Positions 1 through 64,000 of a DNA stretch of 64,000 nt are shown here, in pieces; the first letter of the stretch is position 1, and every line of letters begins with the position of its first letter. The position numbers and the translations under genes are program-made. The notes below the pieces were generated by a model, which ran no database searches, was not told the origin of the DNA, and saw only the letters and a list, made by a program, of their open reading frames with translations. The stretch is from a virus: positions 62,001 to 126,000 of the IMG/VR virus record IMGVR_UViG_3300031957_002603; one strand, written 5' to 3'.

Positions 1-1
1 C

Positions 2-2899
2 CTTTCAAGCGAAGAGCCCATAGGCGTATTTCCAGAGACAGTAGGTATTCTAACAAAAGAAAAGTTGGATGCAAATGATTTTGCAATTAATTTCAAAACA
101 ACAGAGAAAGTTCGTCCTCAAACAAAAACAAAAACAATAGAGAAAGTAGGCTCATTAAAAAACGTTAATGTTAAGATACGCAGAACATATAGAAAAGAAC
201 CAGACCTTGTTCTTGATTTCTTCAATGACAAAAATGAGGGCTGTCGATTTGAATATGAACTAATGTTTACAAATTATGAAGATGGAGAAATCAAAATCAA
301 AAAAGAGTTAGGTTATCGAACATTCATATATTACTATGGAAATGAGTATGAAAAATCATTTTTTGGCAAGGAAGATGAAGATAAAGAGATACCATATGAC
401 AGATTAGAATATAAAGTTGTTAATACAGTTGGCATCTCGGGTACTGGCTCCGCTTTGGTTGAACAACATGGCTCAATTTCAGAAAAAAACTTACAAGAAC
501 TTAAAGTCCCATATCAAGGAGTTCTATTCTCAAATTATATTAGTTCTATCCTTTCTGCGTCCGGACACTCCGCTCTCCCGGTTAAACAAATAGCGAAGGA
601 CTCATATAAAAATTATATGGAGTACCTCTATAAAGGTGTCCTTAAAGGCTTGAATCAAAAGTTAGATGGAACCCAACCGGAAGGCTATGACTTCGGGTAT
701 GTGGCAAATGACCTGACACCAGATGATGTGTTGTATGTAAACCCTGAAGCAACATCTGACGAAAGCACATGGGAATATACATATGACGAAGAAGAAATGG
801 TCCTAGGTAAGTCAGCCACGAATAATGAAAGAGTCCACTTCTTGGATCCTGCAATCTATGGCGGCAGTTATAACAACCCACCATTTTATATTGAGCCGCA
901 GAAATTCAAAGGCTGGCTTGGAATTGCATCAGCGCTTGTTCCGGAGTTTGATGGGTGCAAACCTAGACGCACTGACTTTATTGGTTTGAAAGAATTAGCC
1001 GATAATGTTACAAAACTCGAACAAGCAATTCCGCCTGATTCAAGATTAAGCGAGGACCCTGATTGTATCAATCACACACCATTTGATAAAATATCAGATC
1101 CTTCAACACTTGCTTATTTGGATACTACAATTGCAGCAACAATTCGAATATATGCAGCGGAAGCAATGGTAAAATCAATGCCTGTACTGTCTCACATGAG
1201 ATATTCTGAAGATAATTATGACACTGGCTTTGCTTCTGTAATTGTTGAAAAGATGGAGCAAGGATTATCTGAAACAGATGCACTTATTCCCATATTCGGA
1301 GGAAGAGTTCAATTTTATAATTATTGGCTTCTTTTCCTAGAGTGTGCAGTTATGGCATTGGTCCGTAAGGTCAATATGGGCGAAATTGAATCCAATTCAG
1401 AAATTGATGAAGCAAGATCAATTATTGATAAAGCACAACGCCGCCACCTGTATCCAAACAGGGATGTTCTCAGAGTGATCAAGGGCTATGGCTCTTCTAT
1501 TGAAAGAATTAAGACCATCAATCCTGCTAAAATTGACGAAGATTATAAGAATCAACCAAGAGTACGACAAATTCTGAAAGGATGCTATATTGCAGGATAT
1601 CCGGGACTTGCTCAGAAAGGTAGATTGATCGATCAGACAATTGATTTTGATCCGCTTTTTCTCTCGTTAAACGGTGCCCGCTTTGCATCACACATAAACA
1701 CGATTTATGATGTGAGAAGGGAATGTAAAATTCTTTTAAAGTATCTCGTTAGCCACGAGATAAGTCAAATGATGTCAAATTTAAATGAAAGATTTGACGG
1801 AAGTCAATATATCTACGATTTTTATCGATATACCTTGGCGTTACCAGACGTTTACGCTAAAACTGGACTGAAATCAGGCCTCACAGAGACTGAAGCACCA
1901 ATTACAGATGGCGAAATATCATATGGATCAGTCCCAGATGTTGGTGATGTTAGTTCTGTTGACCTCACAGCAGCCGGTGGCTTCGGTTTTTACATTGAAA
2001 AATACGTAAGAACAGTCGAGAAGCCAGAAGAATTCTATTCCGAGAGCCCATTTTGGGCCAATCCTGACTCTGAAGCCGCCCAAATTGTCAAAAATATGCC
2101 CAATTCTTTGAAGGGTGTGTGCAATATTAAAGAGTTCGGGGAGTATTTTTCTCAAGCAAAGGATCTTTTTGACGAGAATACCAACATTTCAGACATCTTT
2201 GGCGATGCTTCAATAAGTGAAGGGAGCGATGAGTACCTAGGATCTACCGGATTAAAGTTTGGTGTTCGAATTATCATGGTGCCCGATGCTATTCTTGCCG
2301 GCAAGATAAATGAAGGCGAGATTGATTCCAAGTTCGCCCGAGAAGAAAAGTCGTATAACCTTCAATCAATCCCTGTTGCATCTTTCGAACAAGATATTCC
2401 TGATATTAAATTCAAAGAATTGAAGTTTAATAACCCAACTTTAGATGAAGATCTCAAATGCTACATCGATAATCTCGTGAAGACCGATGAATTTGTGTTT
2501 TTAATGGATTATGTATTTGGAATTAAGAAATTACCATCTATACTATTGACATATGTGAATGAGGCGTTTATTCAAGCCGTTGGTGCTGACGTTGAGAGAG
2601 ATGTCGATAACATTATTGACCGTTTTGACGATGCTTGGAAGGGCGAGATCTTGTCCGATTCCAAGAGGGAGTGCCGTAGATTGTTTGCTGCTTTCTATCG
2701 ATCCGATGATTTCGAAGTTCCAGAAGGTGACGACGGCAGAACATTGGCAGAAGTGCTTGAACAAATGAAGAAGGGAAGTCTTTTCGGAAGAGCAGACCCA
2801 TCAATGCGTTGGTGGCGAAGACGACGACAGCGTGGAAGACCATACAATAAAGATGGGAATGAGTGTGCAGGAGAATTTGGCGGACTATTTAAGAACTAG
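2..2899 (+). CDS. Giant virion structural protein, 5'-truncated by window edge
   Basis: The reading frame is open from base 2, with no stop before base 65, so the gene almost certainly begins upstream of the window and the TTG at 65 is not needed as a start. At least 965 residues are visible. I recognise no catalytic motif. The protein is mixed alpha/beta and acidic, and it ends in a short basic, Trp/Arg-rich stretch (around nt 2800-2850). It lies directly upstream of the gp25 baseplate gene, with a 12-base gap, so a baseplate, hub or tail-tip role is inferred from position only. Its last codons contain the ACTATTTA motif proposed as a late promoter for gp25. Confidence 0.7.
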   Translation, partial: LSSEEPIGVFPETVGILTKEKLDANDFAINFKTTEKVRPQTKTKTIEKVGSLKNVNVKIRRTYRKEPDLVLDFFNDKNEGCRFEYELMFTNYEDGEIKIKKELGYRTFIYYYGNEYEKSFFGKEDEDKEIPYDRLEYKVVNTVGISGTGSALVEQHGSISEKNLQELKVPYQGVLFSNYISSILSASGHSALPVKQIAKDSYKNYMEYLYKGVLKGLNQKLDGTQPEGYDFGYVANDLTPDDVLYVNPEATSDESTWEYTYDEEEMVLGKSATNNERVHFLDPAIYGGSYNNPPFYIEPQKFKGWLGIASALVPEFDGCKPRRTDFIGLKELADNVTKLEQAIPPDSRLSEDPDCINHTPFDKISDPSTLAYLDTTIAATIRIYAAEAMVKSMPVLSHMRYSEDNYDTGFASVIVEKMEQGLSETDALIPIFGGRVQFYNYWLLFLECAVMALVRKVNMGEIESNSEIDEARSIIDKAQRRHLYPNRDVLRVIKGYGSSIERIKTINPAKIDEDYKNQPRVRQILKGCYIAGYPGLAQKGRLIDQTIDFDPLFLSLNGARFASHINTIYDVRRECKILLKYLVSHEISQMMSNLNERFDGSQYIYDFYRYTLALPDVYAKTGLKSGLTETEAPITDGEISYGSVPDVGDVSSVDLTAAGGFGFYIEKYVRTVEKPEEFYSESPFWANPDSEAAQIVKNMPNSLKGVCNIKEFGEYFSQAKDLFDENTNISDIFGDASISEGSDEYLGSTGLKFGVRIIMVPDAILAGKINEGEIDSKFAREEKSYNLQSIPVASFEQDIPDIKFKELKFNNPTLDEDLKCYIDNLVKTDEFVFLMDYVFGIKKLPSILLTYVNEAFIQAVGADVERDVDNIIDRFDDAWKGEILSDSKRECRRLFAAFYRSDDFEVPEGDDGRTLAEVLEQMKKGSLFGRADPSMRWWRRRRQRGRPYNKDGNECAGEFGGLFKN
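2884..2891 (+). promoter_or_regulatory. Candidate late promoter motif ACTATTTA (gp25)
   Basis: An exact ACTATTTA overlaps the last codons of the upstream gene and lies 27 bases before the gp25 ATG. It is one of the recurrent ACTAWTTA sites that precede virion genes in this window. Confidence 0.5.
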
Positions 2900-2910
2900 A
2901 GGGACTTATC

Positions 2911-3318
2911 ATGGCTACAAATCCATTTTGGGATGAATTATCAAAATACGAAGACAGGGTTCAGGGACCTTTATCAAGTTCTCCAACAGATCCTTTGACC
3001 GATATTACGGATCCGAAAGAACAAGTAAAGCAGAATTTTAGAATTCTTTTATTGACTGCGCCGGGCGAACGATTGACAGATTCAAATTTCGGTGTCGGCT
3101 TAAAAAATTATTTGTTTGAGTTGGCAAACGAGCAAACCTATTCCAAGGTTAGAAACAGAGTACAAGAGCAAACCGCACAGTACATGCCATACATTACAAT
3201 TCAGGACTTACGAGTCGGATTGGCATCGGCAGATTCGCAAGTGATGAGGGTAATAATTAAATATTATATTCCTCGTTTAGACCAGTTGGACCAAATAGAT
3301 CTTACGTTTCCATTATAA
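2911..3318 (+). CDS. 25: Baseplate wedge protein, gp25/lysozyme-like family
   Basis: This 135-residue protein matches the gp25 (W-like) family in size and signature. It has an N-terminal 'DP..DI..PKEQVKQNFRILLLTAPGERL' type segment around residues 28-60, followed by 'FGVGLKNYLFE'. In T4 gp25 is a baseplate wedge subunit that helps nucleate sheath assembly; it resembles lysozyme-like folds but is structural. The gene sits directly before gp6, the usual gp25-gp6 pairing. The ATG is preceded by GAGGG about 8 bases upstream, and the ACTATTTA motif lies further upstream. Confidence 0.9.
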   Translation: MATNPFWDELSKYEDRVQGPLSSSPTDPLTDITDPKEQVKQNFRILLLTAPGERLTDSNFGVGLKNYLFELANEQTYSKVRNRVQEQTAQYMPYITIQDLRVGLASADSQVMRVIIKYYIPRLDQLDQIDLTFPL

Positions 3319-3329
3319 TTCCTTGAAGA

Positions 3330-3337
3330 ACTAATTA
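3330..3337 (+). promoter_or_regulatory. Candidate late promoter motif ACTAATTA (gp6)
   Basis: ACTAATTA lies in the 39-base gap between the gp25 and gp6 genes, 28 bases before the gp6 ATG. It is the A-variant of the ACTAWTTA motif. Confidence 0.4.
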
Positions 3338-3357
3338 TAAGTTGAGAGGGTCGCTAA

Positions 3358-5157
3358 ATGGCTAAGAAGAAAATTGTACCTATAAAATACACCAGCAGAG
3401 ATTTCGAATCAATTAAATCAGATCTGGTTGAATATTCAAAAAGATTTTATCCAAACAGAGTAAATGACTTTTCAAAAGCGTCATTTGCTTCGTTAGTACT
3501 TGATAGTGTGGCTTACGCCGGCGACATTCTATCGTATTACTTAGACTATCAGGTCAATGAATCATTCCTCGATACATCAATTGAGTTCGACAATATTCGT
3601 AAACATGCCAACACTCTCGGCTATAAATTCGCAGGCATTCAGAATGCATACGGAACTGTTGCGATGTTTGTCTTGGTTCCAGCAAATGCAAATGGTACAG
3701 CGCCCGATACTTCTTATTATCCAATTGTAAAGAGAGGTACTACCTTTCAAAGCACCGGCGGAGGCTCTTTCATTTTAACTGAAGATGTGAGGTTTGATGA
3801 TCCACAGAACGAAGTTGTCGCCGCTCGATTTGATCCAACAGATGGGTCAACAACATTCTTTGCTATTCGTGCATACGGTCAAGTTGTATCTGGTCGTTTT
3901 GAAACTGTGACTTTTGACCTTACAAGCGAACCATTTGAAAGATTCAAGCGAATAAGAGTCGGAGGCACCAATATATCCGAGATCTTTTCTGTAGTTGATG
4001 GAAACGGCAACAAATATTATGAAGTTGATTATCTCTCTCAAGAGACCGTGTTCATTGATACAACAAACAAAAACGCTGCTTCTGATAATGTCCGTAGCAT
4101 CTTGAAGCCGTTTGTTGCAACAAGAAGATTTGTAGTCGAGCAAAACGATCAAGGCACATTCATGCAGTTTGGCTTTGGATCCGAGAACGACGAAACAACC
4201 GGTTTGGCCGACCCTGCTAAAGCAACGATTCAGATGTACGGTAAGCGATACGTGACCGATCGCTCTTTCGATCCGACGCAATTGATGAGAACAAATAAAC
4301 TTGGTATCTCACCTGACGGAACAAAACTAACAATCGTTTATAAAGTAAATGATGTCAACTCAACAAACGTTCCTGTAAATGCACTGAATACTGTTGGTTC
4401 TAGAATAATTGATTTTGATAATCCGGACACCCTTGTGACCGCAACAAGACTTGCTGTAGAGCAATCACTCGAAGTAAACAACGACGAGCCAATTTCTCTT
4501 GACACAAGTGCAATCTCTAACGAAGAATTAAAGGTCCGAGCCAAGAACTATTACGCAATGCAGAATAGAGCCGTAAGTAAACAAGATTATGAGTCGCTCT
4601 GTTATAACATGCCCCCAAAGTTTGGCTCAATCAAAAGAGCCAATGCGGTCAACGACCCAAGTGGAACTAACAGAAGACTGGCTCTCTATCTGATATCCGC
4701 TGACAATGATGGGAAATTAACAACAACCAACGAGGTTACAAAACAAAATCTAAAGAAATGGATCTCAAGTTATAAAATGCTTAATGATGTAATTGACATT
4801 TACGATACAAAGATCATAAACTTTGGCATTGATTTTCAAGTGACCGTTACAAGAGATGCTAATCCAAATGATGTTGTTAACAGAGTAATATCAAAGATAA
4901 TTCAAGAGTATGACTTTGATTTTTATATCGGAGAACCTGTGTACATCGCTGAATTAACGAACATTATTTCGAAAGTTGACGGAGTATCTGATGTTAAAAA
5001 GATAAAGATTTACAACCTTAGCGGCGGAAACTATTCTGCAACCTCTGTTAATTTTGACGACATCAAGTCTAGAGATGCCACTTTTTACAAGGCACCAAAG
5101 AATGCAATATTTGAATTGAAATTCCCAAGACGCGACATTAAAGGAACTGCAAGATAA
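3358..5157 (+). CDS. 6: Baseplate wedge protein, gp6/J-like
   Basis: This 599-residue protein has the hallmark gp6 N-terminus (around residues 9-65): a 'YTSRDFESI' start, 'SFASLVLDSVAYAGDILSYYLDYQVNESFLDTS', then 'RKHANTLGYK'. The second half carries the 'NEELKVRAKNYYAMQNRAVSKQDYE' segment (residues about 388-412) typical of gp6/J proteins. In T4 gp6 forms dimers that build the inner ring of the baseplate. The length is near T4 gp6 (660). It shares the TAATG junction with the next gene, so translation is probably coupled. An SD-like GAGAGGG lies upstream of the ATG. Confidence 0.9.
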   Translation: MAKKKIVPIKYTSRDFESIKSDLVEYSKRFYPNRVNDFSKASFASLVLDSVAYAGDILSYYLDYQVNESFLDTSIEFDNIRKHANTLGYKFAGIQNAYGTVAMFVLVPANANGTAPDTSYYPIVKRGTTFQSTGGGSFILTEDVRFDDPQNEVVAARFDPTDGSTTFFAIRAYGQVVSGRFETVTFDLTSEPFERFKRIRVGGTNISEIFSVVDGNGNKYYEVDYLSQETVFIDTTNKNAASDNVRSILKPFVATRRFVVEQNDQGTFMQFGFGSENDETTGLADPAKATIQMYGKRYVTDRSFDPTQLMRTNKLGISPDGTKLTIVYKVNDVNSTNVPVNALNTVGSRIIDFDNPDTLVTATRLAVEQSLEVNNDEPISLDTSAISNEELKVRAKNYYAMQNRAVSKQDYESLCYNMPPKFGSIKRANAVNDPSGTNRRLALYLISADNDGKLTTTNEVTKQNLKKWISSYKMLNDVIDIYDTKIINFGIDFQVTVTRDANPNDVVNRVISKIIQEYDFDFYIGEPVYIAELTNIISKVDGVSDVKKIKIYNLSGGNYSATSVNFDDIKSRDATFYKAPKNAIFELKFPRRDIKGTAR

Positions 5158-6674
5158 TGGCTGTAAAGAGATACCTCGCTACGAAAGATAATACAATAAC
5201 AAATTCGTTTCAATCTGATCTGTCCACAAGAGGCACTGGCTCAAATATGGGACAATCCGATATATTGGAAGCATTTTCTATTTACGCTCAAGCCACAACA
5301 TCTTCTGTTGAATTACAGAGATTTATGATCCAGTTCGATACAACCTCGATTAATACTGACCGTGATGCTGGCATTCTTCCCGCAAGTGGCTCAGTTGAGT
5401 GGAGACTAAAACTTTATAACGCTCGCCATAGCAGCACTCAGCCATTCAATTACGACATGACAGTTCACCCAATTACAGCAGACTGGGAAGAAGGCATTGG
5501 TTTAGATATGGAAAATTATTCCGATCTGACTTATGACGTGATTGGCTCAAACTGGATCCGCTCTGCTGGCTCCACTGCTTGGGATGTTGAAGGTGGATCT
5601 TATCTGCAAACTCCAAATGCAACTGCGTCATTCCCAGTTGGCAATGAAGATATGTCACTAATTGTTACTGATATGGTTGAAGACTGGCTTGGCTCAAGTC
5701 CGACCAGAACAAATTATGGCTTTATGGTTAAACTCGCAGAGCAGTTTGAAAGTGCTAGTCTATCTTATTATACAAAGAAATTTTTTGCTCGAGGAACTGA
5801 ATTCTTTTTTCAAAAGCCCGTACTTGAGGCGCGATGGGATTCAAGAACTAACGATGATCGCGGTGAATTTTACTTGTCTTCTGCTTTGGCTCCTGCTGAT
5901 GATAACATGAATACATTATATTTTTATAACTTTGTTCGTGGAAGACTGCGAGAGATTCCAGATCTTGGAGATGACAAGAGAGTTTATGTATCTTTGTTTT
6001 CCGGATCGCTTGCAAATACCGCTCCCTCTGGCTCTCCTCAAGTACTGGTTGTTGACGGAACGCATGTTACATCCAACAACAATCTTGTTATAACAGGCGG
6101 AATTGTTTCCACAGGAATTTATTCAGCGTCTGTTGCTTACACTGGCTCCGATACAATGACCAAAGTCTTTGATGTTTGGTTTACTGGCAGCGATTCTACT
6201 ACTTCGGCTTATGACGCCGACACTCAATTTCACACAGGCACAATTGATATTGAAAACTTTGAGGCTTCAAATTATTCAACCACAAACCGATACGTGATTA
6301 ATTTTACAAACATACAGCAAGAGTATTATCCAGAGCAGTCAGCAAGATTCAGAATGTTTGCGAGACAAAAAGGATGGTCTCCAAATATTTACACGGTCGC
6401 TCAGGCAACCGTACCAACCTTGACATTTAGAAGTGCTTCATATCAAATCACAAGAGCAACGGATGATTATGTCGTTATAGATTATGGAACAGGCAGCGTG
6501 TATCATACATTGATGTCGTACGATGTATCTGGTAACTATTTTGATCTAGATATCGGTTTATTGGAACCGGGTTATGCTTATAACATACAAGTATCTATCT
6601 ATGATGATGCTGTTGGTACTTATATCGAACAACCATACAGTTTTAAATTCAAGGTAAATAAGTATGACTATTAA
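5157..6674 (+). CDS. Virion structural protein with DNRLRE/CBM-like N-terminal half
   Basis: 505 residues. The first 240 residues read like a DNRLRE-type beta-sandwich: a start with paired Gly/Ser loops, an 'RFMIQFDTTSI' strand, 'WRLKLYNA', 'ITADWEEGIGLD' with the Trp-Glu-Gly turn, and later 'TNYGFMVKLAEQFES' and 'KPVLEARWD'. Such domains are usually adhesive or cell-surface modules, so a baseplate-periphery or receptor-facing role is likely. The second half is Ser/Thr/Tyr-rich and ends in a fibronectin-like segment. The start overlaps the gp6 stop by one base, and the 3' end overlaps the next ATG by 11 bases. This corresponds by position to the T4 wedge genes 7/8, but I see no clear sequence likeness to them. 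Confidence 0.55.
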   Translation: MAVKRYLATKDNTITNSFQSDLSTRGTGSNMGQSDILEAFSIYAQATTSSVELQRFMIQFDTTSINTDRDAGILPASGSVEWRLKLYNARHSSTQPFNYDMTVHPITADWEEGIGLDMENYSDLTYDVIGSNWIRSAGSTAWDVEGGSYLQTPNATASFPVGNEDMSLIVTDMVEDWLGSSPTRTNYGFMVKLAEQFESASLSYYTKKFFARGTEFFFQKPVLEARWDSRTNDDRGEFYLSSALAPADDNMNTLYFYNFVRGRLREIPDLGDDKRVYVSLFSGSLANTAPSGSPQVLVVDGTHVTSNNNLVITGGIVSTGIYSASVAYTGSDTMTKVFDVWFTGSDSTTSAYDADTQFHTGTIDIENFEASNYSTTNRYVINFTNIQQEYYPEQSARFRMFARQKGWSPNIYTVAQATVPTLTFRSASYQITRATDDYVVIDYGTGSVYHTLMSYDVSGNYFDLDIGLLEPGYAYNIQVSIYDDAVGTYIEQPYSFKFKVNKYDY

Positions 6675-9600
6675 AGATTTATTTGGTAAATCAAAAGTAG
6701 CAGTTATTGAAAGTTCTGAAAGTGGCAGTGTTGATCTAGAATCGCCCACTTTCCTAGACACGGTCATAAAAGATAATTCAACTTTCGTTCCTTTTTTGGA
6801 CTTTTCTGATCCAAATCTGTTTGTAAAGTTTGGTTCTGCCGAACTTTATTACGACTCTGCAATTAAAAGAATTTACCAAACATATCCTTACGATGGCTCA
6901 GACAACGAGAAACTACAGTTCCAATTGTCCTCGTCTTATCTTGAAGAGTGGCTTTATTACAATAAATATCCACGCTCCACTGGTTACGCCATTTTCAGCG
7001 CCAATGGTTGGGGCTCGCAAACTAGCGAGGCCGATGGTTATGGATATCCAGCCTCTCAAGAATACATTGACGCTGCTGGTGGCCTACATACAGCCTCTGC
7101 TGGTATGCTGACAGGCAAACTCTACGAAAACTTTGATAAATCAATCAAATACGACGCAAACAAAAATAGAACACAAAACTTTCGCTTGATGCCAACAGAT
7201 GGTAACACAATCGAGTTCTGGCTCAAAAAAGATGCATTCGATGTTGCCAGCACAGAGAAAGAAGTTATTCTTGACCTTTGGAATACAGAAGACACATCAT
7301 CTTCTGATTATGGTCGTTTAACAATTTACTTATCAGGCTCGGGCGTTGGAGATTCTGGTGCAAACCCAATTAGGGTTACCCTTAGAAACGGAACACAAGG
7401 ATTTGACGATCAAGCAATCGCCAGTTCTGATTTTACAACCTCCTCATTAGCAGATTCAAATTGGCATCACTACGCTATTTCTTTCGTATCTCAAGCATCA
7501 AGTATAAAATCTTACTTCTACGTCGATGGTGCTTTGGAGAATGAACTTGATATCGGCTCTGCTGGTATTGATGAAATCTCTGGTAGAGTCAATGCTCGTA
7601 TCGGTGCTCTAAAGACATCGCCCGATGGATCGTCTGCCCTCGCTGGTGCTGGTAAATTAAGCGGCTCATTGGATGAATTTAGATTCTGGAAAACACGACG
7701 CACCTCTAAACTTATTAATCAGAATTGGTTCCAACCAATTGCCGGTGGCGCAAACACCGAGGACAACAACACCGCCCTAGGGTGTTATTATAAATTTAAC
7801 GAAGGTATCACGACTACAAACTCAGTTGACGCAAAAGTGCTTGATTACTCTGGCCGACTAACCAATGGTACATGGACCGGATATTCATCTGCTTCTCGTA
7901 ATACTGGCTCTTGTTTTGTATCTGCTTCTGTGATTTCGGTCGAAGAACCAGATCCGATCATCTACAGCACTCATCCAGATGTCGTCTCTCTTTCATCCGA
8001 GATGCAGACCAGTGGGTCCGATTACGACACCACAAACACAACTTATCTATTTCAAAAACTACCACAGTTTCTTCAAGACGAAGACATCGATAATGATGAT
8101 GATATAAAGAAATTATTTCAAATCATCTCTTCTTACTTTGATACAATCTATTCTCAAACCAAGGTCCTCCCCGAACTCACTCAAAAGAATTATTTCTCGT
8201 CCTCAATGAAGCCGCTTCCGTTTGCAAATAAGTTGCTCGAAAGCCGTGGCTTCATGACAAGAGAATTGTTTGTGGACACTGAAGTTCTTGAGTTCTACAG
8301 AGGCAACGATTTACAAAATCTCAAATACGCCGAGAATGTAAATAAAATTAAAAACCAAATTTATCACAACATCTACAATAACCTCGACTATATTCTAAAG
8401 TCAAAGGGAACCGAAAAGTCAATGAGGAACTTTCTTCGTTGCTTTGGTATTGACGATGAATTAGTTAAACTAAATCTCTATACAGACGGAGGCACTCACT
8501 ATTTCACCGATGTATTTAAGAATACCTCGGTCACAAAGAAATATCTAAACTTTAATAATCCAGATTATTTCTCCTCCACCGTTTACCAAACCTCGTCCGC
8601 CAATAACTCAAATGTTTACATCTCGGGCTCTGGTATGAAGGGCTCAACCGAGAAACTTGAAAGATTCAATGCTTTTACTTTCGAAATTGACACGATCATC
8701 CCAGAAAAGATTGATATCACAGAGCAAGGCTTCTTTGACACAACATTCTTGTCTTCCTCAATTGGTGGCTTCCACCAGCCTGCCACCGGTGCAATAGGCG
8801 ACCAATATCACTGGTCGACAGAAGACAATATCGCCAACGTCCAAATATACACCGTAAAGGACAAAATTAACTCCGAGAGAGCAAAGTTTTTAATAACAAA
8901 TGAAGACGGAACCCTATTCCTTACCTCGAGTTTTTACACTGAAATCTATAGCAATAATAGGTGGAATTTGAGTGTAAGAGTCGCTCCTAATGGCTATGGT
9001 GTATATGGCTCTGTTTTGTCAAGTTCGAATCCTGATTATACGCTGACTTTCTACGGTGTCAATCATCAATTTGGCGAGGTAAGAGAAGAATTTAAATTAA
9101 CTGCCTCGTTGAATAATACTTCGGGCTCTGCGTATGTTTGCAATCCAAAGATTGTATACGCCGGCGCTCATTACGAAAACTACACTGGATCGCTGCTTCA
9201 AGAGTCCGATGTTCAGATTGGTGGTTGCCGTTATTGGTTTGATTTCCTTGAAGACGCTGACCTTAAGGCACACTCTCTCGATGTCACCAGCATTGGTGTT
9301 GACAACGCAACTCGATGCGGTACGATGTTTACATATGAGATTTCTGGAACCGTCTTGCCTCGTGCTGACATGCTTGCGCTCAACTGGGATTTTGATACGG
9401 TCACTGGCTCTGACTCAAGCGGTAACTTTGATGTTTTTGATCTGACTTCTGGTTCTACCACGGCTCGACCAATTTATGGCTGGCTTGACAATATCGTCGA
9501 GACAGACCACCCAGCGATCGGCGCAAACTTCGGAGCGTCAAAGACGTCTTTCGTTGAGAACGAATTAATATACACAGCAAAGAAAGAACTGCCCGAGATC

Positions 9601-12600
9601 TCTGTAAGTTCCGAGAACATTTATATTAAAGGCGATTTCCAAAAATTCTTTGTCAAGGACGACGATGTAAGCGACAACTTCTACTCGCTTGAGAAGTCAA
9701 TGTATCAAGTTATCTCTGACGAGATGCTTTCAATGTTTGCATCCGCTGTTGAGTTCAACAACTTGATGGGCGAAGCAGTCGATAGATACAGACACCGTTA
9801 TAAGAATCTTGATAAGATGCGTCAATTGTTCTTTGAGAAAGTCGAGTCCGATATGGACTTCGATAAATTTACAAATTATTACAAATGGATTGACTCATCG
9901 ATCTCGGAAATGATGACACAGTTGTTTCCGTTCTCTGCAAGACATTCAGAGGGAATCGCAGATATTGTCGAGAGCCACATTCTCGAGAGAAATAAATATC
10001 AAAACAAGTTCCCATTGACAACTCGACTTGCATCAACCGAGGGCTCGGCTCGAGGTGTTGGCGAACTAACTTACAATTGGAAGTTCGGACATGCTCCGTT
10101 TCCTTTCCGTGCCGAAGCCGAGAATGAAAACTGCCTCTGGAACAAAGAACGAAAAGAAAGAACAGATATATCAGATCGACAAGTAATTCAAAACTCTATC
10201 TTGAATCACAATAGTGCTTCTGCTCCGCTGCTGGCAACAGACGACGGCACAATGTACTTTGGCTCAACTTATGCAATCAACCGCTTAAGCAAGCCATACA
10301 AAGAGAGCATTGCCTTTAACGATTCAGTCCACGGTGGAACCAACTATTCCAAGATTAAAGATCGTGATTTTGTTTATAGTGCCACACGCATTCATGGTCC
10401 AGTATCGCAACAATACCCTCGAGGCATTCCTCAAAACGTAATGGTTGTTGGCGTCGGCGAAGGTCAAGGCACAGATGCCTTTATCGATTGCAAAGATGTC
10501 GAGGATCCAAACGAAAAAAGAAAGTGGCGCTTTACCGCTGTTGTTGGTCGTTTTGCCACTGGACAAAACCCACAAGCCAGACAAGGCGAAGATTATACTC
10601 ATAAAGTCAAATCCGAGGCATATTGGCCGGCAAATTTGATCTCTGGTAATGTCGAAGGGGGTTATGCCGACCTTGTGACAACAAAGTTCAAAAGTGGCTC
10701 AATTATAACGAATTTACACTCGGATACATTTTCTCCAACAAATGAGATCGGTCTTCAATCTCCGTTCACAAATGCTTGGGTTGGAGGACACCAATCCCGC
10801 CATGTTAATTTAAATACCTACATTGAATCTAGAGAAGGAAACCATGCGAGAGGCGGAATAGTTATTATCAATCAACCGAGTGACGGTGAAGAAGTTGTGA
10901 TAAGTGATGGAGTAATAAGTGTCACTTTCACTCTTAAATCTACAGCGACAGCCAACAACCATGTTCAAATTGGTGCAGACGCCGAAGAAACTTTAGACAA
11001 CTTTATAATAAAAATAAATGATTTTCCTTCATTTAAAATAACTGCATCAAAATTAAATTTTGCTACGATTGATTTAGTAAATGATGAACCCGGAGTTTTT
11101 GGCAATGTGCCAATGACCGATACGTTGGTATTTCCAAATCGAGTTGTGGTTGGCATGTCAGGCGGAACTTTTGAAGAAAGCCGTAATGGCCTAGACGATC
11201 AATACACCCGTCCCGAAGCATGGCGGCTTTTATTAAGAGAATGTGCCGATGGTACTCAAGGTACCTCATCTTTTCAAGGATCAAACGACGGAGCCATGGG
11301 CTTTGTTGGGCCTGACTATGGTGGCCCATATCCTGACAAATCTCGTAAGTACGCTTTCCGATATCGTGAGGAAAGAACAAAGCGTCCTGTTAATTTAAAA
11401 AATATTAAAACAACAACCGGCTCTGCGGTGCTAGGAAACTATACGGAGAACTATGAAGTCGTTCATACCTTTGGGATGAAAGGCAATAGCCCTGTTTTAA
11501 AAGAAACAACTGGCTCTCTACTGCCTTCTCACATAGGAAACTTACTCCCAGCAACCACCAATTACCAGACGCTCATTGCACAAACAACTGGTGCATACGG
11601 TAATGTTTTTGGAGACATTAATTCGTCTTCTATAGAACATCCGGATCCTTTATCAAGCCATACAGAGAACAATAGGCAATATAAGATCCCTGCTACTCCT
11701 GCTGTTGAAGGGCAATTGGCTACTGTCGGACTGGCATTCAAGATACCTCCACATGATGTTGTCGGAGCCGGCAGTACTTTGACAGTGCCAACAACTGGTT
11801 CTGGAATCACCATCGGAATCGACGCAGATGGTTCCGATTTAAGAGTAAATACAGATGGCAGCGATACTAACTTTCGCAACAATTTGTCATTTGCTCTAGC
11901 AGATGCCACTCTATATGGTAGTGTAAAAACTACAACAGAGGGCGGTGATACTGATACTTGTTTTCAAATAAATTCACCCGGCAGTGCGGCTTTAAGAATG
12001 CCGAATCTTATAGTCAATGGTGCCTATCCTTTAATCAAAGAATCAAACGATGATGACTTCTATTGGGCAGGATGGATTTATTATCCATCTGGCAGCACAG
12101 GAATTTTTAGAAGAATTTTTGCTATTTATGACGATGGCAATTCACTGTTAAAATGTGGTGTCATGGTTTCTTCAAATGGTCATGATTTATATCTTAGTTT
12201 AAGAGATGAATCTTCAATGCGTCATTGGTTATATAACAACGCCGGCGCAAACTTTGATGATACTCATGCAAATCAGTGGACCCATATCGCCGTCTCATTT
12301 AACAGTTCGTCAGTACTACAACAAGATTCGGTTACTTTATATATTAACGGAGTCAGCGCTTCAATAGATACTTTCCCTACTTTGGGTGGCGCACAATATT
12401 CTGCTTCTCATGATAGTACGATTGCAATTATGCAAGATGGAGATGGGACCAATACAACTTTTCGTCAACAATGGTCTGGCTCTGCGACAAATTGGGTATT
12501 TGGAACTGGTTCATTACTATCTACAGATGTTTTGAAACTGTACAACCATGGGTACGTCTGGGATACAGAATATAGTGCGTCAGAAATAGCAGCACATTGG

Positions 12601-13929
12601 AAATTCGGAGGTACGTCTTCTTTTGGAACAGATGAAATTGTACAACCGGGCGCTAAGTTTTTTAATCACTTAAGTAGCGACTATTTTATAACAGCGTCAA
12701 ATCCAGTTGTTGCCGCATTTGATACTACATTGTCATTTCAAACAGCCGGAACTAATGGTGGATCGCTTTATACACCGAGAATATCAACGTTTAGTTTGAC
12801 AGCATCATTACAGAATTCAAATTATAACGGCGCGATTACATCAACCGGAGATACAATTTACCTTAATGGTGTTGAATATTCGGATCCATTCTTTAGTTTG
12901 GGTACATTATCCGGTGGTGTTACACCAATTGCCGCACAACCAGAGGTTTCAAATATAACAGAAATCCAGCGAGATGATCTAACCTCATCGAACTCGATTA
13001 TCAGAACTCGCTTCTCTGCTCCCGGTGGTCCCGAGATTAACACGAGAGGATACTTAGATATCGGCTCTCAAGAGTTCTCTGTTTACAATGCAATGCCTTT
13101 CCGCAATCTGTCGGTCCTTGGGTCTGGTTCTGGTGAGGACACAACAATAAGAGTTGATAGTCCTGCGTCGAGACGAGAAGGTTTGAGAACACTTTACACA
13201 AGACATTGCGGAAGATACGGAATCGACTCACAATTTGGAGCGATCCAAGAAGATTCTTATGTCGTGGTTGATGCATCTTATCACAAAATTAATCGTAATA
13301 CAAGGGTAGTTGTCGAGACCGGTTCACTAATTATTACTGAAAGTGTTGACAATTTTCATGTTTCAAGACCAATTCCATCACAAGATTATGGATACGCATG
13401 GGTGACTGCGTCTTTATCAGAAGAATTGTCTCCGAGAACAACAGGAAATCAAGTGGTATTTGGTTATTGGCCAAAAGACGGTATATCAAAAGCAAACCCA
13501 GACCTTCAATGGAGAGACAACGGATTTGATTCTGCGGTTAATTTTCCAACTGGATCTACAGGTGCATTCTCTAGCACTGCATCTGGAACAATAACAATAT
13601 CTGTTAATCCAACCGATGGTGATACTATTACTTTTGGAACAACAGCCGCAAATACTACTACTTTTACTTTTAAAAACACTCCATTAGTAGATACTCATAT
13701 ACAAATAGGTGCTGGTGCTTCTCTCACGCTGGGAAATTTACTAAACAAATTGATTTCAACTTTTGGACTAGTTGGGGTTTCTCAACTACCTGTTGTCGGA
13801 TCTACTATGAATGTAACAAATGTTGGCAGCGAGAACATTGAAATAAGTGAAACCTTCACATCACCTAGTAATACTGTTTCTGGGCTTACGGGTGGTTTTA
13901 AACAAGGTCTTGTAGGAGTAACTTCATAA
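6664..13929 (+). CDS. Giant (2421 aa) baseplate/tail-tip protein with two LamG-like domains
   Basis: The start ATG at 6664 overlaps the upstream stop. The N-terminus is followed by a LamG/concanavalin-type sandwich at residues about 178-346 ('NTIEFWLKKDAF', 'NWHHYAISF', 'YVDGALENE', 'GSLDEFRFWKTRRTS'). A second, diverged LamG lies at about 1798-1980 ('FYWAGWIYYPSG', 'QWTHIAVSF', 'LYINGVSASID'). A roughly 100-residue beta module occurs twice, at about 1399-1501 and 2307-2414; each copy has a TITFG/VTFTLK strand, 'HVQIGA.A..TL.N' and a terminal 'GMSGG/GLTGG'. The central part (about 450-1150) is alpha/beta and looks like the conserved core. LamG domains bind glycans or protein, so this is probably the large host-contacting part of the baseplate. 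Exact T4 equivalence is unclear. Confidence 0.6.
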   Translation: MTIKDLFGKSKVAVIESSESGSVDLESPTFLDTVIKDNSTFVPFLDFSDPNLFVKFGSAELYYDSAIKRIYQTYPYDGSDNEKLQFQLSSSYLEEWLYYNKYPRSTGYAIFSANGWGSQTSEADGYGYPASQEYIDAAGGLHTASAGMLTGKLYENFDKSIKYDANKNRTQNFRLMPTDGNTIEFWLKKDAFDVASTEKEVILDLWNTEDTSSSDYGRLTIYLSGSGVGDSGANPIRVTLRNGTQGFDDQAIASSDFTTSSLADSNWHHYAISFVSQASSIKSYFYVDGALENELDIGSAGIDEISGRVNARIGALKTSPDGSSALAGAGKLSGSLDEFRFWKTRRTSKLINQNWFQPIAGGANTEDNNTALGCYYKFNEGITTTNSVDAKVLDYSGRLTNGTWTGYSSASRNTGSCFVSASVISVEEPDPIIYSTHPDVVSLSSEMQTSGSDYDTTNTTYLFQKLPQFLQDEDIDNDDDIKKLFQIISSYFDTIYSQTKVLPELTQKNYFSSSMKPLPFANKLLESRGFMTRELFVDTEVLEFYRGNDLQNLKYAENVNKIKNQIYHNIYNNLDYILKSKGTEKSMRNFLRCFGIDDELVKLNLYTDGGTHYFTDVFKNTSVTKKYLNFNNPDYFSSTVYQTSSANNSNVYISGSGMKGSTEKLERFNAFTFEIDTIIPEKIDITEQGFFDTTFLSSSIGGFHQPATGAIGDQYHWSTEDNIANVQIYTVKDKINSERAKFLITNEDGTLFLTSSFYTEIYSNNRWNLSVRVAPNGYGVYGSVLSSSNPDYTLTFYGVNHQFGEVREEFKLTASLNNTSGSAYVCNPKIVYAGAHYENYTGSLLQESDVQIGGCRYWFDFLEDADLKAHSLDVTSIGVDNATRCGTMFTYEISGTVLPRADMLALNWDFDTVTGSDSSGNFDVFDLTSGSTTARPIYGWLDNIVETDHPAIGANFGASKTSFVENELIYTAKKELPEISVSSENIYIKGDFQKFFVKDDDVSDNFYSLEKSMYQVISDEMLSMFASAVEFNNLMGEAVDRYRHRYKNLDKMRQLFFEKVESDMDFDKFTNYYKWIDSSISEMMTQLFPFSARHSEGIADIVESHILERNKYQNKFPLTTRLASTEGSARGVGELTYNWKFGHAPFPFRAEAENENCLWNKERKERTDISDRQVIQNSILNHNSASAPLLATDDGTMYFGSTYAINRLSKPYKESIAFNDSVHGGTNYSKIKDRDFVYSATRIHGPVSQQYPRGIPQNVMVVGVGEGQGTDAFIDCKDVEDPNEKRKWRFTAVVGRFATGQNPQARQGEDYTHKVKSEAYWPANLISGNVEGGYADLVTTKFKSGSIITNLHSDTFSPTNEIGLQSPFTNAWVGGHQSRHVNLNTYIESREGNHARGGIVIINQPSDGEEVVISDGVISVTFTLKSTATANNHVQIGADAEETLDNFIIKINDFPSFKITASKLNFATIDLVNDEPGVFGNVPMTDTLVFPNRVVVGMSGGTFEESRNGLDDQYTRPEAWRLLLRECADGTQGTSSFQGSNDGAMGFVGPDYGGPYPDKSRKYAFRYREERTKRPVNLKNIKTTTGSAVLGNYTENYEVVHTFGMKGNSPVLKETTGSLLPSHIGNLLPATTNYQTLIAQTTGAYGNVFGDINSSSIEHPDPLSSHTENNRQYKIPATPAVEGQLATVGLAFKIPPHDVVGAGSTLTVPTTGSGITIGIDADGSDLRVNTDGSDTNFRNNLSFALADATLYGSVKTTTEGGDTDTCFQINSPGSAALRMPNLIVNGAYPLIKESNDDDFYWAGWIYYPSGSTGIFRRIFAIYDDGNSLLKCGVMVSSNGHDLYLSLRDESSMRHWLYNNAGANFDDTHANQWTHIAVSFNSSSVLQQDSVTLYINGVSASIDTFPTLGGAQYSASHDSTIAIMQDGDGTNTTFRQQWSGSATNWVFGTGSLLSTDVLKLYNHGYVWDTEYSASEIAAHWKFGGTSSFGTDEIVQPGAKFFNHLSSDYFITASNPVVAAFDTTLSFQTAGTNGGSLYTPRISTFSLTASLQNSNYNGAITSTGDTIYLNGVEYSDPFFSLGTLSGGVTPIAAQPEVSNITEIQRDDLTSSNSIIRTRFSAPGGPEINTRGYLDIGSQEFSVYNAMPFRNLSVLGSGSGEDTTIRVDSPASRREGLRTLYTRHCGRYGIDSQFGAIQEDSYVVVDASYHKINRNTRVVVETGSLIITESVDNFHVSRPIPSQDYGYAWVTASLSEELSPRTTGNQVVFGYWPKDGISKANPDLQWRDNGFDSAVNFPTGSTGAFSSTASGTITISVNPTDGDTITFGTTAANTTTFTFKNTPLVDTHIQIGAGASLTLGNLLNKLISTFGLVGVSQLPVVGSTMNVTNVGSENIEISETFTSPSNTVSGLTGGFKQGLVGVTS

Positions 13930-16900
13930 TGGCACAATTTGTTGATTTTGTTGGATTAAATACGTTTATATATGAGGCGAATGGATATACTTATGAAATA
14001 AGTGATTTAGCCACAGAAGAATATTCTGCTAATGAATATATTTCAAAAGCAGGTCTTGTAGGTACAAAATTGGTCCTTTTGTATCCAAATACCATTGGCA
14101 ATTTTGGCTTTGCGGGAAGTGCCCTAGAATATGCAGACCTCGAAAATATGGATCCAAGACAAACTAATAGGTTTGCTTTTGAATATCGTGACATCAGAAA
14201 TTTAATTAATTCAAATTTTCCTCTTTATCTTTCTGCTTCCATGCATGGAATAGAATCATCTGCATCTTATTTCCCCGCTCTAATGTTAAAAAGAAATGGT
14301 CCATACGGACACCCGATGTTCAAGCAAATCCGAGTTCACCAGAATCCTCTTACCCGGAGACAAATAAAAGAGAACATTTTTACAATTGTGGAAACACCGT
14401 CGCAAGAAGCCATAAGAACATTTGGCAACAATAAAATTGAAACAATTCGTTCAAGATATGGTAACATTGTCGGATTTAGAGAAGCAATGGTGACATCTCG
14501 ATATCAGCCACTCGATTGGCTATTGGGCTTCTCATCAGATGACGAAAGAATTGTAAATGCAGAGAACCCATCACAAGAGAACATTGAACGCTTGATTCTT
14601 CGTAATTCTTATGGAAATGACATTAACTTTTTTGCAAACGCTGAATTAGACAACCGTCTGGGTCTTGAGATTGAAGAAGATGAAGATTATGAAAGGATCT
14701 CAAACTTTTACCTTAATGGTGGCCTTGACGCTGATGATAGTCCTGCTTCAACATTTGAGTTTCTTAAATATCGTGAAACGGTTTTCCCAAGAGAGACGAA
14801 TGCTTTCAGAGCCATCTCGAGAAAAAGAACGAATTATCTTAACAATTTTTGGAGAGATGATCGACAAGACAGATCAATTATTACAACAGACGCATTCGGC
14901 AGCAAATATGTAACCAGTGCAACTGGGTCCGGATATAGAAGACCATCAATTTGGCCACTTGATGCAGATGTTAATTTTGCTAGTAGAGACATTAGAGATG
15001 TTCATGAAGAATTTCTTGGCTTCAATGCAAATTCTGGCCTAGGCCAATTATCCGGTGGCGCGGGTATTTTACAAAATCAATATTGCCAAATAACAACAGA
15101 ACCAGTCGAAGATCTTGGATCAGGCGACGTACAACCAGAATTTGATAATAATTTCCGCGCAGGTCCCTTGTATTCTAGAAGGCATACTCTTTCTTATAAT
15201 AAATATCGTGGATTGTCAACTATATTTAGTGCGTCGGTCACTGGATCGGTCGTTTCTCCAGATGGTATTTTTATACCAGAAACATCTTCTGCGGGCGGCG
15301 GATTGGCTGGCCTTGGAGTAAAAGGACAAGGTCAAGCACTATGGGAAGCCGGCGCTCAAGCAGGAAAGAACCCATTTTATTCTTCATATGACTATTGGTG
15401 GGAACAATTAAGATTAAAAGCAAAAGATTATTCAGTTGTTCCGGAATTCCGAATATCAGAATTTATCGAGACAATTGAAAAATCCGGATCTCAAACATTT
15501 ATTGACAATATGTTTGAAGTTACTGGCGGGTCATCGGGCGATATAGATCTAGAAAGGCCATATGATCAATTCTTTGGTAATGATTCATCCGAGACAAAGT
15601 TCTATGAAACTTATTCAACTTCTGATTTCATGAAGCATTTTGCAAAGATTAAAAAAGATCATGACGAATTTGTTGAACCATCAAAGATCACTCTAACATG
15701 TAAAGCATTTAAAAAATTTCTTGCATATGATTCTTTTTACCCTGCGAATCGAACAGTTGACCTCGCAACACAGTTTTCAAGATCATACGCTGATAATATT
15801 GAGTTTTCAAGTTCATTCGGAGACACAACAGGCGGCAATAATAAGAGACAGGTTGGATTGCAAGCAATTTTAAAACCAATGATGGCACCGGGTATTTTAT
15901 ATAATTCAATTAGATCTGGACTTGCTTGTGACTATCCAATTCACGATAATACATTGACTGGCGAAATCGCTTTATCATCCTCATCAGGTCCGGCTCTAAT
16001 TGCATATTCAAATGATAAAGAATTTACTACTAGATTGCCTTTTGAGACAATTTATAATCCTGAAAAATTCTTGTTTAATAAAAATATTGCATGCGATGAA
16101 CCAGATCCAAATGCAAATACAAATGTCAGGGCATCTTTGCAAGGAGGGTCTGATAATTTGTATAAAAAAATGATAAATAATTTCCTCGCTGAAACTACTA
16201 ACTTTTTCTTAGAAGACTCACAATTATCATTTATCGTTTCAAAAAAGCAATCTGATCCATCATTCGGAGTTATGGAAGCCGGAAAAACTTATGCAATGAG
16301 GATTAAAGTAGGAAAAACATATTCCACTTCTAGGAAGCCATTCTCAAATGAAAACGGTTCTTATTTCCCTCCCAATCAATATATCGAAGGCGATGATTAT
16401 GCTAGAGAGAATATAACTATGTATTCTAGGCCGAGCGCATTCGGCCCACCAAGTCCAGCATATGGCGACCGTCATGGAGCCGGAGCGTTAGGCGCAGGGA
16501 TTGGTTTTATGGGATCTTATATAGGATATAATTTCCCATATACACCTCCTTATTACTACGGAGAAGCATATTGTGATGTATTATTTCATGCCGAAAATAC
16601 ACAAAAGTACACTTTAACAGAAATTCTTCAAGGTTCAGAATACTACATCATTAGAGTAGATCCCGAATCTTATGCAAGTTCTTCGTTAAATATACGAGGC
16701 TTTAATAATCCTGCTTTTGGACCAACGACAGGATTGCAAGGAACAGGCTCAAGAGTAGGCTACCCCGATTACCTATCATCTTACGGTTTTTATCCGGATA
16801 GGTTTAGAGGCACCTATGATGATGGAATTAATAAAACAACATTTAATCGAACTTTAAACGTGGTAAATCGACATGCAATGCAACTAATTTCTTCAATTAA

Positions 16901-18221
16901 TGTAAATGGTAAGGCTGTTTTGTCTGAAGGCGCCGGACTTTCGTTTACCTCTTTGGCAGATGGTGACCCAAATGAAAGATGGATTATTCAACCAAAATGG
17001 GAAACACCAATATTAAATTTTAATGATGTTTCAATAACAACAAATGCAAACTATGACGCCCAAGCGCCTCGAGGTATGTGGCATCAATATGGAAGAATAC
17101 CAGAAGAAAACGAATCAATTTTCATGCAAGTAACAGATATTCCAATTAGTTGGAATGAAAACTTTATTGGAAACTCTGATTTTGCAGCAACTGGTTCGCT
17201 TGTAGATGTGTGTGGCTTTGACACATCTCAAGTCAAACTTGGCAAGGTTGAAAGTAAAAAGATTATTAAAGAGGCTGTTGTTGCCGTTCCTTATATTCAA
17301 AAAGCAAATAGAAAGCAATTCTATTCCATTGGAGAAGATCAAGTTTTCAATGCAAAGAAGTTTGTCGAGGTAACAAAAAAAGAACAGATTAATGCTCCTA
17401 GAGATGGCGATCAACCACCAGACTTTTATGGATCAAAAACAACAAGTGTCATCATTGACATGATAAGAAAGATGGATGAGTTTGTGTTTCCTCCAACGAT
17501 GGATTTCCTTCATTTTCCAGAAAAGGTTAAACCATTTGCAATGTATATCTTTGAATTTTCTCATGAACTTAATCAGCAAGATCTTGCAGACATATGGCAA
17601 AATCTTCCTCCAAGATTAGGCGAGAATTTTGAAGAAGCAGAAGCAACCATTTCACATCCGCTATTCTCCGATCACTTTCTTTCTTCAGTTCAAAGAGAGG
17701 AAGGACAGCAAACACCAACTGGTGGAACAATCGATACAGAGATTCGTTGGATGATTTTTAAAGTCAAGCAAAGAGCAGAAACCGATTATTCATCAAAAGT
17801 TGTGTCTGGTGTGAGCAACAAAACATTGAGAAAAAGAGTGTTGTTCCCAAAATCTCCACAAGAGCGTAAAGAAAACATTGATTCGCTATTGTCTTACAAC
17901 TGGCCTTATGATTATTTCTCTCTTGTTGAATTAGTTAAGTTAGATGCTGAATTCACATTTACCGATATTGATCCAAACAATCCCAATGCGCTCGGCAGAA
18001 AAGGTGACCCCAATAAAGATAAAGCAAAGAAAACAATTCAATCTAGATTAAAACAACCGGCACCACCGGCACCACCGACATTGTCACCACCAGTAAATAC
18101 TCCTGAAGGGCCGCAGGCATCTCAAGGGCAACCGGGTCCCGGAATGAGCATGCAAAGCCAAGCGCCTCAATTTAAGGCAGCCCAAATTTTTGGTGTTTTT
18201 CCAAAGCCCGGCGGTAATTAG
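13929..18221 (+). CDS. Large virion structural protein (1430 aa), baseplate/tail region
   Basis: TAATG coupling joins it to the LamG giant. The N-terminal part contains a 'LMLKRNGPYGHP..KQIRVHQNPLTRRQ' segment (residues about 117-150), which I know as a recurrent block in large virion proteins of marine phages, of unknown function. A Gly/Pro/Tyr-rich stretch follows at about residues 830-880 ('FGPPSPAYGDRHGAGALGAG'). The C-terminus is a Pro/Gln-rich, probably disordered tail (about 1375-1425). No enzymatic motif was seen. The position between the giant LamG protein and other baseplate genes argues for a structural role. The tail could be an interaction or cleavage segment. Confidence 0.5.
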   Translation: MAQFVDFVGLNTFIYEANGYTYEISDLATEEYSANEYISKAGLVGTKLVLLYPNTIGNFGFAGSALEYADLENMDPRQTNRFAFEYRDIRNLINSNFPLYLSASMHGIESSASYFPALMLKRNGPYGHPMFKQIRVHQNPLTRRQIKENIFTIVETPSQEAIRTFGNNKIETIRSRYGNIVGFREAMVTSRYQPLDWLLGFSSDDERIVNAENPSQENIERLILRNSYGNDINFFANAELDNRLGLEIEEDEDYERISNFYLNGGLDADDSPASTFEFLKYRETVFPRETNAFRAISRKRTNYLNNFWRDDRQDRSIITTDAFGSKYVTSATGSGYRRPSIWPLDADVNFASRDIRDVHEEFLGFNANSGLGQLSGGAGILQNQYCQITTEPVEDLGSGDVQPEFDNNFRAGPLYSRRHTLSYNKYRGLSTIFSASVTGSVVSPDGIFIPETSSAGGGLAGLGVKGQGQALWEAGAQAGKNPFYSSYDYWWEQLRLKAKDYSVVPEFRISEFIETIEKSGSQTFIDNMFEVTGGSSGDIDLERPYDQFFGNDSSETKFYETYSTSDFMKHFAKIKKDHDEFVEPSKITLTCKAFKKFLAYDSFYPANRTVDLATQFSRSYADNIEFSSSFGDTTGGNNKRQVGLQAILKPMMAPGILYNSIRSGLACDYPIHDNTLTGEIALSSSSGPALIAYSNDKEFTTRLPFETIYNPEKFLFNKNIACDEPDPNANTNVRASLQGGSDNLYKKMINNFLAETTNFFLEDSQLSFIVSKKQSDPSFGVMEAGKTYAMRIKVGKTYSTSRKPFSNENGSYFPPNQYIEGDDYARENITMYSRPSAFGPPSPAYGDRHGAGALGAGIGFMGSYIGYNFPYTPPYYYGEAYCDVLFHAENTQKYTLTEILQGSEYYIIRVDPESYASSSLNIRGFNNPAFGPTTGLQGTGSRVGYPDYLSSYGFYPDRFRGTYDDGINKTTFNRTLNVVNRHAMQLISSINVNGKAVLSEGAGLSFTSLADGDPNERWIIQPKWETPILNFNDVSITTNANYDAQAPRGMWHQYGRIPEENESIFMQVTDIPISWNENFIGNSDFAATGSLVDVCGFDTSQVKLGKVESKKIIKEAVVAVPYIQKANRKQFYSIGEDQVFNAKKFVEVTKKEQINAPRDGDQPPDFYGSKTTSVIIDMIRKMDEFVFPPTMDFLHFPEKVKPFAMYIFEFSHELNQQDLADIWQNLPPRLGENFEEAEATISHPLFSDHFLSSVQREEGQQTPTGGTIDTEIRWMIFKVKQRAETDYSSKVVSGVSNKTLRKRVLFPKSPQERKENIDSLLSYNWPYDYFSLVELVKLDAEFTFTDIDPNNPNALGRKGDPNKDKAKKTIQSRLKQPAPPAPPTLSPPVNTPEGPQASQGQPGPGMSMQSQAPQFKAAQIFGVFPKPGGN

Positions 18222-18232
18222 AGAAACAAGAC

Positions 18233-19210
18233 ATGACATTTTTTGATAAAAAAGAAGAAGTAATTTCAATCGAGTTGACTCCATATGGTCGTCACTTGCT
18301 TTCGCTTGGAAAATTAAGGCCCTCATACTATGCTTTTTTTGATGACGATGTAATTTATAATGTCGAGGCAGCCGGATTAACAGAGACCAGTGCTGACATT
18401 AAAACAAGAATTCTTGAAGAAACACCGTACATGAAACCGACTTGTCTTTTCAGAAACGTAAATGATACAGTGGGTCGGTCGGAGAATTATCTTACAACCG
18501 AGGAGATTAGATATCCTTCCGCCGATAACAAAATATATTTTCTTCAAAACCCTCTCGGAACTTGTGACCACACTGCAACAGAATCACCCGCTCTCAAAGC
18601 AACATTTATTCTTAATTCTAGTTCAGCCGGAAGCAAGTTCCAAATCAATTCAACATTTCCAGATCAACAAATACCCCAGATTGACATCGATTATGACTAC
18701 ACTGTCGAAGTGAAGAATACAAACAAAGAAGCCAATCGTGAACTTGTAACAAACGCACCTCCTGAATTTCGTTCAAAGATATTCGATGATGGAACATATT
18801 ACGACATTCAAGATGACAATATGATTCTACAACTGCTGGAGGAGAACGGTTTTGCTTTGACTGATTCGTTTGAGATTGAGGTATTCAAATTAGATGACAC
18901 TGATTCTGAAAAGATGGAGCAATTAAAGTTCTCCCCAAGGGTCAGTAAGATTAAAGATGATTATATTTTAGATGAAGTGTTAGAAGATCCATCCCTCATA
19001 ATTAATCAAGAATACGTTGAATATTATTTTAATATATTTGTCGACAATGAGATCTCAATTAACGATTTATGTAAAGGAATTAAGAATCTTCAATCGCAAA
19101 ATATCTTTATCGACCTCGAAGTAAACTGCCCGGACGTGCTAGAAACTGGTGACGTAAATATTTATAGAACAAGAATAACTAAAGACGATTTGGAGATTTG
19201 TGATGATTGA
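18233..19210 (+). CDS. Virion protein with 'LT..GR.LLS.GK' N-terminal domain
   Basis: 325 residues. The N-terminus 'MTFFDKKEEVISIELTPYG' followed by 'RHLLSLGKLRPSYYAFFDDDVIY' belongs to a small domain recurrent in T4-like marine phages. The same pattern opens the protein at 24460, so the two share a domain. The rest is acidic alpha/beta with no known motif. The gene is 12 bases after the previous stop with a modest SD, and its 3' end overlaps the next start by 8 bases. A baseplate or tail accessory role is inferred from context only. Confidence 0.45.
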   Translation: MTFFDKKEEVISIELTPYGRHLLSLGKLRPSYYAFFDDDVIYNVEAAGLTETSADIKTRILEETPYMKPTCLFRNVNDTVGRSENYLTTEEIRYPSADNKIYFLQNPLGTCDHTATESPALKATFILNSSSAGSKFQINSTFPDQQIPQIDIDYDYTVEVKNTNKEANRELVTNAPPEFRSKIFDDGTYYDIQDDNMILQLLEENGFALTDSFEIEVFKLDDTDSEKMEQLKFSPRVSKIKDDYILDEVLEDPSLIINQEYVEYYFNIFVDNEISINDLCKGIKNLQSQNIFIDLEVNCPDVLETGDVNIYRTRITKDDLEICDD

Positions 19211-22200
19211 TAGAATTATAGGAAACGGCAACTTGCCAAATGTCTATATATCCCAGATTGAGGTAAAAGATTCTAATCGCATCGCTGGTCTTGAGAAGAT
19301 GATAAAAATATCTTTGACCTTGGTCGTTAAAGATAAAAAGATCAACGGAAACTTTCAATGGTCGCAGAACGGCTTCATGACTGACTATCTCTTGATCAAT
19401 CTCCTTCAATCCACTAATCAGAACTTCTCAAATCAAATAACAAACGGTGACTTTACAATTATTAAGTCAGATTATAAAAACTCGACTTTCTTTAACGAAA
19501 CGCAAGTAAAAAGAATGTCAAAAAAATTAAAACAATACACTGACTCTAAAACACAATTCTTGGGCTTAGACTCGAACGGAAATGAAATTTATGATTTTTA
19601 TTATGATTTTGAAATTGATATTAAACAAAGCGCAGCGACAAACTTAACTTACTTTGCCAACATCAGCATCGACTCGACTGATCTCGCAGTGCAATATAAT
19701 GCTGATTTCTCTTCAAACATAATGTCCCTATATCAAGGCCCAGTGACATCCGAGATTGTATTTGCCGGAGGCCAACTTCAAACATCAACAAATAAATTTG
19801 TTTATTCCGATGGCATGCAATATGGTGGAGCGGTTCATGAACACGAAGGCCAATATATGGAAGGACCCTTCCACACAAACAGAAGACATAGAAACCTCAC
19901 TGTATCACAGATTCCAAACTTAAAGATTAAAGACCTTAGAGGCGTGAATCAACAACCAAAACTGCTGAACGCTCAAAAGCAAATTAATAATTTCTTTGGT
20001 GATCCGTATACGACAAACGACGAAGACGGAAGAATAAAGAAAATATTTTTTGTTGATTTCAACTCAATATTTAGACAAAAGACCAAATATGGTGAAATGT
20101 TACACCAGATAGACCAAAATGTTTATGAAGAGGCATTATCAAATTTTAAAATTAAGAAACTTTCTATATATCGTGATCAAGTGATTGTGACCGAAAATAA
20201 TTCAAACTATGCCAAAAAGAAAGAAATTATCACGCCGGTACAAGGTTCAAGAAAGATTCTAAATATCACGAAGGACATAACAGCGTATAATCTGTCTTCC
20301 TCGTACAACATCATGTCCTCGATTGAAGAGGTCAACATGGGTTCATCAAAAGTTAGATACTTTAACGTTGTTGACGAAGATGCCAAAGACAGATATTCCG
20401 GAAACTACGCTTACACAATGGAACTGAAGATTATCGACAGTTCGATTGATTATTTAAAATCTAAATTTACAAAATATAAAGCAGACATCAAAGCGTTGGA
20501 AAGTTATTATCTGAGAGCAAACAAGAGAAAATATTACAACTCTTTCAAGAAACAATTCACAAATCAGTTCATAAGTGACGAAAACTCTCTTTATAATCTC
20601 GGTACGCCGTCTAGTTTTACCACAGTGCCGTGGATTATATCGGTAGAGAATTATTCAGAACTTAATAAATTTTTAAACTTTTCAACCGAAGATGAAGACA
20701 TCGCAATTAAGAATAATGTTTTTAACTCAATTAGTCCAAAGACCGGAAACACAAATGGTATTCTAAACTTTATTCAAATGTACAAGGATGCTGTATTAAC
20801 CTTTACCACAAAATTCGGACTTAACAGCATGATTCAAGGCAGCGGATTTAATGTCTCTCCTTCGTCAAGATCACCTGTGCTGAAGAACTTGATAGAAATA
20901 TCTTATACAGACGAGGACTATACAGACTTTGCAATTACTAGATCTGGCTACCGTATTGTGCCAAAGCAGCCAACTGAGACAGTAACGCTGGGTGCGTTGC
21001 CATATGAAAGCCCAGTCACCACCGCTGTAGTAGAAAAACCGGTCTTTACGCAAGAAAGAATACCTCTATCTGGATTCCAGTCAAGAGTTGAGGACGAGAA
21101 AAAAAGATTTTTCCGCAATAATCCAACATTGACTCGGTCAGAAAAAAAGAATTTCAAAAGGAAAAACCTTGATTCTTTTACAAATATTAATAAAAAGGCG
21201 CCAAAATATTTAACGCCAATTGCTATGTCAGATAAGGGAAGCAAAATAGATCTCTCTGCTCCGAGCCGAACTAATAGTAAAAAATTAAATAAAAAAATAA
21301 AAGAAATTAACAAAAGAAAAAACAAAACAAAATATAAAAGAAAGTTTAAAAAAAGATCCAACAGGTTGCTTAAAAATAAAAGAAATCCTCAAAAGAATAA
21401 AAGAAATCTTCGAGCGAACAAACGCCCCACAAGAAGTAGAATTTTTTCAAAAAAAATAAAATTTATGAAGCCTCCGGCAATTAAGCAATTTGATTTAAAT
21501 AGAAAATTAAATTATGATGCTGCCGATTATCTTGGAAAACAAACCAAAATTAATTCAACAACTGAAAAGTTTCAACTGCAAGAACTCGACAGAAAAGAAG
21601 TATTTAGAACAAGTGAAAAGATAAGATCTGCTATTTTAAAAAGAAAAATTAAAAAAACAAGAAATAAATTTGATATGGAATCAAAGAATAATATTATTGA
21701 TAATATTATTAGCGATGACAATGTCGATACAGATATGGCTTTACAAGATATGCCACTTCAATTGAAAGCGCTCGTCTCTTCTAGAAACGAATCATCTAAA
21801 TCTAATCTTTTATCTTCACAGTCAGATGTTCTGGTTTCAGAAGAAACAGAAAATGAAATGCTAATTACTCACTTCAATATACAAAAACTAGAATATCTAC
21901 ACGGCTTTATGGAAGATGAAAATGGTGACCCAATCATCACGGCCCCTATTTGGAAAGAGGCTGATGCTGACTCACTTGCCTCAATTCAAACTCCGTCTTT
22001 TGTTATGAGAGCCGTTAACTATGTAAACGAATCATTATTTGTTGATATACCTGATGAAATAGATCTTCCAATATTTGATTCATTCATGGTTTTTAACAAT
22101 GACACAAACTTTGTTACGACAAATCAGCAAACAATTATTAGTCCACTGTTCTATAGTTATAATAATAATTCTGATGTTGTTTATGATTTTTGTACTTCGA

Positions 22201-22343
22201 ACATTATAAAACAATCAGAAAAGCAAAATGGATTATTCACAAACCAACGACAAGTTGCCGCAAACGTTACATCACAGGTTCAAGATGGAAATCAGACAAT
22301 TACAACTGGCCGCTCTGGAGCGCCTAGTGGAGGCTCGTACTAG
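19203..22343 (+). CDS. Large virion protein with extremely Lys/Arg-rich central segment
   Basis: The ATG at 19203 is chosen over the GTG at 19200; GGAG lies about 8 bases upstream, giving 1046 residues. The N-terminal 610 residues look folded and mixed (for example 'AGGQLQTSTNKFVYSDGMQYGG'). Residues about 627-758 are dominated by Lys, Arg and Asn ('KKLNKKIKEINKRKNKTKYK' is typical), with repeated 'KNKRN' turns and almost no hydrophobics. The C-terminal 250 residues are acidic and normal. The basic part could bind DNA, RNA, LPS or an acidic partner. The neighbours are tail and baseplate genes. No family is recognised. Confidence 0.5.
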   Translation: MIDRIIGNGNLPNVYISQIEVKDSNRIAGLEKMIKISLTLVVKDKKINGNFQWSQNGFMTDYLLINLLQSTNQNFSNQITNGDFTIIKSDYKNSTFFNETQVKRMSKKLKQYTDSKTQFLGLDSNGNEIYDFYYDFEIDIKQSAATNLTYFANISIDSTDLAVQYNADFSSNIMSLYQGPVTSEIVFAGGQLQTSTNKFVYSDGMQYGGAVHEHEGQYMEGPFHTNRRHRNLTVSQIPNLKIKDLRGVNQQPKLLNAQKQINNFFGDPYTTNDEDGRIKKIFFVDFNSIFRQKTKYGEMLHQIDQNVYEEALSNFKIKKLSIYRDQVIVTENNSNYAKKKEIITPVQGSRKILNITKDITAYNLSSSYNIMSSIEEVNMGSSKVRYFNVVDEDAKDRYSGNYAYTMELKIIDSSIDYLKSKFTKYKADIKALESYYLRANKRKYYNSFKKQFTNQFISDENSLYNLGTPSSFTTVPWIISVENYSELNKFLNFSTEDEDIAIKNNVFNSISPKTGNTNGILNFIQMYKDAVLTFTTKFGLNSMIQGSGFNVSPSSRSPVLKNLIEISYTDEDYTDFAITRSGYRIVPKQPTETVTLGALPYESPVTTAVVEKPVFTQERIPLSGFQSRVEDEKKRFFRNNPTLTRSEKKNFKRKNLDSFTNINKKAPKYLTPIAMSDKGSKIDLSAPSRTNSKKLNKKIKEINKRKNKTKYKRKFKKRSNRLLKNKRNPQKNKRNLRANKRPTRSRIFSKKIKFMKPPAIKQFDLNRKLNYDAADYLGKQTKINSTTEKFQLQELDRKEVFRTSEKIRSAILKRKIKKTRNKFDMESKNNIIDNIISDDNVDTDMALQDMPLQLKALVSSRNESSKSNLLSSQSDVLVSEETENEMLITHFNIQKLEYLHGFMEDENGDPIITAPIWKEADADSLASIQTPSFVMRAVNYVNESLFVDIPDEIDLPIFDSFMVFNNDTNFVTTNQQTIISPLFYSYNNNSDVVYDFCTSNIIKQSEKQNGLFTNQRQVAANVTSQVQDGNQTITTGRSGAPSGGSY

Positions 22344-24427
22344 TGTCTACATTTACTAAAATCATTGTTAAAGATACGAATTACTTTGATAGAATACAGG
22401 CAAACACAAATCCGACAATCACTGTTGAGAATACGGCCAACCTTACAACAACTTTCAATAATCAATTGAGAGAGAAAAAAATAAATGTTGAGTTTGTGTC
22501 CTCGGAGTTTGATCAGAATCAAGCCAACCTTACTTTGAACGAAAAGATAAAGATTACCGCAATCCCTTCTGCTTATGGATCATTTGATGCTTTTAGATCC
22601 GAGATCCAGCAGTCTCTTAATTTAAATTACCTTAATCATTTAACGAGCATTCAAACACAACAAAGAACGCAAACAAATGACAATGCAGATTTTACGATCT
22701 CGTATGTATCAAGTTACAATTATTATGCTCAGGGATACGAGAACTTTATATCAGATATAGATGAAAAGTTAATAGGTAATTATTATGTTGAGAAAAATCA
22801 AACCGATGTCTCAAAAATATATAATTTTAATGCGCCGAACAAAGACTTTTTTAATGCAATTGGATCAACACAGCAAGTAGAAACAAGTGACGAATCATTG
22901 CAGACATTTAGAAACTGTATTTTAAACAATATTAGTTCTGTTATGAGCGAGGTTCAAAAATATCCGTTTTATTTTAACTTTAAGTTTGAGACGCATGGTA
23001 ATGACAACTTGACAGACTTCATGAACTCAACAGGAATGGTTTATGACTTGATGGACTTTTATGTGAATTCACAACCAGCAGCGTCAACAAGTTTTGATTT
23101 ATTGTTTACCGGTGACTCGGCTAATGTGCGAGAGAACGTTACAACAAGAATCTTTCCGTTCTCTACGTGGTTAAACGATACAAACTACAATTTGTCAAAC
23201 TTGGATCAAATCAAATTAATTGGAGCATCTTATCGCCAGATTGGAAACATGGAGGGCAAGTTTCAAAAACTGACCCTAAACGGAATCTTTAGAAATAAAG
23301 TTAAAGAAAACCTGAGAACAATTGAAAAAGTTTTTAATAATGAAGAGTGCTCCAATCAAGTTCTTTTTTACAAAGTCGAGAAGTATATCAACAACTTTCT
23401 CGGAGTCCCGACACAAACATTCTGGTTCATGAATAAGCATGACGCAGTGAACTATTACGACACACAGGTAAAGTATGGGACTCCATATGCCTACAGGCTT
23501 ATAGCCTATACGCTAGTTGTAGGAAACAGTTATCAATATACAAATGCTGAATTTCTTGACAATGATGGCGAATATACTGTGATGCTCGATGTTGTTAATG
23601 TACCAAGCGCTCAAGTCGTCGAGATTCCCTTGATTGAATTCACATTAGTGTCAATACAGAATCCACCGCTCAAACCACAAGTTTCTTTCAGCACAAAGAT
23701 GAGTTCTGACAACAATATTAAGATCACGCTGGGAGATAATGTCGGAGATGGTCTGGATGATTTTGTTGTGATATCCGATGCCGATAGAGTACAAGAACGC
23801 CTTATGGGTATTGTTGCTAATAATTATAACGGCAATAATCAGAAAAGATATTTCAATAGTGATGGCAATCCTGTCTACTACGAGATCTACAGACTTAATA
23901 TGCCACCAAAGAGTTATCAAGACTTTGTTGGATTTAAAATAGCAGATGCAAAGCAATTCTTTTCAGATAGCAAGAAAACTTCTTCTGATGTTTCAATAAA
24001 CGATTATATTTTATCAAACACAGACTATTATTATATGATAAGGTCCGCCAATATTCATGGCCATGTTGGCAACCCGAGCAAGGTTTACAAAGTGTCGTTG
24101 GTGCAAGATGCAGATGATTCAAAAATCAATGTTGAAATTTATGATTTCCCAAAACCAAAACTTTTTGACAACAACAAAAAATTTAATTCTTTGCTCCAAG
24201 TCAGGCCAGCACTAGGTCAAGTAGTTTTTGATAATAATCAGCCGGCTTTGTTTAATGAAACTTCAGCAAAAAACAAACTAAATAATATTAGGCTTGGTGA
24301 TTTGCCTGAACAAATATGGGGCAATACTTTCAAAATAAGATGCACTAGTTCGACAACCGGTAAAAAAATAGATTTCAACGTTACGTTCAACATTAAAACG
24401 ATAAATTCGGAAGAGAATTTTGATTAG
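22343..24427 (+). CDS. Virion structural protein (694 aa), tail/baseplate block
   Basis: The GTG start shares one base with the upstream TAG, and no ATG is close by, so GTG is the likely start. The protein is rich in Asn, Phe and Tyr. It shows no catalytic signature. A fibronectin-type region is likely from about residue 375, where beta strands include 'PYAYRLIAYTLVVGNSYQY' (about 391-409) and 'DYYYMIRSANIHGHVGNPSKVYKV' (about 566-589); these are the classic 'Y.YR..A' and 'YYY.IR..N..G..S' endings of FnIII-like modules. Such modules are common in tail proteins and may aid surface contact. The function is otherwise unknown. Confidence 0.5.
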   Translation: MSTFTKIIVKDTNYFDRIQANTNPTITVENTANLTTTFNNQLREKKINVEFVSSEFDQNQANLTLNEKIKITAIPSAYGSFDAFRSEIQQSLNLNYLNHLTSIQTQQRTQTNDNADFTISYVSSYNYYAQGYENFISDIDEKLIGNYYVEKNQTDVSKIYNFNAPNKDFFNAIGSTQQVETSDESLQTFRNCILNNISSVMSEVQKYPFYFNFKFETHGNDNLTDFMNSTGMVYDLMDFYVNSQPAASTSFDLLFTGDSANVRENVTTRIFPFSTWLNDTNYNLSNLDQIKLIGASYRQIGNMEGKFQKLTLNGIFRNKVKENLRTIEKVFNNEECSNQVLFYKVEKYINNFLGVPTQTFWFMNKHDAVNYYDTQVKYGTPYAYRLIAYTLVVGNSYQYTNAEFLDNDGEYTVMLDVVNVPSAQVVEIPLIEFTLVSIQNPPLKPQVSFSTKMSSDNNIKITLGDNVGDGLDDFVVISDADRVQERLMGIVANNYNGNNQKRYFNSDGNPVYYEIYRLNMPPKSYQDFVGFKIADAKQFFSDSKKTSSDVSINDYILSNTDYYYMIRSANIHGHVGNPSKVYKVSLVQDADDSKINVEIYDFPKPKLFDNNKKFNSLLQVRPALGQVVFDNNQPALFNETSAKNKLNNIRLGDLPEQIWGNTFKIRCTSSTTGKKIDFNVTFNIKTINSEENFD

Positions 24428-24428
24428 A

Positions 24429-24436
24429 ACTAATTA
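24429..24436 (+). promoter_or_regulatory. Candidate late promoter motif ACTAATTA
   Basis: The motif lies just after the stop at 24427 and 31 bases before the next ATG. It fits the ACTAWTTA pattern and is followed by an AT-rich ATATAA stretch. Confidence 0.4.
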
Positions 24437-24459
24437 ATATAACAATTTGAGGATTAAAT

Positions 24460-25425
24460 ATGGGATTTTTAGATAACAGTGGCGATATCATTCTTGATGT
24501 TGTGCTTACTGATTTGGGCAGACAATTGCTCGCTAAAGGCGACGGGTCATTCAATGTAACCAAGTTTGCATTGTCGGATGACGAAATCGACTATAGTTTG
24601 TATAACAAGAATCATCCAAGCGGTAGTTCTTACTACGATCTAGAGGTTCTGCAAACCCCTGTGTTCGAAGCATTTACTGACAACGCTGCATCGATGAAAA
24701 ATAAACTTCTGACATTTGAAAATCAGAATCTTTTGTTCTTGCCTGTTCTCAAACTAAATCAATCGTTTCCGGGCACCTCTTTGCATACTGATGGCGCATT
24801 TGTTGTTGCGGTTGACAGAAACACAGAGGATAACACTTCTACAACTAGCCCCGCAACTTCAATTGGTACAACATCGGAAGGTAAGGTTGTCGCTGGTGTG
24901 ATCTTTGGTGAGTCTCTAGGTGCAGGTGCGCAAGCACAGAACTTCATCAGAGTCGACCAAGGCCTTGACACAACACAAGTATCAGCCAAAAAGGCTTTAG
25001 ATCCAGATCTTGTTGAGACTGAATACATGATTCAAATCGACAACCGCCTAGGTTCGATTGTAAGTTTTGACGGCGCCAACCGTGCAGTACCTGATTATAT
25101 TGACGATGACAACATCGCCTATTACACTTTCTCTCTCGGTACGGATCAACAATACGTTCAGAACAACACAGTCACCGAGGACACAAATACAGAAACAATC
25201 TTGGGCCCACGAGGAACATTCTTCAGGTTCTCAGTTGCTTCTTCGCTAGAGTTGAATACAAGCACATACTTGTTCACCCAACTTGGTTCTACAACCACGA
25301 TGGATAATGCGGGTGGCAATGATCCTTCTCCATCAACTGTAAAACTTATTGACACAATTGTCAAAGTAACCGGAATGACCACAGGATACAGCGTTGATAT
25401 TCCTGTACGATTTGTAAAACTATAG
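24460..25425 (+). CDS. Virion protein sharing N-terminal domain with the 18233 product
   Basis: 321 residues. It opens 'MGFLDNSGDIILDVVLTDLG' then 'RQLLAKGDGSFNVTKFALSDDEIDYSLY', the same 'LT..GR.LL..G......F...DD.I.Y' layout as the 325-residue protein at 18233, indicating a shared domain. The remainder is Ser/Thr/Asn-rich beta. A good SD (TTGAGG) precedes the ATG, and an ACTAATTA motif suggests that a new transcript starts here. Proteins of this type recur in marine T4-like phages; their role in the particle is unknown to me. Confidence 0.45.
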   Translation: MGFLDNSGDIILDVVLTDLGRQLLAKGDGSFNVTKFALSDDEIDYSLYNKNHPSGSSYYDLEVLQTPVFEAFTDNAASMKNKLLTFENQNLLFLPVLKLNQSFPGTSLHTDGAFVVAVDRNTEDNTSTTSPATSIGTTSEGKVVAGVIFGESLGAGAQAQNFIRVDQGLDTTQVSAKKALDPDLVETEYMIQIDNRLGSIVSFDGANRAVPDYIDDDNIAYYTFSLGTDQQYVQNNTVTEDTNTETILGPRGTFFRFSVASSLELNTSTYLFTQLGSTTTMDNAGGNDPSPSTVKLIDTIVKVTGMTTGYSVDIPVRFVKL

Positions 25426-25434
25426 GATTAGAAA

Positions 25435-26574
25435 ATGGCAAGTTCTTTTAAACAAATAACCCCAAATGACAGAGTATCAACACGAACTCTATTGCACGAA
25501 GCAATTCCACTAACCGGAACGATAGTTTCCGGAACATATTCCGATGAGAACATCAAAAACTATTCTCACGGTATGTTCCAGTCTGTATATGACTACCCTT
25601 ATCTAAGTTCTTCTGCAAATCACATTTTTGATATTACTGCTGGATATTCTTCAGATAGTGAATTGTCTGGTGCAGATAATGCCCAGAATGCAAAGAAGAT
25701 TAATATCTACAACCAAATGTCACAAATGCTAGTTGGCTATGACATCACAGGTTCGGTATTAAAATTTGATGAAGATGGAAACATATTGGCCGGAGGAAAC
25801 AAACTTAAAGAATGTATCTTCTTGAATTTCTCTCGACTTCTTTATAAAGATGAGGTCAAGAAAGGAACTTTCTCGCTTGAACTCGGTGTTAATCCTGCCT
25901 TTGAATTAACAGCATCTTCACAAAGCACCTTTAATCATAGAATTCTAATTACCGACTTTAGTGGATCTGATGGTTATCTTGTAAACTCTCCTCTTGGTGA
26001 GTATGGCGTTTTATATGCAACCGCTAGTACAGAAACAGCAGGTGTTGAAATCCTCGCTAATGATCCTAGCACCAATGGTCGCCCACCTTGTGGTTTGATT
26101 TATTATCAAGCGGGTGTTGCTGTACTGTCTTCTTCGCTGTTTTTGGATAACAGATCGGGACAACATGGATTACTTGAGGAGGGAACCACAATTGCAAACC
26201 TTAGTTGCTCAGGACCAGTCAGTATCTCAGAAGATATTAACGCTGTATTATCTGGCTCACTCATCACAGGCTCTGCGGACAATTTGAGAAATAGAATTTA
26301 CAATCTTCAGTTTAACAATACTGTCGAACTTAATTCAACAATTTATTTCTGCCGAGTAAACCATAACGAGTTCAACTATTCAGGTAATCCAACCTATCTT
26401 AGTTCTTCACAGATCAGAGTCAAAGAGGTCTCAACTGACGAGCCTGTCTCGTACATCACGACTGTTGGTCTTTACTCCGAGAATAACGAACTTCTTGCTG
26501 TTGGCAAACTCAGTGAGCCACTTAAGAAAACTCCTTCGAATGAATTCACGATTAGAACGAGACTAGACTATTAG
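25435..26574 (+). CDS. Tail/fibre structural protein, paralogue A
   Basis: 379 residues, Ser/Asn/Tyr-rich. Its C-terminal third ('HNEFNYSGNPTYLS' ... 'YITTVGLYSENNELLAVGKL' ... 'PLKKTP') matches the C-terminus of the next gene product in layout and words, so the two genes are paralogues that keep a common assembly or attachment domain while the N-terminal parts differ. It is preceded by GGATTAG 5-8 bases before the ATG. A structural role at the tail or baseplate is inferred from paralogy and context. Confidence 0.5.
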   Translation: MASSFKQITPNDRVSTRTLLHEAIPLTGTIVSGTYSDENIKNYSHGMFQSVYDYPYLSSSANHIFDITAGYSSDSELSGADNAQNAKKINIYNQMSQMLVGYDITGSVLKFDEDGNILAGGNKLKECIFLNFSRLLYKDEVKKGTFSLELGVNPAFELTASSQSTFNHRILITDFSGSDGYLVNSPLGEYGVLYATASTETAGVEILANDPSTNGRPPCGLIYYQAGVAVLSSSLFLDNRSGQHGLLEEGTTIANLSCSGPVSISEDINAVLSGSLITGSADNLRNRIYNLQFNNTVELNSTIYFCRVNHNEFNYSGNPTYLSSSQIRVKEVSTDEPVSYITTVGLYSENNELLAVGKLSEPLKKTPSNEFTIRTRLDY

Positions 26575-26580
26575 CATGTT

Positions 26581-27756
26581 ATGTCATTTTATAAATTTAC
26601 AGAAGATGACTTATTTACAAATACAATAGAAGCATACCCCGAGTATTCTTTCTACATCGTTAGTAGTTCGGTTTATATAAACAATATTCCAAATGCATCT
26701 GGTGCCCTGACTGACAATATCTTCGGAGTACCAGATGGTTTCCTATCGCTGTATGAATATAACATCGACAGACCCTCGACTTATATCTATCCATTTCTCT
26801 ACAAAGATGGATTAAAGAATATATTCAAATCGTATAATACCGGCTCGTACAATATCGCAGATTATGGAACCGTAATCACCTCGAGTTATCGCTTGTCTTC
26901 ATCAATCTCAAGATATTATTATGATTCCACCGGTGTCACAGGTTCATCAAGAACTTATTTATTTCCCTTAAAGAACACAATGAATCATTATACATATCTC
27001 TCTCCAAGATATGCGTATTCGGCTTCTTTTGGAGACAAAGATAGTGATAGTGTAAATTTAATAAATATTCCTTCAATTTTTTATGGCTCGTCAATTAAAA
27101 AAGGATCTGTGTCTTTGAAATATTATATATCTGGTTCTCTTGTGGCAGAGTTGGTTGATAAGAATTTCAATGGCGATTTAATTCAAGTTTCAAGTTCAAC
27201 TGACGCAAACGGTGAAGGAAGGGTTGCTGGAACTGTATTGTACAATGAGGGCTTCATTATCTTGACTGGATCATGGAATCTTAATCAACATTTTCCAATC
27301 GGCTTCAATGGTGGCTCTCGCTCTCACAGATGGCTTAATTTTGCTGTAGGCGCTAATGATGGCGCTGTTGGTATTTATGCTAGTGCTTTTCCTTATACTT
27401 CTTTCGCAATCGATTATCAAGGTACAACTCACACACAAACATTAACAATGTTCGCTCATGCGAAGCAAGGCCATTTAAATTATTCAAATAATCCGACTTA
27501 TCTCAAATACAATGAGCCGAACTACAAGAATGCTTCAACAGGATCCTCGGTCTACGGTGAGCGGCCTGTGCCGTTGCATAATAATGTTGATTCGTCGTTC
27601 ACAGATGTCGCTCCAGATTTTGAAAAAGTTACTTATATCTCGAAGGTTGGTATCTATGATGAAAATAAAAATCTCATCGGTATTGCCAAGGTCGCTGTTC
27701 CAATTAAGAAGACAATAAAAAATAACTATACTTTCAAGTTAAAACTTGACATTTAG
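26581..27756 (+). CDS. Tail/fibre structural protein, paralogue B
   Basis: 391 residues, Ser/Tyr-rich. The C-terminal domain ('HLNYSNNPTYLK' ... 'YISKVGIYDENKNLIGIAKV' ... 'PIKKT' ... 'FKLKLDI') is shared with the preceding gene. It is the last gene of the tail block before the replication island. Its final codons (Lys-Leu-Asp-Ile-stop) contain the -35 hexamer of the resolvase promoter. Confidence 0.5.
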   Translation: MSFYKFTEDDLFTNTIEAYPEYSFYIVSSSVYINNIPNASGALTDNIFGVPDGFLSLYEYNIDRPSTYIYPFLYKDGLKNIFKSYNTGSYNIADYGTVITSSYRLSSSISRYYYDSTGVTGSSRTYLFPLKNTMNHYTYLSPRYAYSASFGDKDSDSVNLINIPSIFYGSSIKKGSVSLKYYISGSLVAELVDKNFNGDLIQVSSSTDANGEGRVAGTVLYNEGFIILTGSWNLNQHFPIGFNGGSRSHRWLNFAVGANDGAVGIYASAFPYTSFAIDYQGTTHTQTLTMFAHAKQGHLNYSNNPTYLKYNEPNYKNASTGSSVYGERPVPLHNNVDSSFTDVAPDFEKVTYISKVGIYDENKNLIGIAKVAVPIKKTIKNNYTFKLKLDI

Positions 27757-27774
27757 CAAATTATATGTTATAAT
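27746..27774 (+). promoter_or_regulatory. Consensus sigma70-type promoter (resolvase)
   Basis: TTGACA (27746-27751), a 17-base spacer, and TATAAT (27769-27774): both hexamers are perfect. The -35 box lies inside the last codons of the upstream structural gene. The expected start of transcription (about 27781) falls on or next to the ATG at 27782. Confidence 0.85.
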
Positions 27775-27781
27775 ATATATT

Positions 27782-28333
27782 ATGGAATTACAACGAGTTA
27801 TTTTTGGTATTGACGTCAGTACCTCGCGGATCGGCATCTCCGCTGTAACAACAGATGAGAAATTGGTGTTTGCGGACACCATCACATATAAAAGAAAAGA
27901 TCTATCGCTTGAAGACAAAGCACACATCTTTGAGAACACTCTCGGCAAGATCATGCAGGTTGAACGACTTCACCCTCTTGCTGTGTTTGTTGAGGAACCC
28001 TTCACGGCATTTGCCGGAGGCAAGACAACCGCTAATACAATGGCGAAACTCCAGAGGTTCAACGGCATGTGCTGCTATGCTATTCACAAAAGCATCTTCA
28101 ATCTTTCAGCCCAGTTGCTCCCAGCACGAATCTGTCGCTCTCTCAACGAGATCAAGATTCCCCGAGGATCCAATACAAAGAAATTAATTATTGATTGGGT
28201 CTCCGCAAAATACCCAAAAGACTTCACATACGAGTTGACGAGACACGGCAATCCAAAGCCGGGCACGGATGATAAGGCGGATGCTGTTGTTGTTGCTTTA
28301 GCAGGGTTAAAGAAGTATAAAAGCACTATTTAA
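27782..28333 (+). CDS. ruvC: RuvC-like Holliday junction resolvase
   Basis: 183 residues from the ATG at 27782. The RNase H-like fold of the RuvC family is visible: the first strand 'VIFGIDVS' with the catalytic Asp (residue 10), the mid Glu in 'LAVFVEEP' (about 72-73), and a terminal 'GTDDKADAVVVALAG' (about 160-175) with the paired Asp residues. It would cut branched DNA (four-way junctions) during replication, recombination or packaging. A longer frame could start at the TTG at 27746, but that is the -35 box of its own promoter, so the ATG is chosen. There is no Shine-Dalgarno between promoter and ATG, so the mRNA would be nearly leaderless. Confidence 0.85.
   Translation: MELQRVIFGIDVSTSRIGISAVTTDEKLVFADTITYKRKDLSLEDKAHIFENTLGKIMQVERLHPLAVFVEEPFTAFAGGKTTANTMAKLQRFNGMCCYAIHKSIFNLSAQLLPARICRSLNEIKIPRGSNTKKLIIDWVSAKYPKDFTYELTRHGNPKPGTDDKADAVVVALAGLKKYKSTI
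28325..28332 (+). promoter_or_regulatory. Candidate late promoter motif ACTATTTA (tagged small protein)
   Basis: The exact motif overlaps the resolvase stop codon, 41 bases before the ATG at 28366. It separates a presumably late gene from the sigma70-driven genes around it. Confidence 0.45.
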
Positions 28334-28365
28334 TAACAGATGATTCATTTTGAGGAGATAAAAAA

Positions 28366-28695
28366 ATGAAACTTACAACTGCTAAATTACGACAGATGAT
28401 CAAAGAAGAGTTGGAAGCCACTCTCAACGAAAAGAGAAACACTTATCCAACCGCAAACTGGAAGCAAGAAGCCCTTGCGGCAATTGAAGACGAAGGTATG
28501 AGACCTTCTGCCGGTTTGAAAAGACACATCGCCAAGATGCCTAAGAAACTTGACTTGCGAGATATGTCCGCTTTGGAAGATTGGTTTGGCAAATACAAAG
28601 AATTGCGAGGCAAAATCAAAGGCCACGGCACCGTTGGAAGTTTTGACGACCTTGTCGCAGACATCAAATCAGCATCAGGTTATAATCCCGGATAA
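28366..28695 (+). CDS. Small protein with MKLTT...IKEEL N-terminal tag
   Basis: 109 residues, strong SD (GAGGAG, 8 bases before the ATG). The N-terminus 'MKLTTAKLRQMIKEEL' is nearly identical to that of the genes at 42800 and 36567, while the bodies are unrelated. After the tag comes 'EATLNE|KRN', which contains an L-x-E site of the kind cut by T4-type prohead proteases. The body is basic ('GLKRHIAKMPKKLDLRDM', 'YKELRGKIKGHG'). I infer a possible capsid-internal protein delivered by the tag. No known fold was recognised. It has its own ACTATTTA motif although it sits between early-type genes. Confidence 0.6.
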   Translation: MKLTTAKLRQMIKEELEATLNEKRNTYPTANWKQEALAAIEDEGMRPSAGLKRHIAKMPKKLDLRDMSALEDWFGKYKELRGKIKGHGTVGSFDDLVADIKSASGYNPG

Positions 28696-28704
28696 ACTTT
28701 TTTC

Positions 28705-28733
28705 TTGACAAATCATTTGTGCTGTGTTATCTT
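28705..28733 (+). promoter_or_regulatory. Sigma70-type promoter (primase)
   Basis: TTGACA (28705-28710), a 17-base spacer, TATCTT (28728-28733). The predicted start near 28740 gives a short leader with GAGG before the primase ATG at 28753. The TTG inside this -35 box could be misread as a start codon. Confidence 0.75.
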
Positions 28734-28752
28734 ATATACATCGAGGCACAAC

Positions 28753-29688
28753 ATGAACGAAAAAATCAAAATCATCAACAACATTCTGGGCTCTGCCCGC
28801 AGAGTCAAAGACGAGCATCTTTACCACTGCCCTTTCTGTAAACACCACAAGAAGAAAATGTCGGTGAACTTCGCAAAGAATTATTTCAAATGCTGGGTAT
28901 GTGATGCGAGAGGTAAGAACATTTACCGAATCGTCCGTCGCTTTGGAACCTACGATCAACGACAAAAGTGGCTCCAACTTGACGGACGACTTGATCTCTC
29001 CGAGTTTGATAAGTTCTTCGCCGAGATCAACGAGAAAGAAATAAAGCAAACAATCTCTCTTCCCGATGAGTTTGTTTCGCTTTGTAATAAGAATCTTCCA
29101 ATGTCCTCAGCCAAAGCGCTTGAGTATCTTAGATCCCGAGGAATAACAAAAAAAGAAATCCTTGATTGGAAGATTGGCTATGCCACAGGAGGCAAGTATG
29201 GTGGCCGCATCATTATCCCAAGTTTTAATTGGGATGGTAATTCTAATTACTTTATTGCTCGCTCTTTTGTGGGTCATCAAAGACGATATCTAAATCCTCC
29301 CGTTGGAAGAGATGTTGTCTTTAATGAACTATTTATTGACTGGGATGAAGACATTAACATTGTCGAGGGTGTCTTCGATGCGATTGTCGCAGGTCCCAAC
29401 AGCATACCAATCTTGGGGTCAACTTTGCGAGAAAACTCCCGCTTATTTCAACAAATTGTAATGAATGATACTCCGGTCTATCTTGCCTTAGATAAAGATG
29501 CGGAGACCAAAAGGAACTGGATTATCAAGTCCTTTTTGAGGTACGACATTGAATTATACGTTGTTGATACATCGGGATGTGAAGACATTGGCTCAATGTC
29601 TCAAGAAGAGTTCATTCTTCGCAAATCCCAAGCAAGACCAGCAGATTTGGATGAGATTTTAATTTTCGACAAATTGAAGGCGATATGA
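28753..29688 (+). CDS. DNA primase (zinc-binding and TOPRIM domains)
   Basis: 311 residues from the ATG at 28753 (GAGG 7 bases upstream). An N-terminal zinc-binding domain has 'CPFCKHH' and 'FKCWVC' (about residues 23-58). A TOPRIM region follows, with 'INIVEGVFDAI' (Glu-Gly...Asp, about residue 205) and 'VYLALDKDAE' (Asp-x-Asp, about 249). This is the DnaG/T4 gp61 type architecture that makes RNA primers on the lagging strand. 'YLRSRGITKKEILDWKIGY' (about 117-137) is the usual linker between the two. The 3' end overlaps the next small gene by ATGA. It is isolated from any polymerase or helicase gene in this window. Confidence 0.9.
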   Translation: MNEKIKIINNILGSARRVKDEHLYHCPFCKHHKKKMSVNFAKNYFKCWVCDARGKNIYRIVRRFGTYDQRQKWLQLDGRLDLSEFDKFFAEINEKEIKQTISLPDEFVSLCNKNLPMSSAKALEYLRSRGITKKEILDWKIGYATGGKYGGRIIIPSFNWDGNSNYFIARSFVGHQRRYLNPPVGRDVVFNELFIDWDEDINIVEGVFDAIVAGPNSIPILGSTLRENSRLFQQIVMNDTPVYLALDKDAETKRNWIIKSFLRYDIELYVVDTSGCEDIGSMSQEEFILRKSQARPADLDEILIFDKLKAI

Positions 29689-29888
29689 AATTAGAACTAG
29701 GCGATTTGGTTCAACTTAATCAACAACGAGCATTAGGCAAATGGTATCTCCCAGAACTCCCCATCGAAGGAATGGGAGTTGTTGTTGACATACATGGTTT
29801 GCAGATTTGGGTTTACTGGATCAGAAAAGGTCGGATAACTCAACTACCAAGAAATTTATTAATCAAAATACTTGACAAGAATGACTAA
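29685..29888 (+). CDS. Small beta-rich protein, unknown
   Basis: 67 residues, starting in an ATGA overlap with the primase stop, so probably translationally coupled to it. The pattern 'LELGDLVQL' ... 'MGVVVDIHGLQIWVYWI' ... 'RITQLPRNLLIKIL' suggests a small SH3-like barrel. I do not know a function; such short barrels occur near phage replication genes. Its last codons (Leu-Asp-Lys-Asn-Asp-stop) contain the -35 box of the lipoprotein promoter. Confidence 0.7.
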   Translation: MKLELGDLVQLNQQRALGKWYLPELPIEGMGVVVDIHGLQIWVYWIRKGRITQLPRNLLIKILDKND

Positions 29889-29900
29889 ACAAGTTATATT
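29872..29900 (+). promoter_or_regulatory. Sigma70-type promoter (lipoprotein cassette)
   Basis: TTGACA (29872-29877), a 17-base spacer, TATATT (29895-29900). The start of transcription is expected near 29907, followed by AGGAG and the ATG at 29931. The -35 is embedded in the 3' end of the preceding gene. Confidence 0.8.
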
Positions 29901-29930
29901 GTATACACTCAAAAACAAAAAGGAGACGTT

Positions 29931-30107
29931 ATGAGTATTATGTTATTTAGCATGCTTTGGGCATGTTCAGGAAAATCTGAAGAAGATTCTGCTGTTGAAG
30001 CACAGCCCGCCTCAGAGCCCGCTGAAGAACCAGCAGATTCAGGATCTGAACCAGAAGACACGGCCAGTGAGCCGGAAGATACAGCAGAAGATTCAGGAGG
30101 TGAATAA
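29931..30107 (+). CDS. Mini-lipoprotein 1 (58 aa, acidic)
   Basis: The ATG at 29931 has AGGAG about 6 bases upstream. The product starts 'MSIMLFSMLWAC', with a lipobox-like Leu-Trp-Ala-Cys at residues 9-12; only 11 residues precede the Cys and there is no Lys/Arg n-region. The mature part (about 47 residues) is almost only Glu, Asp, Ser, Ala and Pro ('AEEPADSG', 'SEPEDTASEPEDTAED') and surely disordered. It would be a lipid-anchored envelope peptide made early. It ends Gly-Gly-Glu; those codons are GGAGGTGAA and also form the SD for the next gene. Function unknown; superinfection exclusion is one possibility. Confidence 0.7.
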   Translation: MSIMLFSMLWACSGKSEEDSAVEAQPASEPAEEPADSGSEPEDTASEPEDTAEDSGGE

Positions 30108-30319
30108 TGAATATGCTACTATCATTTCTAATTGCTTGTGGTGGCGACACCGCAGAAACGACCGAGGTTGTAAATACCACGGCAACGGTAACCGAAGATG
30201 GTGTTGAGGTAGTCGAAACGACGACGACCGAAAATACCACAACGGAAGAAGTCACGACGGATAATACGACGACTACCGAGACAACTGAAAATACAGAAAC
30301 TACGAACGGAAACGAGTAG
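30107..30319 (+). CDS. Mini-lipoprotein 2 (70 aa, Thr-rich)
   Basis: It starts in the TAATG overlap with lipoprotein 1, with a perfect GGAGGTGA SD inside that gene. 'MNMLLSFLIAC' gives a lipobox Leu-Ile-Ala-Cys with only 10 residues before the Cys and no basic n-region. The mature part is dominated by Thr, Glu, Asn and Val ('VVETTTTENTTTEEVTT'), a low-complexity stalk with many potential O-glycosylation-type Thr runs. An intrinsic terminator follows. Its role is unknown; it belongs to the same cassette as its two relatives. Confidence 0.7.
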   Translation: MNMLLSFLIACGGDTAETTEVVNTTATVTEDGVEVVETTTTENTTTEEVTTDNTTTTETTENTETTNGNE

Positions 30320-30330
30320 TTCATAGGGTT

Positions 30331-30360
30331 AGCGGCTCCCTCCAAAAGCCGCTTTTCTTT
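30331..30360 (+). terminator. Intrinsic terminator after mini-lipoprotein 2
   Basis: The stem AGCGGCT (30331-30337) pairs with AGCCGCT (30347-30353) around a 9-base loop and is followed by TTTCTTTTA. It would end much of the lipoprotein transcript before lipoprotein 3 and thioredoxin. Confidence 0.7.
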
Positions 30361-30372
30361 TATGGAGGACGA

Positions 30373-30531
30373 ATGATTTTATTTTTACTTTTTGCTTGTC
30401 AGGAGCCTGATTGCGGTGAAGATGAGGCACAACCAGCAAGACAATGGAATGTCCCACAAATGCATTCCACCGGCGGTTCTTTCGAGACCGGCGAACCACT
30501 AGACACTGCTTACGATACCGGAGGTGAATAA
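30373..30531 (+). CDS. Mini-lipoprotein 3 (52 aa)
   Basis: The ATG at 30373 follows GGAGG by 5 bases. 'MILFLLFAC' has the lipobox Leu-Phe-Ala-Cys with only 8 residues before the Cys. The mature peptide has a second Cys five residues on ('CQEPDC'), then an acidic part and a 'TGEPLDTAYDTGGE' tail. It ends with the same GGAGGTGAATAATG junction as lipoprotein 1, here leading into thioredoxin. It lies just after a terminator, so its expression depends on read-through unless a promoter is hidden. Confidence 0.65.
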   Translation: MILFLLFACQEPDCGEDEAQPARQWNVPQMHSTGGSFETGEPLDTAYDTGGE

Positions 30532-30848
30532 TGGATTATATAGCAGATGGCGATTTCGCCAACAAGACGAGCCAAGGAATTGTGCTCGTTGATTTTTATG
30601 CGACATGGTGTATGCCATGCTTGAGAATGGAGAAGCAAGTTGAAGATTTTGCTTCAAGTAACTCAAACGTATCGGTTTACAAATATGATGTTGACCGAGG
30701 AGTTCAAATTTGGAATGAGGTCAAAAAGAAACACAATGTTCGATCTATTCCTTTTGTTGTAATTTACAAAGACGGAGAACCGGTAGCAGCCGAGGTTGGT
30801 TACAAATCTTCTGAAGAATTACAAAAAATACTTGACAACATTACCTAA
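30531..30848 (+). CDS. Thioredoxin-like protein
   Basis: 105 residues with a complete thioredoxin core: 'IVLVDFYATWCMPC' (active site WCMPC, residues about 28-32) and the cis-Pro segment 'VRSIPFVVIYKDGE' (about 70-83). No signal peptide, so it is cytoplasmic. It starts in the TAATG overlap with lipoprotein 3, under the full GGAGGTGA SD. It may act as disulfide reductant for ribonucleotide reductase, or as a polymerase accessory as in T7; neither is shown here. Its C-terminal codons (Leu-Asp-Asn-Ile-Thr-stop) carry the -35 box of the next promoter. Confidence 0.9.
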   Translation: MDYIADGDFANKTSQGIVLVDFYATWCMPCLRMEKQVEDFASSNSNVSVYKYDVDRGVQIWNEVKKKHNVRSIPFVVIYKDGEPVAAEVGYKSSEELQKILDNIT

Positions 30849-30860
30849 ACGTGATACAAT
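30832..30860 (+). promoter_or_regulatory. Sigma70-type promoter (Mre11-Rad50 fusion)
   Basis: TTGACA (30832-30837), a 17-base spacer, TACAAT (30855-30860). It is followed by AGGAGG (30869-30874) and the ATG at 30879. The -35 overlaps the thioredoxin 3' end. Confidence 0.8.
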
Positions 30861-30878
30861 AATACAAAAGGAGGGCTT

Positions 30879-33800
30879 ATGCTCATTGCACACATTTCAG
30901 ACACACACATTAGAAACCTTAAATATCACTACGAATACCGTCAGGCGTTCGAAGATCTTTACGATAAGTTGCGAGACCAACGTCCGGACATTATTGTTCA
31001 CACAGGCGACATCGCACACACCAAGACTCAACTGTCACCAGAATACTTTGAGTTGACTTCAGAGTTTCTCAATACGTTGGCCAACATTGCTCCGCTCTAT
31101 GTTATCTTAGGCAACCATGACGGTAATCTTAAGAACTCTGAGCGACAAGATGCAATTACGCCAATCGTTGAGGCTCTTCAGAATAACAACATTCATCTTC
31201 TCAAAGACTCGGGCGAAGTCGAAGTAAACGATGAGGTAACACTAAATGTTCTCTCGGTGTTTGACCGAGATAATTGGAAAGAGCCCTCCGACCCTTCGAA
31301 GATAAATGTTGCTCTTTATCACGGCTCAATCTCCGGTTGTGAGACGGGCCAAGGCTTTACGATTCAGCAAGGCGATGATACGGCCTCAATTTTCAAGGGC
31401 TTTGACTTTGCTATGCTTGGGGACATCCATAAGCGACAGCAAATGGATACCGAGGGACGTGTTTTTTACGCAGGGAGCACTATCCAGCAGAATTTCGGAG
31501 AATCTCTCCGCAAAGGCTATTTGCTTTGGAATATTCACTCAAAAGACGATTGGGCAGTTGAGTTCCATGCCTTACGTAACCCTCGCCCCTTTATATCAAT
31601 CTATCTTGATCGCAATGGGGACTTGCCAGAGACTCACGTTCCTCGCAATGCTTACCTTCGCATTGTCTCGCAGTACGACCTTCCGCTTACCAAGTTGCGC
31701 CAAGCAGTTGACGCAGCAGAGGTAAAGTGGCGTCCTTACTCAACGACCTATGTCAACAAAGGAACCAAAGGATCACGCTCTGCTAAAAGCATGATTGCTG
31801 ATGGCCGCTTTGATAATCTCCGAGACATCAAGGTTCAAGAAGAACTAATTCAAGAATATCTTGTCGGCAAAGAACTAGACGACGGTGTTATGGAGAAGAT
31901 TCTCGAACACAACCGTGTCTACAATCGTAAAGCCGAGGAACAAGAAGAAGTTTCCAGAAATGTTATTTGGTCTATTAAAGAGATGCAATGGGACAATCTC
32001 TTCAATTACGGAGAGAAAAACCGCCTAAACTTTGAGAACCTCAACGGTATTGTAGGTATCTTTGGCAAAAACTATTCAGGGAAGTCATCAATTATCGACT
32101 CGGCTCTCTACACCATATTCAATACGACCTCGAAAGGTGAGCGTAAAAATATTCACATTCTTAACCAGAATAAGAACAAAGCGCTCGGCCGTATTGACAT
32201 TCAAATCGGTGAGAATACTTACCGGATTACCCGCAATCTGGACAAAAATGTATCGTCCTCCGGTAATGTGACTGCTAAGGTTGACTTGGACTTTGCTGTC
32301 TTTGATGGAAAAGACTGGCAGTCGCTTAACGGGACAACCAGAAATCAAACTGATGCAAACATCCGCAAGCACTTTGGAACGATCGAGGACTTTCTTTTGA
32401 CCTCGATGGCTTCTCAGATGGACTCTCTGTCCTTTGTGAAAGAGGGCTCAACCAAGCGGAAAGAGATTCTTGCTAAGTTTCTTGACCTCGATTTATTCGA
32501 TTCCAAGTTCAAACTTGCGAAGAAAGACCTCGCAGAGCAAAAGTCTGTGATCAAGCATCTCCGTTCAATGAATTGGGATCTTGAGATTGCAAAGAAGAAA
32601 GATATTCTTGACGACATTGAGATTGACATCAAAGAGAACACAACTCGGTGTCAAGAAATTGAAATTGAACTTAAAGGAATCACAGCACAACTTGCTGAGA
32701 TCAATGAATCAATTGACGCAATTCCTGCTGAGATTATTGACATTGACTCGATAAACAAGTCCATCAAGCAAAAGCGAGAATCAACAAGGTCGCTAACCTC
32801 CAAAAATCGCTTGTTAGAGTCCAAAATTGACGTTAATAAGCAAACTTTTGAGAAGGTCGCTGCCTTCATTGAGTCATTCGACCTTAATGTCCTAACGGAA
32901 CAAAAAGAAGAGCATAATCGGCTTCTATCTCTCAAATCTTCAAATTGTGACGGTGTTCGTACACTATCCACCACAATTTCAAACGAGAAGAAGAAAATCA
33001 AACTGCTTGACGGCATTCCATGTGGTGATTCATTCCCAAGTTGTAAATTCATTGCCGATGCTGTGATTGCTCGCAATGGCTTGGAGTCTCTCAACGAGCG
33101 AATGACAAATCTTCAGTTGACGGTCGACAACATTGAAGCGCAGATCACCGATCTAAACATCGAGGACATTGAAGATAAAATAAAATCTTTCAATCAAATC
33201 GTTACCGACCGTGATGATCTTGCTTCTAAGATTGAGCGAGACAACTATGTTTTGGAGAACAACAGAAAGCAAATTCAACTGAACGATGCCATGCTCGAAA
33301 CTCTTCTGGCAACTCAGGCTGTCTATGAAGAGAACAGAGAGGCAATTGAGAACAAAGAACTGTTTATATCAAAACGAGATAAATATGCTCAAGCACAAGC
33401 CCGTCTTCAGCGAGAGCAGAAGAAATGCGAATCAATGCTCCAAGAGTATTATATCGAAAAAGGCTCCACTCAACAAGCCATCGCTGGTTACGAGGATCAA
33501 AAGCGACAGTTAGAAGAAAAAGAACGTGAGTTTATTGCACACGATTTGTTCTTGCAATGCATGCATCCCAATGGCATAGCCTACAATGTTATTCGTCAAA
33601 TGTTGCCGATTATTAACGAAGAAATAGCCAAAGTGCTTACATCTATTGTTGACTTCGAGGTGTTCTTTGTAGATAACGGAAAGTCGCTAGATATCATGCT
33701 CAAACATCCAAAGTATGATGCGCGACCTTTGTCTATGGGCTCGGGTGCCGAGAAGACTCTTTCTGCGATGGCGATACGTTTGGCTTTGATTTCAATAACC

Positions 33801-34010
33801 AATTTGCCCAAAAGCGAACTATTTATATTAGACGAACCTGCTACTGCTTTGGATCAAGAGCACATGGATGGATTTGTCAAGATGCTCGAGATGATTAAAT
33901 CTCAATTCAAGACTGTCTTGCTTATCTCGCACCTTGATTCTCTTAAAGATTGTGCTGATTTAACGATCGATATCCAAAAGCAAAATGGTTACGCGAGGGT
34001 AAATTTATGA
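30879..34010 (+). CDS. Single-chain Mre11-Rad50 (SbcD-SbcC; T4 gp47-gp46) nuclease-ATPase
   Basis: 1043 residues. Residues 1-about 330 form an Mre11/SbcD phosphoesterase with all metal motifs: 'SDTHIRN' (D8, H10), 'GDIAH' (43-47), 'GNHD' (78-81), H148 in 'LYHGS', and 'GDIHKRQ' (181-187). From about 370 a Rad50/SbcC ABC ATPase begins: Walker A 'GKNYSGKSS' (about 396-404), a long coiled coil (about 530-900) with a Cys pair 'PCGDSFPSC' near 713-722 at the hook position, signature 'LSMGSGAEKT' (about 951), Walker B 'LFILDEP' (about 980). In T4 these are separate genes 47 and 46, which process DNA ends for recombination-dependent replication. The frame is uninterrupted. Confidence 0.92.
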   Translation: MLIAHISDTHIRNLKYHYEYRQAFEDLYDKLRDQRPDIIVHTGDIAHTKTQLSPEYFELTSEFLNTLANIAPLYVILGNHDGNLKNSERQDAITPIVEALQNNNIHLLKDSGEVEVNDEVTLNVLSVFDRDNWKEPSDPSKINVALYHGSISGCETGQGFTIQQGDDTASIFKGFDFAMLGDIHKRQQMDTEGRVFYAGSTIQQNFGESLRKGYLLWNIHSKDDWAVEFHALRNPRPFISIYLDRNGDLPETHVPRNAYLRIVSQYDLPLTKLRQAVDAAEVKWRPYSTTYVNKGTKGSRSAKSMIADGRFDNLRDIKVQEELIQEYLVGKELDDGVMEKILEHNRVYNRKAEEQEEVSRNVIWSIKEMQWDNLFNYGEKNRLNFENLNGIVGIFGKNYSGKSSIIDSALYTIFNTTSKGERKNIHILNQNKNKALGRIDIQIGENTYRITRNLDKNVSSSGNVTAKVDLDFAVFDGKDWQSLNGTTRNQTDANIRKHFGTIEDFLLTSMASQMDSLSFVKEGSTKRKEILAKFLDLDLFDSKFKLAKKDLAEQKSVIKHLRSMNWDLEIAKKKDILDDIEIDIKENTTRCQEIEIELKGITAQLAEINESIDAIPAEIIDIDSINKSIKQKRESTRSLTSKNRLLESKIDVNKQTFEKVAAFIESFDLNVLTEQKEEHNRLLSLKSSNCDGVRTLSTTISNEKKKIKLLDGIPCGDSFPSCKFIADAVIARNGLESLNERMTNLQLTVDNIEAQITDLNIEDIEDKIKSFNQIVTDRDDLASKIERDNYVLENNRKQIQLNDAMLETLLATQAVYEENREAIENKELFISKRDKYAQAQARLQREQKKCESMLQEYYIEKGSTQQAIAGYEDQKRQLEEKEREFIAHDLFLQCMHPNGIAYNVIRQMLPIINEEIAKVLTSIVDFEVFFVDNGKSLDIMLKHPKYDARPLSMGSGAEKTLSAMAIRLALISITNLPKSELFILDEPATALDQEHMDGFVKMLEMIKSQFKTVLLISHLDSLKDCADLTIDIQKQNGYARVNL

Positions 34011-34327
34011 CAATCAAAGACCAAGCCGAAGATATTATCGAAGGCATCAAAGAAAAGTTCGAATGCGATGAGCATGAGGACTGCGATGGAATCCATTTGG
34101 ACGACAAGATCGCCGATAAAGTAAAAGAATTTGCAAAGGCCGAAGGCTCTATCCTTGATAAGGTTCTTGGCAAAGTTGTTTCACGAAAACTTCTTGTTTT
34201 CGCAACAGCAACCGTTCTTCTTGCACAATACGGACTTGACCCTGATACTTGGGGCATGATCGCTATTGTATATATTGGCGGACAATCTGTTATTGATGCT
34301 GCTAAGACTTGGAGACATGGCGGATAA
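34007..34327 (+). CDS. Small membrane protein, holin-like candidate
   Basis: 106 residues, ATGA overlap with the Mre11-Rad50 stop. The N-terminal half is charged and soluble ('IIEGIKEKFECDEHEDCDGIH'). The C-terminal half has a hydrophobic stretch 'KLLVFATATVLLAQYG' and a second 'WGMIAIVYIGGQSVIDAA', then a basic end 'KTWRHGG'. Two short membrane segments and the following spanin-like genes suggest a holin-type role. Similar proteins are seen in other marine phages as unannotated membrane proteins. The assignment rests on topology and neighbours only. Confidence 0.5.
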   Translation: MTIKDQAEDIIEGIKEKFECDEHEDCDGIHLDDKIADKVKEFAKAEGSILDKVLGKVVSRKLLVFATATVLLAQYGLDPDTWGMIAIVYIGGQSVIDAAKTWRHGG

Positions 34328-34725
34328 TGAATCTGCTTAAAGCCAAAAAGTACTGGGAACTTTCAGCGTCCTTCCTGAGAAATCATTGGAGGGCCGTTGT
34401 TGTTCTCGGTGCTATGGCTATTTGTTATTTCTACGGAAAGAACGTACAAAAGAAACTTAAATTAGATCACGACATGGCGAAAGCCCAATGGCGTAAAGAG
34501 AGAGACCAAATTGAAAACTCATATCAGAACGAAATCGAGAAACGGGAAAAGTCTCGTAAGGCCTATGAGGTCGCTATTAAAATGGCGGAAGAGAAGAAGG
34601 CCAAATCAACGACCGCTTTAGAAAAGCAAAAGGTCGAGGACACAAAAAAACTAATCAAAGCATCAAAGAATGATCCGGAGAAGTTAGATGAAATTCTAAA
34701 AGATCTCGGAATAGAGGAAGTATGA
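34327..34725 (+). CDS. Inner-membrane coiled-coil protein, i-spanin-like
   Basis: 132 residues from the ATG at 34327, which shares a base with the upstream TAA; a longer TTG start would lie inside the previous gene. One N-terminal transmembrane segment ('AVVVLGAMAICYFYG', about 24-38) is followed by a highly charged helix with long Lys/Glu coiled coil ('QWRKERDQIENSYQNEIEKR' and on). This is the topology of Rz-type inner-membrane spanins. It overlaps the next ORF by ATGA. The outer-membrane partner is not obvious; the upstream mini-lipoproteins are possible but transcribed separately. Confidence 0.5.
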   Translation: MNLLKAKKYWELSASFLRNHWRAVVVLGAMAICYFYGKNVQKKLKLDHDMAKAQWRKERDQIENSYQNEIEKREKSRKAYEVAIKMAEEKKAKSTTALEKQKVEDTKKLIKASKNDPEKLDEILKDLGIEEV

Positions 34726-35126
34726 TACTAATGCTATTAGCCTCCATAGCATATGGCGAGGCACAATTTACAAATTTAAAAGTCGGTGAGCCGGCACCAT
34801 TCAACGGAAGATTATTAAACGACGAAGCACTCGCAACTCTTGTTGTGAATCAAGAATCCATCGAAGAAGCATGTCAAATCGAAGTTGACTATGAATTAGA
34901 GAAAGCACAGGCTAAATGGAACTATGACTTCGAACTTATGAAGATAGGCCTTGAGGGCAAACTCGAAAGATCCGAGGCCCGTATTGAGACCCAACAACAA
35001 GAATTAGATTATCTTCGGGCTCATGTTAAACCAAACAGAACATTTTTATGGATTTCTACAGGATTTTTAGTAGGAACAGGCACTTCACTTGCTATTTATA
35101 GTATTGTGGAGAGCCAGCATGATTAA
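34722..35126 (+). CDS. Exported protein with coiled coil and C-terminal membrane segment
   Basis: 134 residues. A short signal-like N-terminus 'MILMLLASIAYGEA' is followed by 'VGEPAPFNGRLLNDEALATL', a block I know from many phage proteins near lysis genes. Then come a coiled coil (about 65-105) and a C-terminal hydrophobic segment 'FLWISTGFLVGTGTSLAIYSIV' (about 109-130). It could be the second half of a two-component envelope-disruption system with the preceding gene. There is no lipobox Cys, so it is not a classical o-spanin. The start is set by an ATGA overlap. Confidence 0.5.
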   Translation: MILMLLASIAYGEAQFTNLKVGEPAPFNGRLLNDEALATLVVNQESIEEACQIEVDYELEKAQAKWNYDFELMKIGLEGKLERSEARIETQQQELDYLRAHVKPNRTFLWISTGFLVGTGTSLAIYSIVESQHD

Positions 35127-35562
35127 AGTAAAAATTAAAAACATTTTAAAAGAAGCGGCAAAAATGATTTGCCCACCTGCAACTCAGGATCTAAAACTTA
35201 ATACAACCAATCGTGATGCTGCCATCCAAGCCAAGCATATTCAGTATGGGCCACTTAATGTTAAAGAGCCCGGTGATTATTGGAAAGACATAGCCGAGTA
35301 TTGGGATACAACCGAAAAAGCGGCTAAGAAGTCTCTTTGTGGTAATTGTGTTGCCTTTGACATCTCGCCTCGAATGGAAGAATGTATGCCCGGCCCTGTA
35401 TCCGATGACGATGGAAAACTTGGATATTGCTGGATGCATCATTTCAAGTGCCATTCTGCACGCTCTTGTAGAACACATGCCGGTGGTGGCCCAATTGAGA
35501 AAGATGATATATCACATGAGTGGCAAGAAAGAAATGAAAAAGCCATGTCAGTTATGAAATGA
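35119..35562 (+). CDS. Cys-rich putative metal-binding protein with tag-like N-terminus
   Basis: 147 residues from the ATG at 35119 (GGAGAG upstream); the longer frame from 35089 lies inside the previous gene. The N-terminus 'MIKVKIKNILKEAAKMI' resembles the Lys-rich helical tags elsewhere in this window. The C-terminal half has spaced Cys residues: 'LCGNCVAF', 'EECMPG', 'GYCWMHHFKCHSARSC', then His and 'GGGP'. That is enough for an iron-sulfur or zinc site, and the spacing with conserved aromatics recalls small iron-sulfur proteins. I do not know its function. Confidence 0.55.
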   Translation: MIKVKIKNILKEAAKMICPPATQDLKLNTTNRDAAIQAKHIQYGPLNVKEPGDYWKDIAEYWDTTEKAAKKSLCGNCVAFDISPRMEECMPGPVSDDDGKLGYCWMHHFKCHSARSCRTHAGGGPIEKDDISHEWQERNEKAMSVMK

Positions 35563-36197
35563 GATTACATTTAACTAAAAATAAATTCAATATAGATGGA
35601 TATTGGCGGCTGCCAATCAATGAGACTGATCTCTTGCTTACACAAGAGTCTGTATATTTATTTGATCAGAATGGATATCATCTAACGCCAGTTGAAATGG
35701 CGTATGCCAATGCTGCAAATTATCCAACAATCCACCGCCGTCATGAATGGATGTTGTGCAAAGAGTGGATGGTATCAAAAGAAATTAACTGTGGACCTCA
35801 CATAAACCATTGTCAATTATTAGAAAGGAAGTCATTCGCAGATGAAGCCAAACAGCAAATGCTATTCTATGCAACAAGAAACCCGCTTCTTTGGAAACTG
35901 ATTCGCATGCGACCCAAGTGGGGTATTGATATGAGTATTGACTATGTTGATCAAATTGGCAATGTGTTTGAGATATTTCATTATGAGTGGGACAACTTCG
36001 ATTATTATTCTGTTGAGGAAAAGAAAAAAGAAATTGAAAATTTTGCTCTGTCTGTTGATTGGGAAGATGCCGCTGCCTCTTTATTAAGACATAAAGCCGA
36101 ATGGGCTGATCTGTCATTCTTTGAACTGTCAAAGTGGAAAACAGACTTCTTCGGCCTGAGTCCGGAAAAATTTAAAGATATTTGTTGGGAGAAATAA
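35559..36197 (+). CDS. Conserved-looking protein of unknown function
   Basis: 212 residues, ATGA overlap with the previous gene and TAATG overlap with the next, so embedded in a tightly coupled operon. Rich in Trp and Tyr. Features include 'IHRRHEWMLCKEWMVSKE' and 'DYVDQIGNVFEIFHYEWDNFDYY', which read like a folded soluble domain. No membrane segment, signal peptide or catalytic motif was found. The context between lysis-type and packaging genes does not fix a role. Confidence 0.55.
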   Translation: MRLHLTKNKFNIDGYWRLPINETDLLLTQESVYLFDQNGYHLTPVEMAYANAANYPTIHRRHEWMLCKEWMVSKEINCGPHINHCQLLERKSFADEAKQQMLFYATRNPLLWKLIRMRPKWGIDMSIDYVDQIGNVFEIFHYEWDNFDYYSVEEKKKEIENFALSVDWEDAAASLLRHKAEWADLSFFELSKWKTDFFGLSPEKFKDICWEK

Positions 36198-36592
36198 TGT
36201 CAAAAGATCCAAATTATGCTGTAAAGATCGAACAAGCAATCGCAGCAAAGTACGGTGAAGAAGCAATCCAAAATCCAAAGAAGACATGGAACGAGGACAA
36301 AGAAAAAGAATACTTCGAGCAATTAAAAGAGTTCTACCGAGAACAGAAACAAGAAGAGGATTTCGACAAGAAAGAAGTAAATGGTGTTTTCATACCAAGA
36401 AAACTACTTAATAGTGATTCTAATCGTTCCTGTCCTGTTTGTTCTATCTATACGACCAAAGCCCAAGACGACCTTTATTTCACAAAGTTTGACTGCTGCT
36501 TTAAATGCTATATTCAATGGGTTGAGGGCCGAGAAGAAAGATGGAAATCTGGATGGAGACCCAACGATGAAACTAACAACAAAGATGATTAA
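36197..36592 (+). CDS. Small zinc-finger-like protein
   Basis: 131 residues from the ATG at 36197 (TAATG overlap). The N-terminal half is a charged helix ('EKEYFEQLKEFYREQKQEED'). The C-terminal half holds 'CPVC' (about residues 84-87) and 'CCFKC' (about 107-111), a likely Zn ribbon, followed by 'WVEGREERWKSGWRP'. Proteins with this ending are common in marine T4-like phages near terminase; none has a function known to me. Its 3' end overlaps the next gene by 26 bases. Confidence 0.6.
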   Translation: MSKDPNYAVKIEQAIAAKYGEEAIQNPKKTWNEDKEKEYFEQLKEFYREQKQEEDFDKKEVNGVFIPRKLLNSDSNRSCPVCSIYTTKAQDDLYFTKFDCCFKCYIQWVEGREERWKSGWRPNDETNNKDD

Positions 36593-36866
36593 GCAAATCA
36601 TTAGAGAAGAGATTGAAGAAGCCGCAAAAGAAGATCAATCTTTATCAATAGATCAGGTTGCACAAAAACTCGGTGTCCCTAACAAAGATATAAAAAAAGA
36701 AGGATTTGAGCACCTCGCCGAACTAACACCAGAACAAATGGCTATGCTTAAAGATGGCTTGATGAATCTTATTCAAGTTGCTGGCTCTGCTGGTGGCTTA
36801 ATGATTATGTTAGATAAAGTTGCCGATGAAATTGGTAAAATGAAAAAAGGCAAAGAAGAGGACTAA
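36567..36866 (+). CDS. Small protein with MKLTT...IREEI N-terminal tag
   Basis: 99 residues from the ATG at 36567; the longer frame from 36381 lies inside the previous gene. It begins 'MKLTTKMIKQIIREEIEEA', the same tag as the genes at 28366 and 42800. The body has 'LSIDQVAQKLGVPNKDIKK' (a possible small helical domain), 'ELTPEQMAMLKDGLMNL' and a Gly/Met-rich helix 'AGSAGGLMIMLDKVADEIG', perhaps membrane-active or a helix bundle. The tag may mark it for the prohead. Function otherwise unknown. Confidence 0.55.
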   Translation: MKLTTKMIKQIIREEIEEAAKEDQSLSIDQVAQKLGVPNKDIKKEGFEHLAELTPEQMAMLKDGLMNLIQVAGSAGGLMIMLDKVADEIGKMKKGKEED

Positions 36867-36869
36867 ACA

Positions 36870-37403
36870 ATGGCTACAACATTAGAAATTATTAGAGGAC
36901 TTGCTCAAGCAGCCGCTCATGGTTATGATGGCGGATATGATGAGCGCTATTCTCATGATGGCACTGCACGTAAAGTCGGTCTTAAAAGAGAAGAAGGTGA
37001 TCCGATTCTTGATCGTCGTGTAATTGATGGATTTGCTGTCCGTTTCCAAGGACCACAAATGATCATTACATATCAGTCGGAGATCAAACTTAAAGAAGTA
37101 TACGCTGGCGGTTTTGAATCTGAAATCGAAAGAAGAATTAACGAAGTTAAAAAGTTTCTCCAAAAAGAATATAAAGCAATTACTGGCAACTCTGTGACTC
37201 TTAGAAAAGCAGATGAGCCAAAAGTTCTCGTTCAATCTGTTTCTCGTGTTCACTCTTGGGTTCAAGCAACACAAGTATTTAATATTGGCGGTGTCGATGC
37301 CGAGGGGATCCGGCAGCCATCCGAGCCATCTGTCCGAGATATCACAAAGAAGTTTTTGGAGCAAGCCTCAACCAAGAGGCCACAAAATGATACAAGGAAA
37401 TAA
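36870..37403 (+). CDS. Protein of unknown function preceding terminase
   Basis: 177 residues. It starts 'MATTLEIIRGLAQAAAHGYDGGYDE', then has beta-rich segments 'VRFQGPQMIITYQSEI' and a helix 'EIERRINEVKKFLQKEY'. It sits directly before the large terminase, with TAATG coupling, where T4-like phages often have gp16 (small terminase). But gp16 is mostly helical and this protein is not clearly so, so I leave it as unknown. A head or packaging function is inferred from position. Confidence 0.5.
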   Translation: MATTLEIIRGLAQAAAHGYDGGYDERYSHDGTARKVGLKREEGDPILDRRVIDGFAVRFQGPQMIITYQSEIKLKEVYAGGFESEIERRINEVKKFLQKEYKAITGNSVTLRKADEPKVLVQSVSRVHSWVQATQVFNIGGVDAEGIRQPSEPSVRDITKKFLEQASTKRPQNDTRK

Positions 37404-38986
37404 TGGCTTTTGAGTTATCCAAGCAAGAGATTGTAAAAGAAATTGTAAAATCGGGCAAGGACCCGATTTACTTTATTAATAACTATTGCCGCATTTCTCA
37501 CCCACAACGAGGGTTGATCAAGTTTGATACCTTTCCTTATCAAGATGATCTTCTCCAAGATTTCAACGATTTTCGTTTCACAGTTATTCTAAAGGCCAGA
37601 CAGTTAGGGATTTCAACGATCACTGCCGCCTATATTGTCTGGCTTATTAATTTTCATCGAGACAAGAATGTAATGGTTCTTGCGACCAAGTTTGCAACAG
37701 CAGCAAACCTTGTAAAGAAAGTTAAGAATGTAATGAAGAATCTGCCGGATTGGATTCGCATTACAGACATCTCGATTGATAATAGAACATCCTTTGAACT
37801 CTCCAACGGCTCGCAAGTGAAGGCTTCATCCACTTCCGGTGATGCGGGTCGTTCGGAGGCACTCTCTCTTCTCGTTATTGACGAGGCCGCATTTGTTGAC
37901 GGGCTTGAAGAACTCTGGACTGCTCTTTATCCTACGCTGTCAACTGGTGGTCGCTGTATTGCTTTGAGCACCCCCAACGGTGTCGGTAACTGGTTTCACA
38001 AAACATATGTCGATGCCGTTGATGGACAGAATGATTTTAAATCAGTTGAACTCCCTTGGCATGTTCATCCCGAACGAGATCAAGCATGGTTTAAGAACGA
38101 GACCAAGAACATGTCTCGTCGTCAAATCGCTCAAGAATTAGAGTGTAATTTTAATTCTTCTGGTGAGAACGTCTTACAGTCAGAAGACATGGAGTGGATC
38201 CACGCATGTATAAAAGATCCTATTTATCGCACTGGATTCGACAGGAATTTCTGGATTTGGGAAAAGTATCAAGAGAACTCCAAGTACTTACTTGTTGCTG
38301 ATGTTGCAAGAGGGGATGGCGCGGACTATTCCGTGTTTCATGTTATCAATCTAAACACAATGGAAGTCGCAGCCGAATACCAAGGTAAGCCTTCATTAGA
38401 CCATTATGCAGATATTCTTTACGATGCCGGACGAGAATATGGCAATTGCTTGCTAGTTGTCGAGAACAATGGTATTGGTATCTCGGTTTTAGAAAAACTT
38501 ATAAACAAAGATTATCCAAATCTTTATTATTCTGTCAAGGGTTCACACGAATATGTGGAGCAACATAAGGCAGAATATATGTCAAATTCTGTGCCGGGTT
38601 TCACGAACTCTTCAAAAACAAGGCCACTTATTGTGGCAAAAATGGAAGAGTACATGAGAAACAGACTAATTACTGTTAGATCTTCTCGTCTTTTTCATGA
38701 ATTTAAAACTTTTGTCTGGCACAATGGGAGACCACAAGCAATGCGCTCTTACCACGATGATTTGGTTATGTCATTATCTATTGCTTGTTGGGTTAGAGAT
38801 ACAGCCCTCGAGATTGACAAAAGAGATGTAGCATATAAGAAAGCCATGGTGAATGGCATGTATATGAACTCAACCAAGATGAACACTACCATCAAAGGTC
38901 AAGACGGATACTCACAATCGTTCGAAGAAAAGTATCGAGAAGAAATAAAGAATGCAAAAGATTTCGTTTGGATCTTTAGAGGATAG
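37403..38986 (+). CDS. 17: Terminase large subunit (gp17-like)
   Basis: 527 residues. The ATPase part has a Walker A-type 'KARQLGIST' (about residue 64), the T4 gp17 form, and Walker B 'LLVIDEAAFV' (about 156-165). Then 'LSTPNGVGNWFHK' (about 193) is the coupling motif. The nuclease part has 'LLVADVARGDGADYSVFHV' (about 296-314) with the first acidic residue, 'LVVENNGIG' (about 352), and the last 'YHDDLVMSLSIA' (about 451). It packages DNA into proheads and cuts concatemers. It is followed by the portal gene as in T4. Confidence 0.95.
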   Translation: MAFELSKQEIVKEIVKSGKDPIYFINNYCRISHPQRGLIKFDTFPYQDDLLQDFNDFRFTVILKARQLGISTITAAYIVWLINFHRDKNVMVLATKFATAANLVKKVKNVMKNLPDWIRITDISIDNRTSFELSNGSQVKASSTSGDAGRSEALSLLVIDEAAFVDGLEELWTALYPTLSTGGRCIALSTPNGVGNWFHKTYVDAVDGQNDFKSVELPWHVHPERDQAWFKNETKNMSRRQIAQELECNFNSSGENVLQSEDMEWIHACIKDPIYRTGFDRNFWIWEKYQENSKYLLVADVARGDGADYSVFHVINLNTMEVAAEYQGKPSLDHYADILYDAGREYGNCLLVVENNGIGISVLEKLINKDYPNLYYSVKGSHEYVEQHKAEYMSNSVPGFTNSSKTRPLIVAKMEEYMRNRLITVRSSRLFHEFKTFVWHNGRPQAMRSYHDDLVMSLSIACWVRDTALEIDKRDVAYKKAMVNGMYMNSTKMNTTIKGQDGYSQSFEEKYREEIKNAKDFVWIFRG

Positions 38987-38990
38987 AATT

Positions 38991-40955
38991 ATGGCTCCAC
39001 GCAATAAAATTAGAAGAAAAGGCAAAAACCCGAATAACGAAGAAAGTGAACTGTTTAAGTCGCTAACTCGCTTATTCTCGGGCCCAATTACCACAAGAAG
39101 AACACAGACAGGACGACAACTACGGCGTAGACATCTAGACATGTATGCGAAAAAGTTTCGATCTGCTTCTGGTAAGCAGTTCAAGAAAGTTGAAAGTTAT
39201 GCTCCAATGTCTAAACTCAACTCTGCTATGTTTGCAAATCGTAATCGCGCAGAGAGATATGTAGATTTTGATGAAATGGAGTACACACCAGAAATTGCTT
39301 CTTCTTTGGATATCTATGCTGACGAGATGACTACGCATTCGGCCCTCCAGCCAATGCTTAATATTAAGTGCTCAAATGAAGAAATCTCTTATCTTCTTCA
39401 AAATCTGTATCACAAGATCCTAAATATTAATTACAATCTTTTTGGATGGTGTCGTACAATGTGCAAGTACGGAGATCTTTTTCTTTACCTAGATATCGAT
39501 GATCAAGCCGGTATTCAAAATTGTATTGGTCTACCTCCGCAAGAAATTGAAAGGCTTGAAGGCGAAGACCCAATGAATCCAAACTATGTGCAGTTTCAGT
39601 GGAACTCTGGCGGTATGACCTTCGAAAACTGGCAGGTCGCTCACTTCCGTATCCTCGGCAATGATAAGTTCGCTCCATATGGAACATCTGTACTCGAGCC
39701 TGCTCGTCGTATTTGGCGACAACTTACAATGCTTGAGGACGCAATGATGGCTTACCGTATCGTCCGAGCACCCGAAAGAAGACTTTTTAAAATTGATGTT
39801 GGAAACATTGCTCCGGAAGATGTAGAACAATACATGCAGAAGGTTATGACTCAAATGAAGCGTCATCAAGTTGTAGACCCAACCACCGGCCGTGTTGATC
39901 TTCGTTACAATCCTCTTTCAATCGAGGAAGATTATTTTATTCCTGTTCGTGGCGGATCATCATCTGATATCTCAAACCTGCCCGGTTCTTCATATAATGG
40001 CGGAATTGATGATGTTAAGTATCTCAGAGACAAATTATTCTCTGCTCTCAAGATTCCACAATCATATCTGTCTATGGGTGAAGGAGCAACCGAAGACAAA
40101 ACAACTCTTGCCCAGAAAGACATCCGCTTTGCTAGAACCATTCAAAGACTTCAACGAGTCGTCATTTCGGAGTTAGAAAAAATTGGTATCATCCACTTAT
40201 TTACTCTTGGCTTTCGTGGAGATGATTTGCTCTCCTTCAAATTGGCCCTCAATAATCCATCAAAGATCGCAGAACTTCAAGAACTTGAACACTGGGATAA
40301 GAAGTTTGCTGTTGCCTCAAATGCAACGGAAGGCTTTTTCTCTAAGCGCTGGATTGCTGAACATATGTTTGGTATGTCTGCTGACGAGTTTATTCGTTGT
40401 CAGAGAGAGATGTTCCATGATCGTAAGTTTGGCGCTGCACTTGAAGCCGCTGCTCAACCAGATGAAGCAGCAGCAGGTGGTGATGCCGGAGGTGGTCTTG
40501 GGGATCTGGGTGCTGATCTCGGCGGTGATGATCTTGGGGGCGACTTGGGTGGTGATGACGACCTTGGCGACCTTGGCGGAGATACACCAGAGCCAGCAGC
40601 GGAGCCGGCAGGTGACGCAGGAGAAACGACGCTATTGGCAGAACCACCCGCCAAGCGTGACGACGATGCGAGGCCACGAGGCCGATATGAAATGAAGAAA
40701 AAACCTCGCAAAGCAAGACGAGGACAGCAAATGTCTAACGTTGCTACAGGCGGCGAAATTCGTGGCTCAACAGCCAGAACAACATTTCCCGGTAAGTCAG
40801 GATATGGCGGCCTTGATACATTGGCTAAAGGCATGTTCCAAGAAAACCAAGAAAATGAGAACTTGGAAGAAGAGAAACTATTTACTCTAAGCAATGATGT
40901 AAAGCATTTGCTTGAAAGTTTAGTAAAGAAGGAAGATAAGCATGAAGCACAATAA
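38991..40955 (+). CDS. 20: Portal vertex protein (gp20-like)
   Basis: 654 residues from the ATG at 38991; the longer frame from 38952 runs inside terminase. The core matches gp20: 'YTPEIASSLDIYADEMTTHS', 'YGTSVLEPARRIWRQLTMLEDAMMAYRIVRAPERRLFKIDVG' and 'LPGSSYNGGIDDVKYLRDKLFSALKIPQSYL'. The dodecameric portal is the packaging channel. Unusually, residues about 497-535 are a Gly/Asp/Leu repeat ('LGDLGADLGGDDLGGDLGGD'), followed by a basic patch 'KKKPRKARRGQQ' near 570. A similar LGDLGGD repeat is found in the scaffold at 50182. Confidence 0.93.
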   Translation: MAPRNKIRRKGKNPNNEESELFKSLTRLFSGPITTRRTQTGRQLRRRHLDMYAKKFRSASGKQFKKVESYAPMSKLNSAMFANRNRAERYVDFDEMEYTPEIASSLDIYADEMTTHSALQPMLNIKCSNEEISYLLQNLYHKILNINYNLFGWCRTMCKYGDLFLYLDIDDQAGIQNCIGLPPQEIERLEGEDPMNPNYVQFQWNSGGMTFENWQVAHFRILGNDKFAPYGTSVLEPARRIWRQLTMLEDAMMAYRIVRAPERRLFKIDVGNIAPEDVEQYMQKVMTQMKRHQVVDPTTGRVDLRYNPLSIEEDYFIPVRGGSSSDISNLPGSSYNGGIDDVKYLRDKLFSALKIPQSYLSMGEGATEDKTTLAQKDIRFARTIQRLQRVVISELEKIGIIHLFTLGFRGDDLLSFKLALNNPSKIAELQELEHWDKKFAVASNATEGFFSKRWIAEHMFGMSADEFIRCQREMFHDRKFGAALEAAAQPDEAAAGGDAGGGLGDLGADLGGDDLGGDLGGDDDLGDLGGDTPEPAAEPAGDAGETTLLAEPPAKRDDDARPRGRYEMKKKPRKARRGQQMSNVATGGEIRGSTARTTFPGKSGYGGLDTLAKGMFQENQENENLEEEKLFTLSNDVKHLLESLVKKEDKHEAQ

Positions 40956-41745
40956 GAAAAGAAACACCGCTTTTCTTTACGAATGCTTAGTGAAAGAACT
41001 AACAAAAGCAATCGTTCGTAATGATAATGATCTCAAAACAAAGATTACCAAGGTTATAAAAGAAAATTTTAACAAAGGAACAATTCTTAAAAAAGAACTC
41101 GAGATATATAATTCTCTTCTAGAAGGAACGGGACAAAGCGAATATTCTAAAGCACTTCGTGTGATTTATGAAATTAAACGAGATTACGATAACCTTGACC
41201 GCAAAGCAGTGTTTAACGCTCAAACTAAACTTATCAAGCAAATCAATGAATCTTTTAATCCAGCAATTTGGAATAACTTTATTGGCAATTACAAGAATAT
41301 GGCCACAGCAGATATCTTCTTCAAGCAAGAGAAATTACCAGCAAAGAAGCGTTTACTTATTGAACAAAGAGTTGTGGAATTTAGAAGAGACATACTTGTC
41401 GAGTCCAACATGAAGCACATCGATAATTTAACATACAAAACCTTCGTCAATAAATTTAACGACACCTATGCAGAATCTCTTCGCAAAGAGCAAAGAGAAC
41501 TTTTGACAAACTTTATTATTTCGTTCTCGGACAATGGGCTCGGACTTAAATCATTTATCAATGAAGAGATCCATCGTCTCAGAACTTCCCTCCAAACCTT
41601 GAACGAAGGTGCTTATGCTCAGAATGCCTCAAAAGTTGTGGATAAACTCAATAGTTTTAAAGAAAGAAGGCTAGACGAACAAATGCTTAGGGACCTGTTT
41701 TACATTCAAGATTTAGTGCATGAGGTAACAGAAAATGGCAATTAA
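40942..41745 (+). CDS. Unknown protein after portal
   Basis: 267 residues, starting 14 bases inside the portal gene. It is a highly charged, mostly helical protein ('KRNTAFLYECLVKELTKAIV', 'YKTFVNKFNDTYAESLRKEQ'). Homologous-looking proteins follow portal in other marine T4-like phages. In T4 the small core genes 67/68 lie here, but this protein is much larger, so equivalence is not claimed. A prohead core or assembly role is a guess from position. Confidence 0.5.
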   Translation: MKHNKKRNTAFLYECLVKELTKAIVRNDNDLKTKITKVIKENFNKGTILKKELEIYNSLLEGTGQSEYSKALRVIYEIKRDYDNLDRKAVFNAQTKLIKQINESFNPAIWNNFIGNYKNMATADIFFKQEKLPAKKRLLIEQRVVEFRRDILVESNMKHIDNLTYKTFVNKFNDTYAESLRKEQRELLTNFIISFSDNGLGLKSFINEEIHRLRTSLQTLNEGAYAQNASKVVDKLNSFKERRLDEQMLRDLFYIQDLVHEVTENGN

Positions 41746-42352
41746 CGTTACAATTGCAGGTACCCCTGAAGGTCCACCTGAAGATGTTGGTGTTGATGTC
41801 AATGTAGCAGATCCGCCAAAGGTTAAAGTTACAATCCCCGACCCTAATCTTTACGAAGTAAAATTTAAGTTAAATATTCGTGAGGCTCACAATGGTGACC
41901 TTATGATTTTCGATCATCCGGACATTGACATTGTGGTTATGGTCGAGAAGAAAAAGATTGTCACTTTTGCAAAAGATTTGGCAACTGACATTGTATATGG
42001 AACTTCTTCCCGTCTCATGGAGCGCCTTCGAACCAAAGGCGTTATTGCATACGAGACAATTCAAGGCGGCAATGTTTATGGATCTCTTGAAGGCCAATTG
42101 CTTGAGATGAAGAATCCAGAGATGAAAGATAAAATGTTTCCTCTTATTCTTAATCAGATTTCTGAGTGGATTGAGAGCGAGAGACCATACTTTGAAACTG
42201 TTCATGAATACGAGCAGATGTATGATGATTCTCTAACACATCCGGACAAAGAAGATTCAACCGAATTAGGCAAGGTGCCACAAGATGCAAAGAAAGGATC
42301 TATTGAACCTTACATTTTTGGTGCTTATCCTTATGGCGGATATTATTATTAG
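41735..42352 (+). CDS. Unknown protein in head operon
   Basis: 205 residues, overlapping the previous gene by 11 bases. The N-terminus is Pro/Val-rich ('GTPEGPPEDVGVDVNVADPP'), followed by a folded part with 'LNIREAHNGDLMIFDHPDIDIVVM', a helix, and a Tyr/Gly-rich C-terminus 'FGAYPYGGYYY'. It recurs in related phages between portal and protease. No enzyme motif was seen. A head-associated role is inferred only from synteny. Confidence 0.5.
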   Translation: MAINVTIAGTPEGPPEDVGVDVNVADPPKVKVTIPDPNLYEVKFKLNIREAHNGDLMIFDHPDIDIVVMVEKKKIVTFAKDLATDIVYGTSSRLMERLRTKGVIAYETIQGGNVYGSLEGQLLEMKNPEMKDKMFPLILNQISEWIESERPYFETVHEYEQMYDDSLTHPDKEDSTELGKVPQDAKKGSIEPYIFGAYPYGGYYY

Positions 42353-42360
42353 AGGTAAAA

Positions 42361-42705
42361 ATGAACGTAAATTTTTTAGAATTTGATGCTGGCTGGCTGT
42401 GGTTTATATTGGCCGCATATGGACTGACTCAAATCCTTGTCTATGGTTCAATCTTCGATCAAATTCGTCCTGCGAAGGATGCTTATCGTGGATGGGGTAA
42501 AGTTTGGCATTGTCCCATGTGTATGGGATTTTGGGTTGGAGCCCTTTTATTTACTCTAAATGGCTTTACAGAACTATTTACATTTGATTATACATTCGCA
42601 AACTTTTTGATTTGTGGGTGGATGGCATCAGGCACATCATATTTTTTAAGTATGCTTGTAAACGATGATGGGATTAAGATTAACCAAGGAGCAAAAAATG
42701 AATAA
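42361..42705 (+). CDS. Small membrane protein with CPMC motif (DUF1360-like)
   Basis: 114 residues. Hydrophobic segments are at about 11-30 ('LWFILAAYGLTQILVYG'), 58-75 and 80-101. Between them is 'WHCPMCMGFWVGAL', a Cys-x-x-Cys at the membrane face typical of the small DUF1360-type membrane family. The topology is two or three membrane passes. Its role in the head operon is unknown. AGGAG near its 3' end (42686-42690) serves the tiny ORF that overlaps its stop. Confidence 0.6.
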   Translation: MNVNFLEFDAGWLWFILAAYGLTQILVYGSIFDQIRPAKDAYRGWGKVWHCPMCMGFWVGALLFTLNGFTELFTFDYTFANFLICGWMASGTSYFLSMLVNDDGIKINQGAKNE

Positions 42706-42751
42706 GAAATGGATGTTACAACCAGTTCGTCGCTGTTGCAGCGGATCTTAA
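42698..42751 (+). CDS. 17-residue ORF directly before terminator
   Basis: The ATG at 42698 has AGGAG 7 bases upstream and overlaps the stop of the membrane protein gene. It encodes MNKKWMLQPVRRCCSGS and stops two bases before a GC-rich hairpin with a T-tract. The good SD and the position make translation likely. It may be a leader peptide affecting the terminator, or a free peptide. Confidence 0.4.
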   Translation: MNKKWMLQPVRRCCSGS

Positions 42752-42753
42752 CT

Positions 42754-42775
42754 CGGGCGGGTCGCGCCCGCTTTT
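42754..42775 (+). terminator. Intrinsic terminator between membrane gene and tagged protein
   Basis: The stem CGGGCG (42754-42759) pairs with CGCCCG (42765-42770) around GGTCG and is followed by CTTTT. An alternative pairing GCGGG/CCCGC is shifted by a few bases. It stands out from the AT-rich surroundings. Confidence 0.7.
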
Positions 42776-42799
42776 AAATTTTATTATGAGGATGTAGTG

Positions 42800-43162
42800 A
42801 TGAAACTTACAACTACTAAATTAAAACAAATCATTAAAGAAGAATTAAGGAAGATTACTGAAGCAAGGTATCTCTCTGATCTCAAAGGTAAACCTAGGGA
42901 TGATGATGAGGATCCCGATTATGGTGATACCATTCCCGGTCTGGGCTATGGTAAAGCACCACAGGATGCCCTTGAGCCAAAGCATCCACAAGGGATCACC
43001 GATACAGATCGACAATTTATGGAAGATATAATCTTGCGAATGACTCCTGATGAACTCGCAGGCCTTATGAGCAAGTTGGATGATGAGACAAAAAAAGTTT
43101 TAAGAAGAGATTTCCTAGGACAATCAGGCGGCATTCCTGATCCTTACGACCTTGAGCGATAA
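42800..43162 (+). CDS. Small protein with MKLTT...IKEEL N-terminal tag
   Basis: 120 residues from the ATG at 42800 (GAGGATG upstream; an adjacent GTG at 42797 is possible). It starts 'MKLTTTKLKQIIKEELRKI', then 'TEA', giving an I-x-E|A site of the T4 protease type. The body is acidic ('DDDEDPDYGDTIPG') and ends in a helical domain 'EDIILRMTPDELAGLMSKLD'. It is followed at once by the prohead protease gene. By tag and location it is probably a prohead core or internal protein. Confidence 0.6.
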   Translation: MKLTTTKLKQIIKEELRKITEARYLSDLKGKPRDDDEDPDYGDTIPGLGYGKAPQDALEPKHPQGITDTDRQFMEDIILRMTPDELAGLMSKLDDETKKVLRRDFLGQSGGIPDPYDLER

Positions 43163-43163
43163 A

Positions 43164-43772
43164 ATGTCTAAACAACTTTTACAAGAATTTTACGAACTAT
43201 GTCCCAATGGGATGTGCCCCGATCTCTTGACTGAACGAGAGAAGCGGGAGATCTCTAATGGTGCTATGTATCTTACCGGACGTATCCAAACCGCCGACAA
43301 GCAAAACGGAAATGGCCGTGTCTATCCTTATGATGTTTTGAGTCGAGAACTTAAGAATTATAAAAAGGTCGTTGATGATAATCGTGCTTGTGGCGAACTT
43401 GACCACCCAGATGATTCTGTTGTGAATCTTAAAAATGTTTCTCACATTGTTACAGATGTATGGTGGGAAGGCAAGGATGTGATGGGAAAAATCAAAGTTC
43501 TTGATACTCCATCCGGAAGAACATTAAAAGAACTAATTAATGCCGGAGTGAAGTTAGGCATTTCCTCAAGAGGCCTTGGCTCTGTTCGCGAGAGCATGGG
43601 CAAGACTGTCGTCGAAAATGATTTTCAATTGATCTGCTTCGACATTGTTTCCGAGCCATCGACTCCGAATGCTTTCGTTTATCCAAAGGATTACAATAAG
43701 AATCCAATTAGGATGCGAGAACACAAAGAAAATAAAATTGACAATCTTTTCGACAAGATTCTGAGGGATTAA
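43164..43772 (+). CDS. 21: Prohead core protease (gp21-like)
   Basis: 202 residues from the ATG at 43164; a TTG start 12 bases upstream is rejected because it lies inside the previous gene. The serine protease family of T4 gp21 is clear: 'GELDHPDDSVVNLKNVSHIV' with the catalytic His, and 'LGISSRGLGSV' with the nucleophile Ser, then 'FDIVSEPSTPNAFVYP'. 'NGRVYPYDVLSREL' near residue 50 is typical. It matures head proteins by cutting after Glu at L/I-x-E sites, and would process the capsid protein and scaffold. Confidence 0.92.
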   Translation: MSKQLLQEFYELCPNGMCPDLLTEREKREISNGAMYLTGRIQTADKQNGNGRVYPYDVLSRELKNYKKVVDDNRACGELDHPDDSVVNLKNVSHIVTDVWWEGKDVMGKIKVLDTPSGRTLKELINAGVKLGISSRGLGSVRESMGKTVVENDFQLICFDIVSEPSTPNAFVYPKDYNKNPIRMREHKENKIDNLFDKILRD

Positions 43773-44194
43773 TGAACAAAAACGAATTAAAAAAAGTATT
43801 GAAGCCGCTGATTAAAGAGTGCATCAAAGAAGTTATGTTTGAAGATGGGACTCTTTCTTCTATTATCGCTGAGGTTATGAAGGGCACACAACAAGCCCCC
43901 GCTCAACCAATTATAGAACAGCGACAATATCAACAGCCACAGACTCGCTTGGAAACCGATGAGGAAGCCAAAGCACGACTTGCGGCAAAAAGAAAAACAT
44001 TGATGGACTCCATTGGTACCAGTGCCTATAACGGAGTCAATCTTTTTGAAGGAACAACTCCTGCTCCTGCTCAAAGTAATGGTCAAGGCCAAGGTGCCCT
44101 AGATGGAGTTGCTCCAAACGATCCCGGTGTGGATATTTCAAAATTAATGAACAAAACATCTGCCATTTGGCAAAAAATGAATGAGAAAAAGTAA
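43772..44194 (+). CDS. Putative prohead core/internal protein
   Basis: 140 residues, TAATG coupling with the protease. A Lys-rich helical N-terminus 'MNKNELKKVLKPLIKECIKE' and 'LSSIIAEVMKG' include an I-A-E site. The middle is Gln/Pro-rich and disordered ('AQPIIEQRQYQQPQ'); a C-terminal helix follows. The position between protease and scaffold suggests a core protein that is cleaved on maturation, comparable in placement to small T4 core genes. Confidence 0.55.
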   Translation: MNKNELKKVLKPLIKECIKEVMFEDGTLSSIIAEVMKGTQQAPAQPIIEQRQYQQPQTRLETDEEAKARLAAKRKTLMDSIGTSAYNGVNLFEGTTPAPAQSNGQGQGALDGVAPNDPGVDISKLMNKTSAIWQKMNEKK

Positions 44195-44400
44195 TGGGAC
44201 ACAACTACGAATATAAGATTAAAAAAGGCGAATCAGTTGAGAGAGCCGTAAAGAAGTTTTCAAGAAAATGTAAAAAACTTGGAATCATCCAAGAGTGCCG
44301 TGATAGAAGACATTATATGAAGCCATCTGTTAAAAGACGATTAGCCAAGAAAAGAGCAATCGCAAGACACAGAAAGGAAATGGCGAAACGACGCCGTTAA
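44194..44400 (+). CDS. rpsU: Ribosomal protein bS21 homologue
   Basis: 68 residues, TAATG overlap with the previous gene. It aligns by eye with bacterial bS21: 'KKGESVERAVKKFSRKCKKL' matches the '[20 protein letters not shown]' start, 'LGIIQECRDRRHYMKP' matches 'AGVLAEVRRREFYEKP', and the basic tail 'KRRLAKKRAIARHRKEMAKR' matches 'RKRAKASAVKRHAKKL'. bS21 sits on the 30S platform near the mRNA exit and anti-SD. Phage copies may replace host bS21 to favour phage mRNAs. Here it is in the head operon, so it would be made late. Confidence 0.9.
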   Translation: MGHNYEYKIKKGESVERAVKKFSRKCKKLGIIQECRDRRHYMKPSVKRRLAKKRAIARHRKEMAKRRR

Positions 44401-44408
44401 ACTATTTA
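44401..44408 (+). promoter_or_regulatory. Candidate late promoter motif ACTATTTA
   Basis: The motif directly follows the bS21 stop, 27 bases before the ATG at 44428. Confidence 0.5.
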
Positions 44409-44427
44409 ATACGATAGGAGATTAGAG

Positions 44428-44856
44428 ATGTCATCAAGTTTTATATATTCGGTTGGTCTGAATAACGTTGGTTCATATCAAGCATCTGGTGCGCCTTTTG
44501 TTACATCGTCTGCAATACCGGCATCCGGAACTGTTTTTCACAAAATTGAGTTTCCATATGTAACTAAAGAAATTACAATTCTTAATCATGCGCCAACTGC
44601 AAAACCAATTAGGCTTAGTTTTTCTGAAAGAGGCATGAGAGATGACGTTAAAAATTACATTCTCATTGGATCATCAATCGATGGTGGACCAACAACTCTT
44701 AATGTAAAGGCGAGTGCTCTTTATCTTATGAGTGATGATAGTACTGCTACATATGAAGTTTCTGTTTATGCATCTTTAACAAATATTAATATTGGTAGAG
44801 TTGAGGCCGCTTCTCCGTCTGGCTCTAACTGGTCTGGTTCAATCGGAGTAGGCTAA
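44428..44856 (+). CDS. Putative head/fibre accessory structural protein
   Basis: 142 residues, beta-rich and Ser/Gly-rich ('GSYQASGAPFVTSSAIPASG'). 'EFPYVTKEITILNH' suggests a small beta-sandwich. It ends in a flexible 'ASPSGSNWSGSIGVG'. It begins a transcription unit (motif at 44401, SD TAGGAG) and is coupled to the next fibre gene by TAATG. The location among head genes suggests a capsid-decorating or adaptor protein for the fibres that follow. Confidence 0.45.
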   Translation: MSSSFIYSVGLNNVGSYQASGAPFVTSSAIPASGTVFHKIEFPYVTKEITILNHAPTAKPIRLSFSERGMRDDVKNYILIGSSIDGGPTTLNVKASALYLMSDDSTATYEVSVYASLTNINIGRVEAASPSGSNWSGSIGVG

Positions 44857-45515
44857 TGGCTGAATTCGGTTGGGCTTATATTGAATGTTCTGGTTCAGGC
44901 GGCGGAGAAACAACCGCTGCTGGTCCAACTGGTTCTATACAGTTTTTGCACGCAGGAACTGAGATTACCGGTTCACATGATTTAATTTTTAATACAGGTT
45001 CATCGGCCGAAACTGACGCCACTTTGCCGGAGTTAACTCTAAAAGGCACATTAACTGTTAGTGGCACAATAAATGCTGATGAACTTAATATTAATGTGAC
45101 CAATAAGACAGTCACGAATATTGACGTATCTGGATCGACAAAGTTTGGAGATACAGAAGATGATTTTCATCAATTCACCGGTAGTGTTAGCATAACCGGC
45201 GGAGTATACTTTTCTTATTACAGATTGACCGCCACCAGCCATACAGTTGGTCCAGCAGATTATATTATTGGATATTCAGCCAGTGAAGGTACAACAATCA
45301 CATTACCTGCTGCTAATACTTTTCCGGGTAGAGTCGTTGTTATCAAAGATGAATTTGATTTTAGTGGCGGTCGCCCCGAGACTCCAACAGATCAAATCGC
45401 AATTTCAAGATCTTCAAGTGATACTGTTGATCATGGAACATTCGTTGGTCTTTCTGGTGATAATGCTTCTGTGACTCTTTATTCTGATGGTGGAACTAAT
45501 TGGTTTATTATCTAG
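44856..45515 (+). CDS. Fibre-like protein, shares module with next gene
   Basis: 219 residues, all-beta pattern with repeats of 'SGTINADELNINVTNKTV' followed by 'SGSTKFGDTEDDFHQFTGSV', then 'ITLPAANTFPGRVVVIKDE' and a 'VTLYSDGGTNWFII' end. The same modules in the same order fill the C-terminal half of the 45542 product. Such 'SGS..F.....H.F.GS' repeats form triple-stranded fibres, and the 'ITLPAA...VIKDE' part is probably a C-terminal knob. Confidence 0.5.
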   Translation: MAEFGWAYIECSGSGGGETTAAGPTGSIQFLHAGTEITGSHDLIFNTGSSAETDATLPELTLKGTLTVSGTINADELNINVTNKTVTNIDVSGSTKFGDTEDDFHQFTGSVSITGGVYFSYYRLTATSHTVGPADYIIGYSASEGTTITLPAANTFPGRVVVIKDEFDFSGGRPETPTDQIAISRSSSDTVDHGTFVGLSGDNASVTLYSDGGTNWFII

Positions 45516-45517
45516 AT

Positions 45518-45525
45518 AATATTTA
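45518..45525 (+). promoter_or_regulatory. Candidate late promoter, variant AATATTTA
   Basis: AATATTTATTATGAGG follows the stop at 45515 and lies 24 bases before the next ATG. It departs from ACTAWTTA at one position, so confidence is lower. Confidence 0.3.
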
Positions 45526-45541
45526 TTATGAGGAATAACTC

Positions 45542-46504
45542 ATGGCTTATAACATATTATCTGGAAATGTTGGCCCAAGCGCCTTAATATTATCAGGCGC
45601 TTTTAGTGGCGCATACGATGGTGATGGTACTGACATTATTAATGTTAGTCATGCAGAACAAACAAACGCTGACACCGGCAGAATTCCTTATTTCTTTGGC
45701 GCTGCTCCGACATCTCAAGTCGGAGAATTTAATTTAAAGGGAAATATAAATTTCACTTTTGATCAAGGCACCGATACATTTTCAACAAGAACTGGTTCAT
45801 TTACTCATCTTTCTGTGAGTGAACCACTATCAGGGAATATTGCAACAACTTCTTATTTGGGAATTGATCCTTCTGGTAGAATTGTTGTTACATCTTCAGC
45901 AGGAGGCGGCGGTGGGGGCGGCTCAGGCCAAGCAGCAGGGCCTACCGGCTCTTTACAGTTCTTAACTGGCTCTAACTCAACAAGCGGCTCAGCAAACCTT
46001 TTGTTCTTGAGCGCTAGTAATACTCTTGTATTGACTGGGACACTTGATGTGAGCGGTACCATCAATGCAAACGAACTAAATATTAATGTTACCAACAAAA
46101 CTGTCATTAATCTGGAAGCATCTGGATCAACCAAGTTCGGAGACACAGATGACGATACTCACCAATTTACTGGTAGTGTTTTAATAAATGGAACTATTGT
46201 TAGAGATCGCGTCTCTGTTACATCTACAACTTATTCAATAACCGCTGCAAACTATTTTATCGGCGTTCAGACAGATACAATAGCAGCAGTTACAACAATT
46301 ACATTACCAGCCGCAATTACTTTACAAAACGGCCAGTCATTTGTGATAAAAGATGAAGGCGGTGCAGCCACTACTTATAATATTAAAATTACGGGCTCAT
46401 CTGGCGATGATCTGATTGATAATACAGGGAGTATTTTTGTTGAATCGCCATATGGCGCCATAAACCTATATACTAACGGAAACAATAAATTCTTCGTCTA
46501 CTAG
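45542..46504 (+). CDS. Fibre-like protein with Gly linker
   Basis: 320 residues. The N-terminal part (about 1-115) is its own domain ('MAYNILSGNVGPSALILSGA'). A linker of seven Gly ('GGGGGGGSG', about 122) leads to the module shared with the previous gene: 'ELNINVTNKTVINLEASGST', 'KFGDTDDDTHQFTGSV', then 'ITLPAAITLQNGQSFVIKDE' and 'NLYTNGNNKFFVY'. It reads as a fibre with an attachment N-terminus and a knob C-terminus. Head fibre or tail fibre cannot be told apart from sequence. Confidence 0.5.
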   Translation: MAYNILSGNVGPSALILSGAFSGAYDGDGTDIINVSHAEQTNADTGRIPYFFGAAPTSQVGEFNLKGNINFTFDQGTDTFSTRTGSFTHLSVSEPLSGNIATTSYLGIDPSGRIVVTSSAGGGGGGGSGQAAGPTGSLQFLTGSNSTSGSANLLFLSASNTLVLTGTLDVSGTINANELNINVTNKTVINLEASGSTKFGDTDDDTHQFTGSVLINGTIVRDRVSVTSTTYSITAANYFIGVQTDTIAAVTTITLPAAITLQNGQSFVIKDEGGAATTYNIKITGSSGDDLIDNTGSIFVESPYGAINLYTNGNNKFFVY

Positions 46505-46527
46505 CATGTCGTTTTGAACTTTGCCCC

Positions 46528-46535
46528 CCTATTTA
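46528..46535 (+). promoter_or_regulatory. Candidate late promoter motif CCTATTTA
   Basis: CCTATTTATTATA in the 112-base gap before the 603-residue repeat protein, 89 bases upstream of its ATG. One mismatch to ACTATTTA. Confidence 0.4.
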
Positions 46536-46540
46536 TTATA

Positions 46541-46600
46541 GCGCCAGTAATGTCCGTTAGATCCCGTGTCCATCGGTATTACACGCCATGGCGCGCTTTT
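46541..46600 (+). promoter_or_regulatory. Structured leader (possible hairpin) before repeat protein
   Basis: Nested complementary blocks occur: GCGCC (46541-46545) with GGCGC (46590-46594), GTAAT (46547-46551) with ATTAC (46578-46582), CCG (46554-46556) with CGG (46574-46576), followed by GCTTTT. This would be a 5' UTR hairpin or an imperfect terminator for the upstream fibre genes. The SD GGAGG follows at once. Confidence 0.4.
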
Positions 46601-46616
46601 ATGGAGGATATAAATT

Positions 46617-48428
46617 ATGGCTTATAAATTTCAAGTGGGTCCAGCGCAACTTTCGGGTGCGTTGACTCAAGAAGGTGCTGGTACCTTCGAAGGTGCAGTT
46701 GTAGGTGAAACTACAATTTCTGCTTCTGCACGTCTCTCAGGTCATGACCTTATTATTCAAGAAGGTAATAATATTGGTACTTCTCTTGATTCTGACCTTA
46801 TGACTCTTTCTAATGGCCAACTTGCTGTTGCTGGTGATATGTCTGCTTCTGCTGACATTAAAGGTATGGCTCTAGATCTTGAAGCAGGTATTGATGCTGG
46901 TGTTGGTAACTTTACTGTTTCTGCTGCTGGTGCTGTTGCTGCTGCAAGCACTCTTTCATCATCTCTAGTGGATTTCGGTGTAAAAGCCGCTGGTGCTGGT
47001 ACCATCCGTGCTGACTTTGTCCCTGATTTAGACAGTGCTTTTGGTTTGGGTACTTCTGGTGATCGCTGGAGATATGTTTATGCTGATGAACTTGTTGGTG
47101 ATAGTGTTAATGTTTCTGAACTTTCTGGTGCTTTGGAATATAATCTAGATGTTCACCCAACTGGTGGTCTTGAAATCACTGATATTTATGATAATACAGT
47201 AGATTCTTTAATTGGTATTAAAAATCATAACGCTTTCACTGATGATAGAATCATGGTTTGGGATGCTGGTGCTGATCAATTCGAAAATTCACTTCTTCAA
47301 GATGATGGTTCTGAAATTCAACAGGTTTCTGGTGATTTCAAAGTAATGGTCGGTAACCTTTCTGCTTCTGCTGCCATTCAGGGTCTTAATCTAGATCTAG
47401 ATGCTGGTATTGATGCTGGTGCTGGTAATTTCACCGTCTCAACTGCTGGTGCTGTTACTGCTGCGAGTACTCTCTCGGCTTCTCTTGTAGATTTCGGTGT
47501 AAAAGCCGCAAGTGCCGGTACTATTCGTGGTAATTGGGTTCCTGATTCAGACAGTGCTTATGCTTTGGGTACAAATTCTGATCGTTGGAGATACATGTAT
47601 GCTGATGAAATGATTGGTGATAAAATCAGCGTTTCTGAACTTTCTGGTGCTCTCGAGTACAACTTAGATATCCAGAGCGATGGTGGTCTTGCTATCAGCG
47701 CTGTTTATGATAATACAGCCGATGTTACAATCGCTATGAAGAACGTTGCTAACTTCTCTGACAACGCAATTCAGGTTTGGGACGAATCAAACAATCAATT
47801 TGAAGATTCTATCATGACCGATGATGGTTCACTTATCATTGTTGCTGGTAATCTTTCTGCTTCTGGTCAGTTGGATATTGATGGCCCTTCTAACCTTGAC
47901 GGTGCTGCTACTCTTGGTTCTACTCTTGATGTTGCTGGTATTCTTTCTGCTTCTTCTGATGCTGAATTTGCTACTAACGTTAGTGTACTTGGCGATGCTA
48001 ACTTCGAAGGCAATGTTTACCTAGGTGCTGGTGGTAACGATGTTATTTATCTTGACACAGGCCTTGAGTTCTCTGGTTCTGTTATTCCAGAAACCGATAG
48101 TGCTTTTGATCTTGGTTCTGACGCTAAGCGTTGGTCTACAATTTATGTTGATAACATTGTTGGCGCTGACCTTGCTCTTGATGTTTTCACCGGTACTTCT
48201 TATGCTGCGGGTACTGATGTACTTTTGGCTAACGGTAACGCTACATTGCGTGACATTGCTAGCAATGGTCAGACAATCAGAGTTAAGAATATTTCTGGTG
48301 GATTAATCACTGTTGATTGTGATGGATCTGATACATTCTTTGATACTGGTACAACCCAAATTGAACTTGAAACAGACGGTGCTGCTGTTACTTTGATCTC
48401 TTCTGGTTCTTCTTGGTACATCATCTAA
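46617..48428 (+). CDS. Repetitive, highly expressed structural protein (603 aa)
   Basis: It contains two tandem repeats of 173 residues: 'SASADIKGMALDLEAGIDAG' onward and 'SASAAIQGLNLDLDAGIDAG' onward. Shared landmarks are 'SLVDFGVKAA', 'DRWRY.YADE' and 'VSELSGALEYNLD'. A third, shortened copy follows, then a C-terminal domain ending 'SSGSSWYII', similar in type to the neighbouring fibres. Codons are strongly biased to GGT, GCT, TCT and GAT, like the capsid gene, which suggests very high expression. It may be an abundant head-decoration or fibre protein. A strong terminator follows. Confidence 0.55.
   Translation: MAYKFQVGPAQLSGALTQEGAGTFEGAVVGETTISASARLSGHDLIIQEGNNIGTSLDSDLMTLSNGQLAVAGDMSASADIKGMALDLEAGIDAGVGNFTVSAAGAVAAASTLSSSLVDFGVKAAGAGTIRADFVPDLDSAFGLGTSGDRWRYVYADELVGDSVNVSELSGALEYNLDVHPTGGLEITDIYDNTVDSLIGIKNHNAFTDDRIMVWDAGADQFENSLLQDDGSEIQQVSGDFKVMVGNLSASAAIQGLNLDLDAGIDAGAGNFTVSTAGAVTAASTLSASLVDFGVKAASAGTIRGNWVPDSDSAYALGTNSDRWRYMYADEMIGDKISVSELSGALEYNLDIQSDGGLAISAVYDNTADVTIAMKNVANFSDNAIQVWDESNNQFEDSIMTDDGSLIIVAGNLSASGQLDIDGPSNLDGAATLGSTLDVAGILSASSDAEFATNVSVLGDANFEGNVYLGAGGNDVIYLDTGLEFSGSVIPETDSAFDLGSDAKRWSTIYVDNIVGADLALDVFTGTSYAAGTDVLLANGNATLRDIASNGQTIRVKNISGGLITVDCDGSDTFFDTGTTQIELETDGAAVTLISSGSSWYII
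46842..47855 (+). repeat. Tandem in-gene repeat, period 519 bases
   Basis: Copy 1 starts near 46842 and copy 2 near 47361; GATTTCGGTGTAAAAGCCGC is identical at 46971 and 47490, exactly 519 bases (173 codons) apart. A third, partial copy begins near 47856. DNA-level identity in places suggests fairly recent duplication or selection on codons. Confidence 0.8.
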
Positions 48429-48462
48429 TCTTCGGATTGGATTTTTGTCCTACTCATTCTGT

Positions 48463-48495
48463 GGAGGTTGCCTTCGGGCAACCTCCCTTTTTATT
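48463..48495 (+). terminator. Strong intrinsic terminator with TTCG loop
   Basis: GGAGGTTGCC (48463-48472) pairs perfectly with GGCAACCTCC (48477-48486) around a TTCG tetraloop and is followed by CTTTTTATT. It ends the repeat-protein transcript. Confidence 0.92.
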
Positions 48496-48503
48496 ATCAA
48501 ATA

Positions 48504-48511
48504 CCTAATTA
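48504..48511 (+). promoter_or_regulatory. Candidate late promoter, variant CCTAATTA
   Basis: It lies just after the terminator and 41 bases before the ATG at 48545; one mismatch to ACTAATTA. A promoter is expected here because a strong terminator precedes it. Confidence 0.35.
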
Positions 48512-48544
48512 TGGATAGCACGAGACAATAATTGAGGTTACATA

Positions 48545-50113
48545 ATGTCATATAATATTTTAAAAAGCAAAGTCAATTTTGTTGGAGACGATACACCAGA
48601 AATTGAAGGGATGGTTGATACATCTTCAGATCAGACAATCAACGGCCAAAAGACATTCACAGATCTATCAGCAAGTTCAATTTCGGTCGCTAGTGTTGTT
48701 TCTCACACTGGTGATAGTGATACTAGAATATCATTTCAAACAGATAGAATTCAGTTTTTTGGTGAAGATGTAGAGTTATTCACCATTTATGGAAACCTTA
48801 GTCCTGATCGTGTGCAAGTTCAGACAGGCAACCTTACACTTCCGAATGGAAATATAGGGATCGGAGTTTCTGTGCCGACTTTTGAACTTGAAGTCGACGG
48901 CGATATATCCGGCTCTGGAACATTTCACAATGTTGGAAGCGCTTCATTTGGCAATGACCTAAGCGTCACAGGCACAATATATGGTGACGGATCTGGTATA
49001 ACAGGCGTTACTGCTGACAGTATTTTGGCTGCAAACCTTATAGGACAAATATCCGGATCTCAAATATCTGCATCGACCGGTTTGACCACCGATGGCAATA
49101 ACCTCGCAGTAGATCTTAAATCACAAGGAGCACTCGCAGACGATTCCGGATTAAAAGTTGATATTGGAAATAGCCCAAACCAAGGAAGTTTCAATAATAG
49201 CCATTACATCCTTGTTTCCGGTAGTACAATAAAAAATAGAAATCTACAATTATCTGTGCTAGAGAGTGGTCTTGATTTGGCCGCAACTCAAATCTCTTCC
49301 GGAAAACTAGACAATGACAGAATGCCCAATAATATTAGCGTATCTCAATTGAGCGCAAGTACAACAATATCAGGTGCATATTTTGAAGGTGATGGCTCGG
49401 GATTAACAGGCGTAACAGGCAACCCAACACCCGGAGGAGCAAATACGGAGATTCAATTTAACGATGATGATTCTTTAACAGGGTCTCCGGACTTAACATT
49501 TTTTACAGGATCTCAAACATTAGCAACAACAAATATATCTGCTTCTTCGAATATCTCTGGTTCATCTTTGTATCTACAAGAAGAGATTATAGTCGGAGGG
49601 CAGACGTTTTTAGATATTCAGGGTGATGTTGTTGGAAACAATGCTTCTTTTGTAGAAATCACTGCTTCAAGCACTATCCATGGATATGGAGATATTTATG
49701 CCGAGAACTTCCGAGGAAACGGAAATACATTGAATAATGTTCCTTTAGGAACATATGCAAATAGTAATATTGTATTTTGTGATAATACCGCAGACACAAT
49801 TACAAGTAATGGAAGTTTAAGATGGACCGGTACGCAACTGGTCACTCTTGGTGTTTCTGCATCTGTTAATATTTCAGGTTCGGGACTTTATTTTGATGAC
49901 TCGCTAAACCTAGGAGGCCAGCCGGTCATAAATGCAAATGGAGACACCAACTTCGGGCAACTCACTTTTTTTGTTGCCTCTAGTGGTTCGACTAATTTTC
50001 CAACCGATAATAGTAGGGCAACTTTCTATGTTGATGAGGCCGCAAATAAATTCTTTGTTTTTGTAAAATATTCTGATGGAACCGAGAAATCTGGCTCTAT
50101 CGACCTTGAGTAA
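48545..50113 (+). CDS. Fibre-like virion protein (522 aa)
   Basis: The N-terminus 'MSYNILKSKVNFVGDD' resembles that of the 45542 gene product. Long beta-helical repeats follow, with 'SGSGTFHNVGSASFGNDLSV' type rungs and two 'GDGSGLTGV'-type turns, both typical of phage fibres. The C-terminus ends in 'DNSRATFYVDEAANKFFVFV'. Unlike the repeat protein before it, codon use is ordinary. Precise location on the virion (head fibre, whisker or tail fibre) is unknown; the flanking genes are head genes. Confidence 0.5.
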   Translation: MSYNILKSKVNFVGDDTPEIEGMVDTSSDQTINGQKTFTDLSASSISVASVVSHTGDSDTRISFQTDRIQFFGEDVELFTIYGNLSPDRVQVQTGNLTLPNGNIGIGVSVPTFELEVDGDISGSGTFHNVGSASFGNDLSVTGTIYGDGSGITGVTADSILAANLIGQISGSQISASTGLTTDGNNLAVDLKSQGALADDSGLKVDIGNSPNQGSFNNSHYILVSGSTIKNRNLQLSVLESGLDLAATQISSGKLDNDRMPNNISVSQLSASTTISGAYFEGDGSGLTGVTGNPTPGGANTEIQFNDDDSLTGSPDLTFFTGSQTLATTNISASSNISGSSLYLQEEIIVGGQTFLDIQGDVVGNNASFVEITASSTIHGYGDIYAENFRGNGNTLNNVPLGTYANSNIVFCDNTADTITSNGSLRWTGTQLVTLGVSASVNISGSGLYFDDSLNLGGQPVINANGDTNFGQLTFFVASSGSTNFPTDNSRATFYVDEAANKFFVFVKYSDGTEKSGSIDLE

Positions 50114-50142
50114 AATACAATCTTCCTTTTCCCATCATAAAC

Positions 50143-50150
50143 ACTATTTA
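50143..50150 (+). promoter_or_regulatory. Candidate late promoter motif ACTATTTA (scaffold-capsid)
   Basis: Exact motif in the 68-base gap before the scaffold gene, 39 bases upstream of its ATG. The capsid gene has no motif of its own and probably shares this transcript. Confidence 0.5.
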
Positions 50151-50181
50151 CTTGTGATATAGTATTTCTAGGAGAAATTGA

Positions 50182-51360
50182 ATGTCTTCAATGTTAGAAC
50201 AAGCAATTGTTGATGCAACCGCACTTCGTGAGGCGGCACTTAAGAATGCCGAGCAGGCAATTATTGAAAAGTATGCACCTCAAATCAAAGAGGCGGTTGA
50301 GTCATTGCTTGAAGGCAATGATTCTCAAATTGGTGTTGGTTCATATGTTCGCCATATGGGCTCAAATCAAATTGGAAAAGTTCATCAAATCGATGAGGAC
50401 GGAGTTCAAATTGAAGGCCGTGATGGCAAAGTATTTCTTGCTGAGATGGATGAACTTGAAGAAGCCGATATGCTTCACGAAGAAGAAATGGCAATGGGCG
50501 CTGTTGCGACATCTGCAACTCCATCTGCTCCGATTGCTTCTGCTCCTCAAAATATTGTGGATCCACACTCTCAAGCCGAACTATCAATGGAATTCGAATT
50601 TGATCCTTCCGATTTTGAAATCGACCTTGATACTGTAAAGGCTGCTGCTGAAGCGGATCCTACATCTGCTGGTGAAGAACCAATGGCAACCGACGATCTT
50701 CTTGGAGACCTTGGTGGAGATGAAGGCGAAGATGACCTTCTTGGTGACCTCGGCGGAGAAGATGAAGAATTAACACTTCAAGAGATGATTGACATGGTCT
50801 CTGATATTCTTGAAGAAGATAAAGAAGAAATTAATGAAGAACTCGTTGTTGATGTTTCTGAACAAAAGCACGGTCATATTGTGACCGACGAAGGAACCCT
50901 TAGATACGACGAAGAACTCCGTAAAGCAAACGAAGAGTGCGACATGTACAAAGAGAAGTACGGAGAACTTGAAGAATCTTTCAAGAAAGCAAACGAAGAT
51001 TCACATAAACTTTTAGAAGTTGTAGAACAACTTAAAATCAAACTTGATGAAGCATTAGTTTCTAATGCTCGTCTTGTTTACTCAAATAAAACTTTGAGCG
51101 ATGCCTCCCTGAATGAGCGACAAAAATCTAAAATTGTTGAAGCCATCGCTAAGGCAACATCTGCTGAAGAAGCAAAGACTCTCCACGAGACTCTAACTGC
51201 TACAGTGGGATCCTCTGCAAAGAGCGGTCCACAATCACTGAGCGAGTCTGTGAATAGAAGATCCAATCTTTCAGCAATTATGCCTAGGCGCAAAGAAAAC
51301 GTGGTTACCGAGTCCATGTCTTTCGCTGACAGAATGAAAAAACTCGCTGGCATTGATTAA
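50182..51360 (+). CDS. 22: Prohead scaffolding core protein (gp22-like)
   Basis: 392 residues, acidic and coiled-coil: 'AIVDATALREAALKNAEQAI' at the N-terminus, Glu/Asp-rich middle, 'EELRKANEECDMYKEKYGEL' coil, and a basic C-terminus 'MPRRKENVV...SFADRMKKLAG'. This layout and the place directly before the capsid gene match T4 gp22. A tandem 'DDLLGDLGGDEGEDDLLGDL' block (about 172-193) echoes the acidic repeats of the portal C-terminus. It also has a small folded insert 'YVRHMGSNQIGKVHQIDEDG'. It would be degraded by gp21 during maturation. Confidence 0.8.
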   Translation: MSSMLEQAIVDATALREAALKNAEQAIIEKYAPQIKEAVESLLEGNDSQIGVGSYVRHMGSNQIGKVHQIDEDGVQIEGRDGKVFLAEMDELEEADMLHEEEMAMGAVATSATPSAPIASAPQNIVDPHSQAELSMEFEFDPSDFEIDLDTVKAAAEADPTSAGEEPMATDDLLGDLGGDEGEDDLLGDLGGEDEELTLQEMIDMVSDILEEDKEEINEELVVDVSEQKHGHIVTDEGTLRYDEELRKANEECDMYKEKYGELEESFKKANEDSHKLLEVVEQLKIKLDEALVSNARLVYSNKTLSDASLNERQKSKIVEAIAKATSAEEAKTLHETLTATVGSSAKSGPQSLSESVNRRSNLSAIMPRRKENVVTESMSFADRMKKLAGID

Positions 51361-51381
51361 TCATTTATGGAGGTATTAAAA

Positions 51382-53166
51382 ATGTCTATTGTTCAAACCC
51401 TTACAGAAGGTATTGTCCAACGCGATATGCAAAAGGAAGGACAAGCCCTCTTAAACAAGTGGGGTCAAACCGGTCTTCTTGAAGGTCTTTCAAACGATCA
51501 TCAAAGAAGCAACATGGCCCGTCTTCTTGAAAACCAAGCAAAGGAACTTCTTCGCGAATCGTCTGCAATGGCAAGCGGTGATGTTGAAGGTTTCGCTGCT
51601 GTGGCTTTCCCAATTGTTCGTCGTGTATTCGCCGGACTTATCGCTAACGATCTTGTTAGTGTTCAGCCTATGAGCCTTCCATCTGGACTCATCTTCTTCA
51701 TGGACTTTAAGTTCTCTGACAACAGCCCTGCTGGTGTTGCGGATCGTCTTGGATATGAAACTGGTGATTCTCTCTATGGTGGCGGTAGATTGGCTTCTCA
51801 AATCACCGGTGGTGTGGACCTTTCTCGTGTTCGCGATCTTGGTGGTGGTCCTCGTGGACTTAATAGTGGTTACGCTTCTGCTACTGGTTCTGCTACTGTT
51901 GCTCTTGCATCACTTGTTCTTGTAGCATCTGGTACTGCTGGTGTTGCCGCTGGAGAAGGTTCTAACCCACTTTCTGCTGCTGATCAAGCAACTCTTGATT
52001 CTTTGACTCAATATGATGCTGATCTTGCTGGTCGTCCAGTTGCTGTTATTGAGTTTACTGGCTCTACCGCATTGGCTCAATTTGTGGTTGACAATGTTAC
52101 CGCAATCTCATCTTCTGGTGGTCCTGCTGGTGTTCATATTCGTCGTTGTACTAGAATTGGTTCTGGTTCTATTACTCAAGATCCGTCAAATGCTGGTTAC
52201 CGTTTCACAATGGTATATGCTGCTCCTACTGATAGCGCCGCATTAGATGATGGTACTGCTGCATCATTGCTCTTTGGTCTAACCGCTTCTACTGGTCAAA
52301 GCATCTCTTTCCCAATTGATGACGACCTCGTTGCTGGTAATGGTCTTGGATCTATCAAGGGTGATGACCTTTGGGATCTCGAGAACAACGAAAGAATTCC
52401 AGAAATCGACATCAAAGTTGATTCTGTAGCGATCACCGCAGAAACCAAGAAGTTGAAAGCAAAGTGGACCCCAGAATTGGGACAAGACCTCAATGCTTAT
52501 CATAACTTGGATGCTGAGGTTGAATTGACTTCTATTCTTTCAGAGCAAATTGCACTTGAACTTGATCGTGAGATCATGACCGACCTTATCGTTGGTGCAA
52601 CTGCTGGTACTTATTACTGGTCTCGTTCACCGGGTCTTTTCGTAAATCGTGAGACTGGTGCTGAAGTTGGTGCTTCTGCGAAGGCTCCTGACTTCACCGG
52701 TACTGTGTCTGAATGGTATGAGACTCTCATTGAAACCATCAATGATGTTTCGGCTCAAATCCATAGAAAGACACTTCGAGGTGGTGCTAACTTCGTTGTT
52801 TGCGGTCCTGAGATTGCTAACATCCTTGAGTTCACCTCTGGCTTCCGTGCAAACGTTACTGCTGATGCCGACAAAGGCGACATCGGTGCTGTTAACGTTG
52901 GTTCACTTAGCCGTAAGTTTGACGTTATTGTGGATCCTTACTTCCCACGTACCGTTGTTCTTGTTGGTCGCAAAGGAAACTCTTTCCTTGAAAGTGGTTA
53001 CGTATATGCTCCATACGTTCCGTTGCAAACCACACCTACCATCTTCGGGCCAGAGGACTTCGTTCCTCGTAAGGGTGTAATGACTCGTTACGCTAAGAAG
53101 ATGGTCCGTCCTGATATGTACGGTCTCGTTATCGTTCGAGGACTTCTTGGTGAGTCTGGAGCCTAG
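51382..53166 (+). CDS. 23: Major capsid protein (gp23-like)
   Basis: 594 residues from the ATG at 51382; GGAGGT lies 8 bases upstream and an earlier ATG at 51367 overlaps that SD. HK97-fold gp23 features: 'LLNKWGQTGLLEGL' near the start, 'ARLLENQAKELLRE|SSA' with a probable gp21 cut after Glu59, then 'PIVRRVFAGLIANDLVSVQPMSLPSGLIFFMDF', and the C-terminal 'RYAKKMVRPDMYGLVIVRGL'. Residues about 155-310 form an extra Ser/Gly/Thr-rich insertion. Codon bias toward GGT, GCT, CTT and TCT fits high expression. A strong terminator follows. Confidence 0.95.
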   Translation: MSIVQTLTEGIVQRDMQKEGQALLNKWGQTGLLEGLSNDHQRSNMARLLENQAKELLRESSAMASGDVEGFAAVAFPIVRRVFAGLIANDLVSVQPMSLPSGLIFFMDFKFSDNSPAGVADRLGYETGDSLYGGGRLASQITGGVDLSRVRDLGGGPRGLNSGYASATGSATVALASLVLVASGTAGVAAGEGSNPLSAADQATLDSLTQYDADLAGRPVAVIEFTGSTALAQFVVDNVTAISSSGGPAGVHIRRCTRIGSGSITQDPSNAGYRFTMVYAAPTDSAALDDGTAASLLFGLTASTGQSISFPIDDDLVAGNGLGSIKGDDLWDLENNERIPEIDIKVDSVAITAETKKLKAKWTPELGQDLNAYHNLDAEVELTSILSEQIALELDREIMTDLIVGATAGTYYWSRSPGLFVNRETGAEVGASAKAPDFTGTVSEWYETLIETINDVSAQIHRKTLRGGANFVVCGPEIANILEFTSGFRANVTADADKGDIGAVNVGSLSRKFDVIVDPYFPRTVVLVGRKGNSFLESGYVYAPYVPLQTTPTIFGPEDFVPRKGVMTRYAKKMVRPDMYGLVIVRGLLGESGA

Positions 53167-53196
53167 TTTTTAAACTAGTGTTCTCTCACTACCCAG

Positions 53197-53228
53197 CCCC
53201 TCGGTCTTCGGATCGGGGGGTTTTTCTT
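53197..53228 (+). terminator. Intrinsic terminator after capsid gene
   Basis: Ten-base stem CCCCTCGGTC (53197-53206) with GATCGGGGGG (53211-53220), including G-T pairs, closed by a TTCG loop and followed by TTTTTCTTTG. It ends the scaffold-capsid transcript. Confidence 0.92.
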
Positions 53229-53236
53229 TGTTTTTA

Positions 53237-53244
53237 ACTATTTA
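53237..53244 (+). promoter_or_regulatory. Candidate late promoter motif ACTATTTA
   Basis: Eight bases after the terminator tract, 31 bases before the ATG at 53268; followed by TGTATAAT. Promoter placement is expected right after the terminator. Confidence 0.5.
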
Positions 53245-53267
53245 TTGTATAATTTAGGAGTTATAAA

Positions 53268-53474
53268 ATGGGTAAGTCTTTTAAAAGATACAAACTTAGA
53301 AAAAAACTAGAAGCACAAAATCAGCCTGAAGTAGCGGTTGAACCTGTTGTCGAAGCACCACCTGAGCCTGAGCCAGCCCCAGAGCCAGTTGTTGAGAAAG
53401 TGGTAGAAGAACCCAAAGCAGAAAAGCCCAAAAGAACAAGAAGAAAGAAAACAACTAAAGCCGCTGATAAGTAA
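53268..53474 (+). CDS. Small Pro/Glu-rich, Lys/Arg-ended protein
   Basis: 68 residues. A basic start 'MGKSFKRYKLRKKLEA', a middle 'EPVVEAPPEPEPAPEPVVEK' of Pro/Glu/Val repeats, and a basic end 'KPKRTRRKKTTKAADK'. It is disordered and charge-segregated. It has its own motif (53237) and an SD (TTAGGAG). Similar little proteins follow the capsid gene in related phages. It may bind DNA or the capsid interior. No known function. Confidence 0.55.
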   Translation: MGKSFKRYKLRKKLEAQNQPEVAVEPVVEAPPEPEPAPEPVVEKVVEEPKAEKPKRTRRKKTTKAADK

Positions 53475-53497
53475 AAGGGAAACAACACCCTCTTTTA

Positions 53498-53505
53498 ACT
53501 ATTTA
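53498..53505 (+). promoter_or_regulatory. Candidate late promoter motif ACTATTTA
   Basis: It lies 29 bases before the neck protein ATG at 53527; ACTATTTACTATGAT resembles the other copies beyond the core. Confidence 0.5.
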
Positions 53506-53526
53506 CTATGATCGGAGGGTTCATGC

Positions 53527-54768
53527 ATGGCATTTCCAACTTTAACACCTACTTCTCAACAATCAGCAATTGTTCTTCCCTCAACCGGATCGGCAGATGA
53601 TGTTCTTTCATCTCTGCCTTTTGGTATTTATACAACCGGTTCTTTTATATCTGGTGCCGTAGATCAGGTTGCATATACATATCGCAAGTTAGGCGGTGAT
53701 ATTCTTGATCTTGAGATCAAAGCAGAAAATGTTTATGCAAACTATGAAGAAGCGGTATTAGAATATTCCTATATTGTCAACCTTCATCAAGCAAAGAATA
53801 CATTAGGATCTACATTAGGAAATCCAACTGGCTCTTTTAATGAAGACGGTGCTGTTATTGACGGCCAGACAGGCGTTGAGTTAAAATATCCAAAGTTTAA
53901 TTTTGGATATGCTTTAAAAGTAGGCCAACAGTTCTCGCACGAAGCAGGAATTGGTGGAACTCTTCCAATCTATTCGGCCTCTTTTAATACAGTCGTAGAT
54001 CAACAAGACTATGACCTCCAAGCAATTGTCTCCTCATCGGCAGAAGCCGGTGGTGTTCCTTACGAGGACATCGATAGAACAAAAAGAATTGTTATCAGAG
54101 ATGTATTTTATCTTTCTCCTAGACAAATGTGGAGATTCTATGGCTATTATGGCGGACTTAACGTAGTTGGTAACCTTCATTCGTACGGACAGTTTGCAGA
54201 TGACTCAACATGGCAGGTTGTTCCCGTTTGGCAGAACAAAATGCAGGCAATTCAATACGAAGATCATCTCTATACACGTACATCTCATTATTCATATGAG
54301 ATTATCAACAATAATCTTCGACTTTTCCCACCTCCTGACTCTGTTTCGCCAGAAAAGTTCTGGTTCCGCTTCTCAATTCGTGAATCAACATGGACTGATG
54401 AATATAATGATGGTCAAGATGGCGTAAACAACATGAATACGCTCCCATTTGAGAATATTCCATACGAAAGCATCAACTCAATCGGTAAACAGTGGATCAG
54501 ACGCTTTGCTTTGGCACTAAGCAAGGAAACATTGGGCCAAGTTCGCTCAAAATTTGGCAATAATGTGCCAATTCCCGGTGATAATGTAACTCTTAATGGT
54601 TCAGACCTTCTAAGCCAAGCAAAAGAAGAACAAGACAAATTACGCACAGAATTGAAAGAACAATTGGATCTAATGACATACGATAAACTTATCGAGACAG
54701 ACAAAAACATTGTCGACAACACAAACGCAATTCAAAAACAAGTTCCTCTTGGAATCTTTGTGGGGTAA
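53527..54768 (+). CDS. 13: Putative neck protein (gp13-like)
   Basis: 413 residues. The C-terminal region 'QWIRRFALALSKETLGQVRS' ... 'PIPGDNVTLNGSDLLSQAKE' ... 'LDLMTYDKLIETDKN' looks like the end of gp13-type neck proteins. The middle has 'IVIRDVFYLSPRQMWRFYGYYGGLNVVG' and 'NNNLRLFPPPDS'. Together with the gp14- and gp15-like genes downstream it follows the T4 gene order 13-14-15-18. It should form the head-tail joining ring. Assignment rests on pattern and order, not on a database match. Confidence 0.6.
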   Translation: MAFPTLTPTSQQSAIVLPSTGSADDVLSSLPFGIYTTGSFISGAVDQVAYTYRKLGGDILDLEIKAENVYANYEEAVLEYSYIVNLHQAKNTLGSTLGNPTGSFNEDGAVIDGQTGVELKYPKFNFGYALKVGQQFSHEAGIGGTLPIYSASFNTVVDQQDYDLQAIVSSSAEAGGVPYEDIDRTKRIVIRDVFYLSPRQMWRFYGYYGGLNVVGNLHSYGQFADDSTWQVVPVWQNKMQAIQYEDHLYTRTSHYSYEIINNNLRLFPPPDSVSPEKFWFRFSIRESTWTDEYNDGQDGVNNMNTLPFENIPYESINSIGKQWIRRFALALSKETLGQVRSKFGNNVPIPGDNVTLNGSDLLSQAKEEQDKLRTELKEQLDLMTYDKLIETDKNIVDNTNAIQKQVPLGIFVG

Positions 54769-54770
54769 TT

Positions 54771-57311
54771 ATGAAAATTAAAATCAAGAAAAAGCAAGTT
54801 TTAAGTGAAATAAGCGAAGAAGAATACGACTTCGTTAAGGAAGCATTGGAGATTCCTCCAAGCGAATTGCCTTTCTCAAACATCTTCGGAGACAAATATA
54901 GAATTCTTGGAAATTTTAAGGTTGTAACCGACGAGCATGTTTTAAGCAAAGCCATTAAATTTCTTACTGATAATGGTTGGACTTTTAATGATCCGGAGCC
55001 ACCAAAAGCCTTTACTTTTACGAAAACATACGATCAGGTTGATGTAGACAGAAATGATCGTACAAAATTTGATAAAAATGTTAAGTCAGTAACTGAAACA
55101 TTTACAATGCAAAAATTGATGCAAGACATGAATAAGGCGATGACTAAATCAATGCCAAATTCATTTGCCCAATACGAACAATTAAGAGAGGAAGCAAAAG
55201 AGTTGAACAAAACTTTTCTCGCAGCCGAAGGTGAAGAACAAGAAAAACTTAAAAACCAAATACAAATAAACTTGTACAAACAGGTTAACGTAGGCAAGCG
55301 GATGAGAAACTATATGCACAAGTATCTCAACCCAAAGCGAAGCGATATTTCTTTTTATCACTATGGTGAGGAAGGGGCAGCACTAGGAAAAAGACTACGG
55401 AAAGGACTAGCAGAACTCATGCCTTTGTTTGCTGATCAGGCTGCTCTTTTTAAAATGCAAGAATCAATTGATGAATTGTTTGCGCCGGCTTATGTAATCT
55501 TCTCGCGACACCCAATTGATGTCTTTAGAATGTCCGACTTTACACAAATCACATCTTGCCATTCTCCGCCGTCATTGAAAGGAGACCAGAAGTTTGACCA
55601 ATTCAACATTTGTGCTCTCGCCGAGGCTTATGCGAATGGAATGATCTCTTATGTTGTAACAGCAGAAGAATTTGAAAAGAATGAGATTGAGCCAACTCAA
55701 GAAGATCTCGATGCCTATGAAGACGATGAATTATTTTATGATGCCGAGCGTGGCGTAGGGGCCCTTGAGCCAAGATCACGAATTCGCATTAGACGAACAG
55801 CATACACTGATCCGGACACCAACAATGTAATTCCGCTTGCTGTTCCAGATCAAAAAGTTTACGGTCTTGATACCGGCGGTTTCAAAGAGTATGTAAGAAA
55901 TTACATCGCAAACATTCAAAAAGCCGACCTTGAGAAGATTTTTCAAACCGAAGTTGAAGGTTTCCAAGATGGTTCAACCTTACTTAGCATCGACAATTTT
56001 GAAAGATTTGGTGGAAGTTATGAGGACAACGGAATGGCTGTCCGTGATAACCTTCCTATGATGTTCGCCTCCGCCCTTGATATTGACCCGCTCAAGATTA
56101 TAGCATCCGGATACTTGAAATACGACAAGTCTCTTCAGAACGAACTTGAATCAAGAGCAGATGAAGAATTTGGAGCGAGTATAGAAGATGTGGAGCGTGA
56201 TGTAGAAGTCTGGGCTGAACAGGCAAGCAGACGACAAGCGTGGTATTTTGATGTTGAGGTGGGCGAAATAAATGGCATTCCATCAATTGACGAAGTTGGT
56301 CTTGTAGTTTATGCTATTCTTCCGGAAGAAGTTGATGTCGCAAATAACTTCAGCAAAATCAATAATATCTTTGAGGATTACAAAGATTATTTTTCTTTGC
56401 CTTGGGCCAACTTTGATCAAGTTGAGCCAGAAGAAATCGCAGTCTATGCCGCTGGTAATGTAGACGATTCAAGTTTCTCATCTCCGTTTGTAAGAATCAG
56501 ATACCCAGACCTTCAATTTATGGCTCGCAATGCGACAGGAGAATCTTTTAGATATGATAATTTATTAGATCAACTTAGCCAACTTACAGAAAGCAGCAGA
56601 GATGGCGGAATGTCTATTGCTCTCGCAACCGACCCTTATGTTGAGGACGGCTTTGATAAAATTGCCACGACAATTCTTGGAATTACAGGTTTTGTTGATG
56701 ATTCGGACTTTTATTTACAACAGGTTGCTAATGAATACTCTGTTCAAGATTACAAAGAGTGGGAAGAACAAAACGAAAGTTATGATTATATTGGGCCTTT
56801 TGAAATACAAACCGACGTTACATACACAAGCACTCTTTCAATTGACCTCTCTGTTCTTCAAGAGAGAGGTGGATACACTCCAAAGCAAGCCGCTACTCTT
56901 CTTATAATGCTGGGACAAGACGAGACGCTGCAAAGATTTTTAGTTGCCGAGATCAATAAAGAATGCCAAATTGCTGCGGGTAATGCTGACAGTTGGAACG
57001 GCATTATTATCCCATTCACAATTGAGGGCCCCAACAATTACAGTTCTGTTGAAGAAATCTTCGAAGAAGATCCAGATGGTCAGGTTGATGATTATTTCAA
57101 CCTTCGTATGGAACTTGATCAAGACAGTGTTAGACTAAAGTCTGAGAAGGTTGCCCTTGCTGCTTTGTTGGAACAATACGACGAAGCCGAGATGGGAGAA
57201 TTGATCCTAGCATTCTCCGAGCCACTGAAAGCAAAGATGCGAGAACTTGTTCCAGCCGAGCCAACAAACGAAAGCAAAAAGCGAATGAAGGTTCGCATGA
57301 TCCGAGGATAG
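54771..57311 (+). CDS. Large unknown protein (846 aa) inserted between neck genes
   Basis: The N-terminus 'MKIKIKKKQVLSEISEEEY' resembles the Lys-rich tags and holds L-S-E|I. Residues about 250-305 carry 'SRHPIDVFRMSDFTQITSCHS' then 'FNICALAEAYANGMISYVV', a signature I have seen in large proteins of other marine phages; its function is unknown. Acidic loops ('EDLDAYEDDELFYDAE') and a basic C-terminus 'ESKKRMKVRMIRG' follow. Being placed between gp13 and gp14 and carrying a tag, it may be a protein packaged or attached at the portal vertex. No enzyme family is recognised with confidence. Confidence 0.45.
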   Translation: MKIKIKKKQVLSEISEEEYDFVKEALEIPPSELPFSNIFGDKYRILGNFKVVTDEHVLSKAIKFLTDNGWTFNDPEPPKAFTFTKTYDQVDVDRNDRTKFDKNVKSVTETFTMQKLMQDMNKAMTKSMPNSFAQYEQLREEAKELNKTFLAAEGEEQEKLKNQIQINLYKQVNVGKRMRNYMHKYLNPKRSDISFYHYGEEGAALGKRLRKGLAELMPLFADQAALFKMQESIDELFAPAYVIFSRHPIDVFRMSDFTQITSCHSPPSLKGDQKFDQFNICALAEAYANGMISYVVTAEEFEKNEIEPTQEDLDAYEDDELFYDAERGVGALEPRSRIRIRRTAYTDPDTNNVIPLAVPDQKVYGLDTGGFKEYVRNYIANIQKADLEKIFQTEVEGFQDGSTLLSIDNFERFGGSYEDNGMAVRDNLPMMFASALDIDPLKIIASGYLKYDKSLQNELESRADEEFGASIEDVERDVEVWAEQASRRQAWYFDVEVGEINGIPSIDEVGLVVYAILPEEVDVANNFSKINNIFEDYKDYFSLPWANFDQVEPEEIAVYAAGNVDDSSFSSPFVRIRYPDLQFMARNATGESFRYDNLLDQLSQLTESSRDGGMSIALATDPYVEDGFDKIATTILGITGFVDDSDFYLQQVANEYSVQDYKEWEEQNESYDYIGPFEIQTDVTYTSTLSIDLSVLQERGGYTPKQAATLLIMLGQDETLQRFLVAEINKECQIAAGNADSWNGIIIPFTIEGPNNYSSVEEIFEEDPDGQVDDYFNLRMELDQDSVRLKSEKVALAALLEQYDEAEMGELILAFSEPLKAKMRELVPAEPTNESKKRMKVRMIRG

Positions 57312-57314
57312 TAA

Positions 57315-57809
57315 ATGTCAGAAGACAACAAATGGTCGAAGCCCGCATCTCCCCCGCCTCCTCTCTTTCTCGGAGAGAAGGAGCGCAACCTTGTTAAGCA
57401 GGTTAATGATGAGATCATTGAAAGGGTCATCGGCCAACAGATCCTATATTTTCCAATTGATATTGAAAGAACCAACTTCCATCCGGTATATGGCGAGGCC
57501 ATTGAAAAAACTTTCTTGCACCCGATCAGAGTTCATGCGCTTGTAAATTATGAAGGCGTTGAAACAACATATCTTGAAGGCTATGGACTTGATAAGCAAA
57601 CAGGGATCGTTGTTAATTTCCACAAACGAAGATTGACAGAAGATCAAAACCTTTTTGTCCGTGAAGGAGATTTCGTTAGATACGGTGATATTTACTATGA
57701 GATAGTAAAATTAAGCGAGCCAAAACAATTGTTCGGACAAATCGAACATCGCTTTGAAGTTACTGCAACCTGCACTAGGGCAAGAGACGGAGTATTTAAC
57801 GGTGAGTGA
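57315..57809 (+). CDS. 14: Neck protein (gp14-like)
   Basis: 164 residues; shorter than T4 gp14 (256). The landmarks run in the same order: 'ILYFPIDIERTNFHPVYGEAIEK' ... 'HPIRVHALVNYEGVETTYLEG' ... 'LFVREGDFVRYGDIYYEIVKLSEPKQLFGQ', like the gp14 'EGDLIYFP..LFEI..VEP' region. A Pro-rich start 'KPASPPPPLFLGEKERN' precedes it. It should lie at the portal-to-tail junction. The 3' end overlaps the next gene. Confidence 0.6.
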   Translation: MSEDNKWSKPASPPPPLFLGEKERNLVKQVNDEIIERVIGQQILYFPIDIERTNFHPVYGEAIEKTFLHPIRVHALVNYEGVETTYLEGYGLDKQTGIVVNFHKRRLTEDQNLFVREGDFVRYGDIYYEIVKLSEPKQLFGQIEHRFEVTATCTRARDGVFNGE

Positions 57810-58641
57810 AGTAGAAGAGATTCCATTTTTGCCCTCGACAATTGAGACAATTGACGTTGGTTTATATAACTGGCTGAATGAGTCGCTAGACCTCCACACA
57901 ACGACAAACGCCGGCTTTAAAAAAGTTCCTTGTCTTTGGTTATCGGCGGAACGATCATTCCAAATTAAAAACAATAAAGATCTGCGTGACTCCTCTGGTA
58001 AATTAAAGTTGCCAATTATATCAATTCACAGAACTTCAATGGTGAAAGACCCTTCTTTTCGAGGCAGTCACTACGCACACTTGCCTGACAATTCTGATTA
58101 TAAAGGCGGTGCAACCGCTGTGACACGACGCATCGTTCAAGTAAAAACAAGAAACTTTGCAAACGCCGATAAAGCCCGAGAACTTAAAAGTGGAGACCAT
58201 ACAGGCAGATCTAATAATAAGAAGATTGTCTATGAGACAATTGAGATGCCTCTGCCAACTTATGTGACATGCAATTATGATATCACTATAAGAACAGAGT
58301 ATCTTCAGCAATTAAATGAGATTATCACGCCGTTTGTTACTCGGACAGGCGGTGTAAATCATTTCTTATTTGATAATGACGGTCACAGATACGAAGCCTT
58401 TATTCAGCAAGACTTTAACCCAGAATCAAATGTTGTTAATCTTGGTGAAGATGAAAGATACTTCGAGACCAAAGTCACAATTAAAGTTTTGGGATATTTA
58501 ATGGGCGAAGGCGTTAATAGAGAAAAGCCAAAAGTTGTCGTTAGAGAGAACTATGTTGAAGTTAAAATGAGTAGAGAAAGGGTCATGGTTGGAGACCAAT
58601 TACCATGGCGCACTGTAAATAAACAGAAATACCGAGAATAA
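57802..58641 (+). CDS. 15: Tail sheath stabiliser/tail completion protein (gp15-like)
   Basis: 279 residues from a GTG at 57802 that overlaps the upstream stop by 8 bases (GGAG about 9 bases before it); no nearby ATG exists in frame, and a TTG 47 bases earlier is less likely. Its size matches T4 gp15 (272). The pattern 'VPCLWLSAERSFQIKNNKDL' ... 'LKLPIISIHRTSMVKDPS' ... 'YETIEMPLPTYVTCNYDITI' ... 'PFVTRTGGVNHFLFDNDG' is that of gp15. It closes the tail and joins it to the head, and it lies directly before the sheath gene as in T4. Confidence 0.65.
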   Translation: MSEVEEIPFLPSTIETIDVGLYNWLNESLDLHTTTNAGFKKVPCLWLSAERSFQIKNNKDLRDSSGKLKLPIISIHRTSMVKDPSFRGSHYAHLPDNSDYKGGATAVTRRIVQVKTRNFANADKARELKSGDHTGRSNNKKIVYETIEMPLPTYVTCNYDITIRTEYLQQLNEIITPFVTRTGGVNHFLFDNDGHRYEAFIQQDFNPESNVVNLGEDERYFETKVTIKVLGYLMGEGVNREKPKVVVRENYVEVKMSRERVMVGDQLPWRTVNKQKYRE

Positions 58642-58662
58642 TTACTATTGATCCTAATCGAT

Positions 58663-58670
58663 ACTATTTA
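58663..58670 (+). promoter_or_regulatory. Candidate late promoter motif ACTATTTA (sheath)
   Basis: In the 60-base gap before the tail sheath gene, 39 bases upstream of its ATG; followed by ATATGATTATAA. Confidence 0.5.
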
Positions 58671-58701
58671 ATATGATTATAAATTTATAAGGAGTATATT
58701 A

Positions 58702-61650
58702 ATGCCTAGAAAGTTTGATTTTATTTCTCCCGGCATCCAATTGACCGAGGTTGATCAAAGCACTGTTCCAGCGCAATTGCAGGAAGACGGTCCGCTTTTA
58801 ATTGGTCGTGCCCTTCGTGGACCTTCAATGAAGCCAATTAGAATCCAATCGTTTGATGATTTTGTCACAGTATTTGGCAATCCTGTATATGGTCCACAGC
58901 CCGGCCCAATGGATATTTGGAGACAAGGCAACACCGTTGCTCCAACTTACGCTGGTATTGCTGCTGAAGCATGGCTTGCAGCAAACGATACACCAATTAC
59001 TTTCGTTCGCCTTTTGGGTGAACAATCAAGCAATGCAACCACTGCTGGCTATGCAGGATGGGATACTGCTACTGACCTCGATACAGCATACTCTGCATCA
59101 GGTGGTGCTTTTGGTCTTTTCGTTGCTCCCTCTAGTTCAAACCCTCAAGTCAATTCTACTGGTTCACTGGCTGCGATTTTTTATGTCAATGAAGGCTCAA
59201 TTGAACTCTCAGGTACAATTGCTGACAATTCAGGCTCTATTGGCACTGGTTCTGCTACAATGATTGAATCTCTTGGAAGCGGTGAGCCCGCTACATTTAG
59301 AGCAATCGTAAAAAATGACAGTGGTACTATTGTTGATAATGTTGTATTTGATTTTACGCCCGGAAGTAAGAATTATATTAGAACTGTCTTTAATACAACT
59401 CCTCACAAAGTTAATTCTAGCATTAATGACAGTGCTGATCTTAAAACTTACTGGCTTGGAGAAACATTTGAAGAAATGCTTAATCGAGACGGCTCATCAG
59501 GCACAGGCCCGAGTGCTGGTGCTCAGTTAGGTATTGTGCTTGGACTTGCTTCTGGATCGGCTGGCGGCCCCGGAGGAACTTCAGGTGTTGTACCCGGTGC
59601 TGGTCGTGCTGACTTAACAGAATATTCAGATCATGAGTTTGCTGCAACTGCTGCTAAATCCGGCTGGATTATTAACAGAGATCCTTCTGAGGACAATATA
59701 AATTATACTCCAGAAAATGCTGAAAAACTTTTCCGTATTATTGCTCTGCATGAAGGCAAGGCTTTCCAAGACCAGTACTACTGCGCTATCGAAGGCCTTA
59801 GACTTGGAACCGAGGTTAACAAGAATTCAACCTTCACTCTCAGTGTTTATGAATGGGGAACCAAAAGACTTGTTGAACAATTCTCAAACCTTTCTATGAA
59901 TCCTGTTTCAGACAACTACATTCTTAAAAGAATTGGCGATATGAATATGGTCTGGGATGACGGTGATAAGAAATTCAATATGGTCGGAAAATACAACAAT
60001 CAATCTGACTACATCCGAATTGAAATGGCTGACGCCCTTAAGAATGATCAGCAGCCTCAAGACGAATATGCGCTTCCTTTTGGTTTCTACGGTCCTCAAA
60101 AGTTCAAGAACTTTTGCCTGTCTGGTAGTAATTCACGACCAGTAAGTCCAGATGACTACAGTTCAAATCTTTTAACTGCAATGGTTGTTGCTTCTGGTAA
60201 TCTTCCCGGCGTTAATGAAAGAATTTCGTTGGCAGATCAAAGCGGCTTTGCTCTTATAGGCTCTGCTGAAGGGGATGATGAAAGAATCATCACATTTAAG
60301 TTTCCATCATTGAGACTAACCACCGTTAATTCAAAAGGCGTTCAGAATGCCAACTACAAAGTAACCGACTTCTTTGGTGTTAATCAACAACTTTCTTCAT
60401 CTAACTTATTAGATCAATCATACAGAGATCTTTTCCGAGCAATGCCTCGTGGATTTGATGCTCACGAAAATACAGGCACTGCTGCCGATGCTACAGAAAC
60501 TTCGTTCATCTTCTCACTTGATGATGTTGTTTATGACTCAACAAATGTTAGAGCATATTATGTTTCTGGTTCTCGTCTGGCTGGTACGTCTTATACTGCA
60601 ACAAATGATGATCAAGCACTTCTTGATGCCAAAATCAAGCAATTCATCGTTCCACTCTTTGGTGGCTTTGATGGGCTTAACATTACCGAACTTGAACCTT
60701 TTAATAACCGAAGTGGTGTTATCGGGTCAAGCGAATCAACAAGTTACACATATTACAGTTTGAACAAGGCTCTCGATATTGCCGAGGACCCAGAAACTGT
60801 TGAGATGGATCTTCTTCTTCTGCCCGGTATTAACAACTCTGATATCACCAACAGAATGATTGAAGTTGTTGATGAGCGCCAAGATTCTCTTGCAATCATT
60901 GACCTTGAAGATGCGTACACAACTTCAGCGGAGACCACACCTTCTCTAGAAGGCAAAGGTTCACTAGCAACTGTTGTCTCTAAAATTCGCTCAAGAAACT
61001 TTGATTCCTCATATGCTGCCGCATATCACCCATGGGTTAGAGTCCAGCAGAAAGGTGATACAGTTGTGACTCCTGTTCCTCCTTCAGTTGCTGCTTGCGG
61101 TGCTCTTGCAAGATCTCAAGCATTGAGCGCTCCTTGGTTTGCTCCTGCCGGATTCAATCGTGGTGGACTTACCAACCTTGGTGGAACCAACGGACCTAGC
61201 ACGCTTTCAGTTGTTGAGACCATGAACAAAGCAAATCGTGATGACCTCTATGAACTTGATGTTAACCCAATTGCTAGACTCCAAGGAGAGTTTGTAATCT
61301 TTGGTCAGAAGACACTCCAGCAAACTCCATCGGCTCTTGACAGAATCAACGTTCGTCGCATGATGATTTATCTCAAGAAGAGAATCGGCAGAATTGCTAA
61401 TACCATTCTGTTCGACCAGAACATCCAAGTTACTTGGAACAAGTTCAAGAGCAAATCAGAGCGCGTTCTTAACAGAATTAAAGCACGAGGCGGAATTACA
61501 GAATTCAAAGTTGTTCTTGATTCAACCACAACCACTCCAGATCTTCAGGACAGAAACATCCTATATGCCAAGATCTATGTGAAGCCAGCCAAAGCAATCG
61601 AGTTTATTGCAGTTGACTTTGTAATCACGAGATCCGGAGTTCAATTCTAA
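58702..61650 (+). CDS. 18: Tail sheath protein (gp18-like)
   Basis: 982 residues, longer than T4 gp18 (659). Typical N-terminus: 'FISPGIQLTEVDQSTVP' and 'GPLLIGRALRGPSMKPIRIQSFDDFVTVFGNP'. The C-terminal domain is the conserved sheath core: 'RLQGEFVIFGQKTLQQTPSALDRINVRRMMIYLKKRI' and 'IYVKPAKAIEFIAVDFVITRSG'. The extra length is mainly a Ser/Gly/Thr-rich insertion in the first 320 residues, probably a surface domain on the sheath. A strong SD (TAAGGAG) precedes the ATG. Confidence 0.95.
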   Translation: MPRKFDFISPGIQLTEVDQSTVPAQLQEDGPLLIGRALRGPSMKPIRIQSFDDFVTVFGNPVYGPQPGPMDIWRQGNTVAPTYAGIAAEAWLAANDTPITFVRLLGEQSSNATTAGYAGWDTATDLDTAYSASGGAFGLFVAPSSSNPQVNSTGSLAAIFYVNEGSIELSGTIADNSGSIGTGSATMIESLGSGEPATFRAIVKNDSGTIVDNVVFDFTPGSKNYIRTVFNTTPHKVNSSINDSADLKTYWLGETFEEMLNRDGSSGTGPSAGAQLGIVLGLASGSAGGPGGTSGVVPGAGRADLTEYSDHEFAATAAKSGWIINRDPSEDNINYTPENAEKLFRIIALHEGKAFQDQYYCAIEGLRLGTEVNKNSTFTLSVYEWGTKRLVEQFSNLSMNPVSDNYILKRIGDMNMVWDDGDKKFNMVGKYNNQSDYIRIEMADALKNDQQPQDEYALPFGFYGPQKFKNFCLSGSNSRPVSPDDYSSNLLTAMVVASGNLPGVNERISLADQSGFALIGSAEGDDERIITFKFPSLRLTTVNSKGVQNANYKVTDFFGVNQQLSSSNLLDQSYRDLFRAMPRGFDAHENTGTAADATETSFIFSLDDVVYDSTNVRAYYVSGSRLAGTSYTATNDDQALLDAKIKQFIVPLFGGFDGLNITELEPFNNRSGVIGSSESTSYTYYSLNKALDIAEDPETVEMDLLLLPGINNSDITNRMIEVVDERQDSLAIIDLEDAYTTSAETTPSLEGKGSLATVVSKIRSRNFDSSYAAAYHPWVRVQQKGDTVVTPVPPSVAACGALARSQALSAPWFAPAGFNRGGLTNLGGTNGPSTLSVVETMNKANRDDLYELDVNPIARLQGEFVIFGQKTLQQTPSALDRINVRRMMIYLKKRIGRIANTILFDQNIQVTWNKFKSKSERVLNRIKARGGITEFKVVLDSTTTTPDLQDRNILYAKIYVKPAKAIEFIAVDFVITRSGVQF

Positions 61651-61658
61651 TGATCTAT

Positions 61659-61666
61659 ACTAATTA
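61659..61666 (+). promoter_or_regulatory. Candidate late promoter motif ACTAATTA (tail tube)
   Basis: Just after the sheath stop, 29 bases before the tail tube ATG; followed by CAATAAAGGGAG with the SD. Confidence 0.4.
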
Positions 61667-61687
61667 CAATAAAGGGAGATTAATATA

Positions 61688-62353
61688 ATGGCTTTTTGGA
61701 CTGGAACAGGTGTAGAACCTAAAAGAAACTTTAGATTTAGAGTTCAGATTGGAACCACCAATTCTGATGGTAGTGAGTTTAACAATATCATTTGGTGGGC
61801 CAAGACTGTAACAACTCCATCTTTTGATTTGGGTGAAACCGAACACCATTACCTTGGGGGCAAGTATTATTTCCCCGGTAAGGTGTCATGGTCGGAAGTC
61901 AATCTATCTTTGGTCGATCCTATTTCTCCTGATGCGGTTGGCTTTACAAATCAAATTTTGATTAACTCTGGCTATATGGTTCCTGAAGGGACTGGTGTAA
62001 ATCAATATCACACTATTTCCAAGAATCGCTCAATTGCTGCTGGATTAGAATATATCAGCATTGAAATTTTAAGAGCAGATGGCGAAATTGTAGAACAATG
62101 GACTCTTCAACAGCCGTTTATCAAAGCAGCAAAGTTTGGAGATCTTGATTATTCTAATGAGGATTTAAGAACTGTTGAACTAACAATTAGATACGATTGG
62201 GCTACTTGCACGTTCCCTGAAACTCATCCAGATTTTGATGTAAGCACAACTTACTTCAACGTAGGTGATGCTCCAGTTGAAGGTTCACCAGCACCCTCTT
62301 ACGAACCAGATTTTGATGGTCGCCCTGTAGATAACGGCTCTTCTAACAATTAA
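61688..62353 (+). CDS. 19: Tail tube protein 1 (gp19-like)
   Basis: 221 residues; larger than T4 gp19 (163). 'MAFWTGTGVEPKRNFRFRVQ' start, 'IIWWAKTVTTPSFDLGETEH', 'YYFPGKVSWSEVNLSLVDP', then 'FGDLDYSNEDLRTVELTIRYDWA' near the C-terminus, the usual tube-protein pattern. It directly follows sheath as in T4 (18-19). It has a Pro/Asp-rich tail. Confidence 0.85.
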   Translation: MAFWTGTGVEPKRNFRFRVQIGTTNSDGSEFNNIIWWAKTVTTPSFDLGETEHHYLGGKYYFPGKVSWSEVNLSLVDPISPDAVGFTNQILINSGYMVPEGTGVNQYHTISKNRSIAAGLEYISIEILRADGEIVEQWTLQQPFIKAAKFGDLDYSNEDLRTVELTIRYDWATCTFPETHPDFDVSTTYFNVGDAPVEGSPAPSYEPDFDGRPVDNGSSNN

Positions 62354-62363
62354 TAGAGGTTAA

Positions 62364-62987
62364 ATGGCTTTTTGGACCAACAACGCAGCCCCTAAAAGAC
62401 AATATCGCTTCTCCATTCTTGATGCCAACGATGGCGTTGAAGATGGAGAAGCCATTTGGTATTGGGCCAAGTCAGTTACAAAGCCATCATACGAGATCTC
62501 AACAAACGAATATCAACTTATAAATCATAAATTTAAGTATCCGGGCATCCTGACTTGGAACGATGTCACAATCTCTATTGTTGACACATCAAATAAGACG
62601 CAATTGCTGCTGAATAAAGCCTTTAATTTCGGTTATATTTACCCTAACTACCCAAACATAACCGAGTATATAGATGGCATCTCGAAGTCACAAACTGAGG
62701 CTTATTTCGATGCTATTTCAATAAACCAATTGGACGATAAAGGCAACGTTCTTGAGGAATGGAAACTGCGAGGAGCAATTTTAAAATCTGTAAACTTTGG
62801 GAGCCTTGATTATTCATCAGAGGACCTAGTTTCAATTGAACTTACAATAACATATGATTGGGCTGAAATTGACGGACTTGATGTAAGACCTGTTTCGGCT
62901 CCTGTCACTGTTGATAATGTCCAAGCCGGAGAGCAAGTGAATCAAGAGAATAATCCCGGCGGAATCACAGAGACAACTGTAGCATAA
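62364..62987 (+). CDS. Tail tube protein 2 (paralogue)
   Basis: 207 residues, same layout as the previous gene: 'MAFWTNNAAPKRQYRFSILD', 'WYWAKSVTKPSYEISTNEYQ', 'KYPGILTWNDVTISIVD', 'FGSLDYSSEDLVSIELTITYDWAE'. Ends differ. One copy is probably the main tube and the other a tube-initiator or tube-terminator such as the T4 gp54/gp3 positions; which is which is not visible. SD GAGG lies 6-7 bases upstream. Confidence 0.75.
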   Translation: MAFWTNNAAPKRQYRFSILDANDGVEDGEAIWYWAKSVTKPSYEISTNEYQLINHKFKYPGILTWNDVTISIVDTSNKTQLLLNKAFNFGYIYPNYPNITEYIDGISKSQTEAYFDAISINQLDDKGNVLEEWKLRGAILKSVNFGSLDYSSEDLVSIELTITYDWAEIDGLDVRPVSAPVTVDNVQAGEQVNQENNPGGITETTVA

Positions 62988-62998
62988 CGAGGTGAAAT

Positions 62999-63841
62999 TT
63001 GACTACAAGAAATAATGAGGATAGAATCGGACCTCAAACAATCGATTCGGAGCCAACAGCGGCATTGAACCCGCTTGAGTTTGTCGCTCCCACGGAATTG
63101 GTAGATATTCCATCAAAAGGTTTGCTTTATCCTGCCGATCATCCACTTCATGGAAAAGAAGAGATCGAGATTAGGTATATGACAGCCAAAGAAGAGGACA
63201 TCCTTACATCAAAGACGCTCCTTAAGAAAGGTGTTGCAATTGATCGCTTCCTTCAAAATATTATTGTTGATAAAAACATCAAAGTCAATGATCTTCTGAT
63301 TGGAGATAAGAATGCAATCTTGATTGCTGCCCGTGCAACAGGCTATGGAAGCGATTATGAGACTCAAGTTGTATGCCCTAACTGTGGTACAAAGTCTCAT
63401 GAGTCATTTGACCTTGCAAATCCGCATATAAATGAGTCAAAAGTTAATGAAGAACTTGGAATCAGAAAGACCGAGAACAATAATTTCCTTTTGACCATGC
63501 CATTTAGTAAATTTGAGGTCGAAATCAGAGTTTTAACCGGAAATGACGAGAAACAAATCACAAAAATGGCCGAATCTCGCAAAAAAGGCATGATGCAAGA
63601 GACAGGAATGACCGATCAGTACAAAATGATGATTGTATCTGTGCAAGGCAATGCTCAAAGAAACGTTATTAACCATTATGTTGATAACATGCCTTTGCGT
63701 GACGCAAGATTTTTAAGAAATGCTTATAAAGTCGTCAATCCTGATGTTAAAGTCCAAAAGCATTTTGAATGTTCAAATTGTGGCTTTGATCAGGAAATGG
63801 AGGTGCCCTTTGGGGCTGACTTTCTTTGGCCTGACCGATAA
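62999..63841 (+). CDS. 26: Baseplate hub assembly protein (gp26-like)
   Basis: 280 residues. A TTG start at 62999 with GAGGTG upstream is chosen because no ATG lies before the conserved part. 'VDIPSKGLLYPADHPLHGKEEIEIRYMTAKEEDILTS' is the typical N-terminal block of the T4-type baseplate protein family. A zinc ribbon is formed by 'CPNC' (about residue 126) and 'CSNC' (about 259). 'DNMPLRDARFLRNAYKVVNPD' near the end is also typical. T4 gp26 is a hub-assembly factor. The 3' end overlaps the next gene by 32 bases. Confidence 0.65.
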   Translation: MTTRNNEDRIGPQTIDSEPTAALNPLEFVAPTELVDIPSKGLLYPADHPLHGKEEIEIRYMTAKEEDILTSKTLLKKGVAIDRFLQNIIVDKNIKVNDLLIGDKNAILIAARATGYGSDYETQVVCPNCGTKSHESFDLANPHINESKVNEELGIRKTENNNFLLTMPFSKFEVEIRVLTGNDEKQITKMAESRKKGMMQETGMTDQYKMMIVSVQGNAQRNVINHYVDNMPLRDARFLRNAYKVVNPDVKVQKHFECSNCGFDQEMEVPFGADFLWPDR

Positions 63842-64000
63842 ATATTCCGAATCTGTTTACGAACAGTTCTTTTTGCTTAAACATTTTGGTGGATGGTCTC
63901 TTATTGAGGCCTATAACCTCCCTGTGGGTCTTCGAAATTGGTTTGTGAAGCGTTTGCAGAAACAATTCGAGGATGAAAAGAAAGAAATGGAAAAAGCACG
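63810..64000 (+). CDS. Partial gene, hub-associated small protein (cut by window end)
   Basis: A TTG at 63810 with GGAGG 6 bases upstream (63799-63803), overlapping the previous gene by 32 bases in another frame, opens a frame to the window end. The product begins MGLTFFGLTDKYSESVYEQF and continues 'LLKHFGGWSLIEAYNLPVGL' and a basic helix. Similar small proteins follow the gp26-like gene in related phages. Only 63 codons are visible. Confidence 0.7.
   Translation, partial: MGLTFFGLTDKYSESVYEQFFLLKHFGGWSLIEAYNLPVGLRNWFVKRLQKQFEDEKKEMEKA

Follow-up and report, generated by a model that had tools for sequence, protein, structure and literature searches.

A conserved, apparently undescribed pair of acidic and Thr-rich mini-lipoprotein genes in marine T4-like phages

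What could a set of very small lipoprotein genes contribute to a phage that carries them among its replication genes, and do they form a conserved set at all? The question is raised by a 64-kb stretch of DNA (here called the window; bases 62001 to 126000 of a 131,465-bp virus record), in which three consecutive short ORFs (ORF1 to ORF3) lie between a primase gene and a thioredoxin gene (Table 1). The phage is classified as T4-like on the basis of its T4-type portal, prohead protease, and terminase. RecA was not found in the 131,465-bp record and relatives reach 184 to 192 kb; the record is therefore probably incomplete. The next gene beyond the thioredoxin gene and the second promoter-like site encodes an SbcD/SbcC-like fusion; in one relative, an S-adenosylmethionine decarboxylase gene is inserted between the thioredoxin and SbcCD-like genes (L004:6330-6800).

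Table 1. Features of the mini-lipoprotein locus, in window positions
Feature	Position	Strand	Remarks
67-aa conserved protein	29685..29888	+	Between primase gene and promoter; no match in Pfam
Sigma70-like promoter, TTGACA-17-TATATT	29872..29900	+	5' of ORF1; 11/12 consensus matches
ORF1, acidic mini-lipoprotein, 58 aa	29931..30107	+	Cys12; mature part, 47 aa
ORF2, Thr-rich acidic mini-lipoprotein, 70 aa	30107..30319	+	Cys11; mature part, 60 aa
Terminator-like hairpin, U-rich tail	30331..30361	+	Between ORF2 and ORF3
ORF3, optional third mini-lipoprotein, 52 aa	30373..30531	+	Cys9; mature part, 44 aa
Thioredoxin gene	30531..30848	+	3' of ORF3; Pfam PF00085, E = 2.7e-17
Second promoter-like site	30832-30860		Past ORF3 and thioredoxin, ahead of SbcD/SbcC-like fusion gene

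A conserved pair with an optional third gene

A sequence-only reading of the window had described the trio as mini-lipoproteins with 11, 10, and 8 residues ahead of the lipobox Cys, no basic n-region, and acidic or Thr-rich tails, and these coordinates and counts proved exact. The short, hydrophobic signals end in perfect lipoboxes (LWAC, LIAC, and LFAC), no Lys or Arg precedes the Cys in any of the three, and the tails of ORF1, ORF2, and ORF3 carry 17, 15, and 10 Asp/Glu residues, respectively, versus 1, 0, and 1 Lys/Arg residues. The Thr content of ORF2 is 25, ORF1 contains five D[ST][AG] tripeptides, and ORF3 has a second Cys at position 14. A strict filter (i.e., ATG, Shine-Dalgarno of at least 5, hydrophobic core, lipobox, Cys no later than residue 13, and at least 45 aa) recovered two of the three ORFs in the window, with ORF1 narrowly below the hydrophobicity cutoff, and none in 64-kb sequences simulated 60 times under a first-order Markov model; a chance origin of the trio is excluded. 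Searches of Pfam and PHROGs gave no above-chance match for the mini-lipoproteins, and annotated phages, searched at both the DNA and the protein level, yielded no relative of either the region or ORF2.

The genes are tightly interlocked. The stop codon of ORF1 and the start codon of ORF2 overlap by one base (TAATG), and the end of ORF1 (GGAGGTGAA-TAA) doubles as the Shine-Dalgarno site of ORF2, while the end of ORF3 carries GGAGGTGA, which is the Shine-Dalgarno site of the thioredoxin gene. The -GGE C termini of ORF1 and ORF3 were rejected as a protein motif, because the Shine-Dalgarno site of the next gene dictates them.

A sigma70 promoter of their own had also been attributed to the three genes. 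The promoter is real in form (only 3 matches of this quality occur in the 64-kb window, versus 0.12 expected) and is conserved upstream of ORF1 in three relatives (L004, L005, and L097), but ORF3 is cut off from the promoter-ORF1-ORF2 unit by the hairpin (AGCGGCT-N9-AGCCGCT-TTTCTTTT; z = -2.1). The hairpin stem is almost identical in the window and in the same three relatives, although the downstream gene differs; an automatic scan missed it because its loop is 9 nt. Among the close relatives compared, the Shine-Dalgarno sites, promoter, and hairpin stem are all kept.

Close relatives were found via the thioredoxin gene (two) and via the primase gene (more). ORF1 and ORF2, with their Cys residues, are present in six related contigs (L004, L005, L014, L015, L040, and L097), and their tails vary by whole-codon indels. 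ORF3 is present in one of the six (L004) and absent from L005 and L014, in which the thioredoxin gene lies immediately 3' of the hairpin. In a codon-level comparison, pN/pS was 0.27 to 0.45 for ORF1, 0.16 to 0.36 for ORF2, and 0.48 for ORF3 (one pair only), and the codon changes in all three fall chiefly at third positions. This comparison indicates that purifying selection acts on the frames and Cys residues of the mini-lipoproteins. Loss of the frames or of the Cys among relatives, which would have spoken against the original proposal, was looked for, and both are conserved in the six contigs. The syntenic triplets that it anticipated are better described as a pair plus an optional third: the ORF1/ORF2 pair is conserved, and ORF3 is an optional extra past a conserved terminator-like hairpin.

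Related mini-lipoproteins at recA

When relatives were scanned for short-signal lipoprotein ORFs, a more distant one (L033) proved to have both an acidic and a Thr-rich mini-lipoprotein ahead of recA, and another (G005) has an acidic one in that position. A recA profile search yielded 80 loci among at least 531 relatives. An acidic mini-lipoprotein lies within 250 bp of recA in 37 of the 76 loci with >400 bp upstream, and further upstream in 20 more; the distance of these 37 ORFs to the recA start codon is mostly 0 to 1 bp, and many overlap the recA/uvsX start. The best-read locus has the order gp32-like, 600-aa ORF, ClpP, Thr-rich, acidic, RecA; the order is Thr-acidic at the recA site and acidic-Thr at the window's site. 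Throughout the marine T4-like phage group, we counted 77 distinct acidic mini-lipoproteins (including two of the ORF3 type) and 19 distinct Thr-rich ones; these numbers depend on the filters that we applied, and, as closely related sequences are counted among them, they do not represent independent events. Eighteen of the 19 Thr-rich proteins adjoin an acidic one. In comparisons between the two genomic sites, the best acidic pairs reached z = 8 and the Thr-rich pairs gave z = 0.2 to 3.9. For the acidic type, homology of the tails across both sites is supported; for the Thr-rich type, it is no more than suggestive.

A DNA pattern search returned 50 stretches, mostly of the acidic family; one match (L216) is an unrelated protein that fits the pattern by chance. 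Candidate ORFs beginning MSCGVILFSCG were rejected as internal starts inside ClpP. In eight contigs (L099, L102, L110, L130, L170, L224, L234, and L239), the acidic ORFs end in a conserved F-K-T-N-D-E-L-G-V-C-Y... stretch right at the recA start. Elsewhere, the position directly 5' of recA is taken not by the mini-lipoprotein but by a lipoprotein of 263 to 266 aa (L153:3185-3976, L159:3180-3974, and L163:3174-3974). The N terminus of these larger proteins is similar to that of the mini-lipoproteins, and their position is consistent with a lipoprotein slot.

Short signals and the D-[ST]-[AG] motif

Lipoprotein signals usually, not invariably, have a basic n-region before the hydrophobic core. 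Signals free of Lys and Arg occur in 73 of the 77 acidic relatives (53 of the 57 proteins used for motif analysis) and predominate among the group's large lipoproteins; some Thr-rich relatives possess a basic n-region (MKTKLL...). Ala or Gly at -1 and Leu, Phe, or Ile at -3 were found in all 57, a set for which the search filter itself demanded a lipobox. Ultra-short signals had been regarded as the hallmark of the cassette, a claim that is not supported, as equally short ones occur in large lipoproteins from this phage group (vWA, HYDIN-Ig/vWA, and a 300-aa family). Signals of the ~300- to 500-aa lipoproteins read MLLALFLAC, MLLGFLLAC, MLLALLLSC, MWLLSFLIGC, and similar, and the window's own genome encodes a vWA lipoprotein starting MLFFILFFLSC. 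Since the large lipoproteins of the same phages share this feature, the short signals probably reflect the style of host lipoproteins. The sole match in a host search with the vWA lipoprotein was a contig that is probably of phage origin and had been binned with a Marinimicrobia genome. Marinimicrobia as the host is not supported: the primase profile matched 1 of 245 Marinimicrobia genomes, and lipoprotein-like ORFs on 20 Marinimicrobia contigs have their Cys at positions 14 to 29 and no D[ST][AG].

The vWA lipoprotein with an ultra-short signal (L006:12347-13318, i.e., G000:C1:12347-13318 of the window's own genome) is 47% identical to one in another genome (G002:16507-17427). The ~300-aa family (L026:10594-11499 and relatives), which most relatives encode between primase and SbcCD and which has no Pfam family, combines an EPSSEPS linker with a conserved C-terminal part ending GTGHIE; an AlphaFold model was of low confidence (pLDDT, 47) and unusable. 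Short-signal lipoproteins of ~500 aa occur in three genomes (G005:11267-12769, G001:71671-73257, and G004:12785-14368), the first of which matches HYDIN-type Ig and vWA domains.

The mature start of the 57 acidic proteins is mostly C-G/S-[DE]-K-[ED]..., with Gly at +2 in 53 and Ser in 4, and the core pattern is C-G-[DE]-K...D-[ST]-[AG]; D[ST][AGSV] lies within 12 residues of the Cys in 54 of the 57. The tripeptide D[ST][AG] occurs 101 times in the acidic tails versus 6.4 times in shuffled tails (16-fold), and 51 versus 2.6 expected times beyond residue +15. The corresponding z-scores, which are inflated by the shared ancestry of the sequences, are ~31 to 39 in the acidic tails and 12 in the linkers of the 300-aa lipoproteins (21 versus 2.3 expected). 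No enrichment was found for E[ST][AG] in the acidic tails, for D[ST][AG] in the Thr-rich partner, or for D[ST][AG] in other phage ORFs (at least 200 aa, two genomes of the group; 70 versus 99 expected). The repetition of the tripeptide along tails of different length and its contrast with the Glu version argue for selection on the tripeptide itself.

A possible role in the infected-cell envelope

We tentatively favor the reading that ORF1 and ORF2 are a cotranscribed, translationally coupled mini-lipoprotein pair that alters the envelope of the infected cell, most plausibly for superinfection exclusion. On the basis of general lipoprotein biology, the prolipoproteins would be exported by Sec, Lgt would lipidate the +1 Cys before LspA cleaves, and Gly or Ser at +2 would favor Lol sorting to the outer membrane. 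The mature products would be unfolded, strongly negative, lipid-anchored chains of ~17 to 75 residues. The promoter consensus and the neighboring genes (primase, thioredoxin, and SbcCD-like; elsewhere gp32, ClpP, and RecA) suggest synthesis in the DNA-replication phase, before lysis. The envelope may then be shielded and superinfecting phages excluded as by Llp and Cor, via a charged disordered tail instead of a folded plug, and a host envelope enzyme probably reads or modifies the D-[ST]-[AG] tripeptides. Coding, conservation, stop/start coupling, and the motif can be read from the sequences; the function (i.e., exclusion or envelope remodeling) is the least secure step and is suggested by the proven precedent of small superinfection-excluding phage lipoproteins such as T5 Llp. 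Against exclusion, no recognized receptor-binding protein gene adjoins the mini-lipoprotein genes, and the tails give no sign of a fold like that by which Llp binds FhuA. The annotated phage collection contains no close relative of the region through which exclusion might be linked to a receptor.

It is possible, if unlikely, that the lipopeptides are decoys that compete for Lgt, LspA, Lol, or an enzyme reading D-[ST]-[AG], so that host envelope biogenesis is stopped or rerouted. The shortest members, of 17 to 20 mature residues, consist of little more than C-G-[DE]-K..D-[ST]-[AG], larger lipoproteins start with a similar N-terminal motif, and the strong Shine-Dalgarno sites suggest high output. 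However, this analysis produced no evidence of titration, and the tail type (acidic versus Thr-rich) and the pairing are conserved, neither of which a pure decoy would need. We give somewhat less credence to D-[ST]-[AG] as an O-modification sequon, with tails forming a glycan-bearing or highly charged cell coat. The enrichment of the tripeptide in acidic tails and 300-aa linkers, and not in other phage ORFs, fits this idea, and Asp also precedes the modified Ser/Thr in Bacteroidota O-glycosylation (PMC12871550). The third residue here is Ala or Gly, whereas the Bacteroidota sequon, D-[ST]-[LIVTASM], favors L, I, V, T, A, S, and M, and Gly failed in B. fragilis (PMC12871550); D[ST][AG] is enriched in our set and D[ST][ILVMTS] is not. 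Moreover, the Thr-rich partner lacks the enrichment, and neither the Shine-Dalgarno sites nor the TTGACA/TATAAT-type promoters point to a Bacteroidota host.

An improbable alternative is a role in lysis or permeabilization comparable to that of outer-membrane spanin subunits or colicin lysis lipoproteins, which the proteins resemble in size and lipid anchor. Rz1-type outer-membrane spanin subunits are likewise tiny lipoproteins whose mature parts are of low complexity, and colicin lysis (bacteriocin release) lipoproteins carry a mature part of ~30 residues on a lipid anchor. In contrast to the former, the genes described here have no recognized i-spanin or endolysin neighbor, encode acidic or Thr-rich rather than Pro-rich tails, and sit among replication genes; the recognized neighbors, named above, do not form a two-component arrangement (o-spanin in or next to i-spanin or endolysin) with them, and synthesis is expected before lysis. 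In contrast to the latter, they are strongly acidic and paired and show no link to a bacteriocin or lysis gene. That the ORFs are nonexported small membrane peptides or chance frames, as signals of less than typical lipoprotein length and without a basic n-region might suggest, is highly improbable given the lipobox Cys in all 77 acidic and 19 Thr-rich proteins, the purifying selection, the simulated expectation of zero, and the equally short signals of large lipoproteins in the same phages.

Returning to the pair, we conclude that the original proposal of an undescribed phage lipoprotein set stands in part: the set is conserved and apparently undescribed, its signals are very short, and it has a promoter of its own. 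The acidic plus Thr-rich pair seems undescribed: the literature searched for phage lipoproteins contained nothing resembling it, which is weak evidence of novelty, since only open-license papers were covered. Genes this small are easily dropped by annotation length cutoffs, yet these are recurrent in a large group of marine phages, and overlapping codons tie them to core replication genes. Should they reshape the host envelope, they would represent a further type of phage lipoprotein, one that lacks a folded domain, and D-[ST]-[AG] as a tag would hint at a lipoprotein sorting or modification system, as yet undescribed, in the uncultured host. A more ambitious and doubtful extension is an undescribed envelope-takeover module of abundant marine T4-like phages, in which a paired acidic and Thr-rich lipopeptide coat, with a D-[ST]-[AG] tag read or modified by an enzyme of the uncultured host, would be coupled to recA or replication genes so that each infected cell is recoated during DNA copying.

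Among known systems, the Bacteroidota lipoprotein export signal (LES; C-X-K-[D/E]2-X, with Lys at +3 [PMC5080379]) is similar in that Lys and then acidic residues soon follow the +1 Cys (CGDKEE here). It differs in that the acidic proteins are mostly acidic at +3, +5, and +6 and have Lys at +4 in 46 of 57, a position without Lys in the C. canimorsus set (PMC5080379). We found nothing that relates the mini-lipoproteins to Llp/Cor, spanins, or lysis lipoproteins, and neither Pfam nor PHROGs gave a match. T5 Llp is a small phage lipoprotein with a mature part of 61 residues that excludes superinfection from the infected-cell envelope (PMC9586334). Llp and Cor resemble ORF1 and ORF2 in being small, phage-encoded lipoproteins. 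Llp is folded enough to plug FhuA, has a disulfide, as does Cor, and is encoded next to the receptor-binding protein gene; no such disulfide pair was found in the mature parts here, as the two Cys residues of ORF3 include the lipidated one. The marine genes differ in their low-complexity tails, the single Cys of ORF1 and ORF2, their pairing, and their place among replication genes.
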